IMG/VR virus record: IMGVR_UViG_3300031788_000008
Span: 1-64,000 of that record
Source: a virus
DNA: 64,000 nt
Direction: 5' to 3' (one strand)
Made by a program: the position numbers and the translations under genes. A model generated the notes under the pieces. It was not told where the DNA came from. It made no database searches and saw nothing but the letters and a program-made list of their open reading frames with translations. Of this stretch, positions 1-64,000 are shown one piece after another (the stretch's first letter is position 1; every line of letters begins with the position of its first letter).

Positions 1-360
1 TGGAAAGAGAGATTTCGCTCCACATCCCCGTATCAAAATTTGATTCTCAATAATGTACAACGAGGGCATACTTATGGAGCATGGGCTTCGGCTGCTACCA
101 CTTCACAAAATGGTACAACTACAGTATCATCGTTGGCTAATTTACCTCCATCAAATATACCAGGAACCAATATTTCTAGTGTTGGGTTTAGTACATTGAA
201 TAGTCAACCAGCTTTAGTCTCCCCATCTGTTGCGGCTGCTAATGTTAACAATACCCTGCCACAAGTAGCTCCTACATCCGTAGATAATATGGCAAATACA
301 TCTTTTCTTTTAAACCCCACTAGTGTGGCAGCGTCTAATTTTTATAACGGAGTTTCTTAA
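1..360 (+). CDS. 3' end of a tail-region gene (partial, unknown function)
   Basis: The frame is open to the left edge and ends at the TAA at 358-360, so the gene starts outside the window. The visible 119 codons open with a Trp/Arg/Tyr-containing stretch and then become a Ser/Thr/Ala/Asn-rich tail with no motif I recognise. An internal TTG at 40 could serve as a start but need not, because coding continues upstream of it. The stop abuts the ATG of the hub-like gene, so both are probably translated from one late mRNA. A tail or baseplate role is inferred from position only. Confidence 0.7.
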   Translation, partial: WKERFRSTSPYQNLILNNVQRGHTYGAWASAATTSQNGTTTVSSLANLPPSNIPGTNISSVGFSTLNSQPALVSPSVAAANVNNTLPQVAPTSVDNMANTSFLLNPTSVAASNFYNGVS

Positions 361-3300
361 ATGGCTATTCCAGTTCCATTTGATCCGAATAACGCAGTTA
401 CCGTTACAGGTACAGGTGCAACAGTAGAAACGCAGAATTCTACACTCCCGAATCAACTACCTATCTCCAATACATCACCTACAGGAGTTACGGGTACAGT
501 TCCATCCCAAACTCCGGCTACTACTATTAGAAATTTGTCCCAAAGTTGTCAAGAAAGAGAAATAATCAAGACCGCTCCCGATGTTATTGTGTATTTAGAG
601 GGAACCCCCTATTTGACAAATTACTTTATCGACGATCCAAAAACCAAAGCTAGTAGTACTTTAGTGAATTTTAATGACCATGTCACAGCATTCAACGCTT
701 CTTATGATACAGATATAATGGTACCCAACGCCACTATCGGTTTGCAGGTTCCAAATTTTTTAAGGTACTTGTATAAAATGCCTGGTGGTAACAATCTTTT
801 AGAAACTATGATGCAGGTACAAGTATATGCTAAAGGATATTACTTAGCATCAAACGGAGATACAGTATATCGCCGGGTTTTCAAGGGAATTACATCTCAC
901 ATAAGTTATAACGATAATGGAAAAACTCTGGAGATATCAATTCAATGTCAAGGGTCAATGCACTTACTTGAAAAGATGCAAATTAATGTTCACCCATCTG
1001 CAATGGCAGCGGCAACTTTAGGGAGTATGTTAACCTGGCAGCAAAGTATTTTTGGAGATAATAATTGTTTTACTATCTTAGCAAAAGCTTTCACAACAGG
1101 TTTTCAATCGGATGGATTTCAAGCTAGTTCAGTTAGGAGCACAGATGGAGGTTATTTAACTCCAAGTGATATGTTTTATTCCGCTGTTACTAGAGGTTAC
1201 ATGGCGAAATGGCAAGCCATTTTGATGAATATGATTAAAGATGTACATATTTATGGGCCAGACAAAGATACTTTAGGGCAATTAGATCAATTACAAGAAG
1301 ATGAAAATAAAGGGAAGATGGACAAAGATAAGAAGTATGCTAGTGTTACATCTCATCCCGTAAAAACTTTTACTGAAACGATTACTGATAACTCCCCTTA
1401 TTATAAAAAAATACAACAATTTTTACCTTTTAGAACTCCCGCTAGTTTACAGCTTACTGAGAGTGTTATTGTTAATAGATTGGATCTTATTCGTGAAGTA
1501 GTTAAGAAGATGGATTTTGAAGCATATCAAGATATTGATGGTAAGATTATTATCAAACCACCTTTGTACAATCTGGATGTCACAAACTTAGGTACTCGGT
1601 CTAAACAAACTAGTTCCAGCCCTCAAAATTTTGACAGTTTAGTTCAATCATCTATATCTACTGCACTTAGTGGAGGCTCGACGCCAACAACAACTACCTC
1701 TAGTAATTCAGTGTCTGCTAGTAGCATTAATCCACCATCTACTAGCAATAGTATGACGAATCCTCTGACTCAAATTTACCCGCAAAATAACCCTTTTGTG
1801 GTTTATTTATCAGAAATGTTAACAGAACAGGAAACAGAAGATCAAAGCGCCATTCGACGCACGCGCACCACTATAACAGGAAATATTATGCCGTGGCAGG
1901 GGAACAATTTTCCGGCACCCGCAAAGCCAGTAGCGGAGTATATTGATGTCACAAAACTAGCAAAGTTTGGTCTTAGGGAAGAACCCATGCAGCAAGTACC
2001 CTGGCTTACAATGGGAGACAAATATACTCTATTCGCTCACGCTGCCGCAGAAACAGCTAGGACAAATAGAGGGTACCGTACTTACTCGTTTACTATTCCC
2101 ATGCGCCCTGAATTGAAATTGGGATTCCCCGTATTTATACCCCACAAAGATATGTACGCATACATAAAATCTGTAGCTATAAATTATCAGGTTGGGGGGT
2201 CAGCTACAATGTCCATAGTATGTGATACAGTCCGACCTAGAGTTTTGGTTAAGACAGCTCAAACATCTACTACGGGCAATGTTAGTAATTCACCGGCCAC
2301 AAAATTTTCCGCTTATACCACAGCCCCTAATTTAATTTATATGTGGACAAATAATCCAGTCGCAGCTACGGTGTTTGATCCCGCGCAACCCCAAAGTTAC
2401 AATCAATATATTCAACAAACCGCTGGGGGTAATCAAAATACAAACACTAATATGACAAGTGAGCTAAATGTATCTCAATCTTTACCCGCTGTTACGAAAA
2501 ACATTGACGGAACAAAATTTGGTCCAACAGATCAACAAATAAAAGTGTATTCTTATCTATCCACTACCTTAGCAACAACCGTAGGTAATAAAGCCAGTAC
2601 TCCTACATCTACTTATGTTATCGTAAATGATACGGGGTATTTTAATGGAAGAGCAAAAGACCCAAATTATCCAGGCCGACCAGCGGATGGAGATTATGTA
2701 AAGGATATTTGTGGTAATCCAAATTCTGTTATTCCTTACACAGATGATAAAGGATATGAATTAATATCCCCATTTCCATGGGGGAGATGGAAAGATCTCA
2801 ACACAATCATCAGTGAAATAACCGAACAGGGGTGGATTAATATTCCTCAGACTAACGGGTTAAATGGGCAAGATTTACAAGATGAGACAACTTTTCAAAG
2901 TACGGAGGCTTTTTTGTTTGCTGGTTTAGGTACTCCAACGGCTACAAGTGACCCATCGACTATGTTATCCACGGCCATGGCTACCCAACAAAGTACAAAT
3001 ACTACACCTACATCGGTTTCACCAGCTTCAGCATCAGCTCCAAATTCACCGAATACCGGGGGAAATTCGACAAATACCATACAACCAGATGTTACTGTAA
3101 TAGTATTAGATTACAGTCAACCAGGTTCTAATAGTAATTTGTTAAATGCAGCTCAACCAGAAAACGCCTTGGCCGCTAGTTTAGTTAGCGCTAAAAACGC
3201 TGGATTGGCCGAACAGCAGCTAGTTAGCGTATTAGTATCTGGGACTGTAGCTCCAATCCCAGCGGTGCAAGAACAATTATTAATTGCTCAAAACAGTGCG

Positions 3301-3465
3301 GCTAATGCACAGCAGTCATTTGCTACACTGACCTTACCAGGGGGATCCGCAAATGCTGGGGGACTTACTACAACTAAGGTTACAGCTTCAACTAGTACTA
3401 TAGCTCAAACTTTGGGTCCAGCGCAAACTACAACGAGTAATTTACCAGTAGATATAACACCATAA
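361..3465 (+). CDS. Baseplate hub-like tail protein (gpD/gp27-type fold suspected)
   Basis: A protein of 1034 residues. Around residues 173-203 it has the pattern YRRVFKGITSH..YND..KTLEISIQCQG, and around 581-619 the pattern MRPELKLGFPVFIP....YIKSV followed by a short beta hairpin. Both resemble phage late-control D / baseplate hub proteins, which form the ring around the tail spike. The N-terminal 60 residues and the last 250 are Ser/Thr/Ala/Asn-rich and probably disordered or fibrous, so the protein is much longer than a minimal hub. The ATG follows the previous stop directly, and the spike-like gene starts 2 nt after its stop, which is the usual hub-spike order. The hub call is a family-level inference; the exact homologue is unknown. 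Confidence 0.55.
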   Translation: MAIPVPFDPNNAVTVTGTGATVETQNSTLPNQLPISNTSPTGVTGTVPSQTPATTIRNLSQSCQEREIIKTAPDVIVYLEGTPYLTNYFIDDPKTKASSTLVNFNDHVTAFNASYDTDIMVPNATIGLQVPNFLRYLYKMPGGNNLLETMMQVQVYAKGYYLASNGDTVYRRVFKGITSHISYNDNGKTLEISIQCQGSMHLLEKMQINVHPSAMAAATLGSMLTWQQSIFGDNNCFTILAKAFTTGFQSDGFQASSVRSTDGGYLTPSDMFYSAVTRGYMAKWQAILMNMIKDVHIYGPDKDTLGQLDQLQEDENKGKMDKDKKYASVTSHPVKTFTETITDNSPYYKKIQQFLPFRTPASLQLTESVIVNRLDLIREVVKKMDFEAYQDIDGKIIIKPPLYNLDVTNLGTRSKQTSSSPQNFDSLVQSSISTALSGGSTPTTTTSSNSVSASSINPPSTSNSMTNPLTQIYPQNNPFVVYLSEMLTEQETEDQSAIRRTRTTITGNIMPWQGNNFPAPAKPVAEYIDVTKLAKFGLREEPMQQVPWLTMGDKYTLFAHAAAETARTNRGYRTYSFTIPMRPELKLGFPVFIPHKDMYAYIKSVAINYQVGGSATMSIVCDTVRPRVLVKTAQTSTTGNVSNSPATKFSAYTTAPNLIYMWTNNPVAATVFDPAQPQSYNQYIQQTAGGNQNTNTNMTSELNVSQSLPAVTKNIDGTKFGPTDQQIKVYSYLSTTLATTVGNKASTPTSTYVIVNDTGYFNGRAKDPNYPGRPADGDYVKDICGNPNSVIPYTDDKGYELISPFPWGRWKDLNTIISEITEQGWINIPQTNGLNGQDLQDETTFQSTEAFLFAGLGTPTATSDPSTMLSTAMATQQSTNTTPTSVSPASASAPNSPNTGGNSTNTIQPDVTVIVLDYSQPGSNSNLLNAAQPENALAASLVSAKNAGLAEQQLVSVLVSGTVAPIPAVQEQLLIAQNSAANAQQSFATLTLPGGSANAGGLTTTKVTASTSTIAQTLGPAQTTTSNLPVDITP

Positions 3466-3466
3466 T

Positions 3467-5851
3467 ATGCCGCTACTAAGAAAAAATACGGATTTTTATC
3501 CACCTACATCATTTGAAAGAACAAATGAAAGCCTCCACCGCGATATTTTCATTGTAGAAGTTCTTACTGTTGACTATGAGCGTAAAGTAATGACAGTAGA
3601 AGATGTCAAAGATGGCCTTATTTATGGTAATGTTCAAGTATTTCCATCCGCGTCCACTTCATCACAAGGATACGATATGGTAATGCCCGAACAAGGTTCT
3701 ATGGGAATTGCTTGTAATTTTGCTTACGATAAAGGTTTTCGTCAGGTGATGATAATTAGCTGGATTCATATGGATAGGTATCTTGGGATAGATGCTGTTG
3801 GGGTTAGACAAATATCCGGCACCCGAATCCAAGGTTATAGCGACCGTCTGAGAGGTGTATATCGAAAGGCGTTCCCAGGGCAAAAAACATCAGCTTATAC
3901 AGGTGGGGCGTCAGAAAAGGTGGATACCGGCTGGGATAGACAAGCAGCCGATTATAGCAGAGATAAAACGGATGCGGATAAGCGTCAATGGACTCAGATA
4001 GCGGCCCGTAGGGTCTCCTATACCGATGCTGGGGTATCTTTTGAGGGGTCAGTGAATCGCCCTCTGGCATCAAATTTAATCCCTGTGATTCTCCCAGATG
4101 GGACAATGGAATATGTAGCCTACCTGCAACCCGGAGCCCAACCATCAGATCGATATGTTAGCGGGAAGCAGGATGTAATTCCTTTCGCTGAACACACAGA
4201 ATTGACGCAGGAATTCTCTCTTGATTATCCCATGCCTTATGAAGTATTACAGACCAGTTTGTTTAACACCGTATTAGGTTCTACCGCAGACCCATGGGCA
4301 CGCACTAAGGTAACCTCTCCCAGCGGTCAAGTAGCTTACGATAACGAAACTTACATGATTACCCAGACTTGGGATGATCCGTTTGATGATAGAGCAAAAG
4401 CCGTGGGTCCAACACTTAATGAAGGACCTACCCCGCAACGTAGAGCTTTTATTGTAGAAAAATCTCAAGGCACCTTGGTTGGATATAATATTTTTGACCA
4501 GGCAACTTACGGTCATGTGTTGAAGCCTGTTCTATTCCCTTATAATTACTGCGGGCGTTTTGGAGCAGATGTGGAATCAGGATATTTGCCAGTTGTGGAT
4601 TCCGCGGATCATGAAGAAGCTCGTTTAGCAGCATCTTGTCTAGCAATACGATTCCCTTATGACCAAAACACTACGCGATTGGATGTAACGAAAGAGGGTT
4701 TTATCAGCTTGGAAATCGGATCGACTTTACCTAAAGAAAATATTCTAAAGCATTGGCAAGGTGGATATGAACACCCCCACGGTGCTGGCCGTTCTTTAGA
4801 AGCGCACCTTGTAGGTAGTGCAAAAATTGTTATCGGTAAAAATAGAGATGAAGAAGATGCTTTGGACGCTCAAATTTTAGGGCAATCTGTAATTCGTCTA
4901 GGGGCGGATGATGCATCTCTTCCGAATTCTCGTCGCACAGTACAGACTCAAATTCGAAGTAATGGAGATATTCCGGCGACTCGTACTTTACAGTTCTGGA
5001 CCGAACACAAATTGAATCCAGGGGACGCCGGTAGCCTAACTATGAAAACGGGTGCTGAGAATATATCTCTTCGCGCTGCTACGGATGGAGGCGCTGTACT
5101 ACGCTTGGGGGCTAAGAATCCAGCATCTTTACGCCGTCATTTGATTAATGGGTACTCCGATGGTCCTGGTAAAACCGCTTATCCAGAATCTCCTACAGGA
5201 CCTTATGGCGGAGGTACTGATTGTGGGGAACCTTTCCATGGTCGCATAGACTCCAAGAGCCCGGGTCGTCCCACCTACGGAGCCGGGGATAATATTTATC
5301 GGTTCCATGATCTTACTCAAGTAGGAACACCCCCGCCAAATTCGGGGACAACTGACTTTAATCCTTTTCCCCCATACGCATGGAGTGGTTCTCCAGTAAT
5401 CAACATGGATGCTCATGGGCAATCTCTTGATTTGCATGCTGTGCGAGATGCTTTATTGCGTTTGGGTTCAAATCCAGATTCTGGGCAATCGTTGCTTTTA
5501 GACTTAGCCGGTGGAATAGTTGCAGCACTGGGAAAAGACAATCAGGGGCGTTCTATTACCGCGGCCTTAGACGGCGGGATTGAGATTACTATACTTCCTA
5601 ACGCACAAGGAAAAGCCATGCGATTAAATATTATTGGTGATGTTGACATCTCTCATAAAGGGCACCTTCAGTACAACTGTGGGGGAGATATAATTACAGA
5701 ATGTACAACAGCGAGAAGTATTGTAAAAACAGATCGTATTGAAACACAGATGAATGCGATTAGTGCTTCTCTTGTTAGCGATAAGAGAGAAGCTCCAAAT
5801 TCTGTGGATAATAATGGACTTTATGTCAGCAATGAAAATCAAATTTCTTGA
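3467..5851 (+). CDS. Baseplate central spike / cell-puncturing protein (gp5/VgrG-like)
   Basis: A protein of 794 residues. The N-terminal ~110 residues look like the OB-fold of gp5/gpV/VgrG spikes: short beta strands with E.GSMGIACNFAYDKGFRQVMIISW. The middle is a long beta-rich domain. Residues ~480-780 contain repeated short strands such as VIRLGADD, VLRLGAKN, LLRLGSNPDSGQSLLLDLAGG and SITAALDGGIEI, the register expected of the intertwined trimeric beta-helix that forms the membrane-piercing needle. No lysozyme domain is visible inside it, unlike T4 gp5; a separate lysozyme lies at 11547-11975. It follows the hub-like gene by 1 nt, supporting a hub-spike pair. Confidence 0.65.
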   Translation: MPLLRKNTDFYPPTSFERTNESLHRDIFIVEVLTVDYERKVMTVEDVKDGLIYGNVQVFPSASTSSQGYDMVMPEQGSMGIACNFAYDKGFRQVMIISWIHMDRYLGIDAVGVRQISGTRIQGYSDRLRGVYRKAFPGQKTSAYTGGASEKVDTGWDRQAADYSRDKTDADKRQWTQIAARRVSYTDAGVSFEGSVNRPLASNLIPVILPDGTMEYVAYLQPGAQPSDRYVSGKQDVIPFAEHTELTQEFSLDYPMPYEVLQTSLFNTVLGSTADPWARTKVTSPSGQVAYDNETYMITQTWDDPFDDRAKAVGPTLNEGPTPQRRAFIVEKSQGTLVGYNIFDQATYGHVLKPVLFPYNYCGRFGADVESGYLPVVDSADHEEARLAASCLAIRFPYDQNTTRLDVTKEGFISLEIGSTLPKENILKHWQGGYEHPHGAGRSLEAHLVGSAKIVIGKNRDEEDALDAQILGQSVIRLGADDASLPNSRRTVQTQIRSNGDIPATRTLQFWTEHKLNPGDAGSLTMKTGAENISLRAATDGGAVLRLGAKNPASLRRHLINGYSDGPGKTAYPESPTGPYGGGTDCGEPFHGRIDSKSPGRPTYGAGDNIYRFHDLTQVGTPPPNSGTTDFNPFPPYAWSGSPVINMDAHGQSLDLHAVRDALLRLGSNPDSGQSLLLDLAGGIVAALGKDNQGRSITAALDGGIEITILPNAQGKAMRLNIIGDVDISHKGHLQYNCGGDIITECTTARSIVKTDRIETQMNAISASLVSDKREAPNSVDNNGLYVSNENQIS

Positions 5852-5938
5852 AAAGATAAGGGGATATAGTGGAGACAGCCTACTCTTTCAAGACGAGCAG
5901 AATACGGCGTGCTTAAACGTAAGGCAGAGAGAATATAA

Positions 5939-8900
5939 ATGGGCAGCATACCAGGACTAACACAGGCAGAAAATAACGCGCTTTTGTGGCCGATCAAAGC
6001 CAAAGGACAAGTGAATCGTTTAAATCCTCTTGGGGATCCTACGATTGAGCAATACTACCACTCTGCCATGGAGCAAGGTCGTTTCCTAGAAAAAAGTATA
6101 GCTGACGCTAATAACTGGATTCTTCAGAAAAAACAACAAGCCTTAAAGTACATTCAAACCTACACCCATATGAATTCTTTAGCTGTAGACGGACAGCTCC
6201 AACACGGTCCTCGTGCGGTTAAATACATCGCGGACTCTATCAGTATCCTAAAAACTGTAGCCCAATTTGAAAAAGAAATTACTGGACTTGCTCAAGCAAT
6301 TCAGCAGAACCTTACTATGCTTCTGTCTATTGAACAAAGCATGCTGCAAATGGTTCAGACTAATTCAAATGCTTTAGCAAATTTGCTGAACAATGTTTGT
6401 AACTGGGGACTGCCAGCTCGTCCATCAATCCCCAATCTTTTACCTGAGGGTATGTGGAATTGGAACGGTTTTAATTTTGCTCCGTTAGCTAATTTTGCTA
6501 AAGCGTTTGCTACGCCTCCATCATTCAATTTCAATTTTTCTTTCAGTCAATGTTCGTTGTCTATTCCTGGATTATTTAATTCAGGGGCATTGGGGAATAA
6601 TATTCCGATATCTGTTACGACTAATAGTGGATTAATGCTCGGTACGGCGCAGTATATTCCACCTTTAGGGGGTTCTTCATCCTCAGCACCAGGGGCATCC
6701 CCAGTTTATGGACCTACATTTAATCCTAATACATCAATGAATGGAGCGGTACCCGACCCCCATACTATTGTTGATAATTATTTAATGCCCGCAGCTACTT
6801 ACATGAACAACATTGTATCCATTACACCGGTGTTGAGAGGGGATACAGTAGAACCTACAGATGCTGATTACTCAAACCCCAATTATACAGTTAGGGCAGC
6901 AGGGTTGCGCAAAGACCTAATTCATTTCATCACATTAGGTAATATCGTAGCCAATAATTATGATCCGTTTATAACCAGCGCGTGGATTTTATACCTCAAT
7001 GCTACGCACATCGGGCGGGGTGGCAATTGGTTACCAAATTTTGAATCCGTGTACGAACAATACATTCAACCGTCCATCACTTATTTGCAGAACACTCCTG
7101 TGCCTTACAATAATGTCAGTGGAAATGGTGTAGAGTACATGAGTATTTGGGGAACTACAGTAGCATACCAAGTAAATGACGTGGTAACTTACAATGGAAA
7201 TTTGTATATAGCTCTGCAAATCAATACAGGGTATGAACCAGACACGAATCCCACATACTGGCAGACACCTATTCCTCTAAATACTGTGTATGAAAACGCC
7301 CCAAACAACATACCTCTGATCGCTACCCTTAACAGCTTAAGTTTAGGAGATAGAAATACGCTGCTGTGGAAACTTTCATATATCGAAGCTTCTTTATTAG
7401 GTTACACCAGAAATCAAACATGGGATGCTTATCAAAACGCCAATTACCTTTCGAATGTAACTGGATCAGATTTGGATTACACACCTACGGCTATTTCAAC
7501 TACAACTAGCACTTTGATTTTAGGAGAGGGTGTAGCAGATTTTCCTACGCCTATTACATTCCCTAGTTCTATGACAGTGCAATTGAACGCTGTCATAGCA
7601 GCCGCAACTATAAATATTCAAAACGATGTTGGATATCTATCAGTTCGTTTGGGGAACCGGTACACTTACAATCAGTTTGCACAAGCAACCTTAGTCGATA
7701 GATTTAGCCAGTTTTGGCGCGATTTTGCTACCAATCTTAAAATTCTTCTGGCTCAAGATCCTTATCTTGTTCAATTTGTAATCACATATTTTGGTACATT
7801 GAACGGAGCCTTAAACCCCCTAGCTGATGCTACGGCATATAACGCCCTACAAGTAGACACTTCGAGTAGAAATCGATCCTGGACGCCTGGAACCCCCTTG
7901 CTGAGTATCCCAATCGCACCTATAGTATCCTACACTGACAATGGTTCTCCCCCATCTACAGGGGGTTGGATCAATCCTCCAATAGATTTTGACCCTAATA
8001 CTTTTCTTGCACGCCCCGATGTACAGGGACAACCTATTCCAGTGCAGATGGCCATGCTACGTACAAACATAAGCTACGCCGCCCTACAAACTTTCAAAAA
8101 CAACTTCCAAAATGAAATTGCGGGACAAATTGCAAATGCTCAAAGTATCTTGGCACAATCCCAACAAATAGGGTTTCATGTGACGGCTGTGAATGATACC
8201 ACAACCGTACCCTCGGGGGCGAGTATTCCTGTTCTATTTGATGACAGTACAAATTCAGCTTTGGGGGATTACGATTACACGGGAAATGTAACTAATCCCA
8301 CTACTTTTACAATTCAAGCCGCAGGTGATTATGCTGGTTATGGACAATTGGATTGGGTTGCGACAGTTGCCGGAACTTATAATGTTACGATAAATCAAAA
8401 CGGTGTTGGAATATTTACTACATCTGTAACTACGACATCAGCCAATGCAAGTTTAACATTGCCATTTTCGTTTGCGGGTAGTTTTGCTCAAGGAGATGTG
8501 GTGCAAGTTATCGCCAATCAAGATAATGGGGTACCCCAAAATGTTATACCCCAGAGTTTTTTTAGCCTGGTTCAAACAGGAGCTCAAACTACTAGCAGCG
8601 GTTCTCCTCCTGTAACTCCTAGTGATACTACCACCATGTTTACTATGGTTAATTCCTTACCCACTTGGGTAAGCAGTCCCGTACCCGCGGCTACGGTTGT
8701 ACAAGTTATTCAACCAAATGGAAATGTAGTACCAGTGGATCCATTTGTTCCTGGTGTTTCTTTAATTCAAATCACGAACCCTAATGTGGTTATGATTACT
8801 GTAGATACTACACATCATTTCTTTATGGGGCAATTGATAGTATTTTCTGGGTTTGATGCAGCCAGCTTTGTTAATAATCAAGTCGCTCTTATTACCGGAA

Positions 8901-9295
8901 TTACAACAAATACATTTACAGCTACCTTTATTTCATATACTCACGCGAGTTACGGTCCAGCATCAGACACAGGGAATGTGTATTTAGCGATTGATGATTC
9001 CGGATCAATTTTATCTCCGAATCCTGATGGAATTACAATCGCTTCCGCAGCTGCGGGGAGTATGGTAAGTGTTAATACGATTTACGGAGAATCGGTGCAG
9101 ATACCAGGTCTTACTTTAACTGTTGGACAACCTGTTTATGCGGGGTTGAATGGTGTATTGACTCAAGACTATACAACTCTCATCACTCAAGTAGGGTGGG
9201 TAATGTATATAGGAATGGCCATACCTGGAACTTTAACATTACCGCAGACTGATACTATACTTTACGAGCCGCACATTCCAACAATATATATATAG
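5939..9295 (+). CDS. Large tail/fibre-like structural protein with sugar-binding-like module
   Basis: A protein of 1118 residues. Residues ~1-150 are helical, with Gln/Ala-rich heptad-like segments. Residues ~400-444 match the chitin-binding type 3 (CBM5/12) pattern: IWGTTVAYQVNDVVTYNG, then a Tyr, an NTGYEP segment and YW. Residues ~943-1019 contain a beta module found in several other tail proteins here (TFTA plus a DTG turn). The rest is Asn/Thr/Ser-rich. The start ATG at 5939 is 87 nt after the spike stop; that gap has no convincing gene. It ends 3 nt before the convergent minus-strand gene, with no obvious terminator between them. A receptor-binding or baseplate-fibre role is inferred. 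Confidence 0.5.
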   Translation: MGSIPGLTQAENNALLWPIKAKGQVNRLNPLGDPTIEQYYHSAMEQGRFLEKSIADANNWILQKKQQALKYIQTYTHMNSLAVDGQLQHGPRAVKYIADSISILKTVAQFEKEITGLAQAIQQNLTMLLSIEQSMLQMVQTNSNALANLLNNVCNWGLPARPSIPNLLPEGMWNWNGFNFAPLANFAKAFATPPSFNFNFSFSQCSLSIPGLFNSGALGNNIPISVTTNSGLMLGTAQYIPPLGGSSSSAPGASPVYGPTFNPNTSMNGAVPDPHTIVDNYLMPAATYMNNIVSITPVLRGDTVEPTDADYSNPNYTVRAAGLRKDLIHFITLGNIVANNYDPFITSAWILYLNATHIGRGGNWLPNFESVYEQYIQPSITYLQNTPVPYNNVSGNGVEYMSIWGTTVAYQVNDVVTYNGNLYIALQINTGYEPDTNPTYWQTPIPLNTVYENAPNNIPLIATLNSLSLGDRNTLLWKLSYIEASLLGYTRNQTWDAYQNANYLSNVTGSDLDYTPTAISTTTSTLILGEGVADFPTPITFPSSMTVQLNAVIAAATINIQNDVGYLSVRLGNRYTYNQFAQATLVDRFSQFWRDFATNLKILLAQDPYLVQFVITYFGTLNGALNPLADATAYNALQVDTSSRNRSWTPGTPLLSIPIAPIVSYTDNGSPPSTGGWINPPIDFDPNTFLARPDVQGQPIPVQMAMLRTNISYAALQTFKNNFQNEIAGQIANAQSILAQSQQIGFHVTAVNDTTTVPSGASIPVLFDDSTNSALGDYDYTGNVTNPTTFTIQAAGDYAGYGQLDWVATVAGTYNVTINQNGVGIFTTSVTTTSANASLTLPFSFAGSFAQGDVVQVIANQDNGVPQNVIPQSFFSLVQTGAQTTSSGSPPVTPSDTTTMFTMVNSLPTWVSSPVPAATVVQVIQPNGNVVPVDPFVPGVSLIQITNPNVVMITVDTTHHFFMGQLIVFSGFDAASFVNNQVALITGITTNTFTATFISYTHASYGPASDTGNVYLAIDDSGSILSPNPDGITIASAAAGSMVSVNTIYGESVQIPGLTLTVGQPVYAGLNGVLTQDYTTLITQVGWVMYIGMAIPGTLTLPQTDTILYEPHIPTIYI

Positions 9296-9298
9296 TAA

Positions 9299-10435
9299 TC
9301 AGTATTCATATCCAATTAGAGTAAAAGTGACATTTGCGGTTGTTGTATCACTCAACTGACTGATACCAATTTCTTGTCCCCCGGCAATCTCTAAACCATC
9401 TGGAATACTAATCTCTCCGTAGCCCGCGTTGTTTGTTACACCAGAAGTACTTAGTAACAATCCAAGAACAACCGGAGAAGAAGCATTTACAGTGCTCGCT
9501 GATCGTATACGCAATTTCACATATTCTACAACAGAACTAGGTTCTTGAATTGACGCGCAAAAAGACTGTATTCGTAAAGTTTTCCCAGTTGTCACAGTAT
9601 AAGTAGTAGCTGGAGAACTAACGGTTCCTGCGCGATTGGCACCAACATTAATCAAAGTCTCGGATGTAGTGGTAGCGATAGAATCAATAAACCATACGCA
9701 ATAAACCCTTCCTGTATCTTTGTATTCTATTACAAAAAGATTTTTATTTGTATCTAAAAATAAAGGTTCCAGTACATTACTAGCGTTTTGCCCCATCGCT
9801 ACTGTGCCTGTAGGTGTGGTTACGGATGCTCCAGCGGTGTATTGGGTTCCTCCCCCACCCCCTGAATCTACGATTACATGCTGAGCACTGGGAAAAACAA
9901 CTGTGGCGTTTAAACCGGCCGCTGCGGGTTGAGATACAATAAGATCGCCGTCACCATTCACTGAGATATTAAGCATAGCCCCGGCAGCATCCACTCCAGC
10001 GACTAAAACGGGATTAACTGTAGTTGCACTTGTACCCGCAGCTTGAATTCCCTGCACTAAAGGATCAGCCCAAACAGCCGTTGCATTACCTGGTTGCGAA
10101 ATGGGGATTTGTCCAGCATGGGTTAGGATTCCAATAATTGGTATGCCATTGATCTCTGTGGCGTTGATGACACCAGAGCCAGTAGGGCCTAAAGTAGCAC
10201 CAGAGCCTACAACTAGATTCGCTGTGGTGTTTATCCCACTGAGAATTCCATTAAATGCTATGGATCCCGTGGGGGAAATGAGGGTAGGGTCAATAATTCC
10301 CAACGCATTTAAAGAGACGATTTTACCTGAATCTGCAACGCCGCTACTGGTGACTACCACCCCCACTAGCTGTTCTTTTGACGGACCGCCAGGAACAGAT
10401 TGGGTTATCGAGAAAGTTTTATAAACATCAGGCAC
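9299..10435 (-). CDS. Putative tail fibre / receptor-binding protein on the minus strand
   Basis: A protein of 378 residues starting at a GTG, with a GAGGA ribosome site 7 nt upstream. It is rich in Gly, Thr, Ser and Val. A flexible N-terminal half leads to a Gly5 run near the middle, then a C-terminal beta-rich domain of about 160 residues ending in a Tyr-Glu-Tyr motif. This layout is typical of trimeric fibre tips, but I recognise no specific family. The gene points against all its large neighbours and ends 3 nt from the converging stop at 9295. Its promoter must lie in 10436-10500, where I see no clear minus-strand -35/-10 pair. Confidence 0.45.
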   Translation of the reverse strand: MPDVYKTFSITQSVPGGPSKEQLVGVVVTSSGVADSGKIVSLNALGIIDPTLISPTGSIAFNGILSGINTTANLVVGSGATLGPTGSGVINATEINGIPIIGILTHAGQIPISQPGNATAVWADPLVQGIQAAGTSATTVNPVLVAGVDAAGAMLNISVNGDGDLIVSQPAAAGLNATVVFPSAQHVIVDSGGGGGTQYTAGASVTTPTGTVAMGQNASNVLEPLFLDTNKNLFVIEYKDTGRVYCVWFIDSIATTTSETLINVGANRAGTVSSPATTYTVTTGKTLRIQSFCASIQEPSSVVEYVKLRIRSASTVNASSPVVLGLLLSTSGVTNNAGYGEISIPDGLEIAGGQEIGISQLSDTTTANVTFTLIGYEY

Positions 10436-10511
10436 AATTTTATCCTCGTTTAAAGAAATGAATAGTCAAGCTACATTAAGTTGTTGAAAATAAAGACATT
10501 CAAATAAAATA

Positions 10512-10541
10512 TTGACAATTTTCCCCATTTTAGGGTATTAT
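10512..10541 (+). promoter_or_regulatory. Sigma70-type promoter for the secreted lytic-like gene
   Basis: TTGACA at 10512-10517 and TATTAT at 10536-10541, separated by 18 nt, with the -10 preceded by G and followed by A (GTATTATA). The same -10 appears at 44171, 59384 and 61705. Transcription would begin near 10548, leaving a leader of about 140 nt before the ATG at 10690. Confidence 0.7.
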
Positions 10542-10548
10542 ATTCGAT

Positions 10549-10689
10549 GGGGAGCTTCAGGTCATTGATCGACCGAATGGCTCCTAAAAGTGTTTATGGA
10601 GGAAAACAAAATATAAGTCCTACCAATTCAATGCTTTACGGTGGACGAAGTAGCTACAAAATCTTGTAATTCAGAATAACGGAGATTAT
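10549..10689 (+). promoter_or_regulatory. Structured 5' leader RNA
   Basis: The predicted transcript starts with a two-tier hairpin. GGAGC at 10551-10555 pairs with GCTCC at 10580-10584, enclosing GGTC (10560-10563) paired with GACC (10571-10574). About 100 nt of less structured sequence follow, up to a GGAG ribosome site at 10681-10684. The leader is long for this phage, where most genes are separated by fewer than 30 nt, so it may hold a regulatory RNA. A minimal reading frame that starts at the ATG near 10596 has only six codons and is probably not meaningful. Confidence 0.35.
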
Positions 10690-11211
10690 ATGAGAGCATT
10701 ACTGTTGCTCGTCACCATGTGGGTGCTTCCCGCTTTGGTGGCTGCACAAACGTATGACAAGCAAAAGATTGACTCATTCGCATCTGCGATAGCACACGCA
10801 GAAGGATTCAATGTTAAACATTCTATTCCAGCGAAATACCATAACCCAGGTGACATAAAAAGTCGCCCAAACTTCCATCCTTTTCCAGGTCAAAAGGCTA
10901 TAGGTAAAGGTGGACACATTATTTTCAAAACAGATAAGGCCGGATGGGACGCTTTGAATGATCAAATCAAAAAAATGATTGATGGTCGATCAAAGCACTT
11001 CAATCCCAACATGACAATTGTTCAAGTAGCAAAACGTTACGCGCAAAACTGGAAACCTTGGGTTAAAATTGTGACGCATGAATTGAATGTCAACCCAAAT
11101 ATAACCCTAAAAAAGCTGCTAACCTCCGATGAGCCTGAGATTTTTCTACCCTTGACAGCTTTTAATTTACCTCCGCCTACGCTAATGCTCCCAACATTAG
11201 CGAAAAATTAA
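10690..11211 (+). CDS. Secreted lytic/peptidoglycan-active-like protein
   Basis: A protein of 173 residues. Residues 1-20 form a signal peptide: charged start, LLLLV core, and an Ala-x-Ala-type cleavage site before Gln. The mature part has the pattern IAHAEGFN....IPAKYHNPGDI, then FKTDKAGWDAL, T.VQVAKRYAQNWKPW and a short Leu-rich end. This is a conserved small-domain pattern I have seen in phage and bacterial exported proteins linked to lysozyme-like folds; the Glu in AEGFN would be the candidate catalytic acid. It has its own promoter and leader, and a minus-strand lysozyme lies nearby, so a role in lysis or cell-wall passage is likely but not proven. Confidence 0.5.
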   Translation: MRALLLLVTMWVLPALVAAQTYDKQKIDSFASAIAHAEGFNVKHSIPAKYHNPGDIKSRPNFHPFPGQKAIGKGGHIIFKTDKAGWDALNDQIKKMIDGRSKHFNPNMTIVQVAKRYAQNWKPWVKIVTHELNVNPNITLKKLLTSDEPEIFLPLTAFNLPPPTLMLPTLAKN

Positions 11212-11232
11212 TCTCGCACAGTATTAGTATGC

Positions 11233-11526
11233 ATGCGCGTAATCCAATTACCGGATGTACTATTCGAATATCTCGTCCATGTAATTGAGAAGCACTCCTC
11301 TTCCGGCATCCATCCGGAAGAGGGTCTAGCTGTTTTTCAATTATGGGACATTCTAAAAAATAGGTCTACTCACATTGATGATGCTGCTATAGAAAAAATG
11401 ACAGCAGCTGGTTCCCCAGTAGGGCAATCCCCAGCTGACCCTTTAGGGAAAATACGCCACCCAGAAGATGAGTCTGATATTCTTCCCAACACAAAAGGAA
11501 AAGCTACTGGAGTGTGTGATTTATAA
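11233..11526 (+). CDS. Small hypothetical protein
   Basis: A 97-residue reading frame starting 21 nt after the secreted lytic-like gene, probably in the same transcript. The N-terminal half is predicted helical (LPDVLFEYLVHVIEKH). The C-terminal half is polar and proline-rich with no motif I recognise. No clear ribosome site precedes the ATG. It converges with the lysozyme gene across a gap of about 20 nt. Confidence 0.45.
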   Translation: MRVIQLPDVLFEYLVHVIEKHSSSGIHPEEGLAVFQLWDILKNRSTHIDDAAIEKMTAAGSPVGQSPADPLGKIRHPEDESDILPNTKGKATGVCDL

Positions 11527-11546
11527 ACCGTGGGGCGTAGCGTAAA

Positions 11547-11975
11547 TCATTGCCAAGTTCCGGTTATGAGTTGGGTAGCTAAACGGCCGTATCTGGCTGG
11601 GAGTTCTTTAGCGGCGGCACTTTGTAGCAAGTTTGACGCTGCTTCGTCCCATTCCCCTCGCTGCATATATGATAAGGTGTTGTGAAAAGCGAGTAGTCCA
11701 TGGACGCCTACATTAAATCCTACATTAATAAGAACACCTTGTCGTACTACATCTAATTTTGAGAACCAGGGTAAATTAGCGTTGAGATTAGCCACGACAC
11801 TTGTCACATCATCATTCAAAATAGAGTTGCTTTGAGCTAAAGTAATACCGCACCCCCGGCGTTTATCAATACAATGACCTGTTCCTATTGTCCAATAACC
11901 ATCATCATCTGGGTATGCGTATAAAACTGTTCCTTCATCCCGATCGAGCTGTGAAATAATATCTGTAATTGCCAT
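11547..11975 (-). CDS. T4-type lysozyme, glycoside hydrolase 24 (endolysin)
   Basis: A protein of 142 residues, close to the usual GH24 length. The T4 lysozyme catalytic triad is intact with exact spacing: Glu14, Asp23 and Thr29 within DRDEG...YPDDDGYWTIGTGH. The C-terminal half contains the expected helical core (LINVGFNVG, LSYMQRGEW). There is no signal peptide or membrane anchor, so release would need a holin or another export route; none is obvious nearby. An AGGAAG ribosome site lies just upstream of the ATG on the minus strand. The gene begins 14 nt after the fibre-like gene 11990-12775, so they form a two-gene minus-strand operon. It hydrolyses the MurNAc-GlcNAc bond of peptidoglycan. 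Confidence 0.9.
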   Translation of the reverse strand: MAITDIISQLDRDEGTVLYAYPDDDGYWTIGTGHCIDKRRGCGITLAQSNSILNDDVTSVVANLNANLPWFSKLDVVRQGVLINVGFNVGVHGLLAFHNTLSYMQRGEWDEAASNLLQSAAAKELPARYGRLATQLITGTWQ

Positions 11976-11989
11976 TGTTATCTTCCTAT

Positions 11990-12775
11990 TTATAAAGCTA
12001 CATCCACATACACTTGATCTAAAGCAAAATTTATTGTTAAAATCATATGGGATTGTGCGGGAGTAGGATTGATAGCTGCTTCCCCTAACGAACTAGCTGG
12101 GGAATAACCCTCTATTACTCCCATCGGATTTGCTAAGGTTAACGTAGTAGACGATGATCCCAGACAGTTAAATGTCCCGTTATTACCAGCGTTTACAAAA
12201 CCCTTGATTGTAAGGGAGTACCCTGTATAAGCGTTGTTAATCCCTCCGGGGATAGTTCCTATATATGTTGTACTATCGGGTGGAGAGCTTAGTTTTTCCA
12301 CGGATACTAGAGAAAACAACCCTAGTTGGTTGCCTGCATCAGGTGAAAAGATAATTGAAATAACACCGTCTGCATAGGTTAGTCCTTGAGGGGAAAATCC
12401 TTGGAGTGATCCGTTGTAGTTATCGCTTAAAGCAAATCCATCAGCTAGTAAAAATTGCATCCACATCGGTAATTCTGAGGCTTGAGTAACGGGAACACTT
12501 TGATCTAAAATTACCAAGGATGCTAAGGAAAGCAGTACTAAACCATAGGTAGGAAAGGCTGCTGTGCTTCCTCTGTATGGATTAGGGCTGTTAGCAAATT
12601 CTGTGTACCAGGAAGCGTATACAGGACCTATATCCTGCACACCATTGGTGTAGTGAGTTCCGTCAAAAGAAAATCCGGTGTGGTTATTTGCAACTGGAAA
12701 GTAAAACCCATCATTTGTTCTGGGTTGTAAATCCAAGGAGGCTACTGTATCGATATTTAGGTAGTTGTAAGCCAT
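11990..12775 (-). CDS. Fibre-like protein with NGTF/STTLTL module
   Basis: A protein of 261 residues, upstream partner of the lysozyme on the minus strand. Residues ~1-150 are aromatic- and Asn-rich without a known motif. Residues ~165-225 hold a module with the pattern TTYIGTIPGG..NAY.GY, then GF.NA.NNGTF, C, SSSTTLTLANP.GV. The same module occurs twice in the 1871-residue protein at 17281-22896 on the other strand. The last 30 residues are a short beta-rich end. The ribosome site is weak. Probably an exposed fibre or adhesion protein. Confidence 0.45.
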   Translation of the reverse strand: MAYNYLNIDTVASLDLQPRTNDGFYFPVANNHTGFSFDGTHYTNGVQDIGPVYASWYTEFANSPNPYRGSTAAFPTYGLVLLSLASLVILDQSVPVTQASELPMWMQFLLADGFALSDNYNGSLQGFSPQGLTYADGVISIIFSPDAGNQLGLFSLVSVEKLSSPPDSTTYIGTIPGGINNAYTGYSLTIKGFVNAGNNGTFNCLGSSSTTLTLANPMGVIEGYSPASSLGEAAINPTPAQSHMILTINFALDQVYVDVAL

Positions 12776-12829
12776 ATCTAATAACTATTTTGTTAGTTGA
12801 TTTGAAAAACCCAACTATCGTTTCCTAAA

Positions 12830-13237
12830 GTGATGCGGCAGAAAAAAGAACTTAAAGGATTGAAGTTTGGATTTTTATCAGTACTAGGTCTTGGGCTTCC
12901 CCAAGGAACGCGGAATAGACCTACTTGGATAGTTCGTTGTATTTGTGGTAAAGAGAAGTCTATTCGTGAAGATGTCCTTGTGTCTAACAGAGTTAAGAGT
13001 TGTGGGTGCGCCTCCGGCCGATTAAAAAAATCAAAAATGGAAAAACGATATGGTCTTACGAATAAAAAATTTGGTCGGCTCTGGGTTGTATGGCGTATTG
13101 GATCTGTTCAAATAGGGAAATCTTATCATTCTCTTTGGATGTGTAAATGCATTTGTGGGACATTTCTTACTGTGCAGGGCGGGAAACTTACCAGTAACAA
13201 AACTACAAGTTGTTCAGCTTGTGCGATGGAGGATTAA
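12830..13237 (+). CDS. Tandem zinc-ribbon protein (duplicated CxCG...SCGC unit)
   Basis: About 135 residues, made of two copies of one ~55-residue unit. Each begins with K(F)G(R/F)L.V, then W.(V/C)(R/K)CICG and ends in a Cys pair (KSCGC in the first, TSCSAC in the second). The Cys pattern should bind zinc. Such units are common in phage proteins and are often found near HNH or AP2-type homing endonucleases, but no nuclease motif is present here. Start is GTG at 12830 or ATG at 12833. It reads away from the minus-strand pair, and its TAA is followed immediately by the next ATG, so translation is probably coupled. Function unknown; DNA binding is possible. Confidence 0.6.
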   Translation: MMRQKKELKGLKFGFLSVLGLGLPQGTRNRPTWIVRCICGKEKSIREDVLVSNRVKSCGCASGRLKKSKMEKRYGLTNKKFGRLWVVWRIGSVQIGKSYHSLWMCKCICGTFLTVQGGKLTSNKTTSCSACAMED

Positions 13238-16200
13238 ATGTCAGACCAATATGATCAGAAACAATACCCACTAATAGTAAGTCGTACACTTAATCCCTCG
13301 ATGAAAGCCCTCGCCACCGTGGTGGCGCGGCACGACGCGGAAATCACTGACGCGGATATCAATTTAATCCAAGATCTTCAAGATTTAAAAAGGTCTCAGA
13401 TACTTCAAGATAAATCGTGTGTAAGCGGCTGTTTGACTTACGCACCTCTGCAATATAATACAGCCATTGCTAATACTTTTTTCATCCCCACCTTTGATGT
13501 GTTGTGGAACAATATTGAAATACTAACTATCGCTGGTAATATGAGTCCCGATTTAACTCAAAACCGTGTGCAAATACCCACACCCCAAAATTGGACGCCA
13601 GGTGTTAACGCTCAAGATGCTCAGATATATGTTGTATTTCTTGAGATATGGTATCAAGCCCTTAATCCAGTTACCGGGCAGGGGTATTATCAAGATCCTA
13701 TTACCGGTTTGAATTATTTTTATCCTTACGGAGGAGTCAATCCCGATCCATCCAATGCTGAAATTGTACCTGATGATTCTATTGATCCGTTTGAGGGGTT
13801 GTTTACAACTGAGAGAGCACAGATCCAATGGCGCATCAATGTTCAACCTGTAGCTCTAACTTATAATTTTCAGACCTACCAATTTGGTCTAGACCCTGAT
13901 ACCACAGATGCCTCACCTTATGGTGTTCCTCTTAATGTATACGCGCAAGCTGGGCAACCAGCCCCTATAGCAGCATCTCAGTACCAATTTTACAACATGG
14001 GGAATGTAAACGGGGATACAGGTTTATGGCGAGCTGGGTCTCCTCCATGGAATTCAATAACTACTTACAATCAAGGAGATGTTGTTACTTATTCCGGTTA
14101 CACATATTCTAGCACTCAAGGTAGCAATCTCAATAATATTCCGTCATCTAATTCATCGTGGGTAGTTACTAGTACAGGAAACGTAAATAATTCTTTGGGT
14201 ACAATGGATGGTTACAGTTATGCAATGCCGCTGGCTGTTATCTTTCAACGTAACACCGGAATTTTTGATGTGAACTCCAATATATTTGGATGCGCGAGCG
14301 CTACTACCCCCAATTCCGGGGTATTGGCGAATCCCGTTTCTGGACGTTTTGATTCTCGATTAGCCGACCAGATATTTTCTGATAATGTAGTAGACACTCG
14401 TATCACAAACACTTTAGATGCTTGGGATGGAGAACTTCTTTTAGGGAATGGATTTGGAGATTTAGTACAAGGTAAAACACAGTTAGCGCTTTCTCGTGGA
14501 TTATCATCGGGCAATAAAGCAGAAGATTTAGGTTCCACTCTTCCTTACTATGTATCTATTGGCACAACCCCATCAGGAGGTACAATCCCTAATACATTCC
14601 CCGCTGGGTTATTTGATGGTTTTATGAACGGGTTTAGTAGTGATGCACGAACTTATGAATCCACCTATCAAATTACTACGAGTCAAAAATCTACAGGCAT
14701 CTCAGGAAATAACTGGGTGTTGGGGGATTCCTTTACTATTACTTTACCTTCTACATCTCAAGCTACAATTACCGATATTAGTGTAACGGCTCTTGTAACT
14801 CAAGGTACAACCAAAGTGCCCGCAGCTTTGTTACAGGGTCAGATTACTATTACAGGGCTAGGGTCTTCATCCGCCACAGTTACCTTTACTACAAATCTTA
14901 CCGGTACACTCTTTGATCCGGGGTCTAATAATCTTTACGCCACTATTAGCACAACTTATGCAGCTGGTACGAATGTAAATCTTCAGCAAATTCCATTTAC
15001 TGTGGATGGTGGAAGTATTTTTGACGCACAAGCAGGTGCAACAATGCCTGTGTTTGGTATATCAGAATATGATGTACAAGTGCCACAAGTAGTCCTGGCA
15101 CCGTCGAATCCTGTATATCAAACGGGGGGCGCTTCATTTGGTGTTTCAGCTAACTCTGTATATGCTATAAGTCCGAAATATTCTGATATTGTATTGGGTA
15201 CAAAAATTTGGCTGGCAGTACCAGGTTCTCTGGGAACATCCCAGACGATAGGTGGAAATTCTGTAACTACTTTCATGCTTCCAATGACCGGCATATCCGG
15301 ACAACTAAATGGTTTGTACTGTACCTCAGCATGGGATTTAGCTTCTGACGCACCCTATACAATATCTTCCTGTGTTATGACATCTACGACCCCAGCGGGA
15401 ATTATGCTTGTTGTTCAACTCCAAGCTTCTGTATCCCCAAGCTCTACTATTATTTTTTCAATCTTAGCTCAAAACACTGTTCAAACTACTTACAACGCTC
15501 CGGTGAAAGGTATTACATCAATTGAAGAAACTGTTATGTTTGGTAACTATCAATTGAACCAAAACGCAAGCCAAAACTTTCCTTGTGATACGCGAGTCGT
15601 GGTAGAAAATGTAAGTCAACCCGGAGGATCAGGCACACCCACTACAATAGTTTTAGGGGCTAATGGATGCACTATAAAGGGAATATCCGGAAATGATGTG
15701 TCAAGTTTGATTTGGGTAGCAGATAATTCAGGAAATTTAAATTCCCTTCCAATCACCAGTATCAATTTTGTAAATGATGTAGTAGTTGTAGTTGTGCCAG
15801 GTACTGTAAATCTAGTAGGAAATTCTGCTCAACCATTTTTATTTTGCGGTAGTATTTTGCCCGCCTTATCTGCTACATCTACCTTTATTGTAGAAATTCG
15901 TTACATACCTTATCAAGGGGAGGGTGTGATTAATAGAGATTATGAAATTTTAGCATCAGAAGATAACGCACTGGTGACATCTAACGGAACGGGTTCCGCC
16001 CCAATTATTGGATTAACAGATGTTTATCCCTATAACAGAGAACTGCCAATTATTACCACGCTCCCAGCGCAATCAAGTTGGGGAGATGCCGGTCTGACTA
16101 ACACTCCACTAGCTTCTGTATTCGATTCAAATTATGTAGCTATGCGAGCAGACAATGTAGAAACTACATTTTTGGTTCCTTTACATACAAATGATTTTAT

Positions 16201-17278
16201 ACCCCCTATCAATAAAGATACTCGTAAAACTATACGTTTTATAACCCCAGGGCAGCGTGGCTTTGCTACAGCAACTCCCCACATCGGGTTCGCTATTACA
16301 GCCCCCACCCCTCGTACAGTATTAGGACAGAATCTACAGAACACTACTGCACCAATTACTTTATACGTGGACAACTCCGGAGCTGGGAACGACAATAACA
16401 GCGGATTGACGGCGCTTGAAGCTAAGGCTACATTTGCTGGGGCTATGGCCGAACTTCCTCCAGTATTGAGTTTCCCTTGTGTAATTATTTTCAATTCAAC
16501 TGGGGTGCCTTATAGTATTTCAGCTCTTCAAAGTTCCCTGCAAACAGTAGCTTTAGGGGATGGTGATATTCGCTCACAGAAACAGTACTGTTTGGGAAAT
16601 TTGTCTCGGACTATTCAAGGAGAAGGCAGGTTAGTAATTTCTCAAGCCCCGCTTGCTTCGAGTCCAGTGATAATTACAGCATCAGGATTCGCAGGATTTG
16701 GAGATGGGCCTACGGCTGCTTTTTACATTGATACCAGTCGAGTAATTTTAAATGGTATACAGTTTGTAGGGTTCACCAATCCAGCTATTGTAGCGTATAA
16801 CGCTGATATTGATATGGTTGGATGCTCATGGATTGGTAATGCACAAGCAGGGTCGTACATTGGTTGTGACAGCGTTATTCTAGATGGTGGATATACATCC
16901 TTGGCAGATAACACCACAGGACATGTATGTGTGCAGTCAAATTTAACTTCTTCGAATCATAATCTCATAGTTAGCGGACCATCTGTCCCCCCAGAGCCTG
17001 GTATTTTTTATGTAGGAACTAGAGGGTCTACCGTAAATCTGCAAGTACATGCAGCTGGTTCTTCATCGCAGACAGATGAAAATTGGACAGTACCCACACC
17101 TACATTTATTGTAGTAGAAGCTCAATTGAATTCCAGTGTAGCAGTATCATCTACTTTTCAAACTAATGGATCGGCTGTATTACAAGCCAATTCTGTATTA
17201 CAACAAACAGCAGTTACTAATTCGTTTTTAGGTGGGGTGGTGGTAGATGCTAGTTCGTCAGTAGTGACCCAAGTATAA
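13238..17278 (+). CDS. Giant tail fibre/baseplate protein with C-terminal beta-helix
   Basis: A protein of 1346 residues. The N-terminal ~230 residues have an ordered domain (VARHDAEITDADINLIQDLQDLKRSQ, then Y..FLEIWYQALNP) that probably attaches to the baseplate. Residues ~265-314 resemble a CBM5/12-like module (YNQGDVVTYSGYTY). From ~1040 onward the sequence has the lead-in of right-handed parallel beta-helix proteins (LYVDNSGAGNDNNSGL..LEAKATFAGAMAEL) followed by short repeated strands, a fold used for binding or degrading surface polysaccharide. No catalytic residues can be assigned. It starts directly after the zinc-ribbon gene and is followed by the Ig-rich protein after 2 nt. Confidence 0.55.
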   Translation: MSDQYDQKQYPLIVSRTLNPSMKALATVVARHDAEITDADINLIQDLQDLKRSQILQDKSCVSGCLTYAPLQYNTAIANTFFIPTFDVLWNNIEILTIAGNMSPDLTQNRVQIPTPQNWTPGVNAQDAQIYVVFLEIWYQALNPVTGQGYYQDPITGLNYFYPYGGVNPDPSNAEIVPDDSIDPFEGLFTTERAQIQWRINVQPVALTYNFQTYQFGLDPDTTDASPYGVPLNVYAQAGQPAPIAASQYQFYNMGNVNGDTGLWRAGSPPWNSITTYNQGDVVTYSGYTYSSTQGSNLNNIPSSNSSWVVTSTGNVNNSLGTMDGYSYAMPLAVIFQRNTGIFDVNSNIFGCASATTPNSGVLANPVSGRFDSRLADQIFSDNVVDTRITNTLDAWDGELLLGNGFGDLVQGKTQLALSRGLSSGNKAEDLGSTLPYYVSIGTTPSGGTIPNTFPAGLFDGFMNGFSSDARTYESTYQITTSQKSTGISGNNWVLGDSFTITLPSTSQATITDISVTALVTQGTTKVPAALLQGQITITGLGSSSATVTFTTNLTGTLFDPGSNNLYATISTTYAAGTNVNLQQIPFTVDGGSIFDAQAGATMPVFGISEYDVQVPQVVLAPSNPVYQTGGASFGVSANSVYAISPKYSDIVLGTKIWLAVPGSLGTSQTIGGNSVTTFMLPMTGISGQLNGLYCTSAWDLASDAPYTISSCVMTSTTPAGIMLVVQLQASVSPSSTIIFSILAQNTVQTTYNAPVKGITSIEETVMFGNYQLNQNASQNFPCDTRVVVENVSQPGGSGTPTTIVLGANGCTIKGISGNDVSSLIWVADNSGNLNSLPITSINFVNDVVVVVVPGTVNLVGNSAQPFLFCGSILPALSATSTFIVEIRYIPYQGEGVINRDYEILASEDNALVTSNGTGSAPIIGLTDVYPYNRELPIITTLPAQSSWGDAGLTNTPLASVFDSNYVAMRADNVETTFLVPLHTNDFIPPINKDTRKTIRFITPGQRGFATATPHIGFAITAPTPRTVLGQNLQNTTAPITLYVDNSGAGNDNNSGLTALEAKATFAGAMAELPPVLSFPCVIIFNSTGVPYSISALQSSLQTVALGDGDIRSQKQYCLGNLSRTIQGEGRLVISQAPLASSPVIITASGFAGFGDGPTAAFYIDTSRVILNGIQFVGFTNPAIVAYNADIDMVGCSWIGNAQAGSYIGCDSVILDGGYTSLADNTTGHVCVQSNLTSSNHNLIVSGPSVPPEPGIFYVGTRGSTVNLQVHAAGSSSQTDENWTVPTPTFIVVEAQLNSSVAVSSTFQTNGSAVLQANSVLQQTAVTNSFLGGVVVDASSSVVTQV

Positions 17279-17280
17279 TT

Positions 17281-20200
17281 ATGTCAAATCCAAATGTACC
17301 TCTTTATAATTCGGCTCCAGCAACGGCGATTGTAGACCAAAACTACAATCTAACTTTAAGTTGGGTACCAACACCAGATCCAAACACTGGGTTGTATACG
17401 CTCTATGATCACTGGGATATATCATCTACTGTTGATTCTCTCCCCACTCAATTGGTTAAGTTTTCCCCACCCGCTGGGTGGAGTACGGCGGGTGGTAGTT
17501 TAACTTTCACACAAGTTCTATCGGCAGGAAATGTTGTTACTTTAAGTATGCAAGCATGGTTAGATACAGCAGAAACTACTTATCTAACTAATCCATGGGA
17601 AATTTCAGACCTTGCAACCCCAAGATTTTTTCCCAACGCTTTAGTGTCTTCTACTTTAACCTTTTACAACGGTACATCAAATTCTACATCCCTAGAGTTG
17701 GGACAACCTCTTACTGTAACTCTCAATCCAGCTTATGTAGCTGCCGGTCAATGGCAAATACTTTGGCCCGATGGAACTAATACAGGTTGGTTACCTTTGT
17801 CTATTCGAGCAATTACTAAATCTTTCTCTACACCGGGAGCTGGAAATGTAGTAATTCAAACTCGTTATAGCTATTCTGGAAGTCAATATGACCCGCCCAC
17901 TACACTTATTCGTCAATTTACCCAACAAATTTATGTAGTTGATCAACAGTCTCCCCAAACACAAGGAACCACCGTAGGGTTAACTGGTTATTTAGGTATC
18001 AGTGGACAACAAGGATTTGAAATTGTAACATCTTCCACACCAGGATATACAATTCAACCTTGGGAAGTCATCGCACGAGCAATTGTCAGAGACACAATTA
18101 CTAATGAATTAAAACTTCTGGTTGCGACATCCAGATATTCCAATGCTAGTTCTTTATTTGGCACTATGGCGGTGGATGTGTTTCCACTGGAGGGTCGTCC
18201 TCACGCAAAAGGGCTGATTACTCCTCCGTACGAATTGACAACTACATCACAAACAGAAACATCGCCTGTAGTAATATCTACTACATCTCTTCCAAATTTG
18301 ATTGTAGGTAAATCTGTAACTCAAATATTGGGGGGAGTACCACTGCAATTAACTACGAGTGCGGGAAGTGGCATAGCTCCTTTTATTTGGAATTCTACAG
18401 GACTGCCAAATGGCATTGTAATGAATACTAGTGGAGTAGTTAGTGGAACACCATTGGAATTAGGATTGTTCTACGCAACTTTTTCTGTGCAAGATTCCAG
18501 TATTCCATTCTCTATCGCAGAAGTAACCTTACCTCTATTAGTAACAACTGATTTGTTAGTTGAAATAGCTCCGGGGCAGACTGACGCTAACGGTAATACT
18601 TTAGTACAAACTGGAAGCACTTTGGGTTGGGCTCAAGTTAATACACCGTATGCTGTTCAGATGCAGGTTGGAAATATAAATACTTCAGTGTCTATTCCTG
18701 GAGGACTTCCTCCTTATACTTGGAGTATTCCAGCGGGCGCTTTACCAGTTGGTTTGAGCATCAACCCCAATACAGGATTGATATCGGGAAGTCCTTGTAC
18801 TTATAACTCAACCACAGACTTTTCTACTGTTTATTCAGCTACAGTTCAGGTAACAGATGCTATTGGTGCTAAAGCCACTCAAACTTACACTATGCAACTA
18901 GAGCCTGCAATGTTGACTTTTGGGCAACTAGATCAACCAGTGATATACGCTACACAACAGTTTAGATTAGTGGTTCCCGTTTTCGGTGGACTGTCCCCTT
19001 ATGTTTTGTCTGATTTTTTAATTCCATCATCTGATTCTTCTTACTACAGTACCGCTAGTTTGATCGATGGACAGGTGATACTAGATTGTAATTTCCCTCA
19101 AAATGCTACGGGGGTTCACACGTTTTCTCTTATCGTACGTGATAGCGCATCTCATACTGCTAACTCGTCTTTCAATGTTAACGTAGAGTCGCAAACAAAC
19201 GAGTCATTTTTAGTGCCAGGTTTCTTAGATTATGCGTGGCAAAGCTCTACTGATGTTTCTAAACCCACTCCTATACCAGTCACAGGTAATTTTTCAGGGT
19301 TTATTTTAAACGGATTGATTGTTGAACTAGATGCCGTTGCCGCGGCAGCGGGGGGAACTACAATCTATACAGATAGTGGATTTGGGTGTTCTTTTGGTGG
19401 AGGATCAGCAAACGCTTATGCTGGGTATACTTTTGCCGTATCGGGATTCCAAAACTCAGTTAATAACGGAACTTTTTTATGTACTGCATCTACAACTAGC
19501 TCTTTGACTTTGAATAATCCAAACGGAGTAGCTGAAAATCTGTTTCCGATTACATTCACTTTAACTTCAACTTCGCCAGTTACAGGTGTTCTTACTAATG
19601 TTGATTCCCCTTTTATTACAACTACAACATACACTGGAACTGTTTCTGGGGGTGCTGGCAACGCTTATGCTGGGCAATCCTTTGAAGTAAGCGGATTTCC
19701 AACCGCCGCAAATAACGGAACATTCTATTGTACTAATTCTTCATCAACTACTCTAACATTATCAAATCCTAACGGTGTAGCAGAAACTGGGATATCATCT
19801 CCACCTGCGACTGCTGTTCAATCTTCCGCTAAAGCTCTACAAGTTCAAAAAGGAGCCGTCTTATCAAACGGCATCACTGTAGCAATCGATCCTAATGTAC
19901 CGGAAATTGAATTTTCTGGCCCACCGTCTGGAGTTATCGGAAATGCACAATACATCGTACCTCTCCAATTTCAATTAGAATTTGAAGGGAGTATACAGGC
20001 TACTATTTCACAAACCTTTACAACCTTAGCGGCTAATGCTATATCACCTCCTTGGCTCACCGGAGATATTGGGGCTATATCAACTACTACTCGTCCTTAT
20101 TTATTTGGGGCATCGCAAAATGAACTGGTTGGATTAAATCCTCGTAAACCTTTTTATAATTCACCAAGCATTCCTGCTTTTAGTCCTACACCCACACCCA

Positions 20201-22896
20201 CGGATGGTCCATGGGTAGCAGCCGTCCAGAGCGGTTCCGGACTTCCTCCTGGTTTGTCTCTTGACGCTAATACAGGATTGATTTATGGAACTCTGGTTGG
20301 TTCATATTTTAGTCCAAGTGTGATACAGTATGTAGGAACATCAGGGACAATTCACGGTACGGTGACAATTTCTTGGACAGTCGTCCAAAGTATGTTCCAG
20401 TTACAGGATAACATTATCGATAGTGAATTACTAGGTACAATGTATCCATCAAATAGTAATATCTCTGTTCCTGGGGGTATTATTCCACAAACAGCTTCTA
20501 TATTATACGGAAGATTGCCCTCTGGATTAACCCTCAGTGGTACCCCAACAGGACAAAATTTCTTGATCACCGGCACCCCACTGGAGGCTGGATACTTTGA
20601 TGTCTGGTTTCAGATAACATCAACAAATAATCAATCATCATATTTACACCACCGTTTTTCAATTAATTTTATTAATCCTTTGACAATTGTTACGACATTA
20701 TTACCCAACATCAGCGCTCAATCTTTCGCTCCTTATTACGCGCTTTTACAGGGATTCGGTGGAGTACCGCCCTATACTTGGTCGTCAAGTAACTTCCCCG
20801 GAGGTACGGGTATCGGGAACTTCTCAGGGCTGACTTTATCTAGTAGTGGTGTAATATCTTCAGCATCTCCTTGGACGCAAGCCCCAGCTACTCCTACGGA
20901 TTTGGGGGATATTTCTATAACTTTAACAGACTCTCGTGGTAGTAATTCGTCTGTAAACACATCTCTGGATTTATACTACAGTAATAGTTTGACTATTATA
21001 ACTCCATCGCCTCACGGAATTGCAATAGTGACTGATGATCCTAATGGGTACGCTTTTATCATGCAAGCAGCGGGTGGAAATCCACCGTATTCCTGGAGTT
21101 ATTCTGGTGGTACTTTGCCTAGCGGTATATCATTTAGTTCTTTAGGTGCGTTTTCAGGTATATGGACTGGAAGTCCATATGTCGCAACTCCAATTACGAT
21201 TACAGTACAGGATAGTACTTCCCCGACCCCTGTTACTACATCGGCGGTTTTCAATATACAAACCGGATCACTTACAGCGGGGATTGAATTTTCAACTGGT
21301 AGTTTTAGTTTATTTAAGCCTCGTGTTGGAACTGTAGGGTTTATTCCACGAGGAGAACCATATCAAGGAACTCTTATAGGGATATGTACTCAGCCCCCAG
21401 TAGCATGGCAGATAGCTCCAACAGCAGCTTATTCCAATACTTTATTATCTGGATTAACTTTACAAGCTAGTGGTAACGGGGCTACGGCTACTATTTCTGG
21501 GACATACTCAGGAGTGCCTCATGTAGCTACAACTATAGACGGAATATCTATTACACAAGTAGCTCGATCTGGAACCTTGACTACTATCACAGCTAATAAT
21601 ACATTACAAGTGGGGGATTATGTTATAGTAACATCTTCATCTAATTCATCACTGAATGGAACATGGCTTGTAACATTTGTAGATGGTACATTCCCAGCAT
21701 CTAATACATTATTCAAATTTAATACTGTGGCCTCAGGTACAATTCTTCCCACAGCGGATACAGGAACAGCTACGGGATTGGGGTATATCATACGAGTAAT
21801 CGCTGTCGATAATTTAGGTGATACAGCGGAGGCTCTGATACCCCTTATAACAGGAACTAACTTAGTTGTCATAGGGTGGGATACTATACCTCCATCGAAT
21901 TCCCCCTTCGGATATTCTTTTCCTTTACCGAATGATATTATTACAGCACCTTATGGTCCTCTTCAGCTTATCGCAACCCACGGAGTACCGGTTGGTACTA
22001 ATACAGATGGTTATAATCAATACACCTGGAATAGCCCACAGTTTCCGTTAAACGGCCTCATACTCGCAGCGACAGGAGCAACATCAGGTCAAATATCTGG
22101 TGCAGCCTCATCTTTATTTAGTCCAAATCCTTTGAATTGTAGCTTTACAGTTACGGACAGTATCTATAATCAATCTACAATTATTTTACCCCTATTTTCA
22201 CAAGTATCTGGACTAACTATTACAACGGTTGTACTACCTAATGTAATAGCCGGTCGAGCTTACGGTCCGATACAGATTACCGCGGCACTGGGTACCCCTC
22301 CTTATACATTCTCTGTGTCTCCGCGTACGGCTAGCCCTCTACCAACCGGAATCACTCTAACAAGTACAGGTGTTTTATCTGGTACTACTACTTTAGGTGG
22401 ATACACAGAAAATGTGACACTGCGAGTTACGGATAGTATCGGTGCTTATTCAGATACGACCTTCCCTCTGGTCGTTAAAGCTGGGTTGAATTTACAGACA
22501 GGTATCGACTATACGGACAGCACAAACACTTTGTCTTTAGGGTATATAACAGCGGCGGGTAATACTAACGATATAACCCCCAACCCAAATTTGTCTTTTT
22601 ATGTTATAGCAACAGGGGTAATTTCCACCAGTTTGTCAAACCTTGTAATTACATTAAGTAACCCCAATGTTAATGCAAATCCCATCAGTCTAGTTAACGG
22701 GGTAGCTACATTTAGAATAAGTGAAACAACATCAGAGGGATTGAGCTTAGCATCTTTAGGTGTCAATAATTTAAGTGTAACAGTAGTGGATTCAGGAGTT
22801 AGTGTTACCAAAACATTTACATGGACAGTATACAACGATGGAGTCATGGTGGTAGCCCCCGCAACGGGATCACTGCCAACACAAACAGTAGGATAA
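17281..22896 (+). CDS. 1871-residue Ig-repeat adhesin-like tail protein
   Basis: The longest gene in the window. It contains about six putative-Ig (He_PIG-like) units, recognised by (G)G.PPYTWS...LP.G(L/I)....(S/T)G..(S/Y)G and a closing T(V/L)..D(S/A). They lie around residues 337-420, 474-540, 980-1040, 1139-1236, 1240-1330 and 1641-1737. Between them sit two tandem NGTF/STTLTL modules (~696-757 and ~780-837) and one TFTA/DTG-type module (~1425-1500). There is no signal peptide, so it is virion-borne rather than secreted. Such beta-sandwich strings reach out to bind cell-surface sugars or proteins. Chains of this Ig type are abundant in acidobacterial surface proteins, one basis for the host inference. 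Confidence 0.6.
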   Translation: MSNPNVPLYNSAPATAIVDQNYNLTLSWVPTPDPNTGLYTLYDHWDISSTVDSLPTQLVKFSPPAGWSTAGGSLTFTQVLSAGNVVTLSMQAWLDTAETTYLTNPWEISDLATPRFFPNALVSSTLTFYNGTSNSTSLELGQPLTVTLNPAYVAAGQWQILWPDGTNTGWLPLSIRAITKSFSTPGAGNVVIQTRYSYSGSQYDPPTTLIRQFTQQIYVVDQQSPQTQGTTVGLTGYLGISGQQGFEIVTSSTPGYTIQPWEVIARAIVRDTITNELKLLVATSRYSNASSLFGTMAVDVFPLEGRPHAKGLITPPYELTTTSQTETSPVVISTTSLPNLIVGKSVTQILGGVPLQLTTSAGSGIAPFIWNSTGLPNGIVMNTSGVVSGTPLELGLFYATFSVQDSSIPFSIAEVTLPLLVTTDLLVEIAPGQTDANGNTLVQTGSTLGWAQVNTPYAVQMQVGNINTSVSIPGGLPPYTWSIPAGALPVGLSINPNTGLISGSPCTYNSTTDFSTVYSATVQVTDAIGAKATQTYTMQLEPAMLTFGQLDQPVIYATQQFRLVVPVFGGLSPYVLSDFLIPSSDSSYYSTASLIDGQVILDCNFPQNATGVHTFSLIVRDSASHTANSSFNVNVESQTNESFLVPGFLDYAWQSSTDVSKPTPIPVTGNFSGFILNGLIVELDAVAAAAGGTTIYTDSGFGCSFGGGSANAYAGYTFAVSGFQNSVNNGTFLCTASTTSSLTLNNPNGVAENLFPITFTLTSTSPVTGVLTNVDSPFITTTTYTGTVSGGAGNAYAGQSFEVSGFPTAANNGTFYCTNSSSTTLTLSNPNGVAETGISSPPATAVQSSAKALQVQKGAVLSNGITVAIDPNVPEIEFSGPPSGVIGNAQYIVPLQFQLEFEGSIQATISQTFTTLAANAISPPWLTGDIGAISTTTRPYLFGASQNELVGLNPRKPFYNSPSIPAFSPTPTPTDGPWVAAVQSGSGLPPGLSLDANTGLIYGTLVGSYFSPSVIQYVGTSGTIHGTVTISWTVVQSMFQLQDNIIDSELLGTMYPSNSNISVPGGIIPQTASILYGRLPSGLTLSGTPTGQNFLITGTPLEAGYFDVWFQITSTNNQSSYLHHRFSINFINPLTIVTTLLPNISAQSFAPYYALLQGFGGVPPYTWSSSNFPGGTGIGNFSGLTLSSSGVISSASPWTQAPATPTDLGDISITLTDSRGSNSSVNTSLDLYYSNSLTIITPSPHGIAIVTDDPNGYAFIMQAAGGNPPYSWSYSGGTLPSGISFSSLGAFSGIWTGSPYVATPITITVQDSTSPTPVTTSAVFNIQTGSLTAGIEFSTGSFSLFKPRVGTVGFIPRGEPYQGTLIGICTQPPVAWQIAPTAAYSNTLLSGLTLQASGNGATATISGTYSGVPHVATTIDGISITQVARSGTLTTITANNTLQVGDYVIVTSSSNSSLNGTWLVTFVDGTFPASNTLFKFNTVASGTILPTADTGTATGLGYIIRVIAVDNLGDTAEALIPLITGTNLVVIGWDTIPPSNSPFGYSFPLPNDIITAPYGPLQLIATHGVPVGTNTDGYNQYTWNSPQFPLNGLILAATGATSGQISGAASSLFSPNPLNCSFTVTDSIYNQSTIILPLFSQVSGLTITTVVLPNVIAGRAYGPIQITAALGTPPYTFSVSPRTASPLPTGITLTSTGVLSGTTTLGGYTENVTLRVTDSIGAYSDTTFPLVVKAGLNLQTGIDYTDSTNTLSLGYITAAGNTNDITPNPNLSFYVIATGVISTSLSNLVITLSNPNVNANPISLVNGVATFRISETTSEGLSLASLGVNNLSVTVVDSGVSVTKTFTWTVYNDGVMVVAPATGSLPTQTVG

Positions 22897-22900
22897 AAAT

Positions 22901-25078
22901 ATGCCAACAGTAACAGAACAAATTAAAGTAACAGTAACCGGAGCTAATCCAAATACTTATACATATTCTTTACCTGTGGATGTAACTACTGGATCTGGTG
23001 GTCCTCTAAGTATTACATTAACCGGCGTAAACCCAGGTCTGGACACAATTACGGCATCTATGGCATCTCACGGATATACATCAAATCCGGTAGAAGTAGC
23101 ATGGCAACAAACAAACGGAACAGTGGCGGTAGGTCCTATTTCCATAACTACTTACTCTTGTCCTAATGGATTTGTGGGTTATCCTGGTTTGACCGGTATT
23201 CTAGGGGGTCCTGTGATAGGTAATTCCCTAGTTCTTAACCAAGAAAATGAAAACTGGCCGATTTCAGGATTTAATGACACTTTGGTACCTTGGGGCGCTT
23301 CGCATCCTACTCCTGATGGAGGTGGGTATAAATTAAATCCAATGATCGTCGTAGAGCAAACATCATCGGGTGCTTACGCTAGTTATTTGGCAATACCTGG
23401 AACCGGTGGGAGTTTCACTTTAGATATGACGGGTAGCTTCGTGGTTAGTACCCCAGGAACTTACACTTTCTTTGTGGCTTTTGTGAACAGTGGCAACTAC
23501 GGGGTATACATTGGAGGCGGGGCTACGGTAAGTTCCGCAACTAATGTTATTGGTCCCAACCCTTTTCCTTCTGTTGGACCTGTTAGTGGATTTCCTCTAG
23601 CTAGTCAAGTAAGTACAAACCTGGGTACTTATCCTCCATACAGCTATATATATGTAAATTTTCCAGCGCCCGGGGTCTATCCATTCGAGGCAATTTATGT
23701 GCAAAGAACTTCAATTGATCCGGGGGGGTCTTCAAACGGAGCTTTTCAAATAGTTTATTTAGCTGGTACGCAACCAGATAATAATACCAATGTTGGATAC
23801 CAGTCATATCCAGTTTCCCTAATATCAACACCGCCGAATAGCAATCCCGGCACGGCACAGTTAGTGTTAACACCAACTGGTAGTGTAGCCCTGCAAGGAA
23901 CATCTGATACACTCACTCTTGTAGTTCAAAACGTAATTTATACATCTTTTCCTTATTGTCCAATTTTCGAAGGAGTAAAGGGGTCTCTGTATGTGTCAAA
24001 TGGGGTTAGTTCCGTTAACCCGAATTATTTTATCTATCCCACATACAACGGGAACAGCGTCAGCTTGACCGCCGCCGCTACACAAGGGGTTATAAATCTA
24101 CAAGGAAATAACACATCATGGCAGGGTCGTTTAAGTCTTGCAGCCGATCCATCAAACAATTGGTTTGACTTAAATTACGGGGGTCAAAGTTTTGATTCCG
24201 GCGTAGCAAATACTCAACTTACAGTATATGCTGATGATGTGGCATGGTATAATGCAGCAAATAAATCCTTCGATTCCTACGCGCCTCACTACCATGGGTA
24301 CAACGGGGCGATTAGTTTTGGATTAGAAGTAGACTACATGGTTAATCCGGGTTTGAATTCTCCTCCGGTTACATCATCTACGACATCTTTTTGGAGTTCA
24401 AGTTTCCCTCTAGGGTGTACAATCACTCTTAGTAAGCCCTTTTCACCTCAACAACAGGGAACTTTAGGGGACACGGGGAATTCTATTAGCTCGTCTATCA
24501 CAGCCTCTGGAGGTGTGGTAATAACATCGACTAAACCAAATATTAACAGCTCTGGGTTTTTGACAGGTTGGACTCTTTATTTGCAGACCCCTCTTACTAC
24601 CACAAACATTAATTTCAACATCATCGTTAATATTAGTGGTACGCTTACTTATTTGAATGGCACAAATTTTACTACGAAAGTTCTAACCTATGTTAATAAC
24701 TACGCCATTCCATGCCTAGTTGTTGGCAGTCAATATCAAGCGCCAGTGTCTTACAGCTTTAGTACTACACCAGCATCTGGAAATGTTGCTGGCACATTTC
24801 AGTTATCAGCAACGGTGTATACAACAGACACGGGATCAGTGACTTTGAACTTTTTTAGGCAACCTTATCTTGGTGGAACATCTACTATATTGGGTGCTGG
24901 TATTTTAGGTACTCCGTATACAGGTACCGTGGGAGGTAAGACTGTATACTATAAACCCTTTACTCTGACTGTTACTATACCAACCGGGTTAGGGGATATG
25001 CTTATGGGATATATAGCAACTGATACTCTTAGTACCTTGTTTACCACTTATTACAGTTCCACGGAGTATAGTAGCTAA
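22901..25078 (+). CDS. Tail adhesion protein with PA14/GLEYA-like segment
   Basis: A protein of 725 residues, beta-rich throughout. Residues ~186-270 have the pattern GTYTFFVAFVNSGNYGVYIGGG, then VNFPAPGVYPFEAIY, which resembles the sugar-binding PA14/GLEYA fold (a GxYxF strand, a gly-rich loop, and a GVYPFExxY strand). The N-terminal ~90 residues look like a small Ig-type attachment domain. The C-terminal 350 residues are unassigned beta structure. The ATG is 4 nt after the previous stop, and its own stop overlaps the next ATG (TAATG). A receptor-binding role is inferred. Confidence 0.5.
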   Translation: MPTVTEQIKVTVTGANPNTYTYSLPVDVTTGSGGPLSITLTGVNPGLDTITASMASHGYTSNPVEVAWQQTNGTVAVGPISITTYSCPNGFVGYPGLTGILGGPVIGNSLVLNQENENWPISGFNDTLVPWGASHPTPDGGGYKLNPMIVVEQTSSGAYASYLAIPGTGGSFTLDMTGSFVVSTPGTYTFFVAFVNSGNYGVYIGGGATVSSATNVIGPNPFPSVGPVSGFPLASQVSTNLGTYPPYSYIYVNFPAPGVYPFEAIYVQRTSIDPGGSSNGAFQIVYLAGTQPDNNTNVGYQSYPVSLISTPPNSNPGTAQLVLTPTGSVALQGTSDTLTLVVQNVIYTSFPYCPIFEGVKGSLYVSNGVSSVNPNYFIYPTYNGNSVSLTAAATQGVINLQGNNTSWQGRLSLAADPSNNWFDLNYGGQSFDSGVANTQLTVYADDVAWYNAANKSFDSYAPHYHGYNGAISFGLEVDYMVNPGLNSPPVTSSTTSFWSSSFPLGCTITLSKPFSPQQQGTLGDTGNSISSSITASGGVVITSTKPNINSSGFLTGWTLYLQTPLTTTNINFNIIVNISGTLTYLNGTNFTTKVLTYVNNYAIPCLVVGSQYQAPVSYSFSTTPASGNVAGTFQLSATVYTTDTGSVTLNFFRQPYLGGTSTILGAGILGTPYTGTVGGKTVYYKPFTLTVTIPTGLGDMLMGYIATDTLSTLFTTYYSSTEYSS

Positions 25079-25746
25079 TGGCAGACAATCTTGTTTACGG
25101 ATACGCGGGACCACCATTCAATTTTTTGGGGCATTTCAGTGCAACGCAATGGAAGGCTTTTCAGAGCTACGTTAACGCTCGCACTAAAAATTTCCCAGCG
25201 ATTCAACAACATTATCAAATTCGTGCCGCCCAACTGCGGAAGACCGCTGGTTTACTTGAAAAATTCTACGCCACAGTAAATGACATCCCACTTAACCCAA
25301 CTTTCAATAAATTGGTTTGGAAACCAGGACCTCAAGGACACTTTTACTACCCATTTCGGGATGATCATCTACCCATGGTCGCTATGTCCCAAATAAAATC
25401 GTATATGAGAGAACAATTTCAACGAATGGATGAAAGTGTATTTTCAATGAATCAGCTTCGCAATATCATTGAGAAAACAGAAGATAAAGCTCAAATTGCT
25501 AACATAGCTACTACTGATACTACCAGGGATATAGCTTCATTAATTACTCAAATCAACAGTTATTTTAAGCAACCTCGCTTTGAGACTGTACTTGTAGACG
25601 ATGTTTCAAATGTTTATCCAGCCGGGACGAGTAATCCTCGTTATAGCTGGCATAATTTAAACCCTCGTACACAATGGGAGATTGAACAAGTAGCAAATCC
25701 AGCGGGTACAGGAGCGTCTGTAAATATGCAGGATTTAGGGACATAA
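25078..25746 (+). CDS. Helical structural protein, probably baseplate
   Basis: A protein of 222 residues, largely helical in residues 15-165 (FQSYVNARTKNFPAIQQHY, LRKTAGLLEKFYATV, NQLRNIIEKTEDKAQI), with a short polar end. No family recognised. Its composition contrasts with the beta-rich fibres around it and suggests a connecting or assembly component. Translation is coupled: the ATG overlaps the preceding stop by one base, and the next gene starts 1 nt after its own stop. Confidence 0.5.
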   Translation: MADNLVYGYAGPPFNFLGHFSATQWKAFQSYVNARTKNFPAIQQHYQIRAAQLRKTAGLLEKFYATVNDIPLNPTFNKLVWKPGPQGHFYYPFRDDHLPMVAMSQIKSYMREQFQRMDESVFSMNQLRNIIEKTEDKAQIANIATTDTTRDIASLITQINSYFKQPRFETVLVDDVSNVYPAGTSNPRYSWHNLNPRTQWEIEQVANPAGTGASVNMQDLGT

Positions 25747-25747
25747 A

Positions 25748-26542
25748 ATGGGTACATATGATTACAATGTATTGACTAGCGACCCAATGTCTAAAGCTCC
25801 CATTGGAGCATGTAACCACGTTATCTCCTTTGAGCGGATGGTAGTAAATCAAAACGATTTCCGTACTTTGAACTACGCTGGAAACACCACTCTCAATATG
25901 AGAGGTCCAATTAACGGAAGTACGAATGTGCAAATTTGGATTAGTGGAGAAGAGATTTTCTCCGATGATCCCGTTTACGGCTGGCAAGTTGTAATAGACC
26001 CAAATCGGATAGATACTTCAATACCGGCGGGTATTTTTTACAAAATAGTATTTAATCAATCGGTCAGATTAGTAATCCCACTAATTGAGGTATCTTATAT
26101 TACTATACAAGGGTTCTGCTTAAAGTGCAGCGCTACGGGGTATGTGAATGATTTAAAACCATCTACTTCAGGTAATTTTTTACATGTTTCTGGAGCTAGT
26201 AAGTTAGTGCAAAAATCATTTAAATGGATTCTTGCATCAATGTGTCCCTTTTACCCTACTTTTATATGTCAGATTAAAAATTATCTAGGGAGAAAACTAG
26301 GGGCTCAAATTACAGATACCGATATTCAAACAGAAGTAGTGAATACTCTTAGTACGATGCAACAAGTTCAACAAGCGCAGGGAACAGTACAAAGTCTTGA
26401 CCCACGGGAGATTCTAAAAGATATCATAAATGTAGTCGCTATTATTAGCCCAACTGATCCGACCACAATTTTACTGACAATTACGGTATCTAATTATAGT
26501 GGGCAGACGGTACCAATGAATTTTGAATTACCAATGAATTAA
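25748..26542 (+). CDS. Structural protein preceding the baseplate J gene, unknown family
   Basis: A protein of 264 residues. The N-terminal two thirds are beta-rich (NTTLNMRGPINGSTNVQIWI, VRLVIPLIEVSYITIQG). Near residues 150-200 come Cys-containing segments and then a helix with QQVQQAQGTVQSLDPREIL. The final strand region resembles a beta tail. No motif allows a firm name. Its place directly upstream of the baseplate-J gene, where wedge proteins are usually encoded, suggests a baseplate wedge component. Confidence 0.45.
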   Translation: MGTYDYNVLTSDPMSKAPIGACNHVISFERMVVNQNDFRTLNYAGNTTLNMRGPINGSTNVQIWISGEEIFSDDPVYGWQVVIDPNRIDTSIPAGIFYKIVFNQSVRLVIPLIEVSYITIQGFCLKCSATGYVNDLKPSTSGNFLHVSGASKLVQKSFKWILASMCPFYPTFICQIKNYLGRKLGAQITDTDIQTEVVNTLSTMQQVQQAQGTVQSLDPREILKDIINVVAIISPTDPTTILLTITVSNYSGQTVPMNFELPMN

Positions 26543-26546
26543 ATAT

Positions 26547-29500
26547 ATGTCATCACCAGCCACAACATTATCGCCGTTTATATTGGTCACCCCAGTTCTT
26601 CCTCCGGGTACAACGGTATTGTCTACGGATTCTTCGGTATTGCCGTTCATTATTAACGCTAGTTTAGATACAACGAGAATAGAAATAGGCATCTACAATA
26701 CCGTTTATGGGGTTGATACTTACACTACAAACACCAATCAAAATCAGTTTACCTTAAGTGTACCTTTAATTCTTACGACAGCAAATACTAATGTACAGAT
26801 AATTGGGCGTAATTATGATCCCACACAATTTCCTAACGGCTGGCTCGCTAGTACATCCGTAGCTCCAAATTTTGATTTTGCTGACCCCAACGGAAATGTT
26901 CAAGTGGTGTTGGGTACTTTAGTAAATAATCCTTTATCTTTAAATATCACATCTGGCACTACGGGAATCGTTCAACCATCATGGAATACCGCTATTCCAG
27001 CTAATATCACATATGTGAGCCTAGCTTATGGAACTTCAGTAATAGCTACACTCACAGCCGCTAATAATTTTGTAGCGGGACAATATGTTTACCTTACACG
27101 ATTGACCAACGCTTCATTTTTGAACGGGCAACTGGTGGTAGTTTTACCGGGAGTAACACCTACTCAATTTCAAGTAGCTGTAATTAATACCCCTCTAACC
27201 TATTTGGCTCAACCGGATACGGGTTATGCCCAATCCATTACCCTAGATAATGGGGTTGTATGGACAAACATAGGGCCTATAGCTGTCACCCCCATTGTTA
27301 AATTTTCATTACTGGCGTATCAAAGTAATTTATCTATGGCGATTTCCCCGCCCTCTGGTATTACCGCTAGTAAAAATCAATCAGAGTGTTTAATACAGTG
27401 GGTTACTCCAAATTATCCGGGCTTCATCGGGGTCAGAGTGATGCTGTCTACTGATCCAGCTGGAATCAATCCCCCATACACTCAGTTTGGGGATTTAGTT
27501 TCAAACATCAGCAGCACCGCACCTACAATTATTGATACTGAAACCACCAGTGCAACCAATGTGTCTGAAGTTATTATTACCGGCATTGGTATTTTTAACA
27601 ATGTCTTGACGGTACAAGCACAAAATACATTCACCCCGGGTACAGTGGTTCAGTTTTCTAATATAGCCAACGCAGATTTTCTTGATAATGAAACGGTCAC
27701 TATATTGACGACCACACCGTCTCAATTCACAGCTAGTTATACATCTTTGAATTATCCTAACCCTACCACTTCATCCCTCTTTATTGCAGCAGATACAGGA
27801 CAGGCTACAAGTATCGTATCCACAAACATTGTTACAAATACAAGCACAGTAATGGAGACAAATTATAGCAGTGTAGAGATTCCGTATACAACTATTAACA
27901 ATTCCATATTTTATGCTCTGTTTTCCACGATAATTCAAGACCCAGGAACAAATACAATGTACGAGTCTGTGCAAAACGGACCTTTAACCTGCGGCTTTGT
28001 AAACCTACAACTGGCTAATCCTACAGATTTTCCCGTTCTACAACGCAAAGAAGACATTGCCGGTAGATTGATTACTCAAATTACTCGGCAACTTCCGAAT
28101 TTGGATTTGTCACCCCGTTCAGAAATCCGTGATATGTTTATCGATCCTTTTTCGATTGAGCTAGCAAGTATGTCTGTGCGTGAATGGTTCGCCAGGGTTT
28201 CAGAATCTATCTCCGCTATTTCTCAAGTTGATAATGTTAGTGGAAACGGCGTATCCGACCCATTTCAATCATCACCATATAAACAACAAATCGCTAGGGC
28301 TTTTGGTTTATCCGCAATAAGCACTCAAACCCTTATCAATCAGCAGTTTGATTTATTGGGTGGGCAGGCTGGGTTAACTCGTTTGGGGGCTTCTACAGCT
28401 ACCGGAGTTGCTACATTCTACGCCTATCAGCAACCGCAGTCCAGCATTACGATTCCCGAAGGGGCAGTGATCGCCACATCTCCGGATTCTAACACTGCCG
28501 CGGTGAGTTTCACTACTCTAGGGCAAGGGGTTATTAATTTATCTAATCTATCCGCGTTCTACAACTCCCAATCTGGCTGGTGGGGAGTAAGCGTACCCAT
28601 ACAATGTACGCAACCAGGTTCAATCGGCAATGTAGGCGCTGGTACAATTACTCAAACAGTCACAGGTGTTCAGGCTGGGGTGAGTGTTACTAATTTAACC
28701 GCCGCACAATACGGAACAGACCAAGAAACCAATGCTGCATTTGCTGCTAGAATTCAAGCTCGTTTGGTAACTGGAATTGATAATAGCTCACGAAATGGGT
28801 ATTTGGTCAATGCTTTAAGCACTCCCGGTATCATTGGGGCTCAAATTGTGGCAGCTGGTGATTTGGACATGCTCAGAGACTGGGATCCTACTCGACAAAA
28901 GCATGTCTTTGGCTGCGTGGATATTTATGTGCGAGGTACTACATACTCAGAGCAAAATGAGTTTGTCCCATTTCAGTACGCCAACAACGGAACGTACGGC
29001 ATCTATAATACCTATTCTTCACTCGTTTACCAAGCGGGGACACTTCAGTTTCAAATTCAAGGTTATAATACTTTGGCGTATCCTCCATACGATGGTGTGG
29101 AACTACTGGTATCTCGTTCATCTACTCAGAGTTTTTATCTGTCATTAGATAGAGCCCAATTCGTGAATAACACTGTTATTCTAAACCCCAATGATATAGC
29201 ATATCAATATGCAGGTAACTCAATTACATATGCTAAGGTTGCGCTGAATATTAATAATGTTCCAGCCACAAATCAAGCCGCCTTAGCAGCTATCTCTGGT
29301 GCTTTGGTTAATACTTACACTTTTCAGTTGTTATTCCGTGAAAAATCAACTTTTATCCATGCTCCTGCGTTACAGCCTATAATTCAAGTGAATTCTATTA
29401 CAGGGGAACCTACTCCTACTGGCACAGGCGTGGTTAATTCGAATATTGTGAGTTTGATTCATACATCAGATTTTTTACTCAACGGTGGATCAAACAACGC

Positions 29501-31295
29501 TGGGGATCTGGTTGAAGTAGCAATACAAAGTCAACCTATTACAAATGTTATTACAGCCAGCACTATGAATCCGGTGTTGATTGACACCGCGATGGATGTC
29601 CCCCTGAATAATAATGGAAATCCTTTGAATGTTTTATCTGTTCTTAGTCAGGATATGTCAACTTCTTATATTTATGGAACAGACTACACTATCGTTCCCT
29701 ACGGTCCTTATCATCAGTATGGTTTGCAAGTTCTTACTTCTACTGTCGTAGTCACGGGAGTGAATATAAGTAATAATGTGATTACAGTCATAGCAAATAA
29801 TGAGTTTGGTATAGGATCTTCTGTAACATTAAACGGGTTTACAAACTCATCTTTCTTGAACGGCCAAGTTCTTACAATCGCCACAGCAACGTCTTCATTT
29901 TTTACAGCTACCTTTACTTATCCCAGCTATGTCGGTATAGATAGCGGTACAGCGATGGGCAGCGCCATTCAAAATAATCAACAGGTATCTGTAACATATA
30001 ACAAATTTGTCTTATATGAACGCCTGAACTTTGTAAGCGAAGAAACTCAGATACTTACCGGGTCTCTTCCTACTATGTTGGATAACGATGGTTTTGTATA
30101 TAATGTATGGTTGCCTCAGAGTTACACAACTGGGATACCTACTTTTCCCGTTACTCAGCTTGGGTATTCTTTGCTACTTGATGGATGGGACGGGCAGTAT
30201 AACACTATAGACGGTGGTTTGGATACAGGGGGTTCTTTAACTTTTGATCCATCTGGTCTAGTGGGTAATCAAGTTCCTTATGCCTCTAGATATATCAAGG
30301 TGACATATAATAATGGAATTTTAGATGTAGTGATGCAAGAAGGTTTAGATTTTACTTTAACCGTCGATCCTACAACAAAGGCAGCAACCATTACTCGTAT
30401 TCTTACTGGTAAGATACCTGACGGCGCTACAGTTAATGTATCGTATTTTACCTTGGAAACTTTTACATTTTCTACCCAGTATCCATCTTTTGTACAAGTT
30501 TTAGCAACCGCCATCGCTCAAACTCAGTCTGCTTGTGCAGACGTAGCGATTAAAGCTATGGTAAGTAACCCTATTGATATTACACTTACAGTTACCCTTA
30601 ACGCCAGCACATCTCCAGCAACTGTGGATCCTATTATTCGTACAGTCATTGATATTGTGCTAGATAACGCCGTAGGTACATTATATCAATCTGAGTTGAT
30701 TACACAAATCCAGTCGATTACCGGAGTGCAAAATATTGAAATACCTCTTTTGAGATGCGCTAAATCTGATGGCAGTTATGATATCGGGGTTGTAATTCCC
30801 ACAGGCACGAAATGGATTCCACTTTCATCTGACTCAGCTTTCGCCGGTATTAGTACCCCAAAAAATAGTTGGATTACAGCGGACCCCGTGCTGCCGGATA
30901 CTACGATTCCATCTGGAGGGGCGGTGGATGCTATTGTAGATTTTCTTTATCAAGGACAGGCTTTTCAAAGAGCTTTATCTATTCAAAATTTTCTAACCAA
31001 TCCTGTGACAGTTCAAAATATCGCTGTTCCTCCAGGTGCTACTTATGATACTCCCGGCTCATTTTATATCATAGGGCAGAATGATGAGATTAGTTCCACG
31101 GTGTCTTTACCCAATTCTTATTCTCAAAGAATTATCGCTACAGTCCCTGAAAATATTTTGAATCCGTCTTATTATAGTTACTTCTGTACTTATCAAGTTT
31201 ATAATGAAGGGGGTGCGTCCGATGTAACTGTATCGCCCACAGAATATCTATCCCCCGGGACTGTTACGATCGCATATCAAATAGCGGGGCAATAA
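26547..31295 (+). CDS. Baseplate J-like (gp6-type) wedge protein with inserted beta modules
   Basis: A protein of 1582 residues. The baseplate J signature lies around residues 608-850: ITIPEGAVIAT and V.FTTLGQG, then PGSIGNVGAGTIT, then YGTDQETNAAFAARIQARL and the following GYLVNAL..PGI. Baseplate J / T4 gp6 proteins form the wedges that trigger sheath contraction. The protein is several times longer than a minimal J protein. It carries three copies of the module seen in other tail proteins here (~158-235, 340-423, 1068-1142), probably domains projecting from the wedge. A second J-like region (LTVTLNASTSPATVDPIIRTVI, residues ~1350-1420) matches the C-terminal part of the family. Its stop overlaps the next ATG. 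Confidence 0.8.
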   Translation: MSSPATTLSPFILVTPVLPPGTTVLSTDSSVLPFIINASLDTTRIEIGIYNTVYGVDTYTTNTNQNQFTLSVPLILTTANTNVQIIGRNYDPTQFPNGWLASTSVAPNFDFADPNGNVQVVLGTLVNNPLSLNITSGTTGIVQPSWNTAIPANITYVSLAYGTSVIATLTAANNFVAGQYVYLTRLTNASFLNGQLVVVLPGVTPTQFQVAVINTPLTYLAQPDTGYAQSITLDNGVVWTNIGPIAVTPIVKFSLLAYQSNLSMAISPPSGITASKNQSECLIQWVTPNYPGFIGVRVMLSTDPAGINPPYTQFGDLVSNISSTAPTIIDTETTSATNVSEVIITGIGIFNNVLTVQAQNTFTPGTVVQFSNIANADFLDNETVTILTTTPSQFTASYTSLNYPNPTTSSLFIAADTGQATSIVSTNIVTNTSTVMETNYSSVEIPYTTINNSIFYALFSTIIQDPGTNTMYESVQNGPLTCGFVNLQLANPTDFPVLQRKEDIAGRLITQITRQLPNLDLSPRSEIRDMFIDPFSIELASMSVREWFARVSESISAISQVDNVSGNGVSDPFQSSPYKQQIARAFGLSAISTQTLINQQFDLLGGQAGLTRLGASTATGVATFYAYQQPQSSITIPEGAVIATSPDSNTAAVSFTTLGQGVINLSNLSAFYNSQSGWWGVSVPIQCTQPGSIGNVGAGTITQTVTGVQAGVSVTNLTAAQYGTDQETNAAFAARIQARLVTGIDNSSRNGYLVNALSTPGIIGAQIVAAGDLDMLRDWDPTRQKHVFGCVDIYVRGTTYSEQNEFVPFQYANNGTYGIYNTYSSLVYQAGTLQFQIQGYNTLAYPPYDGVELLVSRSSTQSFYLSLDRAQFVNNTVILNPNDIAYQYAGNSITYAKVALNINNVPATNQAALAAISGALVNTYTFQLLFREKSTFIHAPALQPIIQVNSITGEPTPTGTGVVNSNIVSLIHTSDFLLNGGSNNAGDLVEVAIQSQPITNVITASTMNPVLIDTAMDVPLNNNGNPLNVLSVLSQDMSTSYIYGTDYTIVPYGPYHQYGLQVLTSTVVVTGVNISNNVITVIANNEFGIGSSVTLNGFTNSSFLNGQVLTIATATSSFFTATFTYPSYVGIDSGTAMGSAIQNNQQVSVTYNKFVLYERLNFVSEETQILTGSLPTMLDNDGFVYNVWLPQSYTTGIPTFPVTQLGYSLLLDGWDGQYNTIDGGLDTGGSLTFDPSGLVGNQVPYASRYIKVTYNNGILDVVMQEGLDFTLTVDPTTKAATITRILTGKIPDGATVNVSYFTLETFTFSTQYPSFVQVLATAIAQTQSACADVAIKAMVSNPIDITLTVTLNASTSPATVDPIIRTVIDIVLDNAVGTLYQSELITQIQSITGVQNIEIPLLRCAKSDGSYDIGVVIPTGTKWIPLSSDSAFAGISTPKNSWITADPVLPDTTIPSGGAVDAIVDFLYQGQAFQRALSIQNFLTNPVTVQNIAVPPGATYDTPGSFYIIGQNDEISSTVSLPNSYSQRIIATVPENILNPSYYSYFCTYQVYNEGGASDVTVSPTEYLSPGTVTIAYQIAGQ

Positions 31296-33754
31296 TGGCT
31301 AATCTTATTAATAATAACCCAGATTTACTATATATCCGTAGCCGAGAAGATTTACTACAATTTTCTGACAGTCGGCTGAACTCACTTTTACAAGCTGTGG
31401 CGAATTTTTACACTACTCGTAATGACCAATCTACGTGGGGTAATTTTCTTCGAGCCTTGGCGGATGAGCTAGCAACCCTAGATTATGATTATGCCTATGA
31501 TATCGTCAATAAAAGTCCCAGCTTTCTCACTCCCACGGATATTCGTCGCCGCTGGGCAGCACCTTTGTATGTAAGTTCTAACTGGCCCAGCCAAGGGCAG
31601 TTTGATTTGGCGTTTAAAGCCATGCTCGTAGAGTTGATTGCCGCTTATCAGCAAGGCACCACAGTGGCAGCTATTCAAGATGTAATTTATGCCTACACAG
31701 GTATTGATATTCAGGTACAAGAATTGTATAAACAGATAGGGAACGGAGTTTACGATCAATCTGATAGGAATTCTCTTCTGGTTAGTGTGAATGTGGGAAA
31801 TGCGGGTTCAAATCCTCTTACAACTATTACATCTCTGGCACAGCTTCAAACTATCATTCAAAGTTTATATACAGCCATTGATCTAGCAAAACCAGCACAT
31901 GTGGGGTTGGAATTTACTACAGTATTCAGTGAAGGGGAGCAATTGGACTGCATACTAAGTCCAACATACTTGACCCAGCAGCAGTACATTACAATGACCC
32001 AGGGTGTACAAGCGTACTATGTTAAAACTGGGTATGTTCCGACCAATCCCCCATTATTTTGGTTGGGAAATACAACCTATTTATTAAATAGTTTGGTTCT
32101 AGATTCGAATCAAAATTTTCAGTTAGTGACCGGTTCTACAGGATTGGGGGAGACAGGGGTTACTGTACCAGTTTGGAATACCTTATCAGAAGGTACGACA
32201 AATGATAATCAACTCACATGGACAAATATTTCCCCCGCGGTGACAAGTATTGAAATACAAAACAATATAGTTACTGTTAGCCTTAATTTTTCTGCCCCTT
32301 TGAGTTTGGGAAATATAGTTACTTTGATAAATTTGGGGTACGCTACTTTTTTGAACGGTGTAGCTCTTACTGTACTCTCTGTAACGGGTAATACTTTTAC
32401 AGCTGCCTACAATTATATCAACTCCCCGCCAAATTATGGACCTACTACCGAAACTCAAGGTACCGCAACTTTTGTTTTTCCGCCAGTGATTACAGCGACT
32501 CAGTGGCTTGCCTTACCGTTACAGTGGCAGGCGTTATATCAGTTACAGTACACAAATGAGAATTGTCAATCTACCGGAATTAACGATATCTTGCGAATTT
32601 ATGTGCGCCAAGTTGAAACTCCACCGTGGGGACCGATGTTGATACAAGCTCCTGTGCTAGACCCAGCGAATCCGTCTACTACAATTGCGGCGTATGGAAG
32701 ATTATTAAGTCCTACGCTTACACCGAGCGCCTGGTCAATATTGCCTAATATTTTTGTAGATGTAACAAGCGCCTATTCTGATGGTATGAACGCTACCTAT
32801 ACTTATATTCCTCGCACTCAATTTCTCCATGATGGGGAACAGCTAACCATAACAGGGTTTACAAATCCAGCGTTAAATGTAACCGCTAGGATACATAAGG
32901 TTACAAATTTAGTTGCCAATGTGACGGGAGTAAATATCACTACTATGGGCTCGCCTCCTGTTAGTACTTTAACTGTAAGTACCGACTCTAATTTTTTATA
33001 CCCAGGGGCTATTGTTAATTTTGCTAATACCGCTGAATCTTTTTTGAATGATACAGAAGTGGTTGTACTTACCGCCAGTCCAACAGGATTTACCGCTATT
33101 GCGCCATTGAGTGCTCCAACTTCTTATATTAATTCAGCGGATACAGGTACAGCAGAGGTTACGTCCTTTCAAATACCTTTAGCTCAAGTTATAGCATTGG
33201 AAACTCAGGACGGAACATCGGCAGGGTTAGTAACCCCAACTCTGCAATCTGCGTATTACTACTCGGACGGAAATTATATACTAGGGCAAGCTCCAATTAA
33301 TACAACAGGAGCGGGACAAGGAGAAAGCTGGAATCCTGGGGAGAGTGTGTTTATCGGACAGTTGATTGTAGATTCTAATGGATACACTCAAATAGCCTTA
33401 AATAGTGGAACTACAAATTCCGTTAGTCCTATTTGGTCTACAGAATTAGACGCAACTACTGAAGATAATGGTGGTGGTGGGTTTGACCTAGTTCGTTTAC
33501 CTCATCCTATTATTACATCACAAGGAGTTACATGGCAAAATTTGGGTATGAGTACATTATCTGATCCAAAAAATTGGGTCGGTATATTGAATTTTAATGT
33601 AGAAATAATTCCTCCAGCACTTGTTCCTTTTACCGGAGAAGTAGGTAATTGGGACATTCTACATCTTTATGGTTTAGTTGCTCCCAGGCTTTCGCAGACT
33701 TGGGAGATATCGGGTGATCCGCAGGATCAAGATTTCATATTTGGGCTTTTTTAG
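31295..33754 (+). CDS. gpI-like baseplate/tail-end protein with C-terminal beta modules
   Basis: A protein of 819 residues. The first ~215 resemble phage tail protein I: an N-terminal helical region (LQAVANFYTTRNDQSTWGNF, LADELATLDYDYAYDI), then W.SQGQFDLAFKAMLVELIAAYQQGTTVAAIQDVIYAYTGIDI.V.E, the usual hallmark of this family. In P2-like phages J and I are adjacent, as here. The rest is accessory: a segment with LDSN.NFQLVTGSTG..VPVWNT, two TFTA/DTG modules (~316-392 and ~542-624), and a final segment with VDSNGYTQIALNSG...SPIW..GVTWQNLG. The J gene stop overlaps its ATG, so the two are translationally coupled. Confidence 0.65.
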   Translation: MANLINNNPDLLYIRSREDLLQFSDSRLNSLLQAVANFYTTRNDQSTWGNFLRALADELATLDYDYAYDIVNKSPSFLTPTDIRRRWAAPLYVSSNWPSQGQFDLAFKAMLVELIAAYQQGTTVAAIQDVIYAYTGIDIQVQELYKQIGNGVYDQSDRNSLLVSVNVGNAGSNPLTTITSLAQLQTIIQSLYTAIDLAKPAHVGLEFTTVFSEGEQLDCILSPTYLTQQQYITMTQGVQAYYVKTGYVPTNPPLFWLGNTTYLLNSLVLDSNQNFQLVTGSTGLGETGVTVPVWNTLSEGTTNDNQLTWTNISPAVTSIEIQNNIVTVSLNFSAPLSLGNIVTLINLGYATFLNGVALTVLSVTGNTFTAAYNYINSPPNYGPTTETQGTATFVFPPVITATQWLALPLQWQALYQLQYTNENCQSTGINDILRIYVRQVETPPWGPMLIQAPVLDPANPSTTIAAYGRLLSPTLTPSAWSILPNIFVDVTSAYSDGMNATYTYIPRTQFLHDGEQLTITGFTNPALNVTARIHKVTNLVANVTGVNITTMGSPPVSTLTVSTDSNFLYPGAIVNFANTAESFLNDTEVVVLTASPTGFTAIAPLSAPTSYINSADTGTAEVTSFQIPLAQVIALETQDGTSAGLVTPTLQSAYYYSDGNYILGQAPINTTGAGQGESWNPGESVFIGQLIVDSNGYTQIALNSGTTNSVSPIWSTELDATTEDNGGGGFDLVRLPHPIITSQGVTWQNLGMSTLSDPKNWVGILNFNVEIIPPALVPFTGEVGNWDILHLYGLVAPRLSQTWEISGDPQDQDFIFGLF

Positions 33755-33774
33755 CTAACAAAATCTTAAATAGG

Positions 33775-35217
33775 ATGATAAAAGCAACTAAAATCGCTTA
33801 TGTAAGCCCCCCACATGGAGAATTGGTTCTTACCCTAATCCATGACGCTAATCCCCGCGCGACCCTCACTTTAGACTTGGGGATTCCCAATTTCACCGTT
33901 TTTTCTATGACCTTACCTCTAGCTGAAGGGGAACCTAAAGCTATGTCAGAACTCATAGCGGAATCTGTCCATGTGCTCCTGGATGAAGTAGCCTCTTTTA
34001 TGCTTAGCATGGAATATGAAGATGCAGTAATCAAACTTATTTATGCAACTGTACTTACATGTTTTAAGGGCATGAGTCAAGAAGCGGATACATCTAAAGA
34101 ACAAGATGAATCGGGACAAGATCCAACGGTGAAAATGTTTGAAGGAACATTCGATATTCCGATGGACTTCATCAATGAAACTCAGCGCAAGGTGGTTACA
34201 GCTTCCACATCAGCTACAGCATCGTCAAAAATACGCCGTGATCCACCAACTCGTCATATTGAGTTTACTTACTCTCCGAAAGAGAAGATCAAAGCTATTG
34301 ATACAGCGCGTGTTATACGGCAGTATAGAAATCGCAGCCTCAAGCAGCAACCTCGTCCTATGTATGTAATCGTGTATAATCAAATGGGTAGACCCACCGG
34401 TACTATTCTCGTTGGCCCCGGTAAAAATTTCAAAAATGAACTGCTGCATAAGATGAAAAAGAGCAGTGTGGATTTTACTGAGCCCGTAAGTTTTGTCAAT
34501 GAACAAGAAATGAAATCGTCTCCGCTTAACGGTATTCCCCGCACTATATCTGTTGGCGGAATGACTTACCAACCGGAGTCTGTTTCTGGGGGAGATATGT
34601 GTTTGTATCACGGACCGCAAGATTACATCGTCAAGTTCGTAGATGGTCGTTCCCAAATATTCCCCGGTCGCCCCACTTTCCGTAAAATGCGGCAATTAAA
34701 TTTCCCCGTACCCACTAAACGATATCGCTGGACAACTATTCCAGAAAATTATTTGAAACAGCCAAAACCTCATATCCCCGAAGAAGAACCGAAAGAAGCG
34801 GCCTATGAGGATTCAGAAAAACTAAAAAATACAGTTCAAGCAGAATCGGTGGATAAGGTAACAAAAGATTTAGTGTATTTAAAACCTATGAAAACCTATG
34901 ATGATTTAGTACCCTTGGATATTTTGAAGAAACGACTTCTGCGAGATAAGTTAGCAGATAGACCTATTTTTGAAGGTAAGATGGTAATTGACCGTATTGG
35001 GCATAGGGGAGTATATGAAGGTCAATTTAAATTGATCATCCCACAGTATTTTATTCGAAGATATGGGGTACAGCGTGACGATGGTACTTTTTCAGTGTAT
35101 CATTTAAGAAGGGATGGAAAAGCAAGGCGCGTAGGCTTACGCCCTGTTCCAGCGGAAGAATTTCGAGAGGCAAAACCCATTGGAGAAGATGATGCAAACG
35201 CAAGTGGAGCTGTATAA
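33775..35217 (+). CDS. Conserved-looking hypothetical protein, likely virion associated
   Basis: A protein of 480 residues, not beta-repeat-rich like its upstream neighbours. It is charged, with Lys/Arg clusters (KIRRDPPTRHI, RQYRNRSLKQQPRP) and an acidic Lys/Glu linker at ~325-360. The N-terminal 110 residues may form a helical domain ending in LIYATVLTCF. The C-terminal part has the short repeats GRPTFRKMRQLNFPVPTKRYRW and VIDRIGHRGVYEGQFKLIIPQYFIRRYG. I do not recognise a family. It may be the last gene of the tail operon; the next gene starts inside its 3' end. Confidence 0.5.
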   Translation: MIKATKIAYVSPPHGELVLTLIHDANPRATLTLDLGIPNFTVFSMTLPLAEGEPKAMSELIAESVHVLLDEVASFMLSMEYEDAVIKLIYATVLTCFKGMSQEADTSKEQDESGQDPTVKMFEGTFDIPMDFINETQRKVVTASTSATASSKIRRDPPTRHIEFTYSPKEKIKAIDTARVIRQYRNRSLKQQPRPMYVIVYNQMGRPTGTILVGPGKNFKNELLHKMKKSSVDFTEPVSFVNEQEMKSSPLNGIPRTISVGGMTYQPESVSGGDMCLYHGPQDYIVKFVDGRSQIFPGRPTFRKMRQLNFPVPTKRYRWTTIPENYLKQPKPHIPEEEPKEAAYEDSEKLKNTVQAESVDKVTKDLVYLKPMKTYDDLVPLDILKKRLLRDKLADRPIFEGKMVIDRIGHRGVYEGQFKLIIPQYFIRRYGVQRDDGTFSVYHLRRDGKARRVGLRPVPAEEFREAKPIGEDDANASGAV

Positions 35218-35500
35218 CGAAGCAACAAATGAATTTAGAGTTTACTGGCTGGTGGACATGGATCATGAGACTCAATCCTGGCTAGTAAGAGGTCGCAAAC
35301 TAGCCGTAGCATGGTTGAATTCTTCTCAAGACATAGATTTAGGCGGTTTTGCACCATTATGTGTATCCAGAGTTTTTATAACGATACCCGATGACGCGGA
35401 TTTACCACCAAACGCTCGTAAACTAACTTTATGGACACAGTTAGAGGGCGATAGTATGTATGCACTGAATAAAGTGTGTCCTTATATCGGAACGGTTTAA
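35189..35500 (+). CDS. Small hypothetical protein overlapping the previous gene
   Basis: About 103 residues, read from the ATG at 35189 or, more likely by spacing, the ATG at 35192. A GGAGA ribosome site at 35182-35186 precedes both, so the upstream in-frame TTG is not needed. The protein is compact and mixed alpha/beta (EFRVYWLVDMD, SWLVRGRKLAVAWLN, SRVFITIPDD, KLTLWTQLEGDSMYALN), with no known motif. It overlaps the end of the 480-residue gene by about 25 nt. Confidence 0.5.
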   Translation: MMQTQVELYNEATNEFRVYWLVDMDHETQSWLVRGRKLAVAWLNSSQDIDLGGFAPLCVSRVFITIPDDADLPPNARKLTLWTQLEGDSMYALNKVCPYIGTV

Positions 35501-35524
35501 AAAATGGTTTATAAAGAGGTTTCA

Positions 35525-36181
35525 ATGCCAATTCAATATAAAGATGAGTTTTATACACAAAAGCCACCTATCGACTCGGGTTATATTCGTATCATGAGGG
35601 CGGATACCGGAGAAATTCTCTGGCAGCAAAAAAATGTCATAACGAATACCGTAAAATGGCTTTTTGCACGGCTCATGGCAAATGCCCTTCCTAACGCTCC
35701 GCAGCCGCCCTATACGCTAGGGCAATCTGGGGTGTATGCTGACCCCCTTTATGGCATCTGGGGGCTTGCAATAGGCTCTGGAAGCCCTAGCTGGGCCCCT
35801 GAGACGCAACCTGACCCGACTCCTACTCAAACCGCCTTGATTTCTCAATTCCTGCGTAAAAAGTTGACCCGTATCAATTATGTGGACACGAATTTTACCC
35901 CATTGAACACATTCAGTACCATGGTTGATTTTCAAACTACGGTAAATGCGACCACAGATAATATCACGCAAGCAATTAGAGAAATGGGATTGATTGGAGG
36001 CGGGACTTTAATTGGAGCAGGGGGACAACCCACTGACATGCAAACAGCTCCATATTTTAATCCTACGGGAACCCCCCCAGGACCAGCTGATAGCGTAGTG
36101 CTTATAAACTACAAAACACTGCCACCATTGATTCTTCCGAGCGGAGTTGATATAATTTTCAGCTGGATCCTACAATTTTGA
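35525..36181 (+). CDS. Hypothetical structural protein
   Basis: I place the start at ATG 35525 because an AAAGAGG ribosome site at 35513-35519 sits 5 nt upstream; the in-frame ATG at 35504 has no such site. The 218-residue product has an N-terminal domain (YIRIMRADTGEILWQQKNVITN, VKWLFARLMA) and a Pro/Gly/Thr-rich centre. A C-terminal segment with FSTMVDFQTTV..ITQAIREMGLIGGG and a hydrophobic end (LPSGVDIIFSWILQF) is typical of phage tail-region proteins that I cannot name. Confidence 0.5.
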   Translation: MPIQYKDEFYTQKPPIDSGYIRIMRADTGEILWQQKNVITNTVKWLFARLMANALPNAPQPPYTLGQSGVYADPLYGIWGLAIGSGSPSWAPETQPDPTPTQTALISQFLRKKLTRINYVDTNFTPLNTFSTMVDFQTTVNATTDNITQAIREMGLIGGGTLIGAGGQPTDMQTAPYFNPTGTPPGPADSVVLINYKTLPPLILPSGVDIIFSWILQF

Positions 36182-36200
36182 GAACGGTAAGTACTTAATT

Positions 36201-36422
36201 ATGGATTCTCCAGAATATATAGATGATTGGGGGCTTTCTCCCAAAGATATAGCTACCATCAAACGCGCCGTGCAAGACGCTAATGATGGGCTCACTTATA
36301 CATTGATCCCGGGATCCTCATTGAGATTTCGTTGCAATCCCTGCGGTAGAGAAGCAGATATTGATGAAAGGCCATTTCCCCACAAATTAAATTGTCCTAT
36401 GAAAAAGTCAATACACCGCTAA
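36201..36422 (+). CDS. Small zinc-binding-like protein
   Basis: A 73-residue protein. It has Cys at FRCNPCGRE and a later Cys in KLNCPMK, plus one His nearby, enough for a small zinc site. The N-terminal 30 residues are helical (SPKDIATIKRAVQDAN). No family recognised. It stands 19 nt after the preceding gene and 36 nt before the thioredoxin-like gene, so it may be the last gene of the late transcript or the first of the next. Confidence 0.45.
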   Translation: MDSPEYIDDWGLSPKDIATIKRAVQDANDGLTYTLIPGSSLRFRCNPCGREADIDERPFPHKLNCPMKKSIHR

Positions 36423-36458
36423 AACGGGGGGCTTCCGCTTGGCAAGTTCAGGTGAATT

Positions 36459-36755
36459 ATGAGAGTACAACAAAAAATGCCCGCTCCTATTCGTATATAC
36501 ACACAATTGGGTTGTGCGCCCTGTGACGCTACGAAAAAATATTTCCAAGATCGTGGTGTACCCATTGAAGTGGTTATTGTAGATGAACTCCTAAAACAAG
36601 GTATTGCTCGTTCTCTAGAAGTAAAAGAATTACAGACTCCTATTACTATGTGCTACGCTGGGGAAGCAACTCAACTCGTTATTGGATACAGTCCGGAAGC
36701 TTTTGACAAATTTATCGAAGATTCTAAAGATTTCAAGATGCCACATGTTTTGTAG
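36459..36755 (+). CDS. Glutaredoxin/NrdH-like redox protein
   Basis: A 98-residue protein with the thioredoxin-fold active site: IRIYTQLGCAPCDATKKYF, a CAPC pair at Cys19/Cys22 at the end of the first strand, followed by the expected helix. Downstream, LQTPITMCYAG supplies the cis-proline segment (Thr-Pro) of the family. Such phage proteins usually deliver electrons to ribonucleotide reductase or keep proteins reduced; no reductase is seen in this window. ATG 36459 is assumed; ATG 36480 is an alternative that would still keep the active site. Confidence 0.7.
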   Translation: MRVQQKMPAPIRIYTQLGCAPCDATKKYFQDRGVPIEVVIVDELLKQGIARSLEVKELQTPITMCYAGEATQLVIGYSPEAFDKFIEDSKDFKMPHVL

Positions 36756-36761
36756 TATAAT
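36756..36761 (+). promoter_or_regulatory. -10 hexamer implying a leaderless helicase mRNA
   Basis: A perfect TATAAT sits at 36756-36761, and the GTG start of the helicase gene is at 36768, the expected position of transcription initiation. No ribosome site precedes that GTG. The -35 side is weak (TTCAAG around 36732-36737). If used, the mRNA would start at the GTG itself. Confidence 0.35.
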
Positions 36762-36767
36762 GATAGT

Positions 36768-38561
36768 GTGGAAGAATCTACAGTAGTAGCGCCAACAGTA
36801 AAAAATCTTATCTCGGAAAAATCCGCCGATCTGCGTGACCATTTCCCCTTTAACACTATACGGGAAAATCAAAACGAGACTCTAGATAAGCTTGCAATCT
36901 GGAATAAAAGCAATAAAAAATTTTTCATTCTTGAGGCGGCCACCGGGTTCGGGAAAAGCCCAATAAATATCGCGGAAGCATCTTGGGCTAAAACATCAAA
37001 AGGACAATTTAAACCTGGTGCCTACATTCTCACCCCTCAAAAAACTCTAGCCCAACAATATATGACTGATTTTGAACCTTTGGGTTTAGTTGAACTCAAA
37101 GGGAGAACCAATTACACCTGCGCGAGCTGGTCAAAACAAATGGGGGATAGAGTAAATTGTGAAGATGGGGCATCTATGAATGAAGCCCAGAGAAAGAAGA
37201 TATCCGATCAAGATAAAAATCCTTCAGAGGAGCCAGACAATTTCGTGGATCAAAATCCCTCTCCAGAGGAGCCAGACGATTTCGTGGATCAAAATCCCTC
37301 TCCAGAGGTACGTTGTGGTTCCTGCCCATACCGCATTGCTAAAGATAAATTCATGCATTACCCTTTTGGTACAACAAATTTTGCATACTATTTGTACGAA
37401 TCAAACCTCTCTGGTCAATTACCAAGAAGAAATACACTAATTTTAGACGAGGCTCATAACACAGAAGAACAAATTTTAGGCTTAACGGAAACAGTAATTA
37501 CTCAAAAAGATTGTACTAAAAATGGTGTATCTGAAAAACTTCCCATTTTTAAAGATAATGATTCAGATGCGGTTATGCTTTGGCTTGATAATATTTTGGT
37601 GCCCGCTATTTCTAAACGATTAATGCATCTGGCTTCGCAGCTAACATCTGAAAAAAACAGAGTAGCATTAGACGCGGCAAGAAAAAAATCAGCACTGGAG
37701 AATTTTATTTTACGCTTGAATTTTTTTCGTTACGCAAAAGATAAAAGTGAGTGGTTTGTTTGGTCCGACTGGAATGAACAATTTAAACAGGGTACAGGAG
37801 ATTTGTGTATTAAGCCTTTAACCGCACGTTTATTTGCGCATGATCTTCTGTTCTCTAAAGCCCAAAAAATATTGATTACATCCGCTACGATTCTTGATCC
37901 CAATACTTTCATGCGTAGTTTAGGGATACATCCAAACGATGCAGAGTATCTTTCTATTGGTAGTGAATTTCCCATAGAAAATCGTCCTCTATTTTATTGG
38001 CCGGTAGGGAATATGCGCCAAAAAGATATTAAAGAAACTCTCCCAAAAATGGCAGAAGAGGTAGAAAAAATTTTAAAGTACGCTCGATATTCAACTAAAA
38101 AAGGAATTGTACACACACAATCCTATTACATCAATAATTATTTGGTGCGATATTTGCGGGATAGAGGACTTGGGAATAGAATTATAACTCATGATTCGAA
38201 TTTTGGAGCAAGGGAAGAAGCGCAATTTCAACATATAGTAGCTAGAGAAAAAGACCCTACTATTTTATTTTCTCCGTCTATGACAGAGGGGCTCGACCTT
38301 AGGGAGGATTTAAGTCGATTGCAAATAGTTTGTAAGGTTCCTTATCCAGCGCTTACGCCGTACAATAAAGCTAGAATGCAACGTGACCCTGCATATTATA
38401 AATGGCAAACCGCTTTAAAACTGGTTCAGCAAACCGGCAGAAGCAACCGAAGCGCAACTGATCGTTCCCATACTTTTATACTAGATTCTGGCTTTAGTAC
38501 TTTTATTCAAAAAAATAATCATATCCTACCCAAGTACTGGCTCGATGCGATCCACTGGTAA
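36768..38561 (+). CDS. DinG/XPD-type superfamily 2 DNA helicase with Fe-S site
   Basis: A protein of 597 residues, starting at GTG. Motif I is ATGFGKS at ~57-64 and motif II is LDEAHN at ~226-231. Between them are four Cys (118, 131, 183, 186) in the spacing expected for the 4Fe-4S cluster of XPD/DinG helicases. C-terminal motifs include a Ser-Ala-Thr segment (ILITSATILD), FSPSMTEGLDL and the motif VI region LVQQTGRSNRS. It should unwind DNA 5' to 3', probably in phage replication or repair. A 39-nt tandem repeat inserts acidic residues between Cys131 and Cys183. The first residues are a poor helicase match, so the start is not certain. Confidence 0.85.
   Translation: MEESTVVAPTVKNLISEKSADLRDHFPFNTIRENQNETLDKLAIWNKSNKKFFILEAATGFGKSPINIAEASWAKTSKGQFKPGAYILTPQKTLAQQYMTDFEPLGLVELKGRTNYTCASWSKQMGDRVNCEDGASMNEAQRKKISDQDKNPSEEPDNFVDQNPSPEEPDDFVDQNPSPEVRCGSCPYRIAKDKFMHYPFGTTNFAYYLYESNLSGQLPRRNTLILDEAHNTEEQILGLTETVITQKDCTKNGVSEKLPIFKDNDSDAVMLWLDNILVPAISKRLMHLASQLTSEKNRVALDAARKKSALENFILRLNFFRYAKDKSEWFVWSDWNEQFKQGTGDLCIKPLTARLFAHDLLFSKAQKILITSATILDPNTFMRSLGIHPNDAEYLSIGSEFPIENRPLFYWPVGNMRQKDIKETLPKMAEEVEKILKYARYSTKKGIVHTQSYYINNYLVRYLRDRGLGNRIITHDSNFGAREEAQFQHIVAREKDPTILFSPSMTEGLDLREDLSRLQIVCKVPYPALTPYNKARMQRDPAYYKWQTALKLVQQTGRSNRSATDRSHTFILDSGFSTFIQKNNHILPKYWLDAIHW
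37230..37307 (+). repeat. 39-nt in-frame tandem repeat inside the helicase gene
   Basis: Two head-to-tail copies, 37230-37268 and 37269-37307, differ at one visible base (GACAAT versus GACGAT). Each encodes 13 residues, EPD(N/D)FVDQNPSPE. A further NPSE just upstream suggests a partial older copy. The repeat lies between the second and third Cys of the Fe-S domain. Confidence 0.9.
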
Positions 38562-38595
38562 ATATTTTTTAACACGCTGAAAACAAAAGGTTTAA

Positions 38596-38628
38596 AAATA
38601 TACTTTTTCGGTATTCCTAATGTATACT
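38596..38628 (+). promoter_or_regulatory. Phage promoter, 31-nt class (copy 1)
   Basis: The block AAATATAC...TTTTTCGGTATTCC...ATGTATA at 38596-38626 aligns without gaps to the two blocks at 62993 and 63240 (24 of 31 positions equal by eye) and continues into TATACT at 38623-38628. There is no TTGACA-like -35. Because it covers the ATG at 38620, that ATG cannot be the start of the downstream gene. Confidence 0.6.
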
Positions 38629-38652
38629 AGGAGTGGAGGGAACAACACCCCT

Positions 38653-39201
38653 ATGATTACATCTTTGGACAAAAACAATCTCAAGACTCTACGCAGCGCA
38701 ATGGAATCCGCTCTGGAGCAGGTAACCAAGCAATATGGTGTGAAGTTCCGTGTTGGCAGCGCCCGATTTTCTCCTGATGCGGCAACCTTCAAAGTTGAAG
38801 TGGCTACCGTTTCTACCGATGGAGTAGTCAACACCAAGAAAGTGGCTGAATTTAAGCATTGTTGTCATCAATACGGCTTGAAGGAAGAGCACCTTGGGGT
38901 TTACATTACCTATAATGGGATGCAGTATAAAATTAGCGGACTATCCCTCAGTTCGTGGCGTTATCCCATCCTTGCCGATCGTATATCTGACGGCAAAACC
39001 TTCAAACTTCCGGAAAGCGCAGTTGCCAGTTTAACATCCGTTGTTTCGCCTTCTTTTGGGGCTTGTCAGAATACAAGCTGCGCCGGTTTGGCTTCTGAAC
39101 GGCGTAAGATCGGCGGCAAGGTGGTTACTTTGTGTGAATCCTGCGCAATCCTGCACGATGAAGCGATGGCTGAATTGAAATCCGAAGCAGCGGGGAGTTA
39201 A
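38653..39201 (+). CDS. Hypothetical phage protein with Cys-rich end
   Basis: I take ATG 38653 as the start. A GGAGGG ribosome site lies at 38635-38640, and the upstream in-frame ATG falls inside the promoter. The 182-residue product begins with LDKNNLKTLRSAMESALEQV....GVKFRVGSARFSPDAATFKVE, a pattern I have seen at the start of small phage proteins of unknown role. Near the end, CQNTSC and then CESC could bind zinc. It is the first gene of a run of small, tightly spaced genes with better-than-average ribosome sites, typical of early phage genes. Confidence 0.6.
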   Translation: MITSLDKNNLKTLRSAMESALEQVTKQYGVKFRVGSARFSPDAATFKVEVATVSTDGVVNTKKVAEFKHCCHQYGLKEEHLGVYITYNGMQYKISGLSLSSWRYPILADRISDGKTFKLPESAVASLTSVVSPSFGACQNTSCAGLASERRKIGGKVVTLCESCAILHDEAMAELKSEAAGS

Positions 39202-39203
39202 GT

Positions 39204-39527
39204 ATGGCAGCTAAAATTTGTTGTACACCAGCAAGTATCGTATGCCCGGAATTCTCGGATTTTTCCGATTACAAAGTATATAATGCCGCGTGCGAGAAAT
39301 ATGTTAAAGCTACGCAAGAATGGACGAAAGCGAACGGCTCTAGCGAATGCGCCGGAGAGATTATTTTCTTTGGTGTAGGTGACGGCAGTGCGCGTTATGT
39401 CGTTTTTTCACTCAAGCCAGTGAAATTAATTCACCTGGATGATGGGGATTCGTACCATTTTCCATACGCCCATCTTTTGACCGCGAAAGCTGTTCGTGAA
39501 GAAGTCCGCAGAAACAAGGGGGAGTGA
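39204..39527 (+). CDS. Small hypothetical protein
   Basis: A 107-residue protein starting 2 nt after the preceding stop. It contains Cys at positions 6, 7 and 14 and two more internally, aromatic residues and a plausible beta core (EIIFFGVGDGSARYVVFSLKPVKLIHL). No motif recognised. Its TGA overlaps the ATG of the next small gene, so the two are coupled. Confidence 0.5.
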   Translation: MAAKICCTPASIVCPEFSDFSDYKVYNAACEKYVKATQEWTKANGSSECAGEIIFFGVGDGSARYVVFSLKPVKLIHLDDGDSYHFPYAHLLTAKAVREEVRRNKGE

Positions 39528-39700
39528 TGACAATAGAAGAACGAGCTGATTGGATAGAAGCAAAGATGCAGGCTAATTGCAGAAGTCTGGACGATCATAG
39601 CTGCATTGAATATGGATTAGCTCTGCTTTGTGCTTTAGCCCATCTAAACTATACTGATGAGCAATGGGAACAAGCTGAGAAATTAATTCAATCAAATTAG
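39527..39700 (+). CDS. 57-residue hypothetical protein
   Basis: An ATGA overlap with the previous stop and a GGGGGAG ribosome site support this short gene. The product is acidic and helical (IEERADWIEAKMQANC, then YGLALLCALAHLNYTDEQWEQAEKLIQ) with two Cys and one His that might bind metal. Nothing identifies its function. Confidence 0.5.
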   Translation: MTIEERADWIEAKMQANCRSLDDHSCIEYGLALLCALAHLNYTDEQWEQAEKLIQSN

Positions 39701-39704
39701 AGGC

Positions 39705-39785
39705 ATGAAACGACCAAGAAATGTTGATCCCAACGATAGGCGGAGCCCGATGCAGCGATTGTTGGAGGGGAAAACAACGCAATGA
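39705..39785 (+). CDS. 26-residue possible peptide gene
   Basis: A short frame with an AGAGG site just upstream of its ATG and a TGA that overlaps the ATG of the next gene (ATGA). The product is basic (MKRPRNVDP...RRSPMQRLL). It may be a real micro-gene that couples translation, or only a spacer. I see no conserved motif. Confidence 0.3.
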   Translation: MKRPRNVDPNDRRSPMQRLLEGKTTQ

Positions 39786-40369
39786 CAATCTACTATAAAC
39801 TCACGACACAAGAAGGAATGACCCAAAACAATACCCAATGGGGCGAGAATGTAACTCATGAGGCTACGGGAGACATTGAGCAAGATTTATGCTCCAATGC
39901 ATGGATACATGCGTACACCCATCCCTTACTCGCCATACTCATGAACCCGGCTCATGCGATGATAAAAAATCCCATCCTTTGGGAAGGAAATGGAGAAGGG
40001 GAAGCAAAATTTGAACCCCTTAAGTGCGGGTTCAGAAAGTTTACTACGCTTCGACAAATTCCTCTTCCCGAAGTAACCAATGTTCAAAAGGTAGCCTTTG
40101 GTATTCTCTGTGCTAAAGAAATAAATACGGACTCAAGTTGGAACCAATGGGCAGATAAGTGGTTAAGCGGGGAGGATCGTACTAAATCTTCTGCTTATTA
40201 TGCTGCTTATGCTGCTGCTTCTGCTGCTTCTGCTGCTTATGCTGCTTCTAATGCTGCTAAGTATGCTGATGCTGCTGCTTATGCTGCTTATGCTGCTTAT
40301 AATGCTGCTTCTAAAGGCAAAGAATTAGATTTTGTTTCGATTGCCCTTAAAGCCATGGAGGTGAAATGA
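39782..40369 (+). CDS. Protein with C-terminal Ala-Tyr repeat tract
   Basis: A protein of 195 residues. The N-terminal ~120 residues form an ordered domain (YYKLTTQEGMTQNNTQWGEN, then CSNAWIHAYTHPLLAILMNPAHA) that resembles a widespread phage family of unknown role. Residues ~138-180 are almost only Ala, Tyr, Ser and Asn (AAYAAASAASAAYAAS and similar), encoded by near-uniform GCT codons, so the tract is also a DNA repeat. A short conserved end (FVSIALKAMEV) follows. Proteins with this N-terminal domain commonly carry such Ala-rich tracts; purpose unknown. It overlaps both neighbours by 4 nt. Confidence 0.5.
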   Translation: MTIYYKLTTQEGMTQNNTQWGENVTHEATGDIEQDLCSNAWIHAYTHPLLAILMNPAHAMIKNPILWEGNGEGEAKFEPLKCGFRKFTTLRQIPLPEVTNVQKVAFGILCAKEINTDSSWNQWADKWLSGEDRTKSSAYYAAYAAASAASAAYAASNAAKYADAAAYAAYAAYNAASKGKELDFVSIALKAMEVK

Positions 40370-40650
40370 TGAGTAAACAGGCGGGGTTGATGCGTGAAAT
40401 GGTGTGTTCGAAAGGGGATGTAATTCTAAAAAAAGAGAGTGATCTGCTGGTCAAAGATACGAAATTGACCACTTTATTTTTCCATATCTTCAATTGTGGT
40501 GAATGTAAAAAACCCGCACATTTCGGTTTGACTTTGATGGCTTTGGCTGTAAGGGGTGCTACGGATATTGCTTTAGAAGAAGTCGCTGGACAAGGATATC
40601 AGGAGATTGTGAATGAAGAAGCTGGAGAAGCTGGAGCAGCGAGAAGCTGA
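40366..40650 (+). CDS. Small hypothetical protein with CxxC
   Basis: A 94-residue protein. A CGEC pair and nearby Lys suggest a small zinc or redox site (FNCGECKKPAHFGLTLMALAVRG). The acidic Glu/Ala end runs into the overlapping start of the DnaJ-like gene (38 nt overlap). The start at ATG 40366 overlaps the previous stop; the adjacent ATG 40369 is equally possible. Confidence 0.45.
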   Translation: MMSKQAGLMREMVCSKGDVILKKESDLLVKDTKLTTLFFHIFNCGECKKPAHFGLTLMALAVRGATDIALEEVAGQGYQEIVNEEAGEAGAARS

Positions 40651-41272
40651 AAATTTGGTGGTTATGCTTTTAGGATGCAAGCTACCTCTGACTCACGAGG
40701 CACTTAAAGCTGCGTATCGAAATGCTGTGAGACGCCTTCGCCCTGACTTAGCCAACAATAAGCAGAATGACGAAGAATTCATTCACATGAAGGATTTGTA
40801 TTCAGCGTTGCTGGATCAAGAGCCGATTTGGGCGTTTGTAGACAGTCTTCCCTTAACAAAAACTGTCGAAGGTACTCCCCTAAATGACCTGGGTTTGGGT
40901 CTGGGTTCTCGAAAAAACGGAACTGATTGCAAGGATTGTAACCACAAAGGGTACACAGAACATCATCCTACGGGCTACCAGCGCTGCTCTTGGTGTTTTG
41001 CGGGGTTTGCCTACTCGCAACCTTGTCTACGCTGTAGCGGCACTGGAAATGGCCCTAAGCAGGTTCCTAATACTTGTCCCCAGTGCCTGGGTCGGGGAAT
41101 TAAGGAATTTTCTCGTGTTGTGCGGTGCGGACAATGCGATGGAAGCGGCGGGAAGCAAATTAAAGAAAAGGCAGTTGAATATCACACCTGTTACAAATGC
41201 TTAGGAACGGGTGAAATTGAAATTTTCAATCCAGTGATTCCAAAAGGGGTTTTAATAGGAAAAGAAAGGTAG
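40613..41272 (+). CDS. DnaJ-like protein with altered HPD motif
   Basis: A protein of 219 residues. An N-terminal J-domain-like region (EALKAAYRNAVRRLRPDLANN..NDEEFIHMKDLYSAL) is followed from ~residue 100 by a DnaJ-type zinc domain with repeated CxxCxGxG motifs (CLRCSGTG, CPQCLGRG, CGQCDGSG, CYKCLGTG). The His-Pro-Asp that stimulates DnaK is Arg-Pro-Asp here, so the canonical chaperone contact may be lost. The C-terminal substrate domains of DnaJ are absent. It may hijack or block the host chaperone, or simply bind unfolded phage proteins. Confidence 0.65.
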   Translation: MKKLEKLEQREAENLVVMLLGCKLPLTHEALKAAYRNAVRRLRPDLANNKQNDEEFIHMKDLYSALLDQEPIWAFVDSLPLTKTVEGTPLNDLGLGLGSRKNGTDCKDCNHKGYTEHHPTGYQRCSWCFAGFAYSQPCLRCSGTGNGPKQVPNTCPQCLGRGIKEFSRVVRCGQCDGSGGKQIKEKAVEYHTCYKCLGTGEIEIFNPVIPKGVLIGKER

Positions 41273-41278
41273 AAAAAT

Positions 41279-41542
41279 ATGGCGGAACATATGAATCAAA
41301 CAGTAGAGCCAGAGTTGGATGGTTTCAATCGCATGGGTAAGCCGCTCAGTGAACAAGCAAGGAGCGCAGCCTATGAGCATTGTAAGGCAATGGGACTTAA
41401 TTCAGCGCGGGCGTGGGAATGCGTCAGCTCAATAGCAAATCAACTGGAGCATGATAAGCCTTATGAGGCTCAAGCTGCCGGGATGAGGTTTCTCGATTTG
41501 ACTGGAACCTATCGCCTGATGGCTGTTCTACTAACAGCATAG
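41279..41542 (+). CDS. Small hypothetical protein
   Basis: An 87-residue protein, mostly helical (GKPLSEQARSAAYEHCKAMG, ARAWECVSSIANQLEHDKPYEAQAAGMRFLDL). No recognisable motif. It follows the DnaJ-like gene by 6 nt and has an AGGTAG-like site upstream. Confidence 0.45.
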   Translation: MAEHMNQTVEPELDGFNRMGKPLSEQARSAAYEHCKAMGLNSARAWECVSSIANQLEHDKPYEAQAAGMRFLDLTGTYRLMAVLLTA

Positions 41543-41577
41543 CAAAAGAAGGGTAGAAAAATATGGAGAGAAACTAA

Positions 41578-41958
41578 ATGATAGTCACCATCTTGGCATA
41601 CAAGTCGGACGGCGTGGATGTCTGCCATGGCTGTGTCATGGCACACTATTCCTCGGACTTTCAATGGAAATCCTCTATGGATCGAGGAGAGATCGCCGAG
41701 TTCCTCGCGGGTCTCATGTTCGACAACAAGCATCTCGACACAAACGAGGGCGGGTACGAATTCACGTTCCTCTTCAACGGCGAAGAGAATAATGGTGAAT
41801 GGGATTCGGCCGTCCTCAGAAGTGAGATAGAGGAGAAAGCCACAGCGCTTTACAATCTTAAGGAGATCGACTTCCAACGGAAGGACGCCGAATCCAAGAA
41901 GCGATCCGCCGACAATGTTGGGCAAGAGGCAAATGGTGGAATCGTTAGTATTCAATAG
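41578..41958 (+). CDS. Hypothetical protein with foreign codon use
   Basis: A 126-residue protein, acidic and probably soluble (AEFLAGLMFDNKHLDTNEGGYEF, SEIEEKATALYNLKEID). Its codons use C or G at the third position far more than the genes around it; 33 of the 60 bases at 41701-41760 are G or C. This suggests recent arrival from a higher-GC genome. A GGAGAG site precedes the ATG. A 148-codon frame on the opposite strand is a shadow of this gene. Confidence 0.5.
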   Translation: MIVTILAYKSDGVDVCHGCVMAHYSSDFQWKSSMDRGEIAEFLAGLMFDNKHLDTNEGGYEFTFLFNGEENNGEWDSAVLRSEIEEKATALYNLKEIDFQRKDAESKKRSADNVGQEANGGIVSIQ

Positions 41959-41960
41959 AC

Positions 41961-42254
41961 ATGCTTCCTACGCGTCGTCAAAAAAAGCGAATCCCTAAAG
42001 CAAAAGATATTGTTCTGATGATGCGAGCCTTATCCGCATGTATTCCTATGCACGCTCGTCCGAACCATGGTTTGCGCGAGTCTTTGAAAGGGGTTGTAAA
42101 CTACCGTTTTCAATGCATTACCTATGATGTGGATTGGACGGTTGATGTATATCATGGAGATTTTTTTGTTGTAGGGGCTCGCAATTTTAATCAACCCTGT
42201 CCTTCGGTGTCATCTGCTATTAAACATTTGCGGCGTATGTTAGGATTAAAGTAA
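41961..42254 (+). CDS. Small basic hypothetical protein
   Basis: A 97-residue protein, basic at both ends (LPTRRQKKRIPKAKD and AIKHLRRMLGLK), with a small beta core (VVNYRFQCITYDVDWTVDVYHGDFFVVGARN). Nucleic-acid binding is possible from charge alone. It follows the GC-rich gene by 2 nt, and its TAA overlaps the next ATG. Confidence 0.45.
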   Translation: MLPTRRQKKRIPKAKDIVLMMRALSACIPMHARPNHGLRESLKGVVNYRFQCITYDVDWTVDVYHGDFFVVGARNFNQPCPSVSSAIKHLRRMLGLK

Positions 42255-42829
42255 TGCTCATTCCTCTCGCTATAAACACAGAAGACGATATCAAAGTCAT
42301 TTTAGCCCATCAAACCCTTATAACTAAAACAGCTCAAGCAGAATGCGTGCAAGAAGCATTGATCGATGGTGTACCTAAAGCCGCTGAACAATACATAAAA
42401 GATGAATCTAAAGTGTTGGAGAAATACGCCAGGTACCCCACTCTTACAGAATACAGCCTTATGCCCAACGCCTCCAGCGCATTTAAATGGGGGGCTACTT
42501 TTGGGGTTACAGCGTTAGTAGGTATTTTGATTCTTGACGCTACTAAGCAATTGTTTGATGAAAAACCCGATTTAAAAGATGCGTATTTGCGTTATTTGAT
42601 ACAACTGGATGACCGACAAAAAACAATCAATTTAAACGACAAAGTAACTAAAGTATTTACTGTATTATCTGAACATTTTGGGATTATCTGGGGAAAAAAT
42701 GATACCATATCGCTTACAGTTGTAGGTCGGAGAGTACTGCTTCATTTGATAGATGCTCAAAAATTTGTTGAAGAGATCATTGAAGCTCATTCCCATTTAC
42801 AGCCTAAAATCCCAGATACTAGTATTTAA
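42254..42829 (+). CDS. Hypothetical protein, possible single membrane segment
   Basis: A protein of 191 residues. Most is helical and charged. Residues ~78-96 (WGATFGVTALVGILILD) are hydrophobic enough for one membrane pass or a buried helix. Coupled to the previous gene by a TAATG overlap. No family recognised. Confidence 0.45.
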   Translation: MLIPLAINTEDDIKVILAHQTLITKTAQAECVQEALIDGVPKAAEQYIKDESKVLEKYARYPTLTEYSLMPNASSAFKWGATFGVTALVGILILDATKQLFDEKPDLKDAYLRYLIQLDDRQKTINLNDKVTKVFTVLSEHFGIIWGKNDTISLTVVGRRVLLHLIDAQKFVEEIIEAHSHLQPKIPDTSI

Positions 42830-42833
42830 AGAA

Positions 42834-43307
42834 ATGAGGAAGGTATATTTAGCAGCTCCATTTGAGTGGATTGATCGAATGAAAGTATACGCACAAGAAT
42901 TGCGTACACTAGGGTTTGAAGTAACTTCTCGTTGGCTAGATGAGCAATATAAAGGCGGGGAAACGGATATAACAAATGAAGACGGAGGCACCCAGTTAGA
43001 TAAAAAAGATATTGCTATCAGTTACGCGATCAGAGATATGCGAAATATTCTTGCGTCTGATATTTTAATCGAATTTAATCCTGGAAAAGCTCTGGTGCGA
43101 AATACCCGTTTAGCAGAATTTGGAGGCGCTCTCTTTTTAGGGAAGCAATGTATTGTAATTGGTCCTGAAAATCCAAAATATAGAGACCATATCGATACCG
43201 TTTTTATATTTTTGCAGGGTGATGCGCTCCCCGATGATTTGAAGGCCGCTGGCATTAAACCAGTGAAGCATTTTCATACTTGGGAAGATTTTAAACAAAC
43301 TATATGA
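42834..43307 (+). CDS. Nucleoside 2-deoxyribosyltransferase-like protein
   Basis: I choose ATG 42834, which follows the previous stop directly; the longer frame upstream overlaps that gene. The 157-residue product has the fold markers of the family: (K)VYLAAPFEW at the start, a helix and W-containing segment, AIRDMRNILASDILIEFNPG in the middle, and AEFGGALFLGKQCIVIGPE near the end, where the E.G.A segment contributes the active-site Glu. Relatives cleave or transfer bases of deoxynucleosides or of NAD-like substrates. A second gene of related fold lies at 51286. Role in phage DNA modification, nucleotide salvage or NAD metabolism is open. Confidence 0.6.
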   Translation: MRKVYLAAPFEWIDRMKVYAQELRTLGFEVTSRWLDEQYKGGETDITNEDGGTQLDKKDIAISYAIRDMRNILASDILIEFNPGKALVRNTRLAEFGGALFLGKQCIVIGPENPKYRDHIDTVFIFLQGDALPDDLKAAGIKPVKHFHTWEDFKQTI

Positions 43308-44086
43308 GCGTGAAGAAAACCGGTGTAATCGGAGTAGAATATCCCACCACCCCGCTTCTTTTAGAGCGAACTGTAAAAATGCACAATATTTTGATCGGCA
43401 ACGACACTACACAGATTCGTTTTGCTGAGCAATTTTTGTCTACCGTACACAACACCAAAATTTACCATCAGGAAATGCCTGTAGTTAACGATAGTCATCT
43501 TTTAGGTAAAGATGAACCTCAACTATATCTTGTAGAGCGTTCCGGCCTTATCGATATATCCCCACATGTTAAAACAAAAACAGGCATTTTTTCCACTGAT
43601 ATAATCCGGAAAGGTAGCACTGGCGTTCACGCTATTGTTCGTTTTGCGGCCCAACTTTTAGATATTAAAAAACCCGATAAAATTATAACTCAAAAAATAG
43701 CTGATGAAATTGTAGATGACATTTATGATATAAAAGCAAGTATTTGGTGGGCCGCTTGGCTTTTAAGCGGATCAGTGGTAGAAAAGAATAAATGGGTAAG
43801 ACCTTGGGAAAATTGGTTAACTTGGATGCCAAGGGATGAAGACCCCAGGTATCGACTTAATTCCCTTTACTGGGAGTTAGTAATGTGGGTTTTTGCGGCC
43901 TTAGGAGACGAACGTGGATACAAAAAAACAAAAGGGCGCTGGAACCAAAAAAAATTTGAAAATTTAATACAATTAGCTTTGCCTAAAGATAGAGTTTACA
44001 GTAGCTTAGAGGTGCTTAGTATATGGCGAGAACGCCAATATGACCCATATATTTGTATAATGAAAATATCTCAAATTTGGCGATAA
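43304..44086 (+). CDS. Hypothetical protein of 260 residues
   Basis: Overlaps the previous gene by 4 nt. The product has many aromatic residues in its second half (IWWAAWLLSG, WVRPWENWLTWMPRDED, LYWELVMWVFAALGDERG) and basic segments near the end. No family recognised. It is the last gene of the small-gene run; the following 125 nt hold a promoter. Confidence 0.5.
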   Translation: MSVKKTGVIGVEYPTTPLLLERTVKMHNILIGNDTTQIRFAEQFLSTVHNTKIYHQEMPVVNDSHLLGKDEPQLYLVERSGLIDISPHVKTKTGIFSTDIIRKGSTGVHAIVRFAAQLLDIKKPDKIITQKIADEIVDDIYDIKASIWWAAWLLSGSVVEKNKWVRPWENWLTWMPRDEDPRYRLNSLYWELVMWVFAALGDERGYKKTKGRWNQKKFENLIQLALPKDRVYSSLEVLSIWRERQYDPYICIMKISQIWR

Positions 44087-44147
44087 TTTTTTGACTATGA
44101 TACTCTTAGATATGTCGTTTGGTTACTAAGATAATCAAGCGGCATAT

Positions 44148-44176
44148 TTGATTAATACAGCCAAGTGCAGTATTAT
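44148..44176 (+). promoter_or_regulatory. Sigma70-type promoter for the exported barrel-like gene
   Basis: TTGATT at 44148-44153, a 17-nt spacer, and TATTAT at 44171-44176. The -10 is preceded by CAG, as in several other sites here. Downstream, GGGG (44185-44188) and CCCC (44195-44198) form a small hairpin directly before the GAGGAG ribosome site, which could modulate translation or mRNA stability. Confidence 0.65.
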
Positions 44177-44211
44177 CATGCTATGGGGATTTTTCCCCGA
44201 GGAGAAACACA

Positions 44212-44874
44212 GTGAATAAATTCGCTAATATCTTTGCGGTAATCGTCCTCATGGTCGGTGTCGCTTTTGCACAAACTACTCCAACCACAACTGCTACTGA
44301 GTATTATGGTAGCCACTTCGCTCCCTATGTTGAAGGTTTTATCACTAATACCCCCACATCCAATAACACAGTAAACGGCAGCGTAGGGGCTGGTGTGGAA
44401 TCTAACTATGAGCATCTGTACGTGGATGCTAATGGTCTTTTCAATACAACCCAAGCTACAGGCGGTGGGTACTCTGGTAGTTTTACAGCACAAGCCTATG
44501 CCAAGTTCGGATATGTATTGCTCGGCGGGGGTGCTAGTTTTGTAGAAAACTCAAACAGTTTTAGCACTTACTTCAATCATTGTGAAAAAGCGGGTGTAAA
44601 GGGTTGCGCTGTACTAGTCCAAAATTCCGCTAATCCATTCGTGGGTGGTGGTGTTCAAGTTGGTCGTTTGCGCTCTATCTTTACTTACACAATTCCTGCG
44701 GCTAATGCACTTCCTGGACAACAGCAATTCAATGTTAATACAGAATTCGCTGCAACCAAGCATATCCGTGTTGTAGTACCTGTACAGTTTACAACGTATT
44801 ATGATGGTATTGTAAGCCCCACGCATTCTGCAACTGTCGGTCAATACGGCGGCGGTGTAAAGTTGGTGTGGTAA
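44212..44874 (+). CDS. Exported outer-membrane-barrel-like protein
   Basis: Starts at GTG 44212 behind a GAGGAG site. Residues 1-21 are a signal peptide ending in Phe-Ala before Gln. The mature ~200 residues consist of alternating polar/hydrophobic strands rich in Gly, Tyr, Thr and Asn (FAPYVEGFIT, NGSVGAGVESNYEHLYVDANG, FGYVLLGGGASF, GQYGGGVKLVW), ending in Trp. This pattern is usual for small outer-membrane beta barrels, whose last residue is typically aromatic. It has its own promoter and terminator. Not a virion protein by appearance; a role in changing the host surface, such as blocking superinfection, is an inference. Confidence 0.6.
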   Translation: MNKFANIFAVIVLMVGVAFAQTTPTTTATEYYGSHFAPYVEGFITNTPTSNNTVNGSVGAGVESNYEHLYVDANGLFNTTQATGGGYSGSFTAQAYAKFGYVLLGGGASFVENSNSFSTYFNHCEKAGVKGCAVLVQNSANPFVGGGVQVGRLRSIFTYTIPAANALPGQQQFNVNTEFAATKHIRVVVPVQFTTYYDGIVSPTHSATVGQYGGGVKLVW

Positions 44875-44893
44875 TTGTACTTGTTTCTTCCCT

Positions 44894-44925
44894 AAGCCCC
44901 GGATCAAACCGGGGCTTTTCTTTTT
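44894..44925 (+). terminator. Intrinsic terminator after the barrel-like gene
   Basis: A 9-bp stem, AAGCCCCGG with CCGGGGCTT, and a 6-nt loop, followed by TTTTCTTTTT. It closes the single-gene unit that starts at the 44148 promoter. Confidence 0.9.
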
Positions 44926-44970
44926 GCCTATAATCCCTGCAAAAGCAGTATTAAACCTAAGCAGGAAATT

Positions 44971-45336
44971 ATGGCTACAAGCAAGTCTAAAATCGGGCGT
45001 GAAGAGTTAGTATCTAAAGTTCAAAGTAGACTCAAACTCAAAACCAAGAAGGAAGCTGATTACATCATAAACGAAGTAGTAGCGGCCCTTGAGTCTACTC
45101 TTTTAAGTAACCTCCAAACAAAAGATTTCACCTTGAAGCTGAGTTCCTTCGGGAAATTTACAGTACGGCATAAAACCGGCATTGTAAGATTCATCCCATT
45201 TACCCGTGAAGTAAAACAAACAAAGAATAAAAGAAAGATTAGATTTACTCCATTGGGAGAATTGCGGAGAGCGGAACCAGAACCTGAAAGTGATCCTGTG
45301 AATTCAAAAAATGATCCAAAAGACAGTAGTAAATAA
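44971..45336 (+). CDS. HU/IHF-family DNA-binding protein
   Basis: A protein of 121 residues. Residues 8-95 match the family: REELVSKVQSRLKLKTKKEADYI, then V.ALESTL, the central LSSFGKFTV turn (GFGxF in relatives), and the C-terminal KRKIRFTPLGEL. The arm region (RHKTG...) should contact the DNA minor groove. It has an extra acidic 25-residue tail beyond the ~90 residues usual for HU. It probably bends or compacts phage DNA, or assists recombination next to the genes that follow. A weak -10 (CAGTATTAA, 44946-44954) lies upstream. Confidence 0.8.
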   Translation: MATSKSKIGREELVSKVQSRLKLKTKKEADYIINEVVAALESTLLSNLQTKDFTLKLSSFGKFTVRHKTGIVRFIPFTREVKQTKNKRKIRFTPLGELRRAEPEPESDPVNSKNDPKDSSK

Positions 45337-45355
45337 AAGTAGGAGAGATACAAAT

Positions 45356-46210
45356 ATGCCAATACAACAATTTGATGATGATTTCGAAAATTTACCCGTT
45401 CAAAGCACAACCAAAAGTGCTGCTGCGGCTGCCCCCGCGGTTTCAACCAAAACACATACACAAAAACCAGTAGAAAACGAAGAAGAAGAAACACCAAAAC
45501 CAAAAGTAAGTGATGATGAAGATCTTGCTACGGATTTTGACGATGAAAAAGTATATGCCCGTACGGGACAACTCAATCAATGCAGACCTGACAAGGGTAA
45601 AGCAGCACGATTCGCTTTCATCCCTAAGGATTGGTTTGCTCCACAAACAGCCAAGAACCATTTCATTGAGACGCTGGATGGCAAGGATGTAAAGAAAGGC
45701 CGCTATCGTTGTTTAACTCCTATGGGAGCGAATGCAGAGCCTCAATTTTGCTGCGTGGCCGTAGATAAAGATGGTGATGTAGAAGTTGTAGCTTTGGTTG
45801 TACGATACACAAACGCTGACCCTGTATCTGGGAAGTATGTTAAGGATGCAGAAGGCAATTGGCCGCCTATTGAGTTTGAGATTCAATTTGTACGTTTGTC
45901 TCAATTTAACATGCGCCAGATCAAGAAACTTCCTGATGAAGATAGCGATCCTTTCAAGATCGATATTGTAATGACAAATGCTGAGGGCAGGGCATTTGGT
46001 TATGAATTTAACCGTAAGTCTAACGCCCCGCGCTGGATGGGGGATCAAGCAAAGATCGATGAAGTTAAAGCAGCGGCTCAAAAGTTTATCAAGGATAACG
46101 GAAGGAAGTTGCGCTCTAAGCTCGGTCAAAAACTCAATTTAACAGAATGGAAAGCGCTTCTCTCCAAGCGAGTCGGAGAAAGTAAAATAGAAAACCTAGA
46201 AGAGCTATAA
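45356..46210 (+). CDS. Probable DNA-metabolism accessory protein (ssDNA-binding-like?)
   Basis: I start it at ATG 45356, where an AGGAGAG site sits upstream; the longer frame would overlap the HU-like gene. The 284-residue product has an acidic, disordered N-terminus (~60 residues) and a compact domain with several Cys (Y.CLTP, FCCVAVD). This is followed by beta strands (VVALVVRYTNADP, FEIQFVRLSQFNM) and a helical end (KIDEVKAAAQKFIKDNGRKLRSKLGQ). It lies between HU-like and nuclease/recombinase genes and ends at a strong terminator, as abundant ssDNA-binding proteins often do. That role is only an inference from context; I cannot identify an OB fold with certainty. Confidence 0.5.
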   Translation: MPIQQFDDDFENLPVQSTTKSAAAAAPAVSTKTHTQKPVENEEEETPKPKVSDDEDLATDFDDEKVYARTGQLNQCRPDKGKAARFAFIPKDWFAPQTAKNHFIETLDGKDVKKGRYRCLTPMGANAEPQFCCVAVDKDGDVEVVALVVRYTNADPVSGKYVKDAEGNWPPIEFEIQFVRLSQFNMRQIKKLPDEDSDPFKIDIVMTNAEGRAFGYEFNRKSNAPRWMGDQAKIDEVKAAAQKFIKDNGRKLRSKLGQKLNLTEWKALLSKRVGESKIENLEEL

Positions 46211-46228
46211 AACGAGGAGAAATTAAAG

Positions 46229-46258
46229 GGGTCGGAAATACTCCGACCCTATTTTTTT
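46229..46258 (+). terminator. Intrinsic terminator between the accessory protein and exonuclease genes
   Basis: An 8-bp stem GGGTCGGA/TCCGACCC with a 5-nt loop, followed by TATTTTTTT. The exonuclease ATG lies only 6 nt further, so the downstream genes depend on read-through. This would set a higher level for the upstream gene. Confidence 0.85.
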
Positions 46259-46264
46259 GAAGAT

Positions 46265-47002
46265 ATGCTTATCTGCGGATTAGACTTTGAAAGTTCGGGC
46301 TTAAAAATCGAAACAATTGGTGTTACAGAAGTTGGTATTATCATATGGGATACAGTAACTCGTTCCCCTATCCGATCATTCTCTACAATTGTAGATCCCG
46401 GGCCTGATGTTATTTGGGAACCTGGCGCATTAGAAGTAAATAACCTCACTCCAGAGATATGCCGTGATCTAGGCATGCCGGATGAGGAAGCAGCTAGAAG
46501 GTCACTTCGCTGGTATGGTAGTTCGGATGTAGCTTGCGCTCATAACGGCAATAAATTTGACCGCCCTCTGTTAGAGAAGTGGGCTAAAAAATATAACTTG
46601 GATTGGCAACCCAGTAAAGTATGGATAGATACAAAAACTGATTTGGAACTACCAATAGGTAATAGCAATCGTTTGATTTACATGGCAGCAGATCGAGGAT
46701 TTTGTAACCCTTTTCCTCACCGCGCTATTTTTGATGTTATGACTATGTTAAAGGTACTTGACCATTACGATATTGATAAAGTAATGGAAATGGCCAAAAG
46801 TCCTAACCTTACTGTTAAAGCTCTTATCACTTTCGATCAAAATCAAGCGGTTAAAAATCGAGGTTACCACCCAAACTGGGAAACTAAACCCGATGGTTCA
46901 AAAGGTAAATTTCTTTACTGGTCCATGCCAATTAAAGAGTGCAAGTTAGACGCAGAGCGAATAGCTGCGCGAGCCGCGGGTTTTGAAATTGAGGTAATCT
47001 AG
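46265..47002 (+). CDS. DnaQ-type 3'-5' exonuclease (DEDDh)
   Basis: A protein of 245 residues. All catalytic acids are visible: Asp7 and Glu9 in GLDFESSG, Asp99 in AHNGNKFD, and His152 and Asp157 in PHRAIFDVM, giving the DEDDh set. A two-metal exonuclease acting on DNA 3' ends is expected. About 60 residues after the core end in a Lys-rich, Trp-containing segment that may bind DNA. It may provide proofreading, DNA end processing or host DNA turnover. It starts immediately after a terminator and its stop overlaps the next GTG. Confidence 0.8.
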   Translation: MLICGLDFESSGLKIETIGVTEVGIIIWDTVTRSPIRSFSTIVDPGPDVIWEPGALEVNNLTPEICRDLGMPDEEAARRSLRWYGSSDVACAHNGNKFDRPLLEKWAKKYNLDWQPSKVWIDTKTDLELPIGNSNRLIYMAADRGFCNPFPHRAIFDVMTMLKVLDHYDIDKVMEMAKSPNLTVKALITFDQNQAVKNRGYHPNWETKPDGSKGKFLYWSMPIKECKLDAERIAARAAGFEIEVI

Positions 47003-47880
47003 TGGCGAAAGAAATTCTTGTTATTCCTAATATTCCAGCTCCTATGGTAATGGATCAATGGCTGGTTTTTGGTTTGGATTTATCTTTATCCCGCACCGGC
47101 TGGTCAGCATTGCATGTGAAAAAAACATCCGATCAAACCGAAGCAAAATTTTTAAAGATAGGTTCTATCAAACCCGAATCTACTAAAGCACCAGTTTGGG
47201 TTAGAAGTAAATTAATAGCTAAAGGGTTGATGGATACACTTCTAACTCCCGCAGTACGGAAGATTTTGAACACACCAAATACAGGTGTGTTATTTGTTTT
47301 TGAAGCCAGCACCCCAAAAAATGATTTCTTAAACGGTATCTCTCAAGTTGTTCGTTCGGAATTTTTTACCGATCATGCGCTTGTTTCTTACATGGAAAAT
47401 ACCCCAGATAAAGGAGACATGCATACCTGTAATAGTCCGGAATGTTGTTCCGTCGATGCTAAATATATTTACACTTTATTAGTTAACGCCAGCACTCTTC
47501 GTAATATGATGCACCTTACTCAAAGAGGGGTTAAAAACAAGAAAGAAAACATCGCCAGGGCATACGATTTTTTAAAAAAAGATGAATTTCCAGAAGTGGA
47601 TAGTGATGCTTGTGATGCTGTTCTATTGGCGATGGTAGGCCGTTATGTCTGTTCTATTTTCACAGGATTTCCGAATGAGGTTCCTGGTGTTTTCCTGGAC
47701 AAACTTTGTGATTCAAAACAAGAAATAAAAGGTAAAGGGCGCAATCAACACACTATCACTAAGGGTATATTGTATAGACCGGAATATTTTTACGCCCACC
47801 AGAATCAAAAGAGAACCTTACTCCTTAAAGACGCCAGTCAACCAGTAAAAAAGCTACAGAAAATATGGTTTGAAGTATAA
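47002..47880 (+). CDS. RuvC-fold nuclease, probable Holliday-junction resolvase
   Basis: A protein of 292 residues starting at a GTG that overlaps the previous stop. RNase H-fold acids in order: Asp26 in VFGLDLSLSRTGW, Glu101 in FVFEAS, and Asp202/Asp205 in VDSDACDAVLLA, the spacing of RuvC-type resolvases. An internal Cys-rich piece (HTCNSPECC) is unusual and may bind zinc. The C-terminal 60 residues are basic. Sitting between an exonuclease and a RecA-type gene, it most likely resolves branched replication or recombination intermediates. Confidence 0.7.
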   Translation: MAKEILVIPNIPAPMVMDQWLVFGLDLSLSRTGWSALHVKKTSDQTEAKFLKIGSIKPESTKAPVWVRSKLIAKGLMDTLLTPAVRKILNTPNTGVLFVFEASTPKNDFLNGISQVVRSEFFTDHALVSYMENTPDKGDMHTCNSPECCSVDAKYIYTLLVNASTLRNMMHLTQRGVKNKKENIARAYDFLKKDEFPEVDSDACDAVLLAMVGRYVCSIFTGFPNEVPGVFLDKLCDSKQEIKGKGRNQHTITKGILYRPEYFYAHQNQKRTLLLKDASQPVKKLQKIWFEV

Positions 47881-47944
47881 GTCAGTATTAAACTAACAGT
47901 CCAACTTAAAACCCATCGGGTAAAGCAGAGACTCAGAGGATATA

Positions 47945-49225
47945 ATGCCAAAAAAAACAGCTCCCATAGACACCCGCAATTTAACAGTTGAAGCCCGTCG
48001 AGAACTTTTTCTTAAAAGCAGAGAAGAAGATAAACCAGATTTTCAAGTACTCACCAAAGATTATGTAGATGAATTGACCCCTTACGGGTTGATCACATTT
48101 GATACTGTATTAGGCTTGGGCGGCATCGCTCGCCGCGGATGTGTGTCGCAGATACACGGCGACGAAGGCGTTGGCAAGTCCACTCTCACCTATACCATCG
48201 CTAAAAATTATCAAGAATATACTGGAGAACCATTGGGTATATTTGATTTTGAGGGCACAGGTAGACCCGCTTACTTGGAACGCATTGGATGTGACCTAGA
48301 TATGGTTAAATTGATTCAACCCATTAGCATGGAAGAATCTGTCAAGGAAACCATTCGATTGATCCGGCAAGGTTGCCGTTTCTTCATTTATGATTCGATT
48401 CCTTGCATGAACTCTATGGTAGAGGAAACCGATATTATGAGTGGCAAAGTGTTCAAAGCGAGCTATGGTAAACAAGCTCAAGTCATGGGAAATTTCTATC
48501 GAATTTTACGCCCCTATGTTCAACAAGCAGACGGGCATATGTTCATGGTTAATCAAACCAGGGCTCGTATTGACGACAGCAATGAAGCAAAGTATGCCAA
48601 TGATTACAGCTATACAAATAAAACATACCAGCTTCCAGGAGGACGTATTTCCCGCTTTACCCCATCCGTGATGATCGAAATGCGCATGGTAAAAGAAGTA
48701 AAACCCTATGATGGAAAACCTGGTATAACACCGGATAAAGATGGTTTCATTGTAGAGTCCGCTACTCCTGAGACTAAAGATAAACCATGTGTCAATAGAG
48801 TAAGAGTCCGTACCCTAAAAAATAAAGTAACGGGCGCTGGGTTTCGTGAGGGGTTCATTTGGGTTCGTCCAGCAACTCATCCTTGTCCTGGTATTGATGA
48901 TCTGATGAGTGTGCGTGAGCTGGCGCGTCATTATGGTTTCATTCAAAATAAAGGGGCTAAGTGGTTTGTCGGAAAAACAGCAGATGAGGCTATCCAGGCT
49001 TATCCCAACAAAGATGCAGCGATTGATGATTTGGTGATAAAGAAAAACCCTGAGGTACATGCGAAGTTAAAATCTCTTGTTGCAGAGGCTGTAAGGTCTG
49101 ATAGCACTGGTCGTTTTAATACAACTCTTACAACAGAAGATTTAGAGTTGCTTGAAGGAGATGATGCTCTAGCTCCAGTGGGGGTAGGTAAGAATATCGT
49201 TTCATTTGATGAGGAAGAGAACTAA
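47945..49225 (+). CDS. RecA/UvsX-type recombinase
   Basis: A protein of 426 residues. Walker A is GDEGVGKST (~72-80) and the Walker B-like strand is FFIYDS (~147-152). The segment FMVNQTRARID followed by LPGGRISRFTPSVMIEM is the expected L2/core region. The C-terminus is acidic (FDEEEN), as in many RecA proteins. It should form filaments on ssDNA and catalyse strand exchange in recombination-dependent replication. A 64-nt gap precedes it, with an AGAGGATATA site just before the ATG. UvsX-like by context; a RecA-like designation is equally fair. Confidence 0.85.
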   Translation: MPKKTAPIDTRNLTVEARRELFLKSREEDKPDFQVLTKDYVDELTPYGLITFDTVLGLGGIARRGCVSQIHGDEGVGKSTLTYTIAKNYQEYTGEPLGIFDFEGTGRPAYLERIGCDLDMVKLIQPISMEESVKETIRLIRQGCRFFIYDSIPCMNSMVEETDIMSGKVFKASYGKQAQVMGNFYRILRPYVQQADGHMFMVNQTRARIDDSNEAKYANDYSYTNKTYQLPGGRISRFTPSVMIEMRMVKEVKPYDGKPGITPDKDGFIVESATPETKDKPCVNRVRVRTLKNKVTGAGFREGFIWVRPATHPCPGIDDLMSVRELARHYGFIQNKGAKWFVGKTADEAIQAYPNKDAAIDDLVIKKNPEVHAKLKSLVAEAVRSDSTGRFNTTLTTEDLELLEGDDALAPVGVGKNIVSFDEEEN

Positions 49226-49231
49226 TAACGA

Positions 49232-50404
49232 ATGTCTACGAGCATCAAACTATCAGGGAAAAATTTCCAGAGCTGGGATGCATTTGATTTAACGCTTGCT
49301 GGATTGACTGTATTAACTGGTCCTTCAGACACTGGGAAAAGCGCCATTTTTCGTGCTTTAAAAGGCGTATTACGAAATGAACTCCCTATTGACTGGATAC
49401 GAAATGATCAAGATGAATCTTTAGAAGTTCGACTTGAATTAGATAACCACATTGTTACAGTGAAACGCCCTCTTAAGGGTTCTACTACATACACCATTGA
49501 TGATAAAGTTTTTGCTAAACTCGCCGGTGCTATACCAGATAAAGTAAAAGAGCTTAAATTTGGTGATGTGGTTATCGGAGAATATGATGTAGACCCCATA
49601 TTTGGGCGGCAGAATAGTCCTCAGTTTCTTATTGATCCTGATACATTCAAACCTCCGGAAGTAAATGCTATTTTAGGGGCATTTGGGGGTACTGAAAAAC
49701 TTGAACACGGTAAGAAAGAAGCCAATCTACGCAAGACTCAAAAAGATGCTGAAGCTCGCACTCTAGCTGTTCAGATACGAGACGCTGAAGAACGGAAGGC
49801 CGCTTTAACCGTCCTGCAAACTCAAGGTGACAGTTTAGAGACTGTTTTGCAGGAACTGGAAGCGACTATTTTAATCGTGGAACTGGAAAATCATTGGTTA
49901 GAACAGGCTATTGCATGTCGCCAGCGTATAATCCCCCTTCGAGAAATTCAAGAAACTCTCATTTTACCCGATATTTCGGATTTAGAACTGATGTACCAGC
50001 AAATTCAAAAGGCAGACCAGGCAGCAGAAGCAACAGCTTACGCTAAATGGCTTAAAAAACCGTCTACAATCACTTCTGCGGTCGTTGGGCAGTGGGATGA
50101 GGCTAGACGGCATTGGAACCTGATCGAAGCGCTAGGAAGCACTGTAGAAGCAGGAAAGCACATCGTATCCACAGATAAGCTAAAAGCAGCTTTACAGGGC
50201 ATAGAAACTCTATATTCTGATACTGTTGGGCTTTGGGGCGGTATTAAAAGACTTGAGGTACTTGGAGCGCTACTAGACGAACTATCGGATTCGACTAATC
50301 GATTGGTCGGGGTTGAAGGTGAACTTCTGGTAGCGCAAACCGAGGCTCAAAAAGGGCTTTGCCCCAAATGTGGATCCCCAATGTTTCATGTTTGTAAAGG
50401 ATAA
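49232..50404 (+). CDS. SbcC/Rad50-like half protein ending at a zinc-hook-like CxxC
   Basis: A protein of 390 residues. Walker A is GPSDTGKS (residues 30-37), and the Q-loop-like FGRQNSPQFL follows near residue 125. From ~165 the sequence is a coiled coil (ANLRKTQKDAEARTL, LETVLQELEATI). It ends with CPKCG (Cys377, Cys380), which resembles the Rad50 zinc hook, and then stops. The second coiled coil and the C-terminal ATPase lobe with signature and Walker B motifs are missing. An SbcD-like partner lies 2 kb downstream. Either the other half is encoded elsewhere or this is a distinct half-type family. Confidence 0.65.
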   Translation: MSTSIKLSGKNFQSWDAFDLTLAGLTVLTGPSDTGKSAIFRALKGVLRNELPIDWIRNDQDESLEVRLELDNHIVTVKRPLKGSTTYTIDDKVFAKLAGAIPDKVKELKFGDVVIGEYDVDPIFGRQNSPQFLIDPDTFKPPEVNAILGAFGGTEKLEHGKKEANLRKTQKDAEARTLAVQIRDAEERKAALTVLQTQGDSLETVLQELEATILIVELENHWLEQAIACRQRIIPLREIQETLILPDISDLELMYQQIQKADQAAEATAYAKWLKKPSTITSAVVGQWDEARRHWNLIEALGSTVEAGKHIVSTDKLKAALQGIETLYSDTVGLWGGIKRLEVLGALLDELSDSTNRLVGVEGELLVAQTEAQKGLCPKCGSPMFHVCKG

Positions 50405-50406
50405 TC

Positions 50407-50706
50407 ATGTCAGAAATAACACAAGAAAATCTAAAGAAAATTCAAGCCAGGGTAAAGGCCTTACAGAGCAGTAGAGACGAAATCATTGGAACTCTTAAGG
50501 TTCAGGAGAGCAAAAGAGATGAAGCTTATGTTAAACTGAAAGAGTTGGGTATCGCTAACCCTGAAAAAATGACGGCGAAAGAACTACAAGCACTGGCTGA
50601 TCAAAAGAAAAATGAATTAGCAGAAAAAATAGACGCTTTGAATGATCAGCTGGCGCAGGGCGAGAAGTTGATTCAACAATACGAAGAATTGCAACAGGAG
50701 AATTAA
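50407..50706 (+). CDS. Small coiled-coil protein
   Basis: A 99-residue protein that is almost entirely heptad-like (LKKIQARVKALQSSRDEIIGTL, then ELAEKIDALNDQLAQGEKLIQQYEEL). It follows the SbcC-like half protein by 2 nt and precedes another helical protein by 1 nt. It might assemble with the SbcC-like coiled coil. No family recognised. Confidence 0.5.
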   Translation: MSEITQENLKKIQARVKALQSSRDEIIGTLKVQESKRDEAYVKLKELGIANPEKMTAKELQALADQKKNELAEKIDALNDQLAQGEKLIQQYEELQQEN

Positions 50707-50707
50707 T

Positions 50708-51259
50708 ATGTCAATAATACCGATGGTAAAACCAGCCGTGGTAGAAAAGCAACCGGATGGCACATATGTGGTAAGAATTCAGCATACTGAAGGGGGAGAT
50801 GTATCTCAAGTTTCTTTTGGTCACTGGACTTTTGGAGAATCCCTAGCAAATGCTTATGCAGCCTTCATTAACGGAGCTTCAAATATAGATTCAAAAATAG
50901 ATAAACTGGCTTCTGAGATGGAAGCCGCGGCACCAGATGCTAAGGCTGATATTAAAAAGGCTACGGAACTAGCTCAGGATCAAGCTAAAGTTATTATCGC
51001 TGATGCTAAGGTAGAAGCGGATAAGCTTGTGGCAGCGGCTAAAGAAGAAATCGTAAAGGTAACAGCAAATGCTGAAGCTTTTTATGAAGATACAAAAAAT
51101 GAAGCTCGTCAACTTTTAACTGAAGCCCGATCGGAAGCAGCTAAAATATTAGCTAAAGCTGCGGAAGCTGTAAAGCCTCTTGTACCAGATCCAGTACCGT
51201 TCCCCACTAAACCAACAAAGCCATCAAAGTCAACTAAGCCAGAAATTGATGAGGAATAA
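50708..51259 (+). CDS. Ala/Lys-rich helical protein
   Basis: A protein of 183 residues. The N-terminal ~60 residues form a small beta/alpha domain (DGTYVVRIQHTEGGDVSQVSF). Residues ~65-160 are a long Ala-, Lys- and Glu-rich helix with repeats such as AAAKEEIVKVTANAEAF and AARSEAAKILAKAAEA-like segments. A Pro/Lys/Thr-rich tail follows. It is reminiscent of stalk-forming or DNA-associated helices. Function unknown. Confidence 0.45.
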   Translation: MSIIPMVKPAVVEKQPDGTYVVRIQHTEGGDVSQVSFGHWTFGESLANAYAAFINGASNIDSKIDKLASEMEAAAPDAKADIKKATELAQDQAKVIIADAKVEADKLVAAAKEEIVKVTANAEAFYEDTKNEARQLLTEARSEAAKILAKAAEAVKPLVPDPVPFPTKPTKPSKSTKPEIDEE

Positions 51260-51285
51260 TGTCGATTTTACCGGAGTTGTTTTAA

Positions 51286-51837
51286 ATGGACGATAAAACC
51301 CCGTTTGGTAAAATGGTTTATCTAGCATCGCCATATACCCACGAAAACAGAGAAGTAGAAACAGAGCGCTTCATCGCGGCTGTTAAAGCTTGTGGGTGGT
51401 TGATGGTTAACATTTCAGATGTTCAAATGATTTACTCTCCCATCGCTCATACACATCCTATCGCTGATGTATGTACTCTTCCTGGTTTTTGGAGTTTTTG
51501 GGAAGCTTGCGATAAATGTATGCTCTCACGCTGTGATGAAATTTGGATTCTCACGCTCGATGGTTGGGAGACCTCTACGGGAGTAACAGCAGAACGGCAG
51601 ATTGCTTCGGAGTACGGATTGAAAGAAAAATTCGTGGTTCCTCAATCTGATGGTGGATATGCAGTGGAGGCTTACGAGAAAAAACAAAAAATAAAAGGTA
51701 GATCATTTCTTGGATTTCATTTACATGACTGGTCTAAATGGGAAGTTGTAAATAGAGGTGAAATTAGATCCGGGATAAAACAAAAGAGAGTTTGTTTAAC
51801 CTGCAATACAAAGCAAGTTGATATAGAGTGGGTATAA
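51286..51837 (+). CDS. DUF1937-like protein (deoxyribosyltransferase fold) with C-terminal Cys domain
   Basis: A protein of 183 residues. Residues 10-120 carry MVYLASPYTHENREVETERF, IYSPIAHTHPIAD, FWEACDKCMLSRCDEIWILTLDGWETSTGVTAERQIA. These are the conserved features of the DUF1937 / nucleoside deoxyribosyltransferase-like fold, with the Glu of TAERQIA as the likely catalytic acid. The last ~45 residues (LHDWSKWEVV, RVCLTCNTKQ) form a separate Cys-containing segment. It is the second gene of this fold in the window (compare 42834). The start is preceded by a CCGGAG site. Confidence 0.6.
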   Translation: MDDKTPFGKMVYLASPYTHENREVETERFIAAVKACGWLMVNISDVQMIYSPIAHTHPIADVCTLPGFWSFWEACDKCMLSRCDEIWILTLDGWETSTGVTAERQIASEYGLKEKFVVPQSDGGYAVEAYEKKQKIKGRSFLGFHLHDWSKWEVVNRGEIRSGIKQKRVCLTCNTKQVDIEWV

Positions 51838-52070
51838 AGGTGCATAAATATTTACGAATACCTTCTTCCAAACGCATAGAAATGCTCAAAAGTAATATTA
51901 GTATCTGTGAAAACACTCTTCAGCATGTCAATAATTGCATCGAATGTCAAGAAGCTAAAGATGAAGAATTGTGCCCTTTGGGTCAAAAGATGTTTGATGA
52001 ATTTTTAGTATCCCAAGCTCGTTGTAAATATTTAAACTTGATTGGAGAAAATGCTGATGTCATTTTTTAA
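51828..52070 (+). CDS. Small Cys-rich hypothetical protein
   Basis: Up to 80 residues from GTG 51828, which overlaps the previous stop; GTG 51840 is an alternative. The product is helical with Cys in CENTLQHVNNCIECQEAKDEELC, enough for a metal site. No family recognised. Another gene begins within its last codons. Confidence 0.4.
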   Translation: MGIKVHKYLRIPSSKRIEMLKSNISICENTLQHVNNCIECQEAKDEELCPLGQKMFDEFLVSQARCKYLNLIGENADVIF

Positions 52071-52356
52071 TGAATTTCATATAGCGGATGAAAAAACATG
52101 CAAAGCTCGCTGGAGTTGCGGCAAACCTGGGTTGTTGTTTTTCTGTGCCTTTTGTGGGTATAAGTTCGTTGTTGGAGATGAATATCGAGTAACTTATACG
52201 AATGACACTGATGCTGGTGGTAATCCCCTTACATGTAGACCTTGTGATACTAAATTTGGTGGTTTAGACGGGTGCCGTAAAGTTTGGATAGAAATGAATG
52301 AAGAATACCGTACCAAGTTCAAGTATTTCTACTACAGAGATTTGTATGGTGATTAA
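52057..52356 (+). CDS. Small zinc-ribbon-like protein
   Basis: I choose ATG 52057, 9 nt after a GGAG site; TTG 52042 and ATG 52051 lie too close to or inside that site. The 99-residue product has Cys pairs in CAFCG and CRPC plus further Cys, matching a zinc-ribbon fold (FFCAFCGYKFVVGDEYRVTYTNDTDAGGNPLTCRPC in part). Its end overlaps the start of the SbcD-like gene. Confidence 0.5.
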   Translation: MSFFNEFHIADEKTCKARWSCGKPGLLFFCAFCGYKFVVGDEYRVTYTNDTDAGGNPLTCRPCDTKFGGLDGCRKVWIEMNEEYRTKFKYFYYRDLYGD

Positions 52357-53353
52357 ACTCCAAGATCCAAAAAACAGAGTAAACTTAGTTTGGTCAACTG
52401 ACTGGCACCTTACTGACATCCCACCCGCTAGGCGTAAAGATGATTATCGTAACGCTATCTTAGCAAAAATAGAATTCATTCGTGATCTAGTAGAAAAACT
52501 TAACGGAGCCGGTTTATGTGGAGGTGACGTTTTTCACTATAAAATCCCTAAACATGCTGGAAACAGCATCCGTTTGATTATCGATTTGATGCACGCTTTA
52601 AGAAAGTTTCCTCAGGGTAAAGTATTTGGTTCCATTGGAAACCATGATTTATCCTGGGATCGTATGGATACACTACCTCGTCAACCATTGGGTTTATTGA
52701 TCGCTGTAGGCGCTTACCATGACCTGAATACTGAACCTGTTATTTTTACTAATGCTGATGATACTGTACGAGTATCCGTTGAAACTTTTCCATTTGCTGA
52801 AGGGGATGTTACGATTCAAAATATCAAAAACGCGGATCCTAGGCAACCTCATGTAGACCATAGAATAGGCATTGTACACGCTTACGGGTATCCTGGAGAC
52901 GCTGGTTCAATGTTTGGCACCCGAAAAATAGGCTATAATGAATTGATTGGTACAGACTTTGATATACTGCTGTGGGGGCATGATCATTCAAGACATGAAA
53001 CTATAGAAGTGGGCGGCTGCACCCATATAAATTTGGGGAGTTTGGCTCGTGCAGCGTTTACTTATGATGAGGTTGAACGCCCAGTGTGCGCAGCTATTCT
53101 TTCCTTTGAACCAAGCGGTGCTTTCAAATATGGAGAAAAAGAAATTCCGGTGAAACCCTTGCAAATAGCTTTTGCAGCCGCAGATAAGGGTGTAGAGCAA
53201 ATAGCAAAGTCTGATGATATCACTTCGTTTTTTGCGGATATGGATGCTGCGGTACAGGGAATTGAAGTCAATGATCCTAAAGTAGTTATTAAAGAGTTGT
53301 GTGCTGGGGATATCAATTTAGAGAATTTGATTTTAGAGCTGTGTGATTTATAA
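52346..53353 (+). CDS. SbcD/Mre11-like metallophosphatase nuclease (gp47-type)
   Basis: From ATG 52346 the product has 335 residues; the longer frame upstream lies within the previous gene. The calcineurin-like metal motifs are present in order: Asp19/His21 in STDWHL, Asp61 in GGDVFH, GNHD at 98-101, an isolated His in GIVHAYG, and GHDH at 211-214. With an SbcC/Rad50-type ATPase it should process DNA ends and hairpins, as T4 gp46/gp47 do in recombination-dependent replication. Its ATPase partner here appears to be the half protein at 49232. Confidence 0.8.
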   Translation: MVIKLQDPKNRVNLVWSTDWHLTDIPPARRKDDYRNAILAKIEFIRDLVEKLNGAGLCGGDVFHYKIPKHAGNSIRLIIDLMHALRKFPQGKVFGSIGNHDLSWDRMDTLPRQPLGLLIAVGAYHDLNTEPVIFTNADDTVRVSVETFPFAEGDVTIQNIKNADPRQPHVDHRIGIVHAYGYPGDAGSMFGTRKIGYNELIGTDFDILLWGHDHSRHETIEVGGCTHINLGSLARAAFTYDEVERPVCAAILSFEPSGAFKYGEKEIPVKPLQIAFAAADKGVEQIAKSDDITSFFADMDAAVQGIEVNDPKVVIKELCAGDINLENLILELCDL

Positions 53354-53374
53354 ACACTAAGCATCCCTCTTAAC

Positions 53375-53596
53375 ATGGAGACTCGCCGCAGCGATGTAGT
53401 GGAAGAACGAGTATATAAGGCGGCTTGGCATATACTCATAGCTGGAATTGGTTTTTACGAATTTCGTCACCATCGGACAACTGCCTCCAAAGTATTGGCC
53501 TGTGGGTTAATGGCTTTTCATGTTGATGGAGCAATATCCGATATTCTGGACTCCAAACCCCTATCTCAAAGACTTTTAGATCGTATTCTTCGCTAG
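53375..53596 (+). CDS. Small hypothetical protein
   Basis: A 73-residue protein with a moderately hydrophobic stretch (AAWHILIAGIGFYEF) and basic residues around it; a membrane segment is possible but not convincing. No motif recognised. It follows the SbcD-like gene by 21 nt. Confidence 0.4.
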   Translation: METRRSDVVEERVYKAAWHILIAGIGFYEFRHHRTTASKVLACGLMAFHVDGAISDILDSKPLSQRLLDRILR

Positions 53597-53636
53597 TCTT
53601 CCAATCCTTGGTATTAACAATCTGAAAGGATTTTTT

Positions 53637-53993
53637 ATGCTTGAAAAAGTTAAGTATGATGCTACACCTCAACCTTTACCAGTGGGAGGAACTATAGATG
53701 TAGCAATTGAAGTTGCAAAAGACCTAAAAGTGATGGGGCTAGAAAACATTGCAGAATGTGTTGAAGCTCGTATTCGCTTAGGTGAAAAAAAGTATGGAAC
53801 TCGTTTAAAAGCGCATAATGGTAGAGACGCAATGACCGATTTATTTGAGGAACTTCTCGATGCTTTGAACTATTCAAAACAAATTCAACTTGAAAGTACT
53901 AATGGCGACACTTATTTTTACCCAGAACTTCTTAAATTAGTCATTAAGGTTAAAGCCAGTCTTGACCTAAAACATTCAACTAAAGTAGAATAA
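53637..53993 (+). CDS. MazG-like / all-alpha NTP pyrophosphohydrolase-like protein
   Basis: A 118-residue helical protein. The segment RLGEKKYGTRLKAHNGRDA followed by DLFEELLDALNY contains the EExxD-type metal-binding helix seen in all-alpha nucleotide pyrophosphohydrolases, and the YGT...NGRDA lead-in typical of phage relatives. Such enzymes remove dATP/dGTP or (p)ppGpp-like nucleotides. The assignment is by pattern only; the second metal-binding helix is not certain. An AAAGGA site precedes the ATG. Confidence 0.45.
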   Translation: MLEKVKYDATPQPLPVGGTIDVAIEVAKDLKVMGLENIAECVEARIRLGEKKYGTRLKAHNGRDAMTDLFEELLDALNYSKQIQLESTNGDTYFYPELLKLVIKVKASLDLKHSTKVE

Positions 53994-54007
53994 AACCAGG
54001 AGGAAAT

Positions 54008-56179
54008 ATGAATCGTATTGTATCCGCACTTATCGTTTTTGTATTATTTGTAACCCCAGTTTTTGCTAGAAACCATCCATTGAAACGTCATGTCCGCAAA
54101 GAAGTTACATCGGCTGCTCGTGTAAGTGACCTTCCAGCAGATCGTCAATTGATTATGGCTATTATGTTGCCTCTCCGCAATGAGTCAACTTTAACAGCTC
54201 TTTTACAGCAAATAAACACCCCATCAAGTCCTTTGTATCACCAGTTTCTAACGCCTGAACAATTCACTAAAGAGTTTGGTCCAACGGAACAGGATTATCA
54301 AGCGGTAGTTCGTTTTGCTATAAAGCAGGGGTTTTTTGTGTACAAACAACACACTAATCGTATACTTGTTGATATCACTGGATCTACAGCACAAATAGAA
54401 AAAGCTTTCAATGTAAAAATGGGGTTATATAAACATCCTATTGAAAATCGTAATTTTTATTCTCCAGATGTAGAACCGTCTCTTGATTTAGATGTTCCAA
54501 TCTATCGTATTGCTGGTTTAAATAATTTCTCTATTCCTAGTCGTAGATTGATTAAGCGTTCATTTAACGCTCGTCTATCAGATGTAGTTGCAGGGTCTGG
54601 TCCTAGCGGTTCTTTCCGTCCATCGGATATGCGAGCGGCATATTATGGATCAGGTACTTTGACAGGTACCGGTCAATCTGTGGGCATGTTAGAGTTCGAT
54701 GGTTATAATATCGCAGATGTAAATTCTGATATGGGGGGTGTTGCTTATACCGTACCTGTACAGAATATTCTTGTCGATGGTGCAAGTGCTGGCTCTGATG
54801 GAGATGATGGAGAGCAAGCTTTGGATATCGCTCAAGCTATCGGTATGGCACCGGGGTTAACTTCTGTACGGGTTTACATCGCCCCAGGCAATTCCGCCAT
54901 AGGTACCGGAGATGTGGATATTTTTAATCAAATGGCTGTGGACAACATTTCCAAACAATTGAGTTGTTCTTGGGGTTGGAGTCCCGATGATATAACTGAT
55001 GATGACCCTATTTTTAAAGAATTCGCAGCACAGGGTCAAAATCTTTTTGTAGCCTCTGGAGATGCTGGTAAGTATACGGGAAATAACAATAATGATAGCA
55101 GCTACCCAGCTGAAGATCCGTATGTTGTAGCTGTTGGCGGTACGGATTTAACTACAAATGGTGCTGGAGGAACTTGGCAAACAGAAACGGCTTGGTCGGA
55201 TAGCAGTGGTGGTCCAGCGGACGATGGTTTTGCAATTCCTAGCTGGCAAGTAGGAGTAGCAAATTCTAATGGTGCTTCTACAGCAATTCGTAATGTTCCG
55301 GATGTTGCCGCAGAAGCAAATTTCGATAATATTATGTGTGATGATGGCGCTTGCACTTACAATCAAACTGGGGGTACTAGCTATGCTGCGCCTCGCTGGG
55401 CTGGCTATATGGCTTTAGTGAATCAGCAGAACATGACTAATCATGGTACTACTTTAGGTTTCTTGAATCCCTTGATTTATCCCATTGGTTTCGGTGCTGC
55501 GTACACTATTAATTTTCACGATATTACAAGCGGGAGCAATGGGCATCCGGCTACTGTTGGGTATGATATGGTAACTGGTTGGGGTAGTCCTAATGGGGCA
55601 ACTTTAATCAATACTTTAACAGGCGCTCCAACCGGAGTAGGATTACAAGCAACTTATAATCCAACCTATAAAACTCCAGCATGTACAGTTGTCAGTAATT
55701 CCTGTGATTCAGGCCCAACTCTACTTTTAGGTCGCGGAAATGTGCATAACGGTGCGGAACAAAATCACCCCAATACAATCAATAACTCTTGCGGGGATGG
55801 GAACTCGGGGGTATTTCACTCCTATGAATCAAATGATCGCCTTGCGGTAGCTTCTGTATCTGGTGGGTTGTTAACCGCGGGTACAAAAGCAACGATAACA
55901 GCCACAGTATGGGCTCGAAAGGATTTTGAAAGCGATTCTCTTGACCTTTACGTTACTTCAAATGTTGTAAATCCTACTTGGGTTTATATCGCTACGCTTA
56001 AGCCCACTAAAGATGCACAAAATATTTTATCGACTACATTTACTCTCCCAGCCTCCGGCAATTTACAAGCTGTACGAGCACATTTTCGATATGAGGGACA
56101 TGTGAATCCATCGGCTTGTGGTAATTCTTCTGGTGGAGAGTATGATGATTATGATGATTTAGTTTTTGCGGTGAATTAA
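54008..56179 (+). CDS. Secreted sedolisin (S53) protease with prodomain and C-terminal domain
   Basis: A protein of 723 residues. Residues 1-20 are a signal peptide. Residues ~40-180 are a pro-kumamolisin activation domain (PLYHQFLTPEQFTKEFGPT, IEKAFNVKM). The catalytic domain has Glu269 and Asp273 in GEQALD, Asp352 in ASGDAGK and Ser458 in GGTSYAAP, the S53 Glu-Asp-Asp-Ser set, and a late DMVTGWGSPNG segment near the Ca site. About 180 further residues form a C-terminal beta domain with paired Cys. Sedolisins work at acid pH outside the cell. They are common in Acidobacteriota and very unusual in phages, so it was probably acquired from a host. Its RBS is AGGAGG. Confidence 0.9.
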   Translation: MNRIVSALIVFVLFVTPVFARNHPLKRHVRKEVTSAARVSDLPADRQLIMAIMLPLRNESTLTALLQQINTPSSPLYHQFLTPEQFTKEFGPTEQDYQAVVRFAIKQGFFVYKQHTNRILVDITGSTAQIEKAFNVKMGLYKHPIENRNFYSPDVEPSLDLDVPIYRIAGLNNFSIPSRRLIKRSFNARLSDVVAGSGPSGSFRPSDMRAAYYGSGTLTGTGQSVGMLEFDGYNIADVNSDMGGVAYTVPVQNILVDGASAGSDGDDGEQALDIAQAIGMAPGLTSVRVYIAPGNSAIGTGDVDIFNQMAVDNISKQLSCSWGWSPDDITDDDPIFKEFAAQGQNLFVASGDAGKYTGNNNNDSSYPAEDPYVVAVGGTDLTTNGAGGTWQTETAWSDSSGGPADDGFAIPSWQVGVANSNGASTAIRNVPDVAAEANFDNIMCDDGACTYNQTGGTSYAAPRWAGYMALVNQQNMTNHGTTLGFLNPLIYPIGFGAAYTINFHDITSGSNGHPATVGYDMVTGWGSPNGATLINTLTGAPTGVGLQATYNPTYKTPACTVVSNSCDSGPTLLLGRGNVHNGAEQNHPNTINNSCGDGNSGVFHSYESNDRLAVASVSGGLLTAGTKATITATVWARKDFESDSLDLYVTSNVVNPTWVYIATLKPTKDAQNILSTTFTLPASGNLQAVRAHFRYEGHVNPSACGNSSGGEYDDYDDLVFAVN

Positions 56180-56186
56180 CCAGAGC

Positions 56187-56262
56187 GCTCTTGTAGCTCA
56201 GTGTAGAGCATTCCGTGTGCAACGGAAGGGTCGGATGGTTCAACTCCATCCCAAGGGCTCCA
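56187..56262 (+). tRNA. Degenerate tRNA or tRNA-like element (isotype uncertain)
   Basis: 76 nt with encoded CCA. Acceptor GCTCTTG pairs with CAAGGGC (one U-G at 3:70). The D stem GCTC/GAGC is correct but the D loop has only 6 nt and lacks the GG pair. Anticodon stem TTCCG/CGGAA closes a loop TGTGCAA, in which position 33 is G instead of the almost invariant U; read normally the anticodon would be TGC (Ala). The T loop TTCAACT is regular, but the T stem can extend to 6 bp. It lies directly between the sedolisin stop and the next gene. Confidence 0.5.
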
Positions 56263-56267
56263 AATTT

Positions 56268-57233
56268 ATGAAGGAAATCTATGAACGAGTAGCGGCAGAT
56301 TTCGCAGAGAAAATTGACCATCTGTTTGAATCTGAAAAATCCCTAGAGACCACATTTAAACAGTATTACGAAGGTTTGCCCTTTGATCGTACAGAGCACT
56401 GGAGCGGTATCATCCACAAAATTTTATCTGATTCCTGGAAAGACAAAGGACCTGAAGTAAAGTGTGAACCTACAGGAATGGATAAACTTCAAATTATGCG
56501 TTATCTTCATCATCTTCTGGATTACAATATTTTTACTCAAGTACTTCTCAATCTCCAAGGATACACCGGTATGTTTTATATGACCGGAGATGCCCAAGCT
56601 GAGATTGAGCGAATGAAATCAGCATGGTCTTCAGCATACAAACTTGACCCCTTTGCTCCAAAGGCTAAAATGCTGAAACAGGCTGAAGCGATTACCGAAG
56701 AACAAAAACAATACAATCAAACTATCAGTGCTCTTCGTGCCCTGCGTATCATCACTCAGTTTACTCCACAAATTAGCTTCAGAGTGAGCCCAAAAGGGTC
56801 TACACCGGCCTTCGCAGACAGTCGTAATATCAGTATGATAGGGTTGGGGGGAGATCGCTTTCTTAAAACGATATCATCCCTCAAACCGTATTACATTACT
56901 TGGAATCAAGTTCCTCAAATAGCCCAATTTATCGGGATTACCACACCACCAGGGCACGATGTTCCTGTCTCTACATTTAAAGCAGACGGCATATCATATG
57001 AATTCCATTCAAAATCTGGTGGAGAAGTGATTCAAGATGTTCTTTTTGCTAGAAAAATCATGTATGAAATCTTCCGAGATGTTAATATAACCAGAGAGAC
57101 TTGTATCATGATTCCTCGTATGAATTCTATTTTGATTGTTGGGGATGTAGTATTTGAGAATCTACAAAAGGCATACGAGCGCCTGTACAAGATGTATCCG
57201 GTCATTAGTTTTGTGGATGGGATTCGTGCCTAA
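56268..57233 (+). CDS. Hypothetical protein of 321 residues
   Basis: ATG 56268, just after the tRNA-like element, is the first start outside it; an earlier in-frame start would lie inside the tRNA. The product is mixed, with a helical N-terminus (YERVAADFAEKIDHLFESEKSL) and a middle with EIERMKSAWSSAYKLDPFAPKAKMLKQAEAI. The C-terminus contains ETCIMIPRMNSILIVGDVVFENLQKAYERLY. No family recognised. The next gene starts at a GTG within its last codons. Confidence 0.5.
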   Translation: MKEIYERVAADFAEKIDHLFESEKSLETTFKQYYEGLPFDRTEHWSGIIHKILSDSWKDKGPEVKCEPTGMDKLQIMRYLHHLLDYNIFTQVLLNLQGYTGMFYMTGDAQAEIERMKSAWSSAYKLDPFAPKAKMLKQAEAITEEQKQYNQTISALRALRIITQFTPQISFRVSPKGSTPAFADSRNISMIGLGGDRFLKTISSLKPYYITWNQVPQIAQFIGITTPPGHDVPVSTFKADGISYEFHSKSGGEVIQDVLFARKIMYEIFRDVNITRETCIMIPRMNSILIVGDVVFENLQKAYERLYKMYPVISFVDGIRA

Positions 57234-57408
57234 AAAATGTAGAATTTATCTCTGTGAAAATCAAGCAACTAACTCTCTTCTGTTTAGTGATGATTCCATA
57301 TCATTTTATTGCGCAAAACATTATGATTCCATAACCAAGCGTTGGCTGAAACAGGCAGCGGAAGACTTAGATTGTTTAAAAGCGGTGAAAAGGAATAAGC
57401 TCAGATGA
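57226..57408 (+). CDS. Small zinc-binding paralogue 1
   Basis: Likely starts at GTG 57226, overlapping the previous stop; the longer frame lies inside the previous gene. The 60 residues carry KKCRIYLCENQAT...ISFYCAKHYDSI, a Cys/Cys then Cys/His pattern fit for one zinc. It is the most divergent of three tandem copies (next two at 57405 and 57599), all linked by short overlaps. Confidence 0.5.
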   Translation: MPKKCRIYLCENQATNSLLFSDDSISFYCAKHYDSITKRWLKQAAEDLDCLKAVKRNKLR

Positions 57409-57602
57409 AAAAATGTGATTATACTCGCTGTGAAAATTCAACTGTCGCACATATCGATTATTATAATAGTAATTTAAAATTTTACTGTGCGAAGCATTAT
57501 GATTTAATAGTTAAACATTTGGCCAAATATGCCCAAGACCCCGATGAATGGGGGATTCAAAGGTGGTTTACAGAAATTCTAAGAAGGAACGGGATCAGAT
57601 GA
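57405..57602 (+). CDS. Small zinc-binding paralogue 2
   Basis: A 65-residue protein: KKCDYTRCENSTVAHIDYY, then KFYCAKHYDLIVKHLAKYAQDPDEWG and a basic end (EILRRNGIR). Overlaps the previous gene and the next one by 4 nt each (ATGA). DNA identity to paralogue 3 is obvious over most of its length, so the duplication is recent. Confidence 0.55.
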   Translation: MKKCDYTRCENSTVAHIDYYNSNLKFYCAKHYDLIVKHLAKYAQDPDEWGIQRWFTEILRRNGIR

Positions 57603-57811
57603 AAAAATGTGACTATAATCGTTGTGAAAATTCAGCTGTCGCACATATCGATTACTGCGGGCAAACAGCTCAGCCAATCTGTGGGCCCGCAGTAAAGTTT
57701 TACTGTGCGAAGCATTATGATTTTATAGTTAAATATTTAGCTAAAGATGCCCTAGACCCCGATGATGATGGGTGGTCTACAAAAATTCTAAGAAGGAACG
57801 GGGTCAGATGA
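57599..57811 (+). CDS. Small zinc-binding paralogue 3
   Basis: A 70-residue protein from ATG 57599 (ATGA overlap; the upstream in-frame start lies in paralogue 2). Compared with paralogue 2 it has an insertion (CGQTAQPICGPAV) with two extra Cys, and the same KFYCAKHYDFIVKYLAKDA core. Its own stop overlaps the ATG of the 5' nuclease gene. Confidence 0.55.
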   Translation: MKKCDYNRCENSAVAHIDYCGQTAQPICGPAVKFYCAKHYDFIVKYLAKDALDPDDDGWSTKILRRNGVR

Positions 57812-58791
57812 AAAAGATATTTCTGTTGGACACAATGAGTTTTATCTACCGCGCTTATCATGCTGCGGCACATCAGTCCATTATGATGAGTACTAAAGCA
57901 GGATTTCCTACCGGGGCGAGTTATATTTTTTGTAATATGCTTCGTAAATTACAAAAAGATTTTAATCCCGAGTACCTCATCGCCATATGCGACACCCCGG
58001 GCGAAACCTTTAGAGATAAACTATCCCCTGATTATAAGGCCAATCGCAAGGGCGAAACTCCTTACGACTTGGTACGCCAACTTCCTCACATTTTTAAGGC
58101 GATTGAAGCTTACGGCATCTCTAAAATGGAGTTGGCTGGATATGAAGCAGATGATATTATTGGTACCTTGGCGCGTAAAATTTACGCCGAAGATCCTGAA
58201 AATCAAGTATACATTGTGACCGGTGATAAGGATATGTTTCAGTTGGTAAACGACAGAACATTTACCATCAATCCTATGAAAGACTTGGTGTGTGATGTAG
58301 AAAAAGTGACTGAGATTGTGGGTGTGCCCCCAGAACAAGTTGTAGATGTCATGGCTTTACGTGGAGACACCACAGACAATGTGCCCGGAGCCCCGGGAAT
58401 CGGCAAGAAGGGGTCTGTAGACATCATCAAGCAGTTTGGTTCTTTAGAACAAGCTTTTGTACGAGCGGATGAATTGAAGCGTAAATCATATAAAGAGTCC
58501 TTAAAAAATAATCAAGCTCAAATCCTACTCAGCAAACAATTAGTGACCATAGAAATCAATGCTCCCGTAGAACTTAGTATTTCGTCTATGAAAATAGGGG
58601 AAACTAATACTGAAGCTCTGAGTTCTTTATACAAAGAACTAGAGTTCGCCACTCTTTTGAAAAGAGAAGGTTTAGGAGCGCTGCCTGAAATTGTAGATGA
58701 CTTCGCAGAAATCGTACCTCCTGATGACATTCTCACCCAAACCACGATGACCAAAGAAGATGCGGATGATTTGATCGACAGTATTTCATAG
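57808..58791 (+). CDS. Pol I-type 5'-3' exonuclease/flap nuclease (stand-alone)
   Basis: A protein of 327 residues starting at ATG 57808. Motifs of the DNA polymerase I N-terminal nuclease are clear: FLLDTMSFIYRAYHA, P.YKANRK, GYEADDIIGTLA, VTGDKDMFQLV, and the helix-hairpin-helix GDTTDNVPGAPGIGKKG. The remaining ~100 residues still resemble the linker of full-length Pol I (LYKELEFATLLK) and stop where the 3'-5' exonuclease domain would begin (TMTKEDADDLID). It should remove RNA primers and flaps at the phage fork, so the polymerase is probably encoded elsewhere. Confidence 0.9.
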   Translation: MKKIFLLDTMSFIYRAYHAAAHQSIMMSTKAGFPTGASYIFCNMLRKLQKDFNPEYLIAICDTPGETFRDKLSPDYKANRKGETPYDLVRQLPHIFKAIEAYGISKMELAGYEADDIIGTLARKIYAEDPENQVYIVTGDKDMFQLVNDRTFTINPMKDLVCDVEKVTEIVGVPPEQVVDVMALRGDTTDNVPGAPGIGKKGSVDIIKQFGSLEQAFVRADELKRKSYKESLKNNQAQILLSKQLVTIEINAPVELSISSMKIGETNTEALSSLYKELEFATLLKREGLGALPEIVDDFAEIVPPDDILTQTTMTKEDADDLIDSIS

Positions 58792-58793
58792 AT

Positions 58794-59126
58794 ATGGCTA
58801 AATATAATTGTAGCTGCGGTGAACCAGCGTTTGCTGTTATGTGCGGGGAAGAAGGTTTTCCTGTTTGTTTTGATCATTTTTTCAAACAGATAAAAGAAGA
58901 TGTTGAATATAATTTAAAACAGGCAGTTGGAAATACTGAAAGGTTTCAAATCCATTGTTTTTTCAAGAATGATGAACCTATTTATCTTCCTTTTGCGAGC
59001 TATCTTCAACTAGGAGAGAACCAACACTGCTGGGATAAATCTGATAACTGGAAAGATATTACTCCCTGTAAACATGAGAAATATGGGAACTATATAGTTA
59101 ATATAAGTCCCAGAAATTTCATATAG
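58794..59126 (+). CDS. Cys-rich hypothetical protein, probably frameshifted at its 3' end
   Basis: A 110-residue protein beginning NCSCGEPAFAVMCGEEGFPVCFDHFFKQ, which has a plausible zinc site (Cys x3, His). It follows the 5' nuclease by 2 nt. The last codons before the stop look unnatural. A different frame (from 59102) continues as a coding-like stretch with CDSC, suggesting one missing base near 59100; see the separate entry. Confidence 0.5.
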   Translation: MAKYNCSCGEPAFAVMCGEEGFPVCFDHFFKQIKEDVEYNLKQAVGNTERFQIHCFFKNDEPIYLPFASYLQLGENQHCWDKSDNWKDITPCKHEKYGNYIVNISPRNFI

Positions 59127-59260
59127 CAAAAGCATTCGAGAATGACCCGGTTTATAGCGATGATGACCAGCTTAAATATTGTGATTCCTGTGGAGTAAAT
59201 AAACTACAGGAAAGAAAAGCCCGCGGCAGAATTTTTAATACTGGAAAAAGAAATGATTGA
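59102..59260 (+). pseudogene. Frame-shifted continuation of the preceding Cys-rich gene
   Basis: From 59102 to the TGA at 59258-59260 a frame encodes YKSQKFHIAKAFEND, then DDQLKYCDSCGVNKLQERKARG and a basic end, with no start codon of its own. Joined to the previous gene by one extra base around 59100 it would complete a natural-looking protein of about 155 residues. It may be a decayed gene or an assembly error. Confidence 0.4.
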
Positions 59261-59463
59261 TGTTAACATATCGACCTATTAGCGGGTATTGATCAAAATT
59301 AGTTAGGGGTACAAAATCAATCCCGAAATTTTCAGACTTTCAAAATTATATTCATACAACCTTGAAATTTAACCTCACTGTGGTATTATAAATATATAGC
59401 AAACATTTATCGATGAAGCCACTTTATTGTGGTAAACCATAACAATTCAACCCCAGAGGAAAT
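59261..59463 (+). promoter_or_regulatory. Non-coding leader region with sigma70-type promoter
   Basis: Within 59261-59463 I see no gene. TTGAAA at 59362-59367, a 16-nt spacer and TATTAT at 59384-59389 (GTATTATA context) make a promoter for the exported Lys-rich protein. The transcript leader would be about 65 nt and ends in an AGAGGAAAT ribosome site. The sequence before the promoter is AT-rich and without hairpins that I can support. Confidence 0.6.
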
Positions 59464-60099
59464 ATGAATAAATCAATTGTTACCGTTCTTTCACTAGCAC
59501 TTTTTATGACTCCCCTTATTGCACAAGAAGAAAAAGGTGGACATGAATCGGCTAGACCCCAAGCAGCGCAACATGAAGGCGCAGCAAAACAAACAGCACC
59601 AAAACAAGAAAAAGTTCCAAAGGCTGAAAAAGTAGCCAAAGTTCCGAAGGCTGAGAAACAAGAAAAGGCCCCAAAGACAGAGAAAGTAGCTAAGACTCAG
59701 GCTCCAAAAGCTGAGAAGCAAGCAAGATCTGAAAAGCCTACAGCTGTAAAGGCCCAAAAGCAGGAAAAAGTAAAGGCTGAAAAACCAGAGACTCAAAAAG
59801 AGGATCGTACCAATGAGATAGCACATCAAAATTGGAACGGTAAGAATTTTAAGCCAGAATACTTTAAATCTAACTTTGGTGAATCGCACGGTTTTGGTAT
59901 TCGCAGTGCTCAATGGCAGGGAAATCAATTCCATTCAGGCTCACGCTTTATGTTCGGCGGTGCGTGGTTTGTACTAGGAGAGGATCTACCTCTAGATTGG
60001 TACAGCTGCAACACCTATATCAATGAATATGAAGGCGGATATGCTCTTTACTGCCCTGAATATCCAGGCGTTCCATTTGGAATCACTGTAGTATTCTAA
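59464..60099 (+). CDS. Exported Lys/Ala/Glu-linker protein with acidobacterial-type C-terminal domain
   Basis: A protein of 211 residues. Residues 1-20 are a signal peptide ending in Ile-Ala before Gln. Residues ~25-115 are a charged, repetitive linker built on (V/A)PKAEK units. The last ~70 residues form a compact Trp/Tyr/Gly-rich domain (FMFGGAWFVLGEDLPLDW, then YEGGYALYCPEYPGVPFGITVVF in part) with two Cys. Similar C-terminal domains are familiar to me from secreted proteins of Acidobacteriota and related soil bacteria. It has its own promoter and a strong terminator. Probably a host-derived gene that alters the host envelope; function unknown. Confidence 0.55.
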   Translation: MNKSIVTVLSLALFMTPLIAQEEKGGHESARPQAAQHEGAAKQTAPKQEKVPKAEKVAKVPKAEKQEKAPKTEKVAKTQAPKAEKQARSEKPTAVKAQKQEKVKAEKPETQKEDRTNEIAHQNWNGKNFKPEYFKSNFGESHGFGIRSAQWQGNQFHSGSRFMFGGAWFVLGEDLPLDWYSCNTYINEYEGGYALYCPEYPGVPFGITVVF

Positions 60100-60120
60100 T
60101 AACCGTTAACATTAACATCA

Positions 60121-60152
60121 ATATAGCCACTAATATAGTGGCTATATTTTTT
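60121..60152 (+). terminator. Intrinsic terminator with 12-bp perfect stem
   Basis: ATATAGCCACTA pairs perfectly with TAGTGGCTATAT around an ATA loop, then TTTTTT. The downstream arm and T run are partly duplicated (18-nt unit at 60138-60155 and 60156-60173). Confidence 0.85.
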
Positions 60153-60173
60153 ATCGTGGCTATATTTTTTATC
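60138..60173 (+). repeat. 18-nt tandem duplication of terminator arm
   Basis: GTGGCTATATTTTTTATC occurs twice head to tail. Only the first copy can form the stem with the upstream arm; the second could serve as a backup. Confidence 0.85.
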
Positions 60174-60354
60174 GTTACACTTGTTAAATTTTTATCGGAC
60201 TTTTCATTTCATAAGTAGATACGAGAAGAAAAATTATTTGAAATACTAGGATGAAATAATTGGTCTGCTGCGAAACTCGTAGCTTTCAAAACCCCACAAC
60301 TAACAAGGTTCGCCGTGGAAACTACAGTCAACCAACCAAAGACAAGGAGAATTT

Positions 60355-60960
60355 ATGAATTTCGATTATACCCCAAAAGCATCAGGACCAAAGAAAGCAA
60401 TTGGCCTATCTGTTACACAAACCATCAATAATGACGGCACAGCTTCAACAAACGCAATTTTTCAAGACAGCGATGGATTACCGATCACTGCCGCTCAGTT
60501 CAACAATTTATACCCAGTAGGTGTAGCGCTTCCAACGGTTACCGCTGGCGACAGTACACCAGGCCCTTCAGCATTTAAAGTTGTAGCAGTTACTCCTCCA
60601 ACTGCAAGCACTGCGGTCCCTGGGGCCTTTGTTGTAGCTACAACTTCCGCTGTTACACCACCTTCAGTTCCACCACCAACTGGCTGGGGACAAGCTGTGG
60701 ATTTTACTTGCTCAATCGCTAGTGGATTGGTAGGACAATCTACAACCCAATCTGTGGATGCCGGAACATTGAGTGTTGTCAGCAACTCCAACAATCCAGC
60801 AGCGTTCACCGTATCAACAAACAGCAGCGGTGTAGGGCTGGTGGCAGCGGGCGTGCCAGCTACTACGATTAAAAGTGCGTTTACTTCACCTGCTAAGCCT
60901 ACGATTACCCCTGGATATCAACATTCTCCAGATCCATCAACAGGCCGTAAGATTTATTAG
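60355..60960 (+). CDS. Ser/Thr/Ala/Pro-rich beta protein, possible virion decoration
   Basis: A 201-residue protein behind an AAGGAGAA site. An N-terminal strand region (AIGLSVTQTINNDGTAST) is followed by a Val/Thr/Pro-rich linker with PPSVPPPTG, and then an Ig-like region (DFTCSIASGLVG, LSVVSNSNNPAAFTVSTN). No signal peptide. The single-gene unit ends at the terminator at 61021, and the upstream 200 nt (60174-60354) show no clear promoter. It resembles small virion surface proteins; assignment is tentative. Confidence 0.45.
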   Translation: MNFDYTPKASGPKKAIGLSVTQTINNDGTASTNAIFQDSDGLPITAAQFNNLYPVGVALPTVTAGDSTPGPSAFKVVAVTPPTASTAVPGAFVVATTSAVTPPSVPPPTGWGQAVDFTCSIASGLVGQSTTQSVDAGTLSVVSNSNNPAAFTVSTNSSGVGLVAAGVPATTIKSAFTSPAKPTITPGYQHSPDPSTGRKIY

Positions 60961-61020
60961 GCACAATTATTATGCCGGCCCAAAACACAGTCATGTAATA
61001 GAATTTGCACAACTATAAAA

Positions 61021-61052
61021 GCCGTCAACTAAAAATTGACGGCTTTTGTTTT
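61021..61052 (+). terminator. Intrinsic terminator
   Basis: GCCGTCAA/TTGACGGC stem of 8 bp with a 7-nt loop, followed by TTTTGTTTT. It ends transcription from the 60355 gene. Confidence 0.9.
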
Positions 61053-61124
61053 GAAAAGAGATAAATGGAATAAATCAGTATTATATATTAAGTCCGGCCC
61101 GCCATAATCTGATTACCAAAAAAC

Positions 61125-61430
61125 GCCGTGAAGCCACGCCCTTCAGGCTGGGGATATAAGGCGGAAAGTGCTTGTATTAGATCGCAGGTTGTGGTATTTT
61201 TATTGTATGGCACTCGAAGGCTACAAAATAAGCATTGAAAGTCTTGCGAAAACCAAGCTGGCTAAATCAATGCTGCATTCGGGAATTATCGTCGCCTCGG
61301 GATACATGGAGTCGTTAAACGACTGCGGACAGTGTGTAAGTCTTGCGAAAGCAAGCAGCGCTGGTTGAAACAGTTAAGGGCGGCTTTGCCGCCTAGAATC
61401 CCTCGCCTTTAGGCGTGGGGAGTATCAATA
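61125..61430 (+). mobile_element. Decayed IS200/IS605-type (TnpB-type) element, both ends still visible
   Basis: The left side has GAAGCCACGCCCTTCAGG followed by CTGGGGAT. The right side has GAATCCCTCGCCTTTAGGCG then TGGGGAGTATCAA, both typical subterminal hairpin sequences of IS605-family elements. Between them, a reading frame contains IESLAKTKLAKSML, which matches the TnpB core segment, and ends in a Cys/Gly-containing stretch like a TnpB C-terminus. The Zn-ribbon and DED catalytic parts are missing, so most of tnpB is deleted. No tnpA is present. The remnant sits between a terminator and a small gene. Confidence 0.5.
61364..61430 (+). ncRNA. Possible orphan omega-RNA-like 3' end of the IS605-type remnant
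   Basis: GGCGGC (61379-61384) pairs with GCCGCC (61388-61393), and CCC..CGCC pairs with GGCG.GGG at 61400-61419, the two-hairpin right end known from TnpB guide RNAs. The element-side sequence before it (GGTTGAAACAGTTAAG) is also typical. If transcribed, the guide would be the bases right of ~61430. Existence of an RNA is not shown by sequence alone. Confidence 0.3.
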
Positions 61431-61449
61431 GATAGGGAGAGAAACAAAT

Positions 61450-61674
61450 ATGAATTTTCAAGAGCGTGTTATAACAGAAAAAAGAGAACTAGACAATAAA
61501 CTGGATAAATTGCAAGCCTTTATAAATGAAGGAACGGTTTATGCACAGCTTCCCAAAGAGGAACGTTCAAGATTAGCGAGACAGGCAACTGTCATGATTG
61601 AGTACTCTCAAATTCTCGCTGATCGTATCGCAAAATTTCAAGGGTATGATCCAACTAAAATTTGGTCTTTGTAA
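61450..61674 (+). CDS. Small helical protein, crAss001_48-related type
   Basis: A 74-residue protein: MNFQERVITEKRELDNKLDKL, then a short link, LPKEERSRLARQATVMIEYSQILADRI and KFQGY. This arrangement (F.eRVi.EK.eLd.Kl.kL..Fi...RL..Q...M..Y...L..RI) fits a small family common in large phages. A GGGAGAG site precedes the ATG. Function unknown. It follows the IS605-type remnant. Confidence 0.5.
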   Translation: MNFQERVITEKRELDNKLDKLQAFINEGTVYAQLPKEERSRLARQATVMIEYSQILADRIAKFQGYDPTKIWSL

Positions 61675-61681
61675 ATAAATC

Positions 61682-61710
61682 TTGACAAATATTCCAACTA
61701 CCAGTATTAT
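61682..61710 (+). promoter_or_regulatory. Strong sigma70-type promoter of the tRNA operon leader
   Basis: TTGACA at 61682-61687, a 17-nt spacer and TATTAT at 61705-61710 (GTATTATA context). This is the best promoter in the window. Transcription should start near 61717, and the leader ribosome site (TAAGG, 61716-61720) lies within the first few bases. Confidence 0.8.
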
Positions 61711-61725
61711 ACTCATAAGGCATTT

Positions 61726-61809
61726 ATGAACAACATTACCCTATCACCGTCATTGTCGTTGCTGGCTTATTACCTTAGCTTGCCACGCGGCGGTGTGTTC
61801 AACGGGTAA
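61726..61809 (+). CDS. 27-residue attenuator leader peptide (Leu/Tyr-rich)
   Basis: ATG 61726 follows TAAGG with 5-nt spacing and ends at TAA 61807-61809. The peptide has 6 Leu and 2 adjacent Tyr in 27 residues. The core from residue 10 is LSLLAYYLSL, codons TTG TCG TTG CTG GCT TAT TAC CTT AGC TTG, preceded by CTA at codon 6. There is no TTA codon. The size, position after a strong promoter, and overlap with mutually exclusive hairpins match leader peptides of classical amino-acid operons. Translation would report availability of charged tRNA-Leu and tRNA-Tyr. No independent function of the peptide is expected. Confidence 0.7.
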   Translation: MNNITLSPSLSLLAYYLSLPRGGVFNG

Positions 61810-61864
61810 ATTTTAACCCGATTCGAATTAACCGCCGCCCCGAAATGGGCGGCTTTTGTTTTTT
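61745..61864 (+). promoter_or_regulatory. Transcription attenuator in front of the Tyr/Leu tRNA genes
   Basis: Four segments pair in exclusive ways. Segment 1 CACCG (61745-61749) pairs with CGGTG (61791-61795). Segment 2 GCGGCGGT (61787-61794) pairs perfectly with segment 3 ACCGCCGC (61831-61838), the antiterminator. Segment 3 also forms the terminator with segment 4 (61834-61840 with 61847-61853). A ribosome stalled on the Leu/Tyr codons at 61753-61776 leaves segment 2 free, so the antiterminator wins. A ribosome that reaches the stop at 61807 covers segment 2, so the terminator forms. Without translation, stem 1:2 again lets the terminator form. The geometry is that of trp/leu-type attenuation; function is inferred. 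Confidence 0.65.
61834..61864 (+). terminator. Attenuator terminator before the tRNA operon
   Basis: GCCGCCC/GGGCGGC with loop CGAAAT followed by TTTTGTTTTTT. It ends transcripts from the 61682 promoter unless segment 3 is sequestered. A second hairpin, CCCAGACT/AGTCTGGG with a TCT loop (61873-61891), follows without a T run and may mark processing before the tRNA. Confidence 0.85.
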
Positions 61865-61903
61865 GTGGTAAGCCCAGACTTCTAGTCTGGGTAGATGACC
61901 TTT

Positions 61904-61996
61904 GCCTAGAACGCAGATACGGTTGGCTGCATCCGGCTGTAACCCGGAATTTGGCTAGTCCAGACAATGGGAGTTCGAATCTCTCTCTAGGCACCA
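61904..61996 (+). tRNA. tRNA-Tyr (anticodon GTA)
   Basis: 93 nt with encoded ACCA. Acceptor GCCTAGA/TCTAGGC, D stem GCAG/CTGC, anticodon stem TCCGG/CCGGA with loop CTGTAAC (anticodon GTA), long variable arm as in bacterial tRNA-Tyr, T loop TTCGAAT. All key positions look intact. First tRNA after the attenuator. Confidence 0.9.
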
Positions 61997-62015
61997 AAAT
62001 TTTATAGGGGTGATT

Positions 62016-62291
62016 ATGGAAAAATTCATGTCCAGATCGGAACAGAAACGAGTAGCTTCAATGAAGGGAGAGCCCGCGCCTTCATTTGAGATTAGAGTTG
62101 AATACGATGATGGCGAATCGGTTTGGCATGATGGTAAAAGTCCTTTTTGTACACGCAGGGATCGCCCAATGGGAATGTACGCTATGATGCCGGATGACAC
62201 GCAGCGGCCTTTAAATATAGGGTACATGCGTGTGAGTGAAATGCAAGGATTGGAAAAACTCCTCAATGAAATTTTAAATTTTAAGAAATAG
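62016..62291 (+). CDS. Small hypothetical protein inside the tRNA operon
   Basis: ATG 62016 is chosen because GGGG at 62007-62010 serves as ribosome site; GTG 62010 lies inside it. The 91-residue product is polar, with SFEIRVEYDDGESVWHDGKSPF in its first half and a helical end (VSEMQGLEKLLNEILNFKK). No family recognised. It sits 20 nt after tRNA-Tyr and 5 nt before the first tRNA-Leu, so it would be induced with the tRNAs and may share their purpose. Confidence 0.55.
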   Translation: MEKFMSRSEQKRVASMKGEPAPSFEIRVEYDDGESVWHDGKSPFCTRRDRPMGMYAMMPDDTQRPLNIGYMRVSEMQGLEKLLNEILNFKK

Positions 62292-62295
62292 TTTT

Positions 62296-62380
62296 GCGGC
62301 TGTGGTGGAATGGGCAGACACACCATCTTGAGGGGGTGGCGTCGAAAGATGTGAGAGTTCAAATCTCTCCAGCCGCACCA
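62296..62380 (+). tRNA. tRNA-Leu (anticodon GAG)
   Basis: 85 nt with encoded ACCA. Acceptor GCGGCTG/CAGCCGC, anticodon stem CCATC/GGTGG with loop TTGAGGG (anticodon GAG), long variable arm, T loop TTCAAAT. The discriminator A73 is the main Leu identity base. Reads CUU and CUC. Confidence 0.9.
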
Positions 62381-62404
62381 AGTTTAGAGTCAAACCGTAG
62401 TTGT

Positions 62405-62503
62405 GAGGTTGCAACGGGGAGCTAACACAATGCTGCTCGATAAGAAGCGAAAGCTTCCGCTCGCGGGCGTAAGGTCGGGGTGCAGGCGTTGATCCGTTGC
62501 CTC
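62405..62503 (+). ncRNA. Candidate structured RNA between two tRNA-Leu genes
   Basis: A closing stem of GCAACGG (62411-62417) with CCGTTGC (62494-62500), flanked by GAG/CTC, encloses at least two hairpins: GAGC/GCTC (62419-62422 with 62435-62438), and GAAGC/GCTTC capped by a GAAA tetraloop (62444-62457). It is GC-rich relative to the surroundings, has no open frame of note, and cannot be folded into a tRNA. It would be co-transcribed with the tRNAs. Confidence 0.4.
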
Positions 62504-62515
62504 TAAAATAAGTTT

Positions 62516-62601
62516 GCCGGGTTGGTGGAATTGGGAGACACTCTGGACTTAGGATCCAGCGGTTAACAGCCATGCAGGTTCGACCCCTGTACTCGGCACC
62601 A
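62516..62601 (+). tRNA. tRNA-Leu (anticodon TAG)
   Basis: 86 nt with encoded ACCA. Acceptor GCCGGGT/ACTCGGC (one G-U), anticodon stem CTGGA/TCCAG with loop CTTAGGA (anticodon TAG), long variable arm, T loop TTCGACC, A73. Reads CUA and, by wobble, other CUN codons. Confidence 0.9.
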
Positions 62602-62608
62602 AAAATTT

Positions 62609-62699
62609 GCGCGGGTGATGAAACTAGGGAGACATGCAGCGTTCAGACCGCTGTGCCCTTAAACAAGGCGTGCAGGTTCAATTCCTGTTCCGCGCACCA
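62609..62699 (+). tRNA. tRNA-Leu (anticodon CAG)
   Basis: 91 nt with encoded ACCA. Acceptor GCGCGGG/TCCGCGC (one G-U), anticodon stem CAGCG/CGCTG with loop TTCAGAC (anticodon CAG), long variable arm, T loop TTCAATT, A73. Reads CUG. Confidence 0.9.
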
Positions 62700-62712
62700 A
62701 TTTTGTAGATAG

Positions 62713-62803
62713 GCCAGAATGGCGGAATTAGGGAGACGCGCACGGCTCAAGCCCGTGTGAGCCTAAAAAACTCGTGGGGGTTCGATTCCCCCTTCTGGCA
62801 CCA
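62713..62803 (+). tRNA. tRNA-Leu (anticodon CAA)
   Basis: 91 nt with encoded ACCA. Acceptor GCCAGAA/TTCTGGC, anticodon stem CACGG/CCGTG with loop CTCAAGC (anticodon CAA), long variable arm, T loop TTCGATT, A73. Reads UUG. Last tRNA of the operon; no clear terminator follows within 100 nt. Confidence 0.9.
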
Positions 62804-62822
62804 AAAATAAGTATTACATTTT

Positions 62823-62976
62823 ATGGGCATATTTATTTGGCAGTGTATCAACTGTAAAAAGTTAGTAAAAACTTCCATGGATTTTTCTATCAATGATCGT
62901 CCAATATGTTTTGAATGATGATGAAGTAGCAGAATTTTTTGCTAGACTTTCAAAAATCAATTTTAAAAAACAATAA
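62823..62976 (+). pseudogene. Small zinc-ribbon gene broken by an apparent 1-nt deletion
   Basis: The frame from ATG 62823 gives a 31-residue peptide with WQCINCKK and later PICFE, ending at TGA 62916-62918. That stop falls exactly where a fourth Cys (TGT or TGC) would complete CFEC. With one extra base at about 62918 the frame continues as DDEVAEFFARLSKINFKKQ to the TAA at 62974-62976, giving a natural 50-residue CxxC...CxxC protein. Either a real frameshift or a sequencing/assembly error. Confidence 0.45.
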
Positions 62977-62992
62977 CTATTTAAGTATCTTA

Positions 62993-63025
62993 AAATATCC
63001 ATTTTCAGTGTTTCCGATGTATAAT
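62993..63025 (+). promoter_or_regulatory. Phage promoter, 31-nt class (copy 2)
   Basis: The 31 bases at 62993-63023 are identical to those at 63240-63270 and continue into TATAAT (63020-63025). The ATG of the next gene lies 6 nt after the -10, so the mRNA would begin at or near the start codon. Confidence 0.65.
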
Positions 63026-63030
63026 TGGGT

Positions 63031-63240
63031 ATGGATATCACACTAAAAATTAAAAGGATCAGTGTCTTAACTGGTCACGGTACTGATAGGATTTACCTTT
63101 ATTTTGATCTGCCTACAACATTTCCTGACTGGCCGCTTGAGGAATGTTCCGCAGTCATCGAAGCGACTAAAGGTTACGGCGTTGCCTGGGTAAAAGAAAA
63201 TTTCCACCTAGAACCAGATGTAGTTTCGTCCTGTTTCTGA
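63031..63240 (+). CDS. Small hypothetical protein, probably leaderless mRNA
   Basis: A 69-residue protein from ATG 63031; an in-frame TTG at 63025 overlaps the -10 box and is unlikely. The sequence is mixed (ITLKIKRISVLTGHGTDRIYLYFDLP, then VIEATKGYGVAWVKENFHL) with no known motif. Its stop abuts the next copy of the same promoter, so gene and promoter form a repeated unit. Confidence 0.5.
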   Translation: MDITLKIKRISVLTGHGTDRIYLYFDLPTTFPDWPLEECSAVIEATKGYGVAWVKENFHLEPDVVSSCF

Positions 63241-63272
63241 AATATCCATTTTCAGTGTTTCCGATGTATACT
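63240..63272 (+). promoter_or_regulatory. Phage promoter, 31-nt class (copy 3)
   Basis: Identical over 31 nt to the block at 62993, ending here in TATACT (63267-63272). The following ATG at 63281 is 9 nt after the -10, leaving a leader of only about 1-3 nt. Its first base is the last base of the preceding stop codon. Confidence 0.65.
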
Positions 63273-63280
63273 AGGGATGT

Positions 63281-63556
63281 ATGAGTAAACCACCAATAAG
63301 CGAGAAACCTCCTTGGGTTCAAGGGGCTAAAAACACCAAGAAACGAAAGAAGAAAGACAACGATGCGATTCTAAATCCTGTATACGACGCAAAACTTGTG
63401 GAGAAATTGTGCGGAAACGCACGAAGGATAGTTCTTCAAGAAGGCAACGGGATGCTAACAAATGGTGTTCCAACGGAGTTATATTGGCACATCAATGGGT
63501 GCTCTGCTTGTGAAGAACTTCGCTCCAAGGCTAAACCACCAGAGATACCGTACTGA
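63281..63556 (+). CDS. Small basic hypothetical protein
   Basis: A 91-residue protein with a Lys/Arg cluster (NTKKRKKKDND) near the start and a Cys pair with His (HINGCSACEEL) near the end. Nucleic-acid or zinc binding is possible. No family recognised. Expressed from the promoter directly upstream. Confidence 0.5.
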   Translation: MSKPPISEKPPWVQGAKNTKKRKKKDNDAILNPVYDAKLVEKLCGNARRIVLQEGNGMLTNGVPTELYWHINGCSACEELRSKAKPPEIPY

Positions 63557-63596
63557 GGTGTAACGCATCATGGCCGGGACTGTGATCAGGAGGAAT

Positions 63597-63884
63597 ATGA
63601 ACAAGCCGATTATTCTCATTGTAGCACTGAGATACGAAATTGATGGTGATTTAGAAGATGCGAAACGTATGTTGTCTAGAGCTTATGCTCCGCGTGAGGG
63701 AAGAGTTGAAAGTGCAAGTAGCCACAAAGCTACAGCAACATGCATATCAATGCAGGCTGAAATTGAGGAGATGCAAGAAGATATGTGTGAAGTTAGGAAT
63801 GGTGTTGGATATGCCTACCTACAGGTCCCTTACCCAGCGGGGGCAGCTGGCGTGCAGCAACAAAAGCAGAGGAAGAAGAAATAG
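63597..63884 (+). CDS. Hypothetical protein
   Basis: ATG 63597 is preceded by CAGGAGGA, a strong ribosome site; the earlier in-frame ATG 63570 has none. The 95-residue product begins NKPIILIVALRYEIDGDLEDAKRML and ends in a Gln/Lys/Arg-rich stretch that looks unnatural. The last ~15 residues may be out of frame with the original gene (see the following fragment). Confidence 0.4.
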   Translation: MNKPIILIVALRYEIDGDLEDAKRMLSRAYAPREGRVESASSHKATATCISMQAEIEEMQEDMCEVRNGVGYAYLQVPYPAGAAGVQQQKQRKKK

Positions 63885-63943
63885 ACAAAGAAAAGATCAT
63901 CAAAGCGATCAAAGAGATCGATGATGAATGTCGGAGGCGGTAA
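63853..63943 (+). pseudogene. Coding-like fragment without a start
   Basis: In the frame ending at TAA 63941-63943, the codons encode AEEEEIDKEKIIKAIKEIDDECRRR, a natural-looking charged helix, but there is no start codon after the last upstream stop. Its stop overlaps the next ATG (TAATG), which argues that it is read. One missing or extra base near 63860, in an AACAAAAG run, would join it to an upstream frame. Confidence 0.35.
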
Positions 63944-64000
63944 TGAAAAGAGAACTCACTGAGAAGTTTTGCCAATTCGTCAACTACCCTGAAAGCGAGG
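63943..64000 (+). CDS. 5' end of a gene running off the window
   Basis: ATG 63943 with a GGAGG site upstream; 19 codons are visible (KRELTEKFCQFVNYPESE). The overlap with the preceding TAA suggests coupled translation. Too little is seen to assign a function. Confidence 0.5.
   Translation, partial: MKRELTEKFCQFVNYPESE

Follow-up and report, generated by a model that had tools for sequence, protein, structure and literature searches.

Putative ribosome-mediated attenuators ahead of tRNA operons in an uncultivated phage and its relatives

In the trp, his, leu, thr, ilv and pheA attenuators of Enterobacteria, a promoter and a codon-rich short ORF are followed by alternative 1:2, 2:3 and 3:4 pairings and by a U-run terminator before the first gene, and stalling of the leader ribosome causes read-through. 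Feedback on the charging and decoding apparatus is known from pheST- and thrS-type control, with pheST using a leader-peptide attenuator, and T-box elements choose between terminator and antiterminator in response to tRNA. The reason for, and the timing of, tRNA use by phages have been debated for decades. Goldfarb and Daniel reportedly described in 1980 how transcription of the T4 tRNA operon is controlled (cited in PMC9693318). Phage T4 and the Xanthomonas phage XacN1 carry large tRNA complements, as do the viruses described below, and the XacN1 set likewise covers all 20 amino acids and includes CUA suppressor tRNAs (PMC5852040). Phage tRNAs have been interpreted as a counter-defence against anticodon nucleases (PMC10264068, PMC11555353), which explains how replacement tRNAs would be of use once host tRNAs have been cut; the former paper makes no mention of leaders, operons or attenuation.

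The locus described here has the same layout as the enterobacterial attenuators and stands before a tRNA operon. It lies in a stretch of 64,000 nucleotides (hereafter the window), positions 1 to 64,000 of the IMG/VR record IMGVR_UViG_3300031788_000008, which belongs to an uncultivated virus and is 75,792 bases long. The initial annotation of the window had proposed trp/leu/his-type attenuation at this locus, and the proposal gained support from the retention of the leader frame and pairing in relatives and from matching leaders before five other operon types. It had also known of no phage tRNA operon under such control; our own search, which covered open-access papers, likewise turned up no tRNA operon under attenuation.

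The Tyr/Leu locus of the window

A promoter, a 27-codon leader, three stems, a T-run terminator and genes for tRNA-Tyr and four tRNA-Leu, from which the initial annotation had assembled its attenuator, were all found in place on the plus strand. The candidate promoter, a sigma-70-type TTGACA-N17-TATTAT at 61682-61710, was identified purely as a consensus match (11/12) and was the top-scoring site between 59 and 64 kb, a region in which promoter-like sites occur in chance numbers. The leader ORF (61726-61809, MNNITLSPSLSLLAYYLSLPRGGVFNG) is preceded by AAGG 6 nt 5′ of its ATG. Its control-codon stretch (61741-61782) contains the Leu codons CTA, TTG, TTG, CTG, CTT and TTG and the Tyr codons TAT and TAC, so that a codon is present for 5/5 operon anticodons, and all eight own-class codons lie upstream of the antiterminator arm.

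Segment 1 (CACCG, 61745-61749) is predicted to form a protector stem with CGGTG of segment 2 (61791-61795). The outer 5′ arm of the antiterminator, GCGGCGGT (segment 2, 61787-61794), pairs with ACCGCCGC (segment 3, 61831-61838), which overlaps the 5′ arm of the terminator. This pairing had been predicted correctly, but its extent had been underestimated, because an inner helix stacks on GCGGCGGT/ACCGCCGC: GTTCAACGGGT, running on to 61807 (CGGGT, 61803-61807), pairs with ACCCG...GAAT (ACCCG at 61816-61820), which gives an antiterminator of 18 pairs with the stop codon in its loop. The intrinsic terminator (61834-61862) reads GCCGCCC-CGAAAT-GGGCGGC plus TTTTGTTTT; its stem pairs GCCGCCC (61834-61840) with GGGCGGC (61847-61853) and is followed by TTTTGTTTTTT. 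Between the terminator and the first tRNA lies a perfect 8-bp hairpin, CCCAGACT-TCT-AGTCTGGG (61872-61890), which is perhaps a processing signal. The operon then comprises tRNA-Tyr (gta, 61904-61996), a 93-aa ORF of no assigned function (62010-62291) and tRNA-Leu genes with anticodons gag (62296-62380), tag (62516-62601), cag (62609-62699) and caa (62713-62803), and CCA is encoded in all five tRNA genes.

Of 200 dinucleotide shuffles of the leader RNA, 199 folded less well than the native sequence (z -2.5). The full-length minimum-energy fold of the leader contains both the 1:2 stem and the terminator, and the predicted resting state is therefore off. None of the Rfam operon leaders (Trp, Leu, Thr, His, Phe) matched it at gathering threshold, and the top model, RF00513 Trp_leader, scored far below (17.8 bits against a threshold of 41).

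Other features of the window were noted beside this locus. A protein search with a 74-aa ORF upstream of the leader returned no relatives. A near-identical 37-bp direct repeat, found by self-matching at about 62993-63029 and 63240-63276, holds the promoter-like sequence AAATATCCATTTTCAGTGTTTCCGATGTATA, and each copy precedes one of two small ORFs. An ORF of 723 aa (54008-56179) presumably resembles a secreted S53-type serine peptidase, which we take to be unusual in a phage; a PHROG search with it gave no match.

Relatives and further tRNA operons

A DNA-metabolism exonuclease encoded 3 kb upstream led to two relatives, G002 (a 332-kb contig with a 74% identical protein) and G003 (170 kb, 61%). 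Both carry Tyr/Leu tRNA arrays immediately preceded by a Leu/Tyr-rich leader (MTRVSLSLALLYTLLSGGGSGVFNG and MTNLTLSLTLYSLLSGLHGGVFIG, respectively) and a terminator. Additional records came from pattern scans with conserved leader stretches, which brought the total to seven distinct Tyr/Leu operons. According to the initial annotation, related phages that kept the tRNAs but lost the leader frame or the pairing would speak against the attenuator; the opposite was found, as 7/7 distinct Tyr/Leu operons retain antiterminator and terminator along with a Leu/Tyr leader in frame. By inspection, the 1:2 pairing is held by altered sequences in G012 (CGACC/GGTCG) and G002 (CACTGG/CCGGTG); this protector stem is present in the window fold and, by inspection, in most relatives, and is not clear in G003. 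The Tyr/Leu leaders contain one TTA codon each in G012 and G013, and they are also Ser-rich, though tRNA-Ser is absent from the operon.

The Tyr/Leu pattern scan gave 13 loci, with tRNA leaders only at those of G002-G004; the remaining loci were rejected as chance matches. Among cultured phages, no DNA relative was found except at single tRNAs, and exonuclease matches were below 60% identity. A scan of genome contigs with the pattern of the GNN leader (the Val/Ala/Cys/Asp/Gly/Glu class below) gave 35 loci, none with a tRNA array; we regard these as chance coding matches, and thus neither a copy in a cell or prophage nor a host was found.

The same architecture was found upstream of five further operon types, namely Ser/Leu(UAA), Ile/Thr/Gln, Trp/His/Arg/Asn/Gln/Lys, Pro/Met/Phe and Val/Ala/Cys/Asp/Gly/Glu (GNN). 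After removal of near-duplicates, the set comprised 26 leaders of six classes from ten records, with up to five such attenuators in one phage record. The leaders are 22 to 48 codons long, in frame, and most have a -10-like GTATTAT element upstream. In the Ser/Leu(TAA) leader (MNRISSLSSSSSSFGGFGERVRWRGW), the sole Leu codon is TTA, the codon of the operon's tRNA-Leu(TAA), and the Trp/His/Arg/Asn/Gln/Lys leader (MTSMKHNTVARKQWRNRRHDGVGLSSDTEFGK) has CGA, CGG, CGT and CGC; the Ile/Thr/Gln, Pro/Met/Phe and GNN leaders read MKQTQTTRTTTTQRIITGVRVDVSEGWDD, MTKMRPMPMFPPSPMGRGVAGL and MNKIHTNSNAVCTEHGTVAAAAAVGDTVSSDGWDG, respectively. A single leader samples up to 13 anticodons for 2-8 amino acids. Often the first tRNA starts 9-24 nt after the terminator, which leaves no space for an intervening promoter.

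Leaders were also recovered by a scan that was blind to tRNAs and required a terminator, a short ATG ORF and an across-stop hairpin overlapping the terminator arm. Across the 637 kb of four whole records, in which there were 227 terminator-like sites, it gave 16 matches. Eight of them lay immediately upstream of tRNA operons, and 8/8 of these were leaders with matching codons; its thresholds had been loosened once after a stricter version missed known leaders, so the scan was blind to tRNAs and not to leader structure. The single match in the window's 75.8-kb record was the Tyr/Leu leader, and a previously missed leader (MNSILQNVGVVVTVRVGVCAAEHGTVAVDAAAVGDMVSSEGWGG) was added before the GNN operon of G012. 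There were no matches in the first 50 kb of phage XacN1, which hold 28 tRNAs.

The records differ in details of tRNA content. In G002 and G004, with 49 and 69 tRNA matches, respectively, tRNA genes are grouped in operons by amino acid, for example all GNN codons and Cys together. A bacterial class A RNase P RNA occurs in nine records (G003, L010 11609-11959; single copies in G001, G002, G004, G005, G006, G007, G008 and G012), at coordinates inside the Val/Ala/Cys/Asp/Gly/Glu tRNA operon, and it is therefore predicted to be under the same attenuator control. A permuted (two-piece) tmRNA scored above the Rfam threshold in G002 (L027 7575-7802) and G004 (L058 12942-13163), and also in G005, G008 and G014. 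The Ser/Leu(TAA) operon of G007 (L064 6720-6880) has no intact leader; it has a terminator and a remnant of a Ser-codon run, AGTTCAACTAGTAGCTCC, with no start codon, which may be a decayed leader or an assembly collapse. Leaders are absent before some single tRNAs and before the clusters of CTA (amber) anticodon tRNAs, which hold one to three such genes, often with tRNA-Lys (G002 192202-192488; L058 8747-9667; L062 about 9326-10461; L069 7024-7543). Amber recoding by these tRNAs was considered and is unsupported, as TAG is still an ordinary stop in long ORFs.

Competing hairpins and leader codons

When RNA was folded up to the 5′ arm of the terminator, a stop-spanning hairpin that takes up this arm formed in 26/26 leaders (5-25 pairs, mostly at least 15). 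With the region before the stop masked, a terminator hairpin overlapping the same arm formed in nearly all 26. The antiterminator and the terminator are thus mutually exclusive with one common arm, and this arrangement is conserved with covariation. Arm complementarity persists despite sequence change in the Pro/Met/Phe leaders (GCGCGGGG/CCCCGCGC in G003, GCGTCGGGA/TCCCGACGC in G004) and in the GNN leaders (GTCCTCGG/CCGAGGAC in G001, GTCCCTTGG/CCAAGGGAC in G003). A search for covariation in related contigs, suggested by the initial annotation, bore out the pairing of the antiterminator arms: in 24 of 25 leaders, the native halves had a more stable fold than same-class chimeras did on average (mean difference -5.2 kcal/mol; Wilcoxon, 6e-8). 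The covariation rests on this intramolecular chimera test, since an RNAduplex swap test was confounded by alternative registers; it was used in place of pair counting on MAFFT alignments, where the arms shift register and some stretches were poorly delimited. For G003, the antiterminator is preferred in the minimum-energy fold of the full-length leader.

At least in the Pro/Met/Phe class, the leader could act not as a simple intrinsic terminator switch but through polymerase pausing or the coupling of translation to transcription, perhaps with Rho. Most leaders of this class lack a good U-run, their terminators are atypical, and in two records the hairpin overlaps the first tRNA; moreover, polymerase could pause at a conserved mid-leader hairpin that inspection showed in, for example, Tyr/Leu leaders (CCTGC-TTA-GCGGG) and GNN leaders (GCCGCT-N3-GCGGC). 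However, textbook U-run terminators overlap the antiterminator arm in five of the six classes, Tyr/Leu included, and we consider this explanation unlikely. In the Pro/Met/Phe operons at L060 13916-14087 and L125 12700-12874, the competing hairpin draws its remaining part from the first tRNA-Pro, at the 5′ end of that tRNA, where other leaders have a U-run terminator; this may point to a variant acting on the folding or processing of the tRNA.

The leader codons correspond to the operons that follow. When all 720 assignments of leaders to classes were scored, the true one came out on top with 20.4 (runner-up 16.7, mean -0.35). Per-leader binomial p-values for own-class codon enrichment ranged from 4e-7 to 0.06, the two Trp/His/Arg/Asn/Gln/Lys leaders being weakly enriched singly (0.06 and 0.02). 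Operon anticodons were covered by leaders in 167 of 175 cases, compared with 141.8±3.8 after synonymous resampling, in which the peptides were fixed and codons were redrawn from the phage's own usage, and 0/2000 draws did as well. Together, enrichment and coverage indicate leaders that favour the appropriate amino acids and, beyond this, sample different isoacceptors. Own-class codons made up 299 of 524 codons before the antiterminator arm versus 51 of 242 inside it (Fisher, 1.6e-21); in the Val/Ala/Cys/Asp/Gly/Glu class alone, they were no rarer inside the arm (115/184 before, 37/66 inside). Every leader has at least five own-class codons with the A-site at least 14 nt upstream of the arm, a placement that the geometry of a stall would require. 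Because the leaders are of common descent, all of these tests count more independent observations than there are.

It might be argued that the hairpin is a fixed, unregulated terminator or processing element, as hairpins ahead of tRNAs can act as processing signals, and that the small ORF has another role, its codon bias reflecting a sink for tRNA demand or a function of the peptide. Such an account leaves unexplained the matching of six leaders with six operons, the placement of own codons ahead of the arm and the covarying alternative hairpin that would destroy the terminator, and we hold it to be very improbable. A T-box-like element, whose leader RNA binds uncharged tRNA directly and needs no translation, the ORF being fortuitous, would fit a terminator/antiterminator switch answering tRNA, which is typical of T-boxes. 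However, the window leader gave no T-box match in Rfam up to E 10, and the loci of six relatives gave none at gathering threshold. Moreover, 7-30 matching codons run in one frame of 22 to 48 codons, rather than one specifier codon, and one leader samples nearly every isoacceptor and up to 13 anticodons, so that direct tRNA binding seems highly implausible. An assembly or annotation artefact has next to no probability, for although the contigs are metagenomic, the arrangement recurs in 10 non-identical contigs, mostly from separate samples, with a G+C content of 42-56% in four whole records.

Putative mechanism and comparison with known systems

Overall, the locus is very probably a ribosome-mediated transcription attenuator, one that controls the very tRNAs by which its leader is read. 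Its anatomy and conservation, the codon matching and the covarying, mutually exclusive folds are seen in the sequences; that transcription terminates there, that the leader is translated, what triggers the response, in which direction it goes and what it is for, we infer. Transcription would begin near 61717, and a ribosome would start on the 27-codon leader. When Leu- and Tyr-tRNAs are plentiful, the ribosome would reach the stop codon (61807-61809) and cover segment 2, the 3:4 terminator would form, and transcription would stop near 61862, upstream of the tRNA genes. With a shortage of tRNA-Tyr or of one or more of the four Leu isoacceptors, the ribosome would stall on CTA, TTG, CTG, CTT, TAT or TAC and occupy segment 1; segment 2 would then be free to form the 18-pair 2:3 antiterminator, and the polymerase would read through into the tRNA-Tyr and tRNA-Leu genes. 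The new tRNAs would relieve the stall, providing negative feedback. With zero translation, the 1:2 and 3:4 stems would form and the operon would be off. One leader would act as an OR sensor over many codons.

Because relatives use the circuit on five other tRNA operons with matching leaders, tRNA supply would fall into six or more groups, each sensed independently. We think it fairly likely that in this group of large phages nearly all tRNA genes and the phage's RNase P RNA belong to at least six attenuator regulons, whose leaders serve as test strips holding nearly every regulon codon, and that phage tRNA pools are set by decoding speed and respond group by group when host tRNAs disappear in the course of infection or when tRNA-cleaving defences act. 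The circuit would serve to make good the host tRNAs that degradation or such defences remove, and it is a reasonable inference that replacement tRNAs are made only on need; codon supplementation is possible under the same circuit. If this holds, a codon-sensing switch for each tRNA group provides on-demand tRNA expression with slow decoding of specific codons as the signal, and leader-reporter fusions could directly and cheaply separate constant codon supplementation from the replacement of lost tRNAs. Such natural multi-codon tRNA sensors are also potential tools.

Our best reading is that a known mechanism acts here on tRNA operons, a target not described in the open-access papers searched, the tRNA products closing the feedback loop. 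Ribosome-mediated attenuation would thereby be extended from biosynthetic genes to tRNAs, with the sensor's substrate as its own product. The grouped operons are unlike the tRNA genes of XacN1, in which isotypes are mixed and genes are interspersed (PMC5852040). Enterobacterial attenuators regulate biosynthetic enzymes, whereas the phage-borne ones precede the tRNAs themselves and reached the threshold of no Rfam leader family; compared with the textbook cases, the product here would relieve its own inducing stall, and the leader covers many codons. In pheST- and thrS-type control the product is a synthetase, whereas here it is tRNA. With T-box riboswitches the phage leaders have in common a terminator/antiterminator switch, which in these viruses would be set by a translated run of codons.
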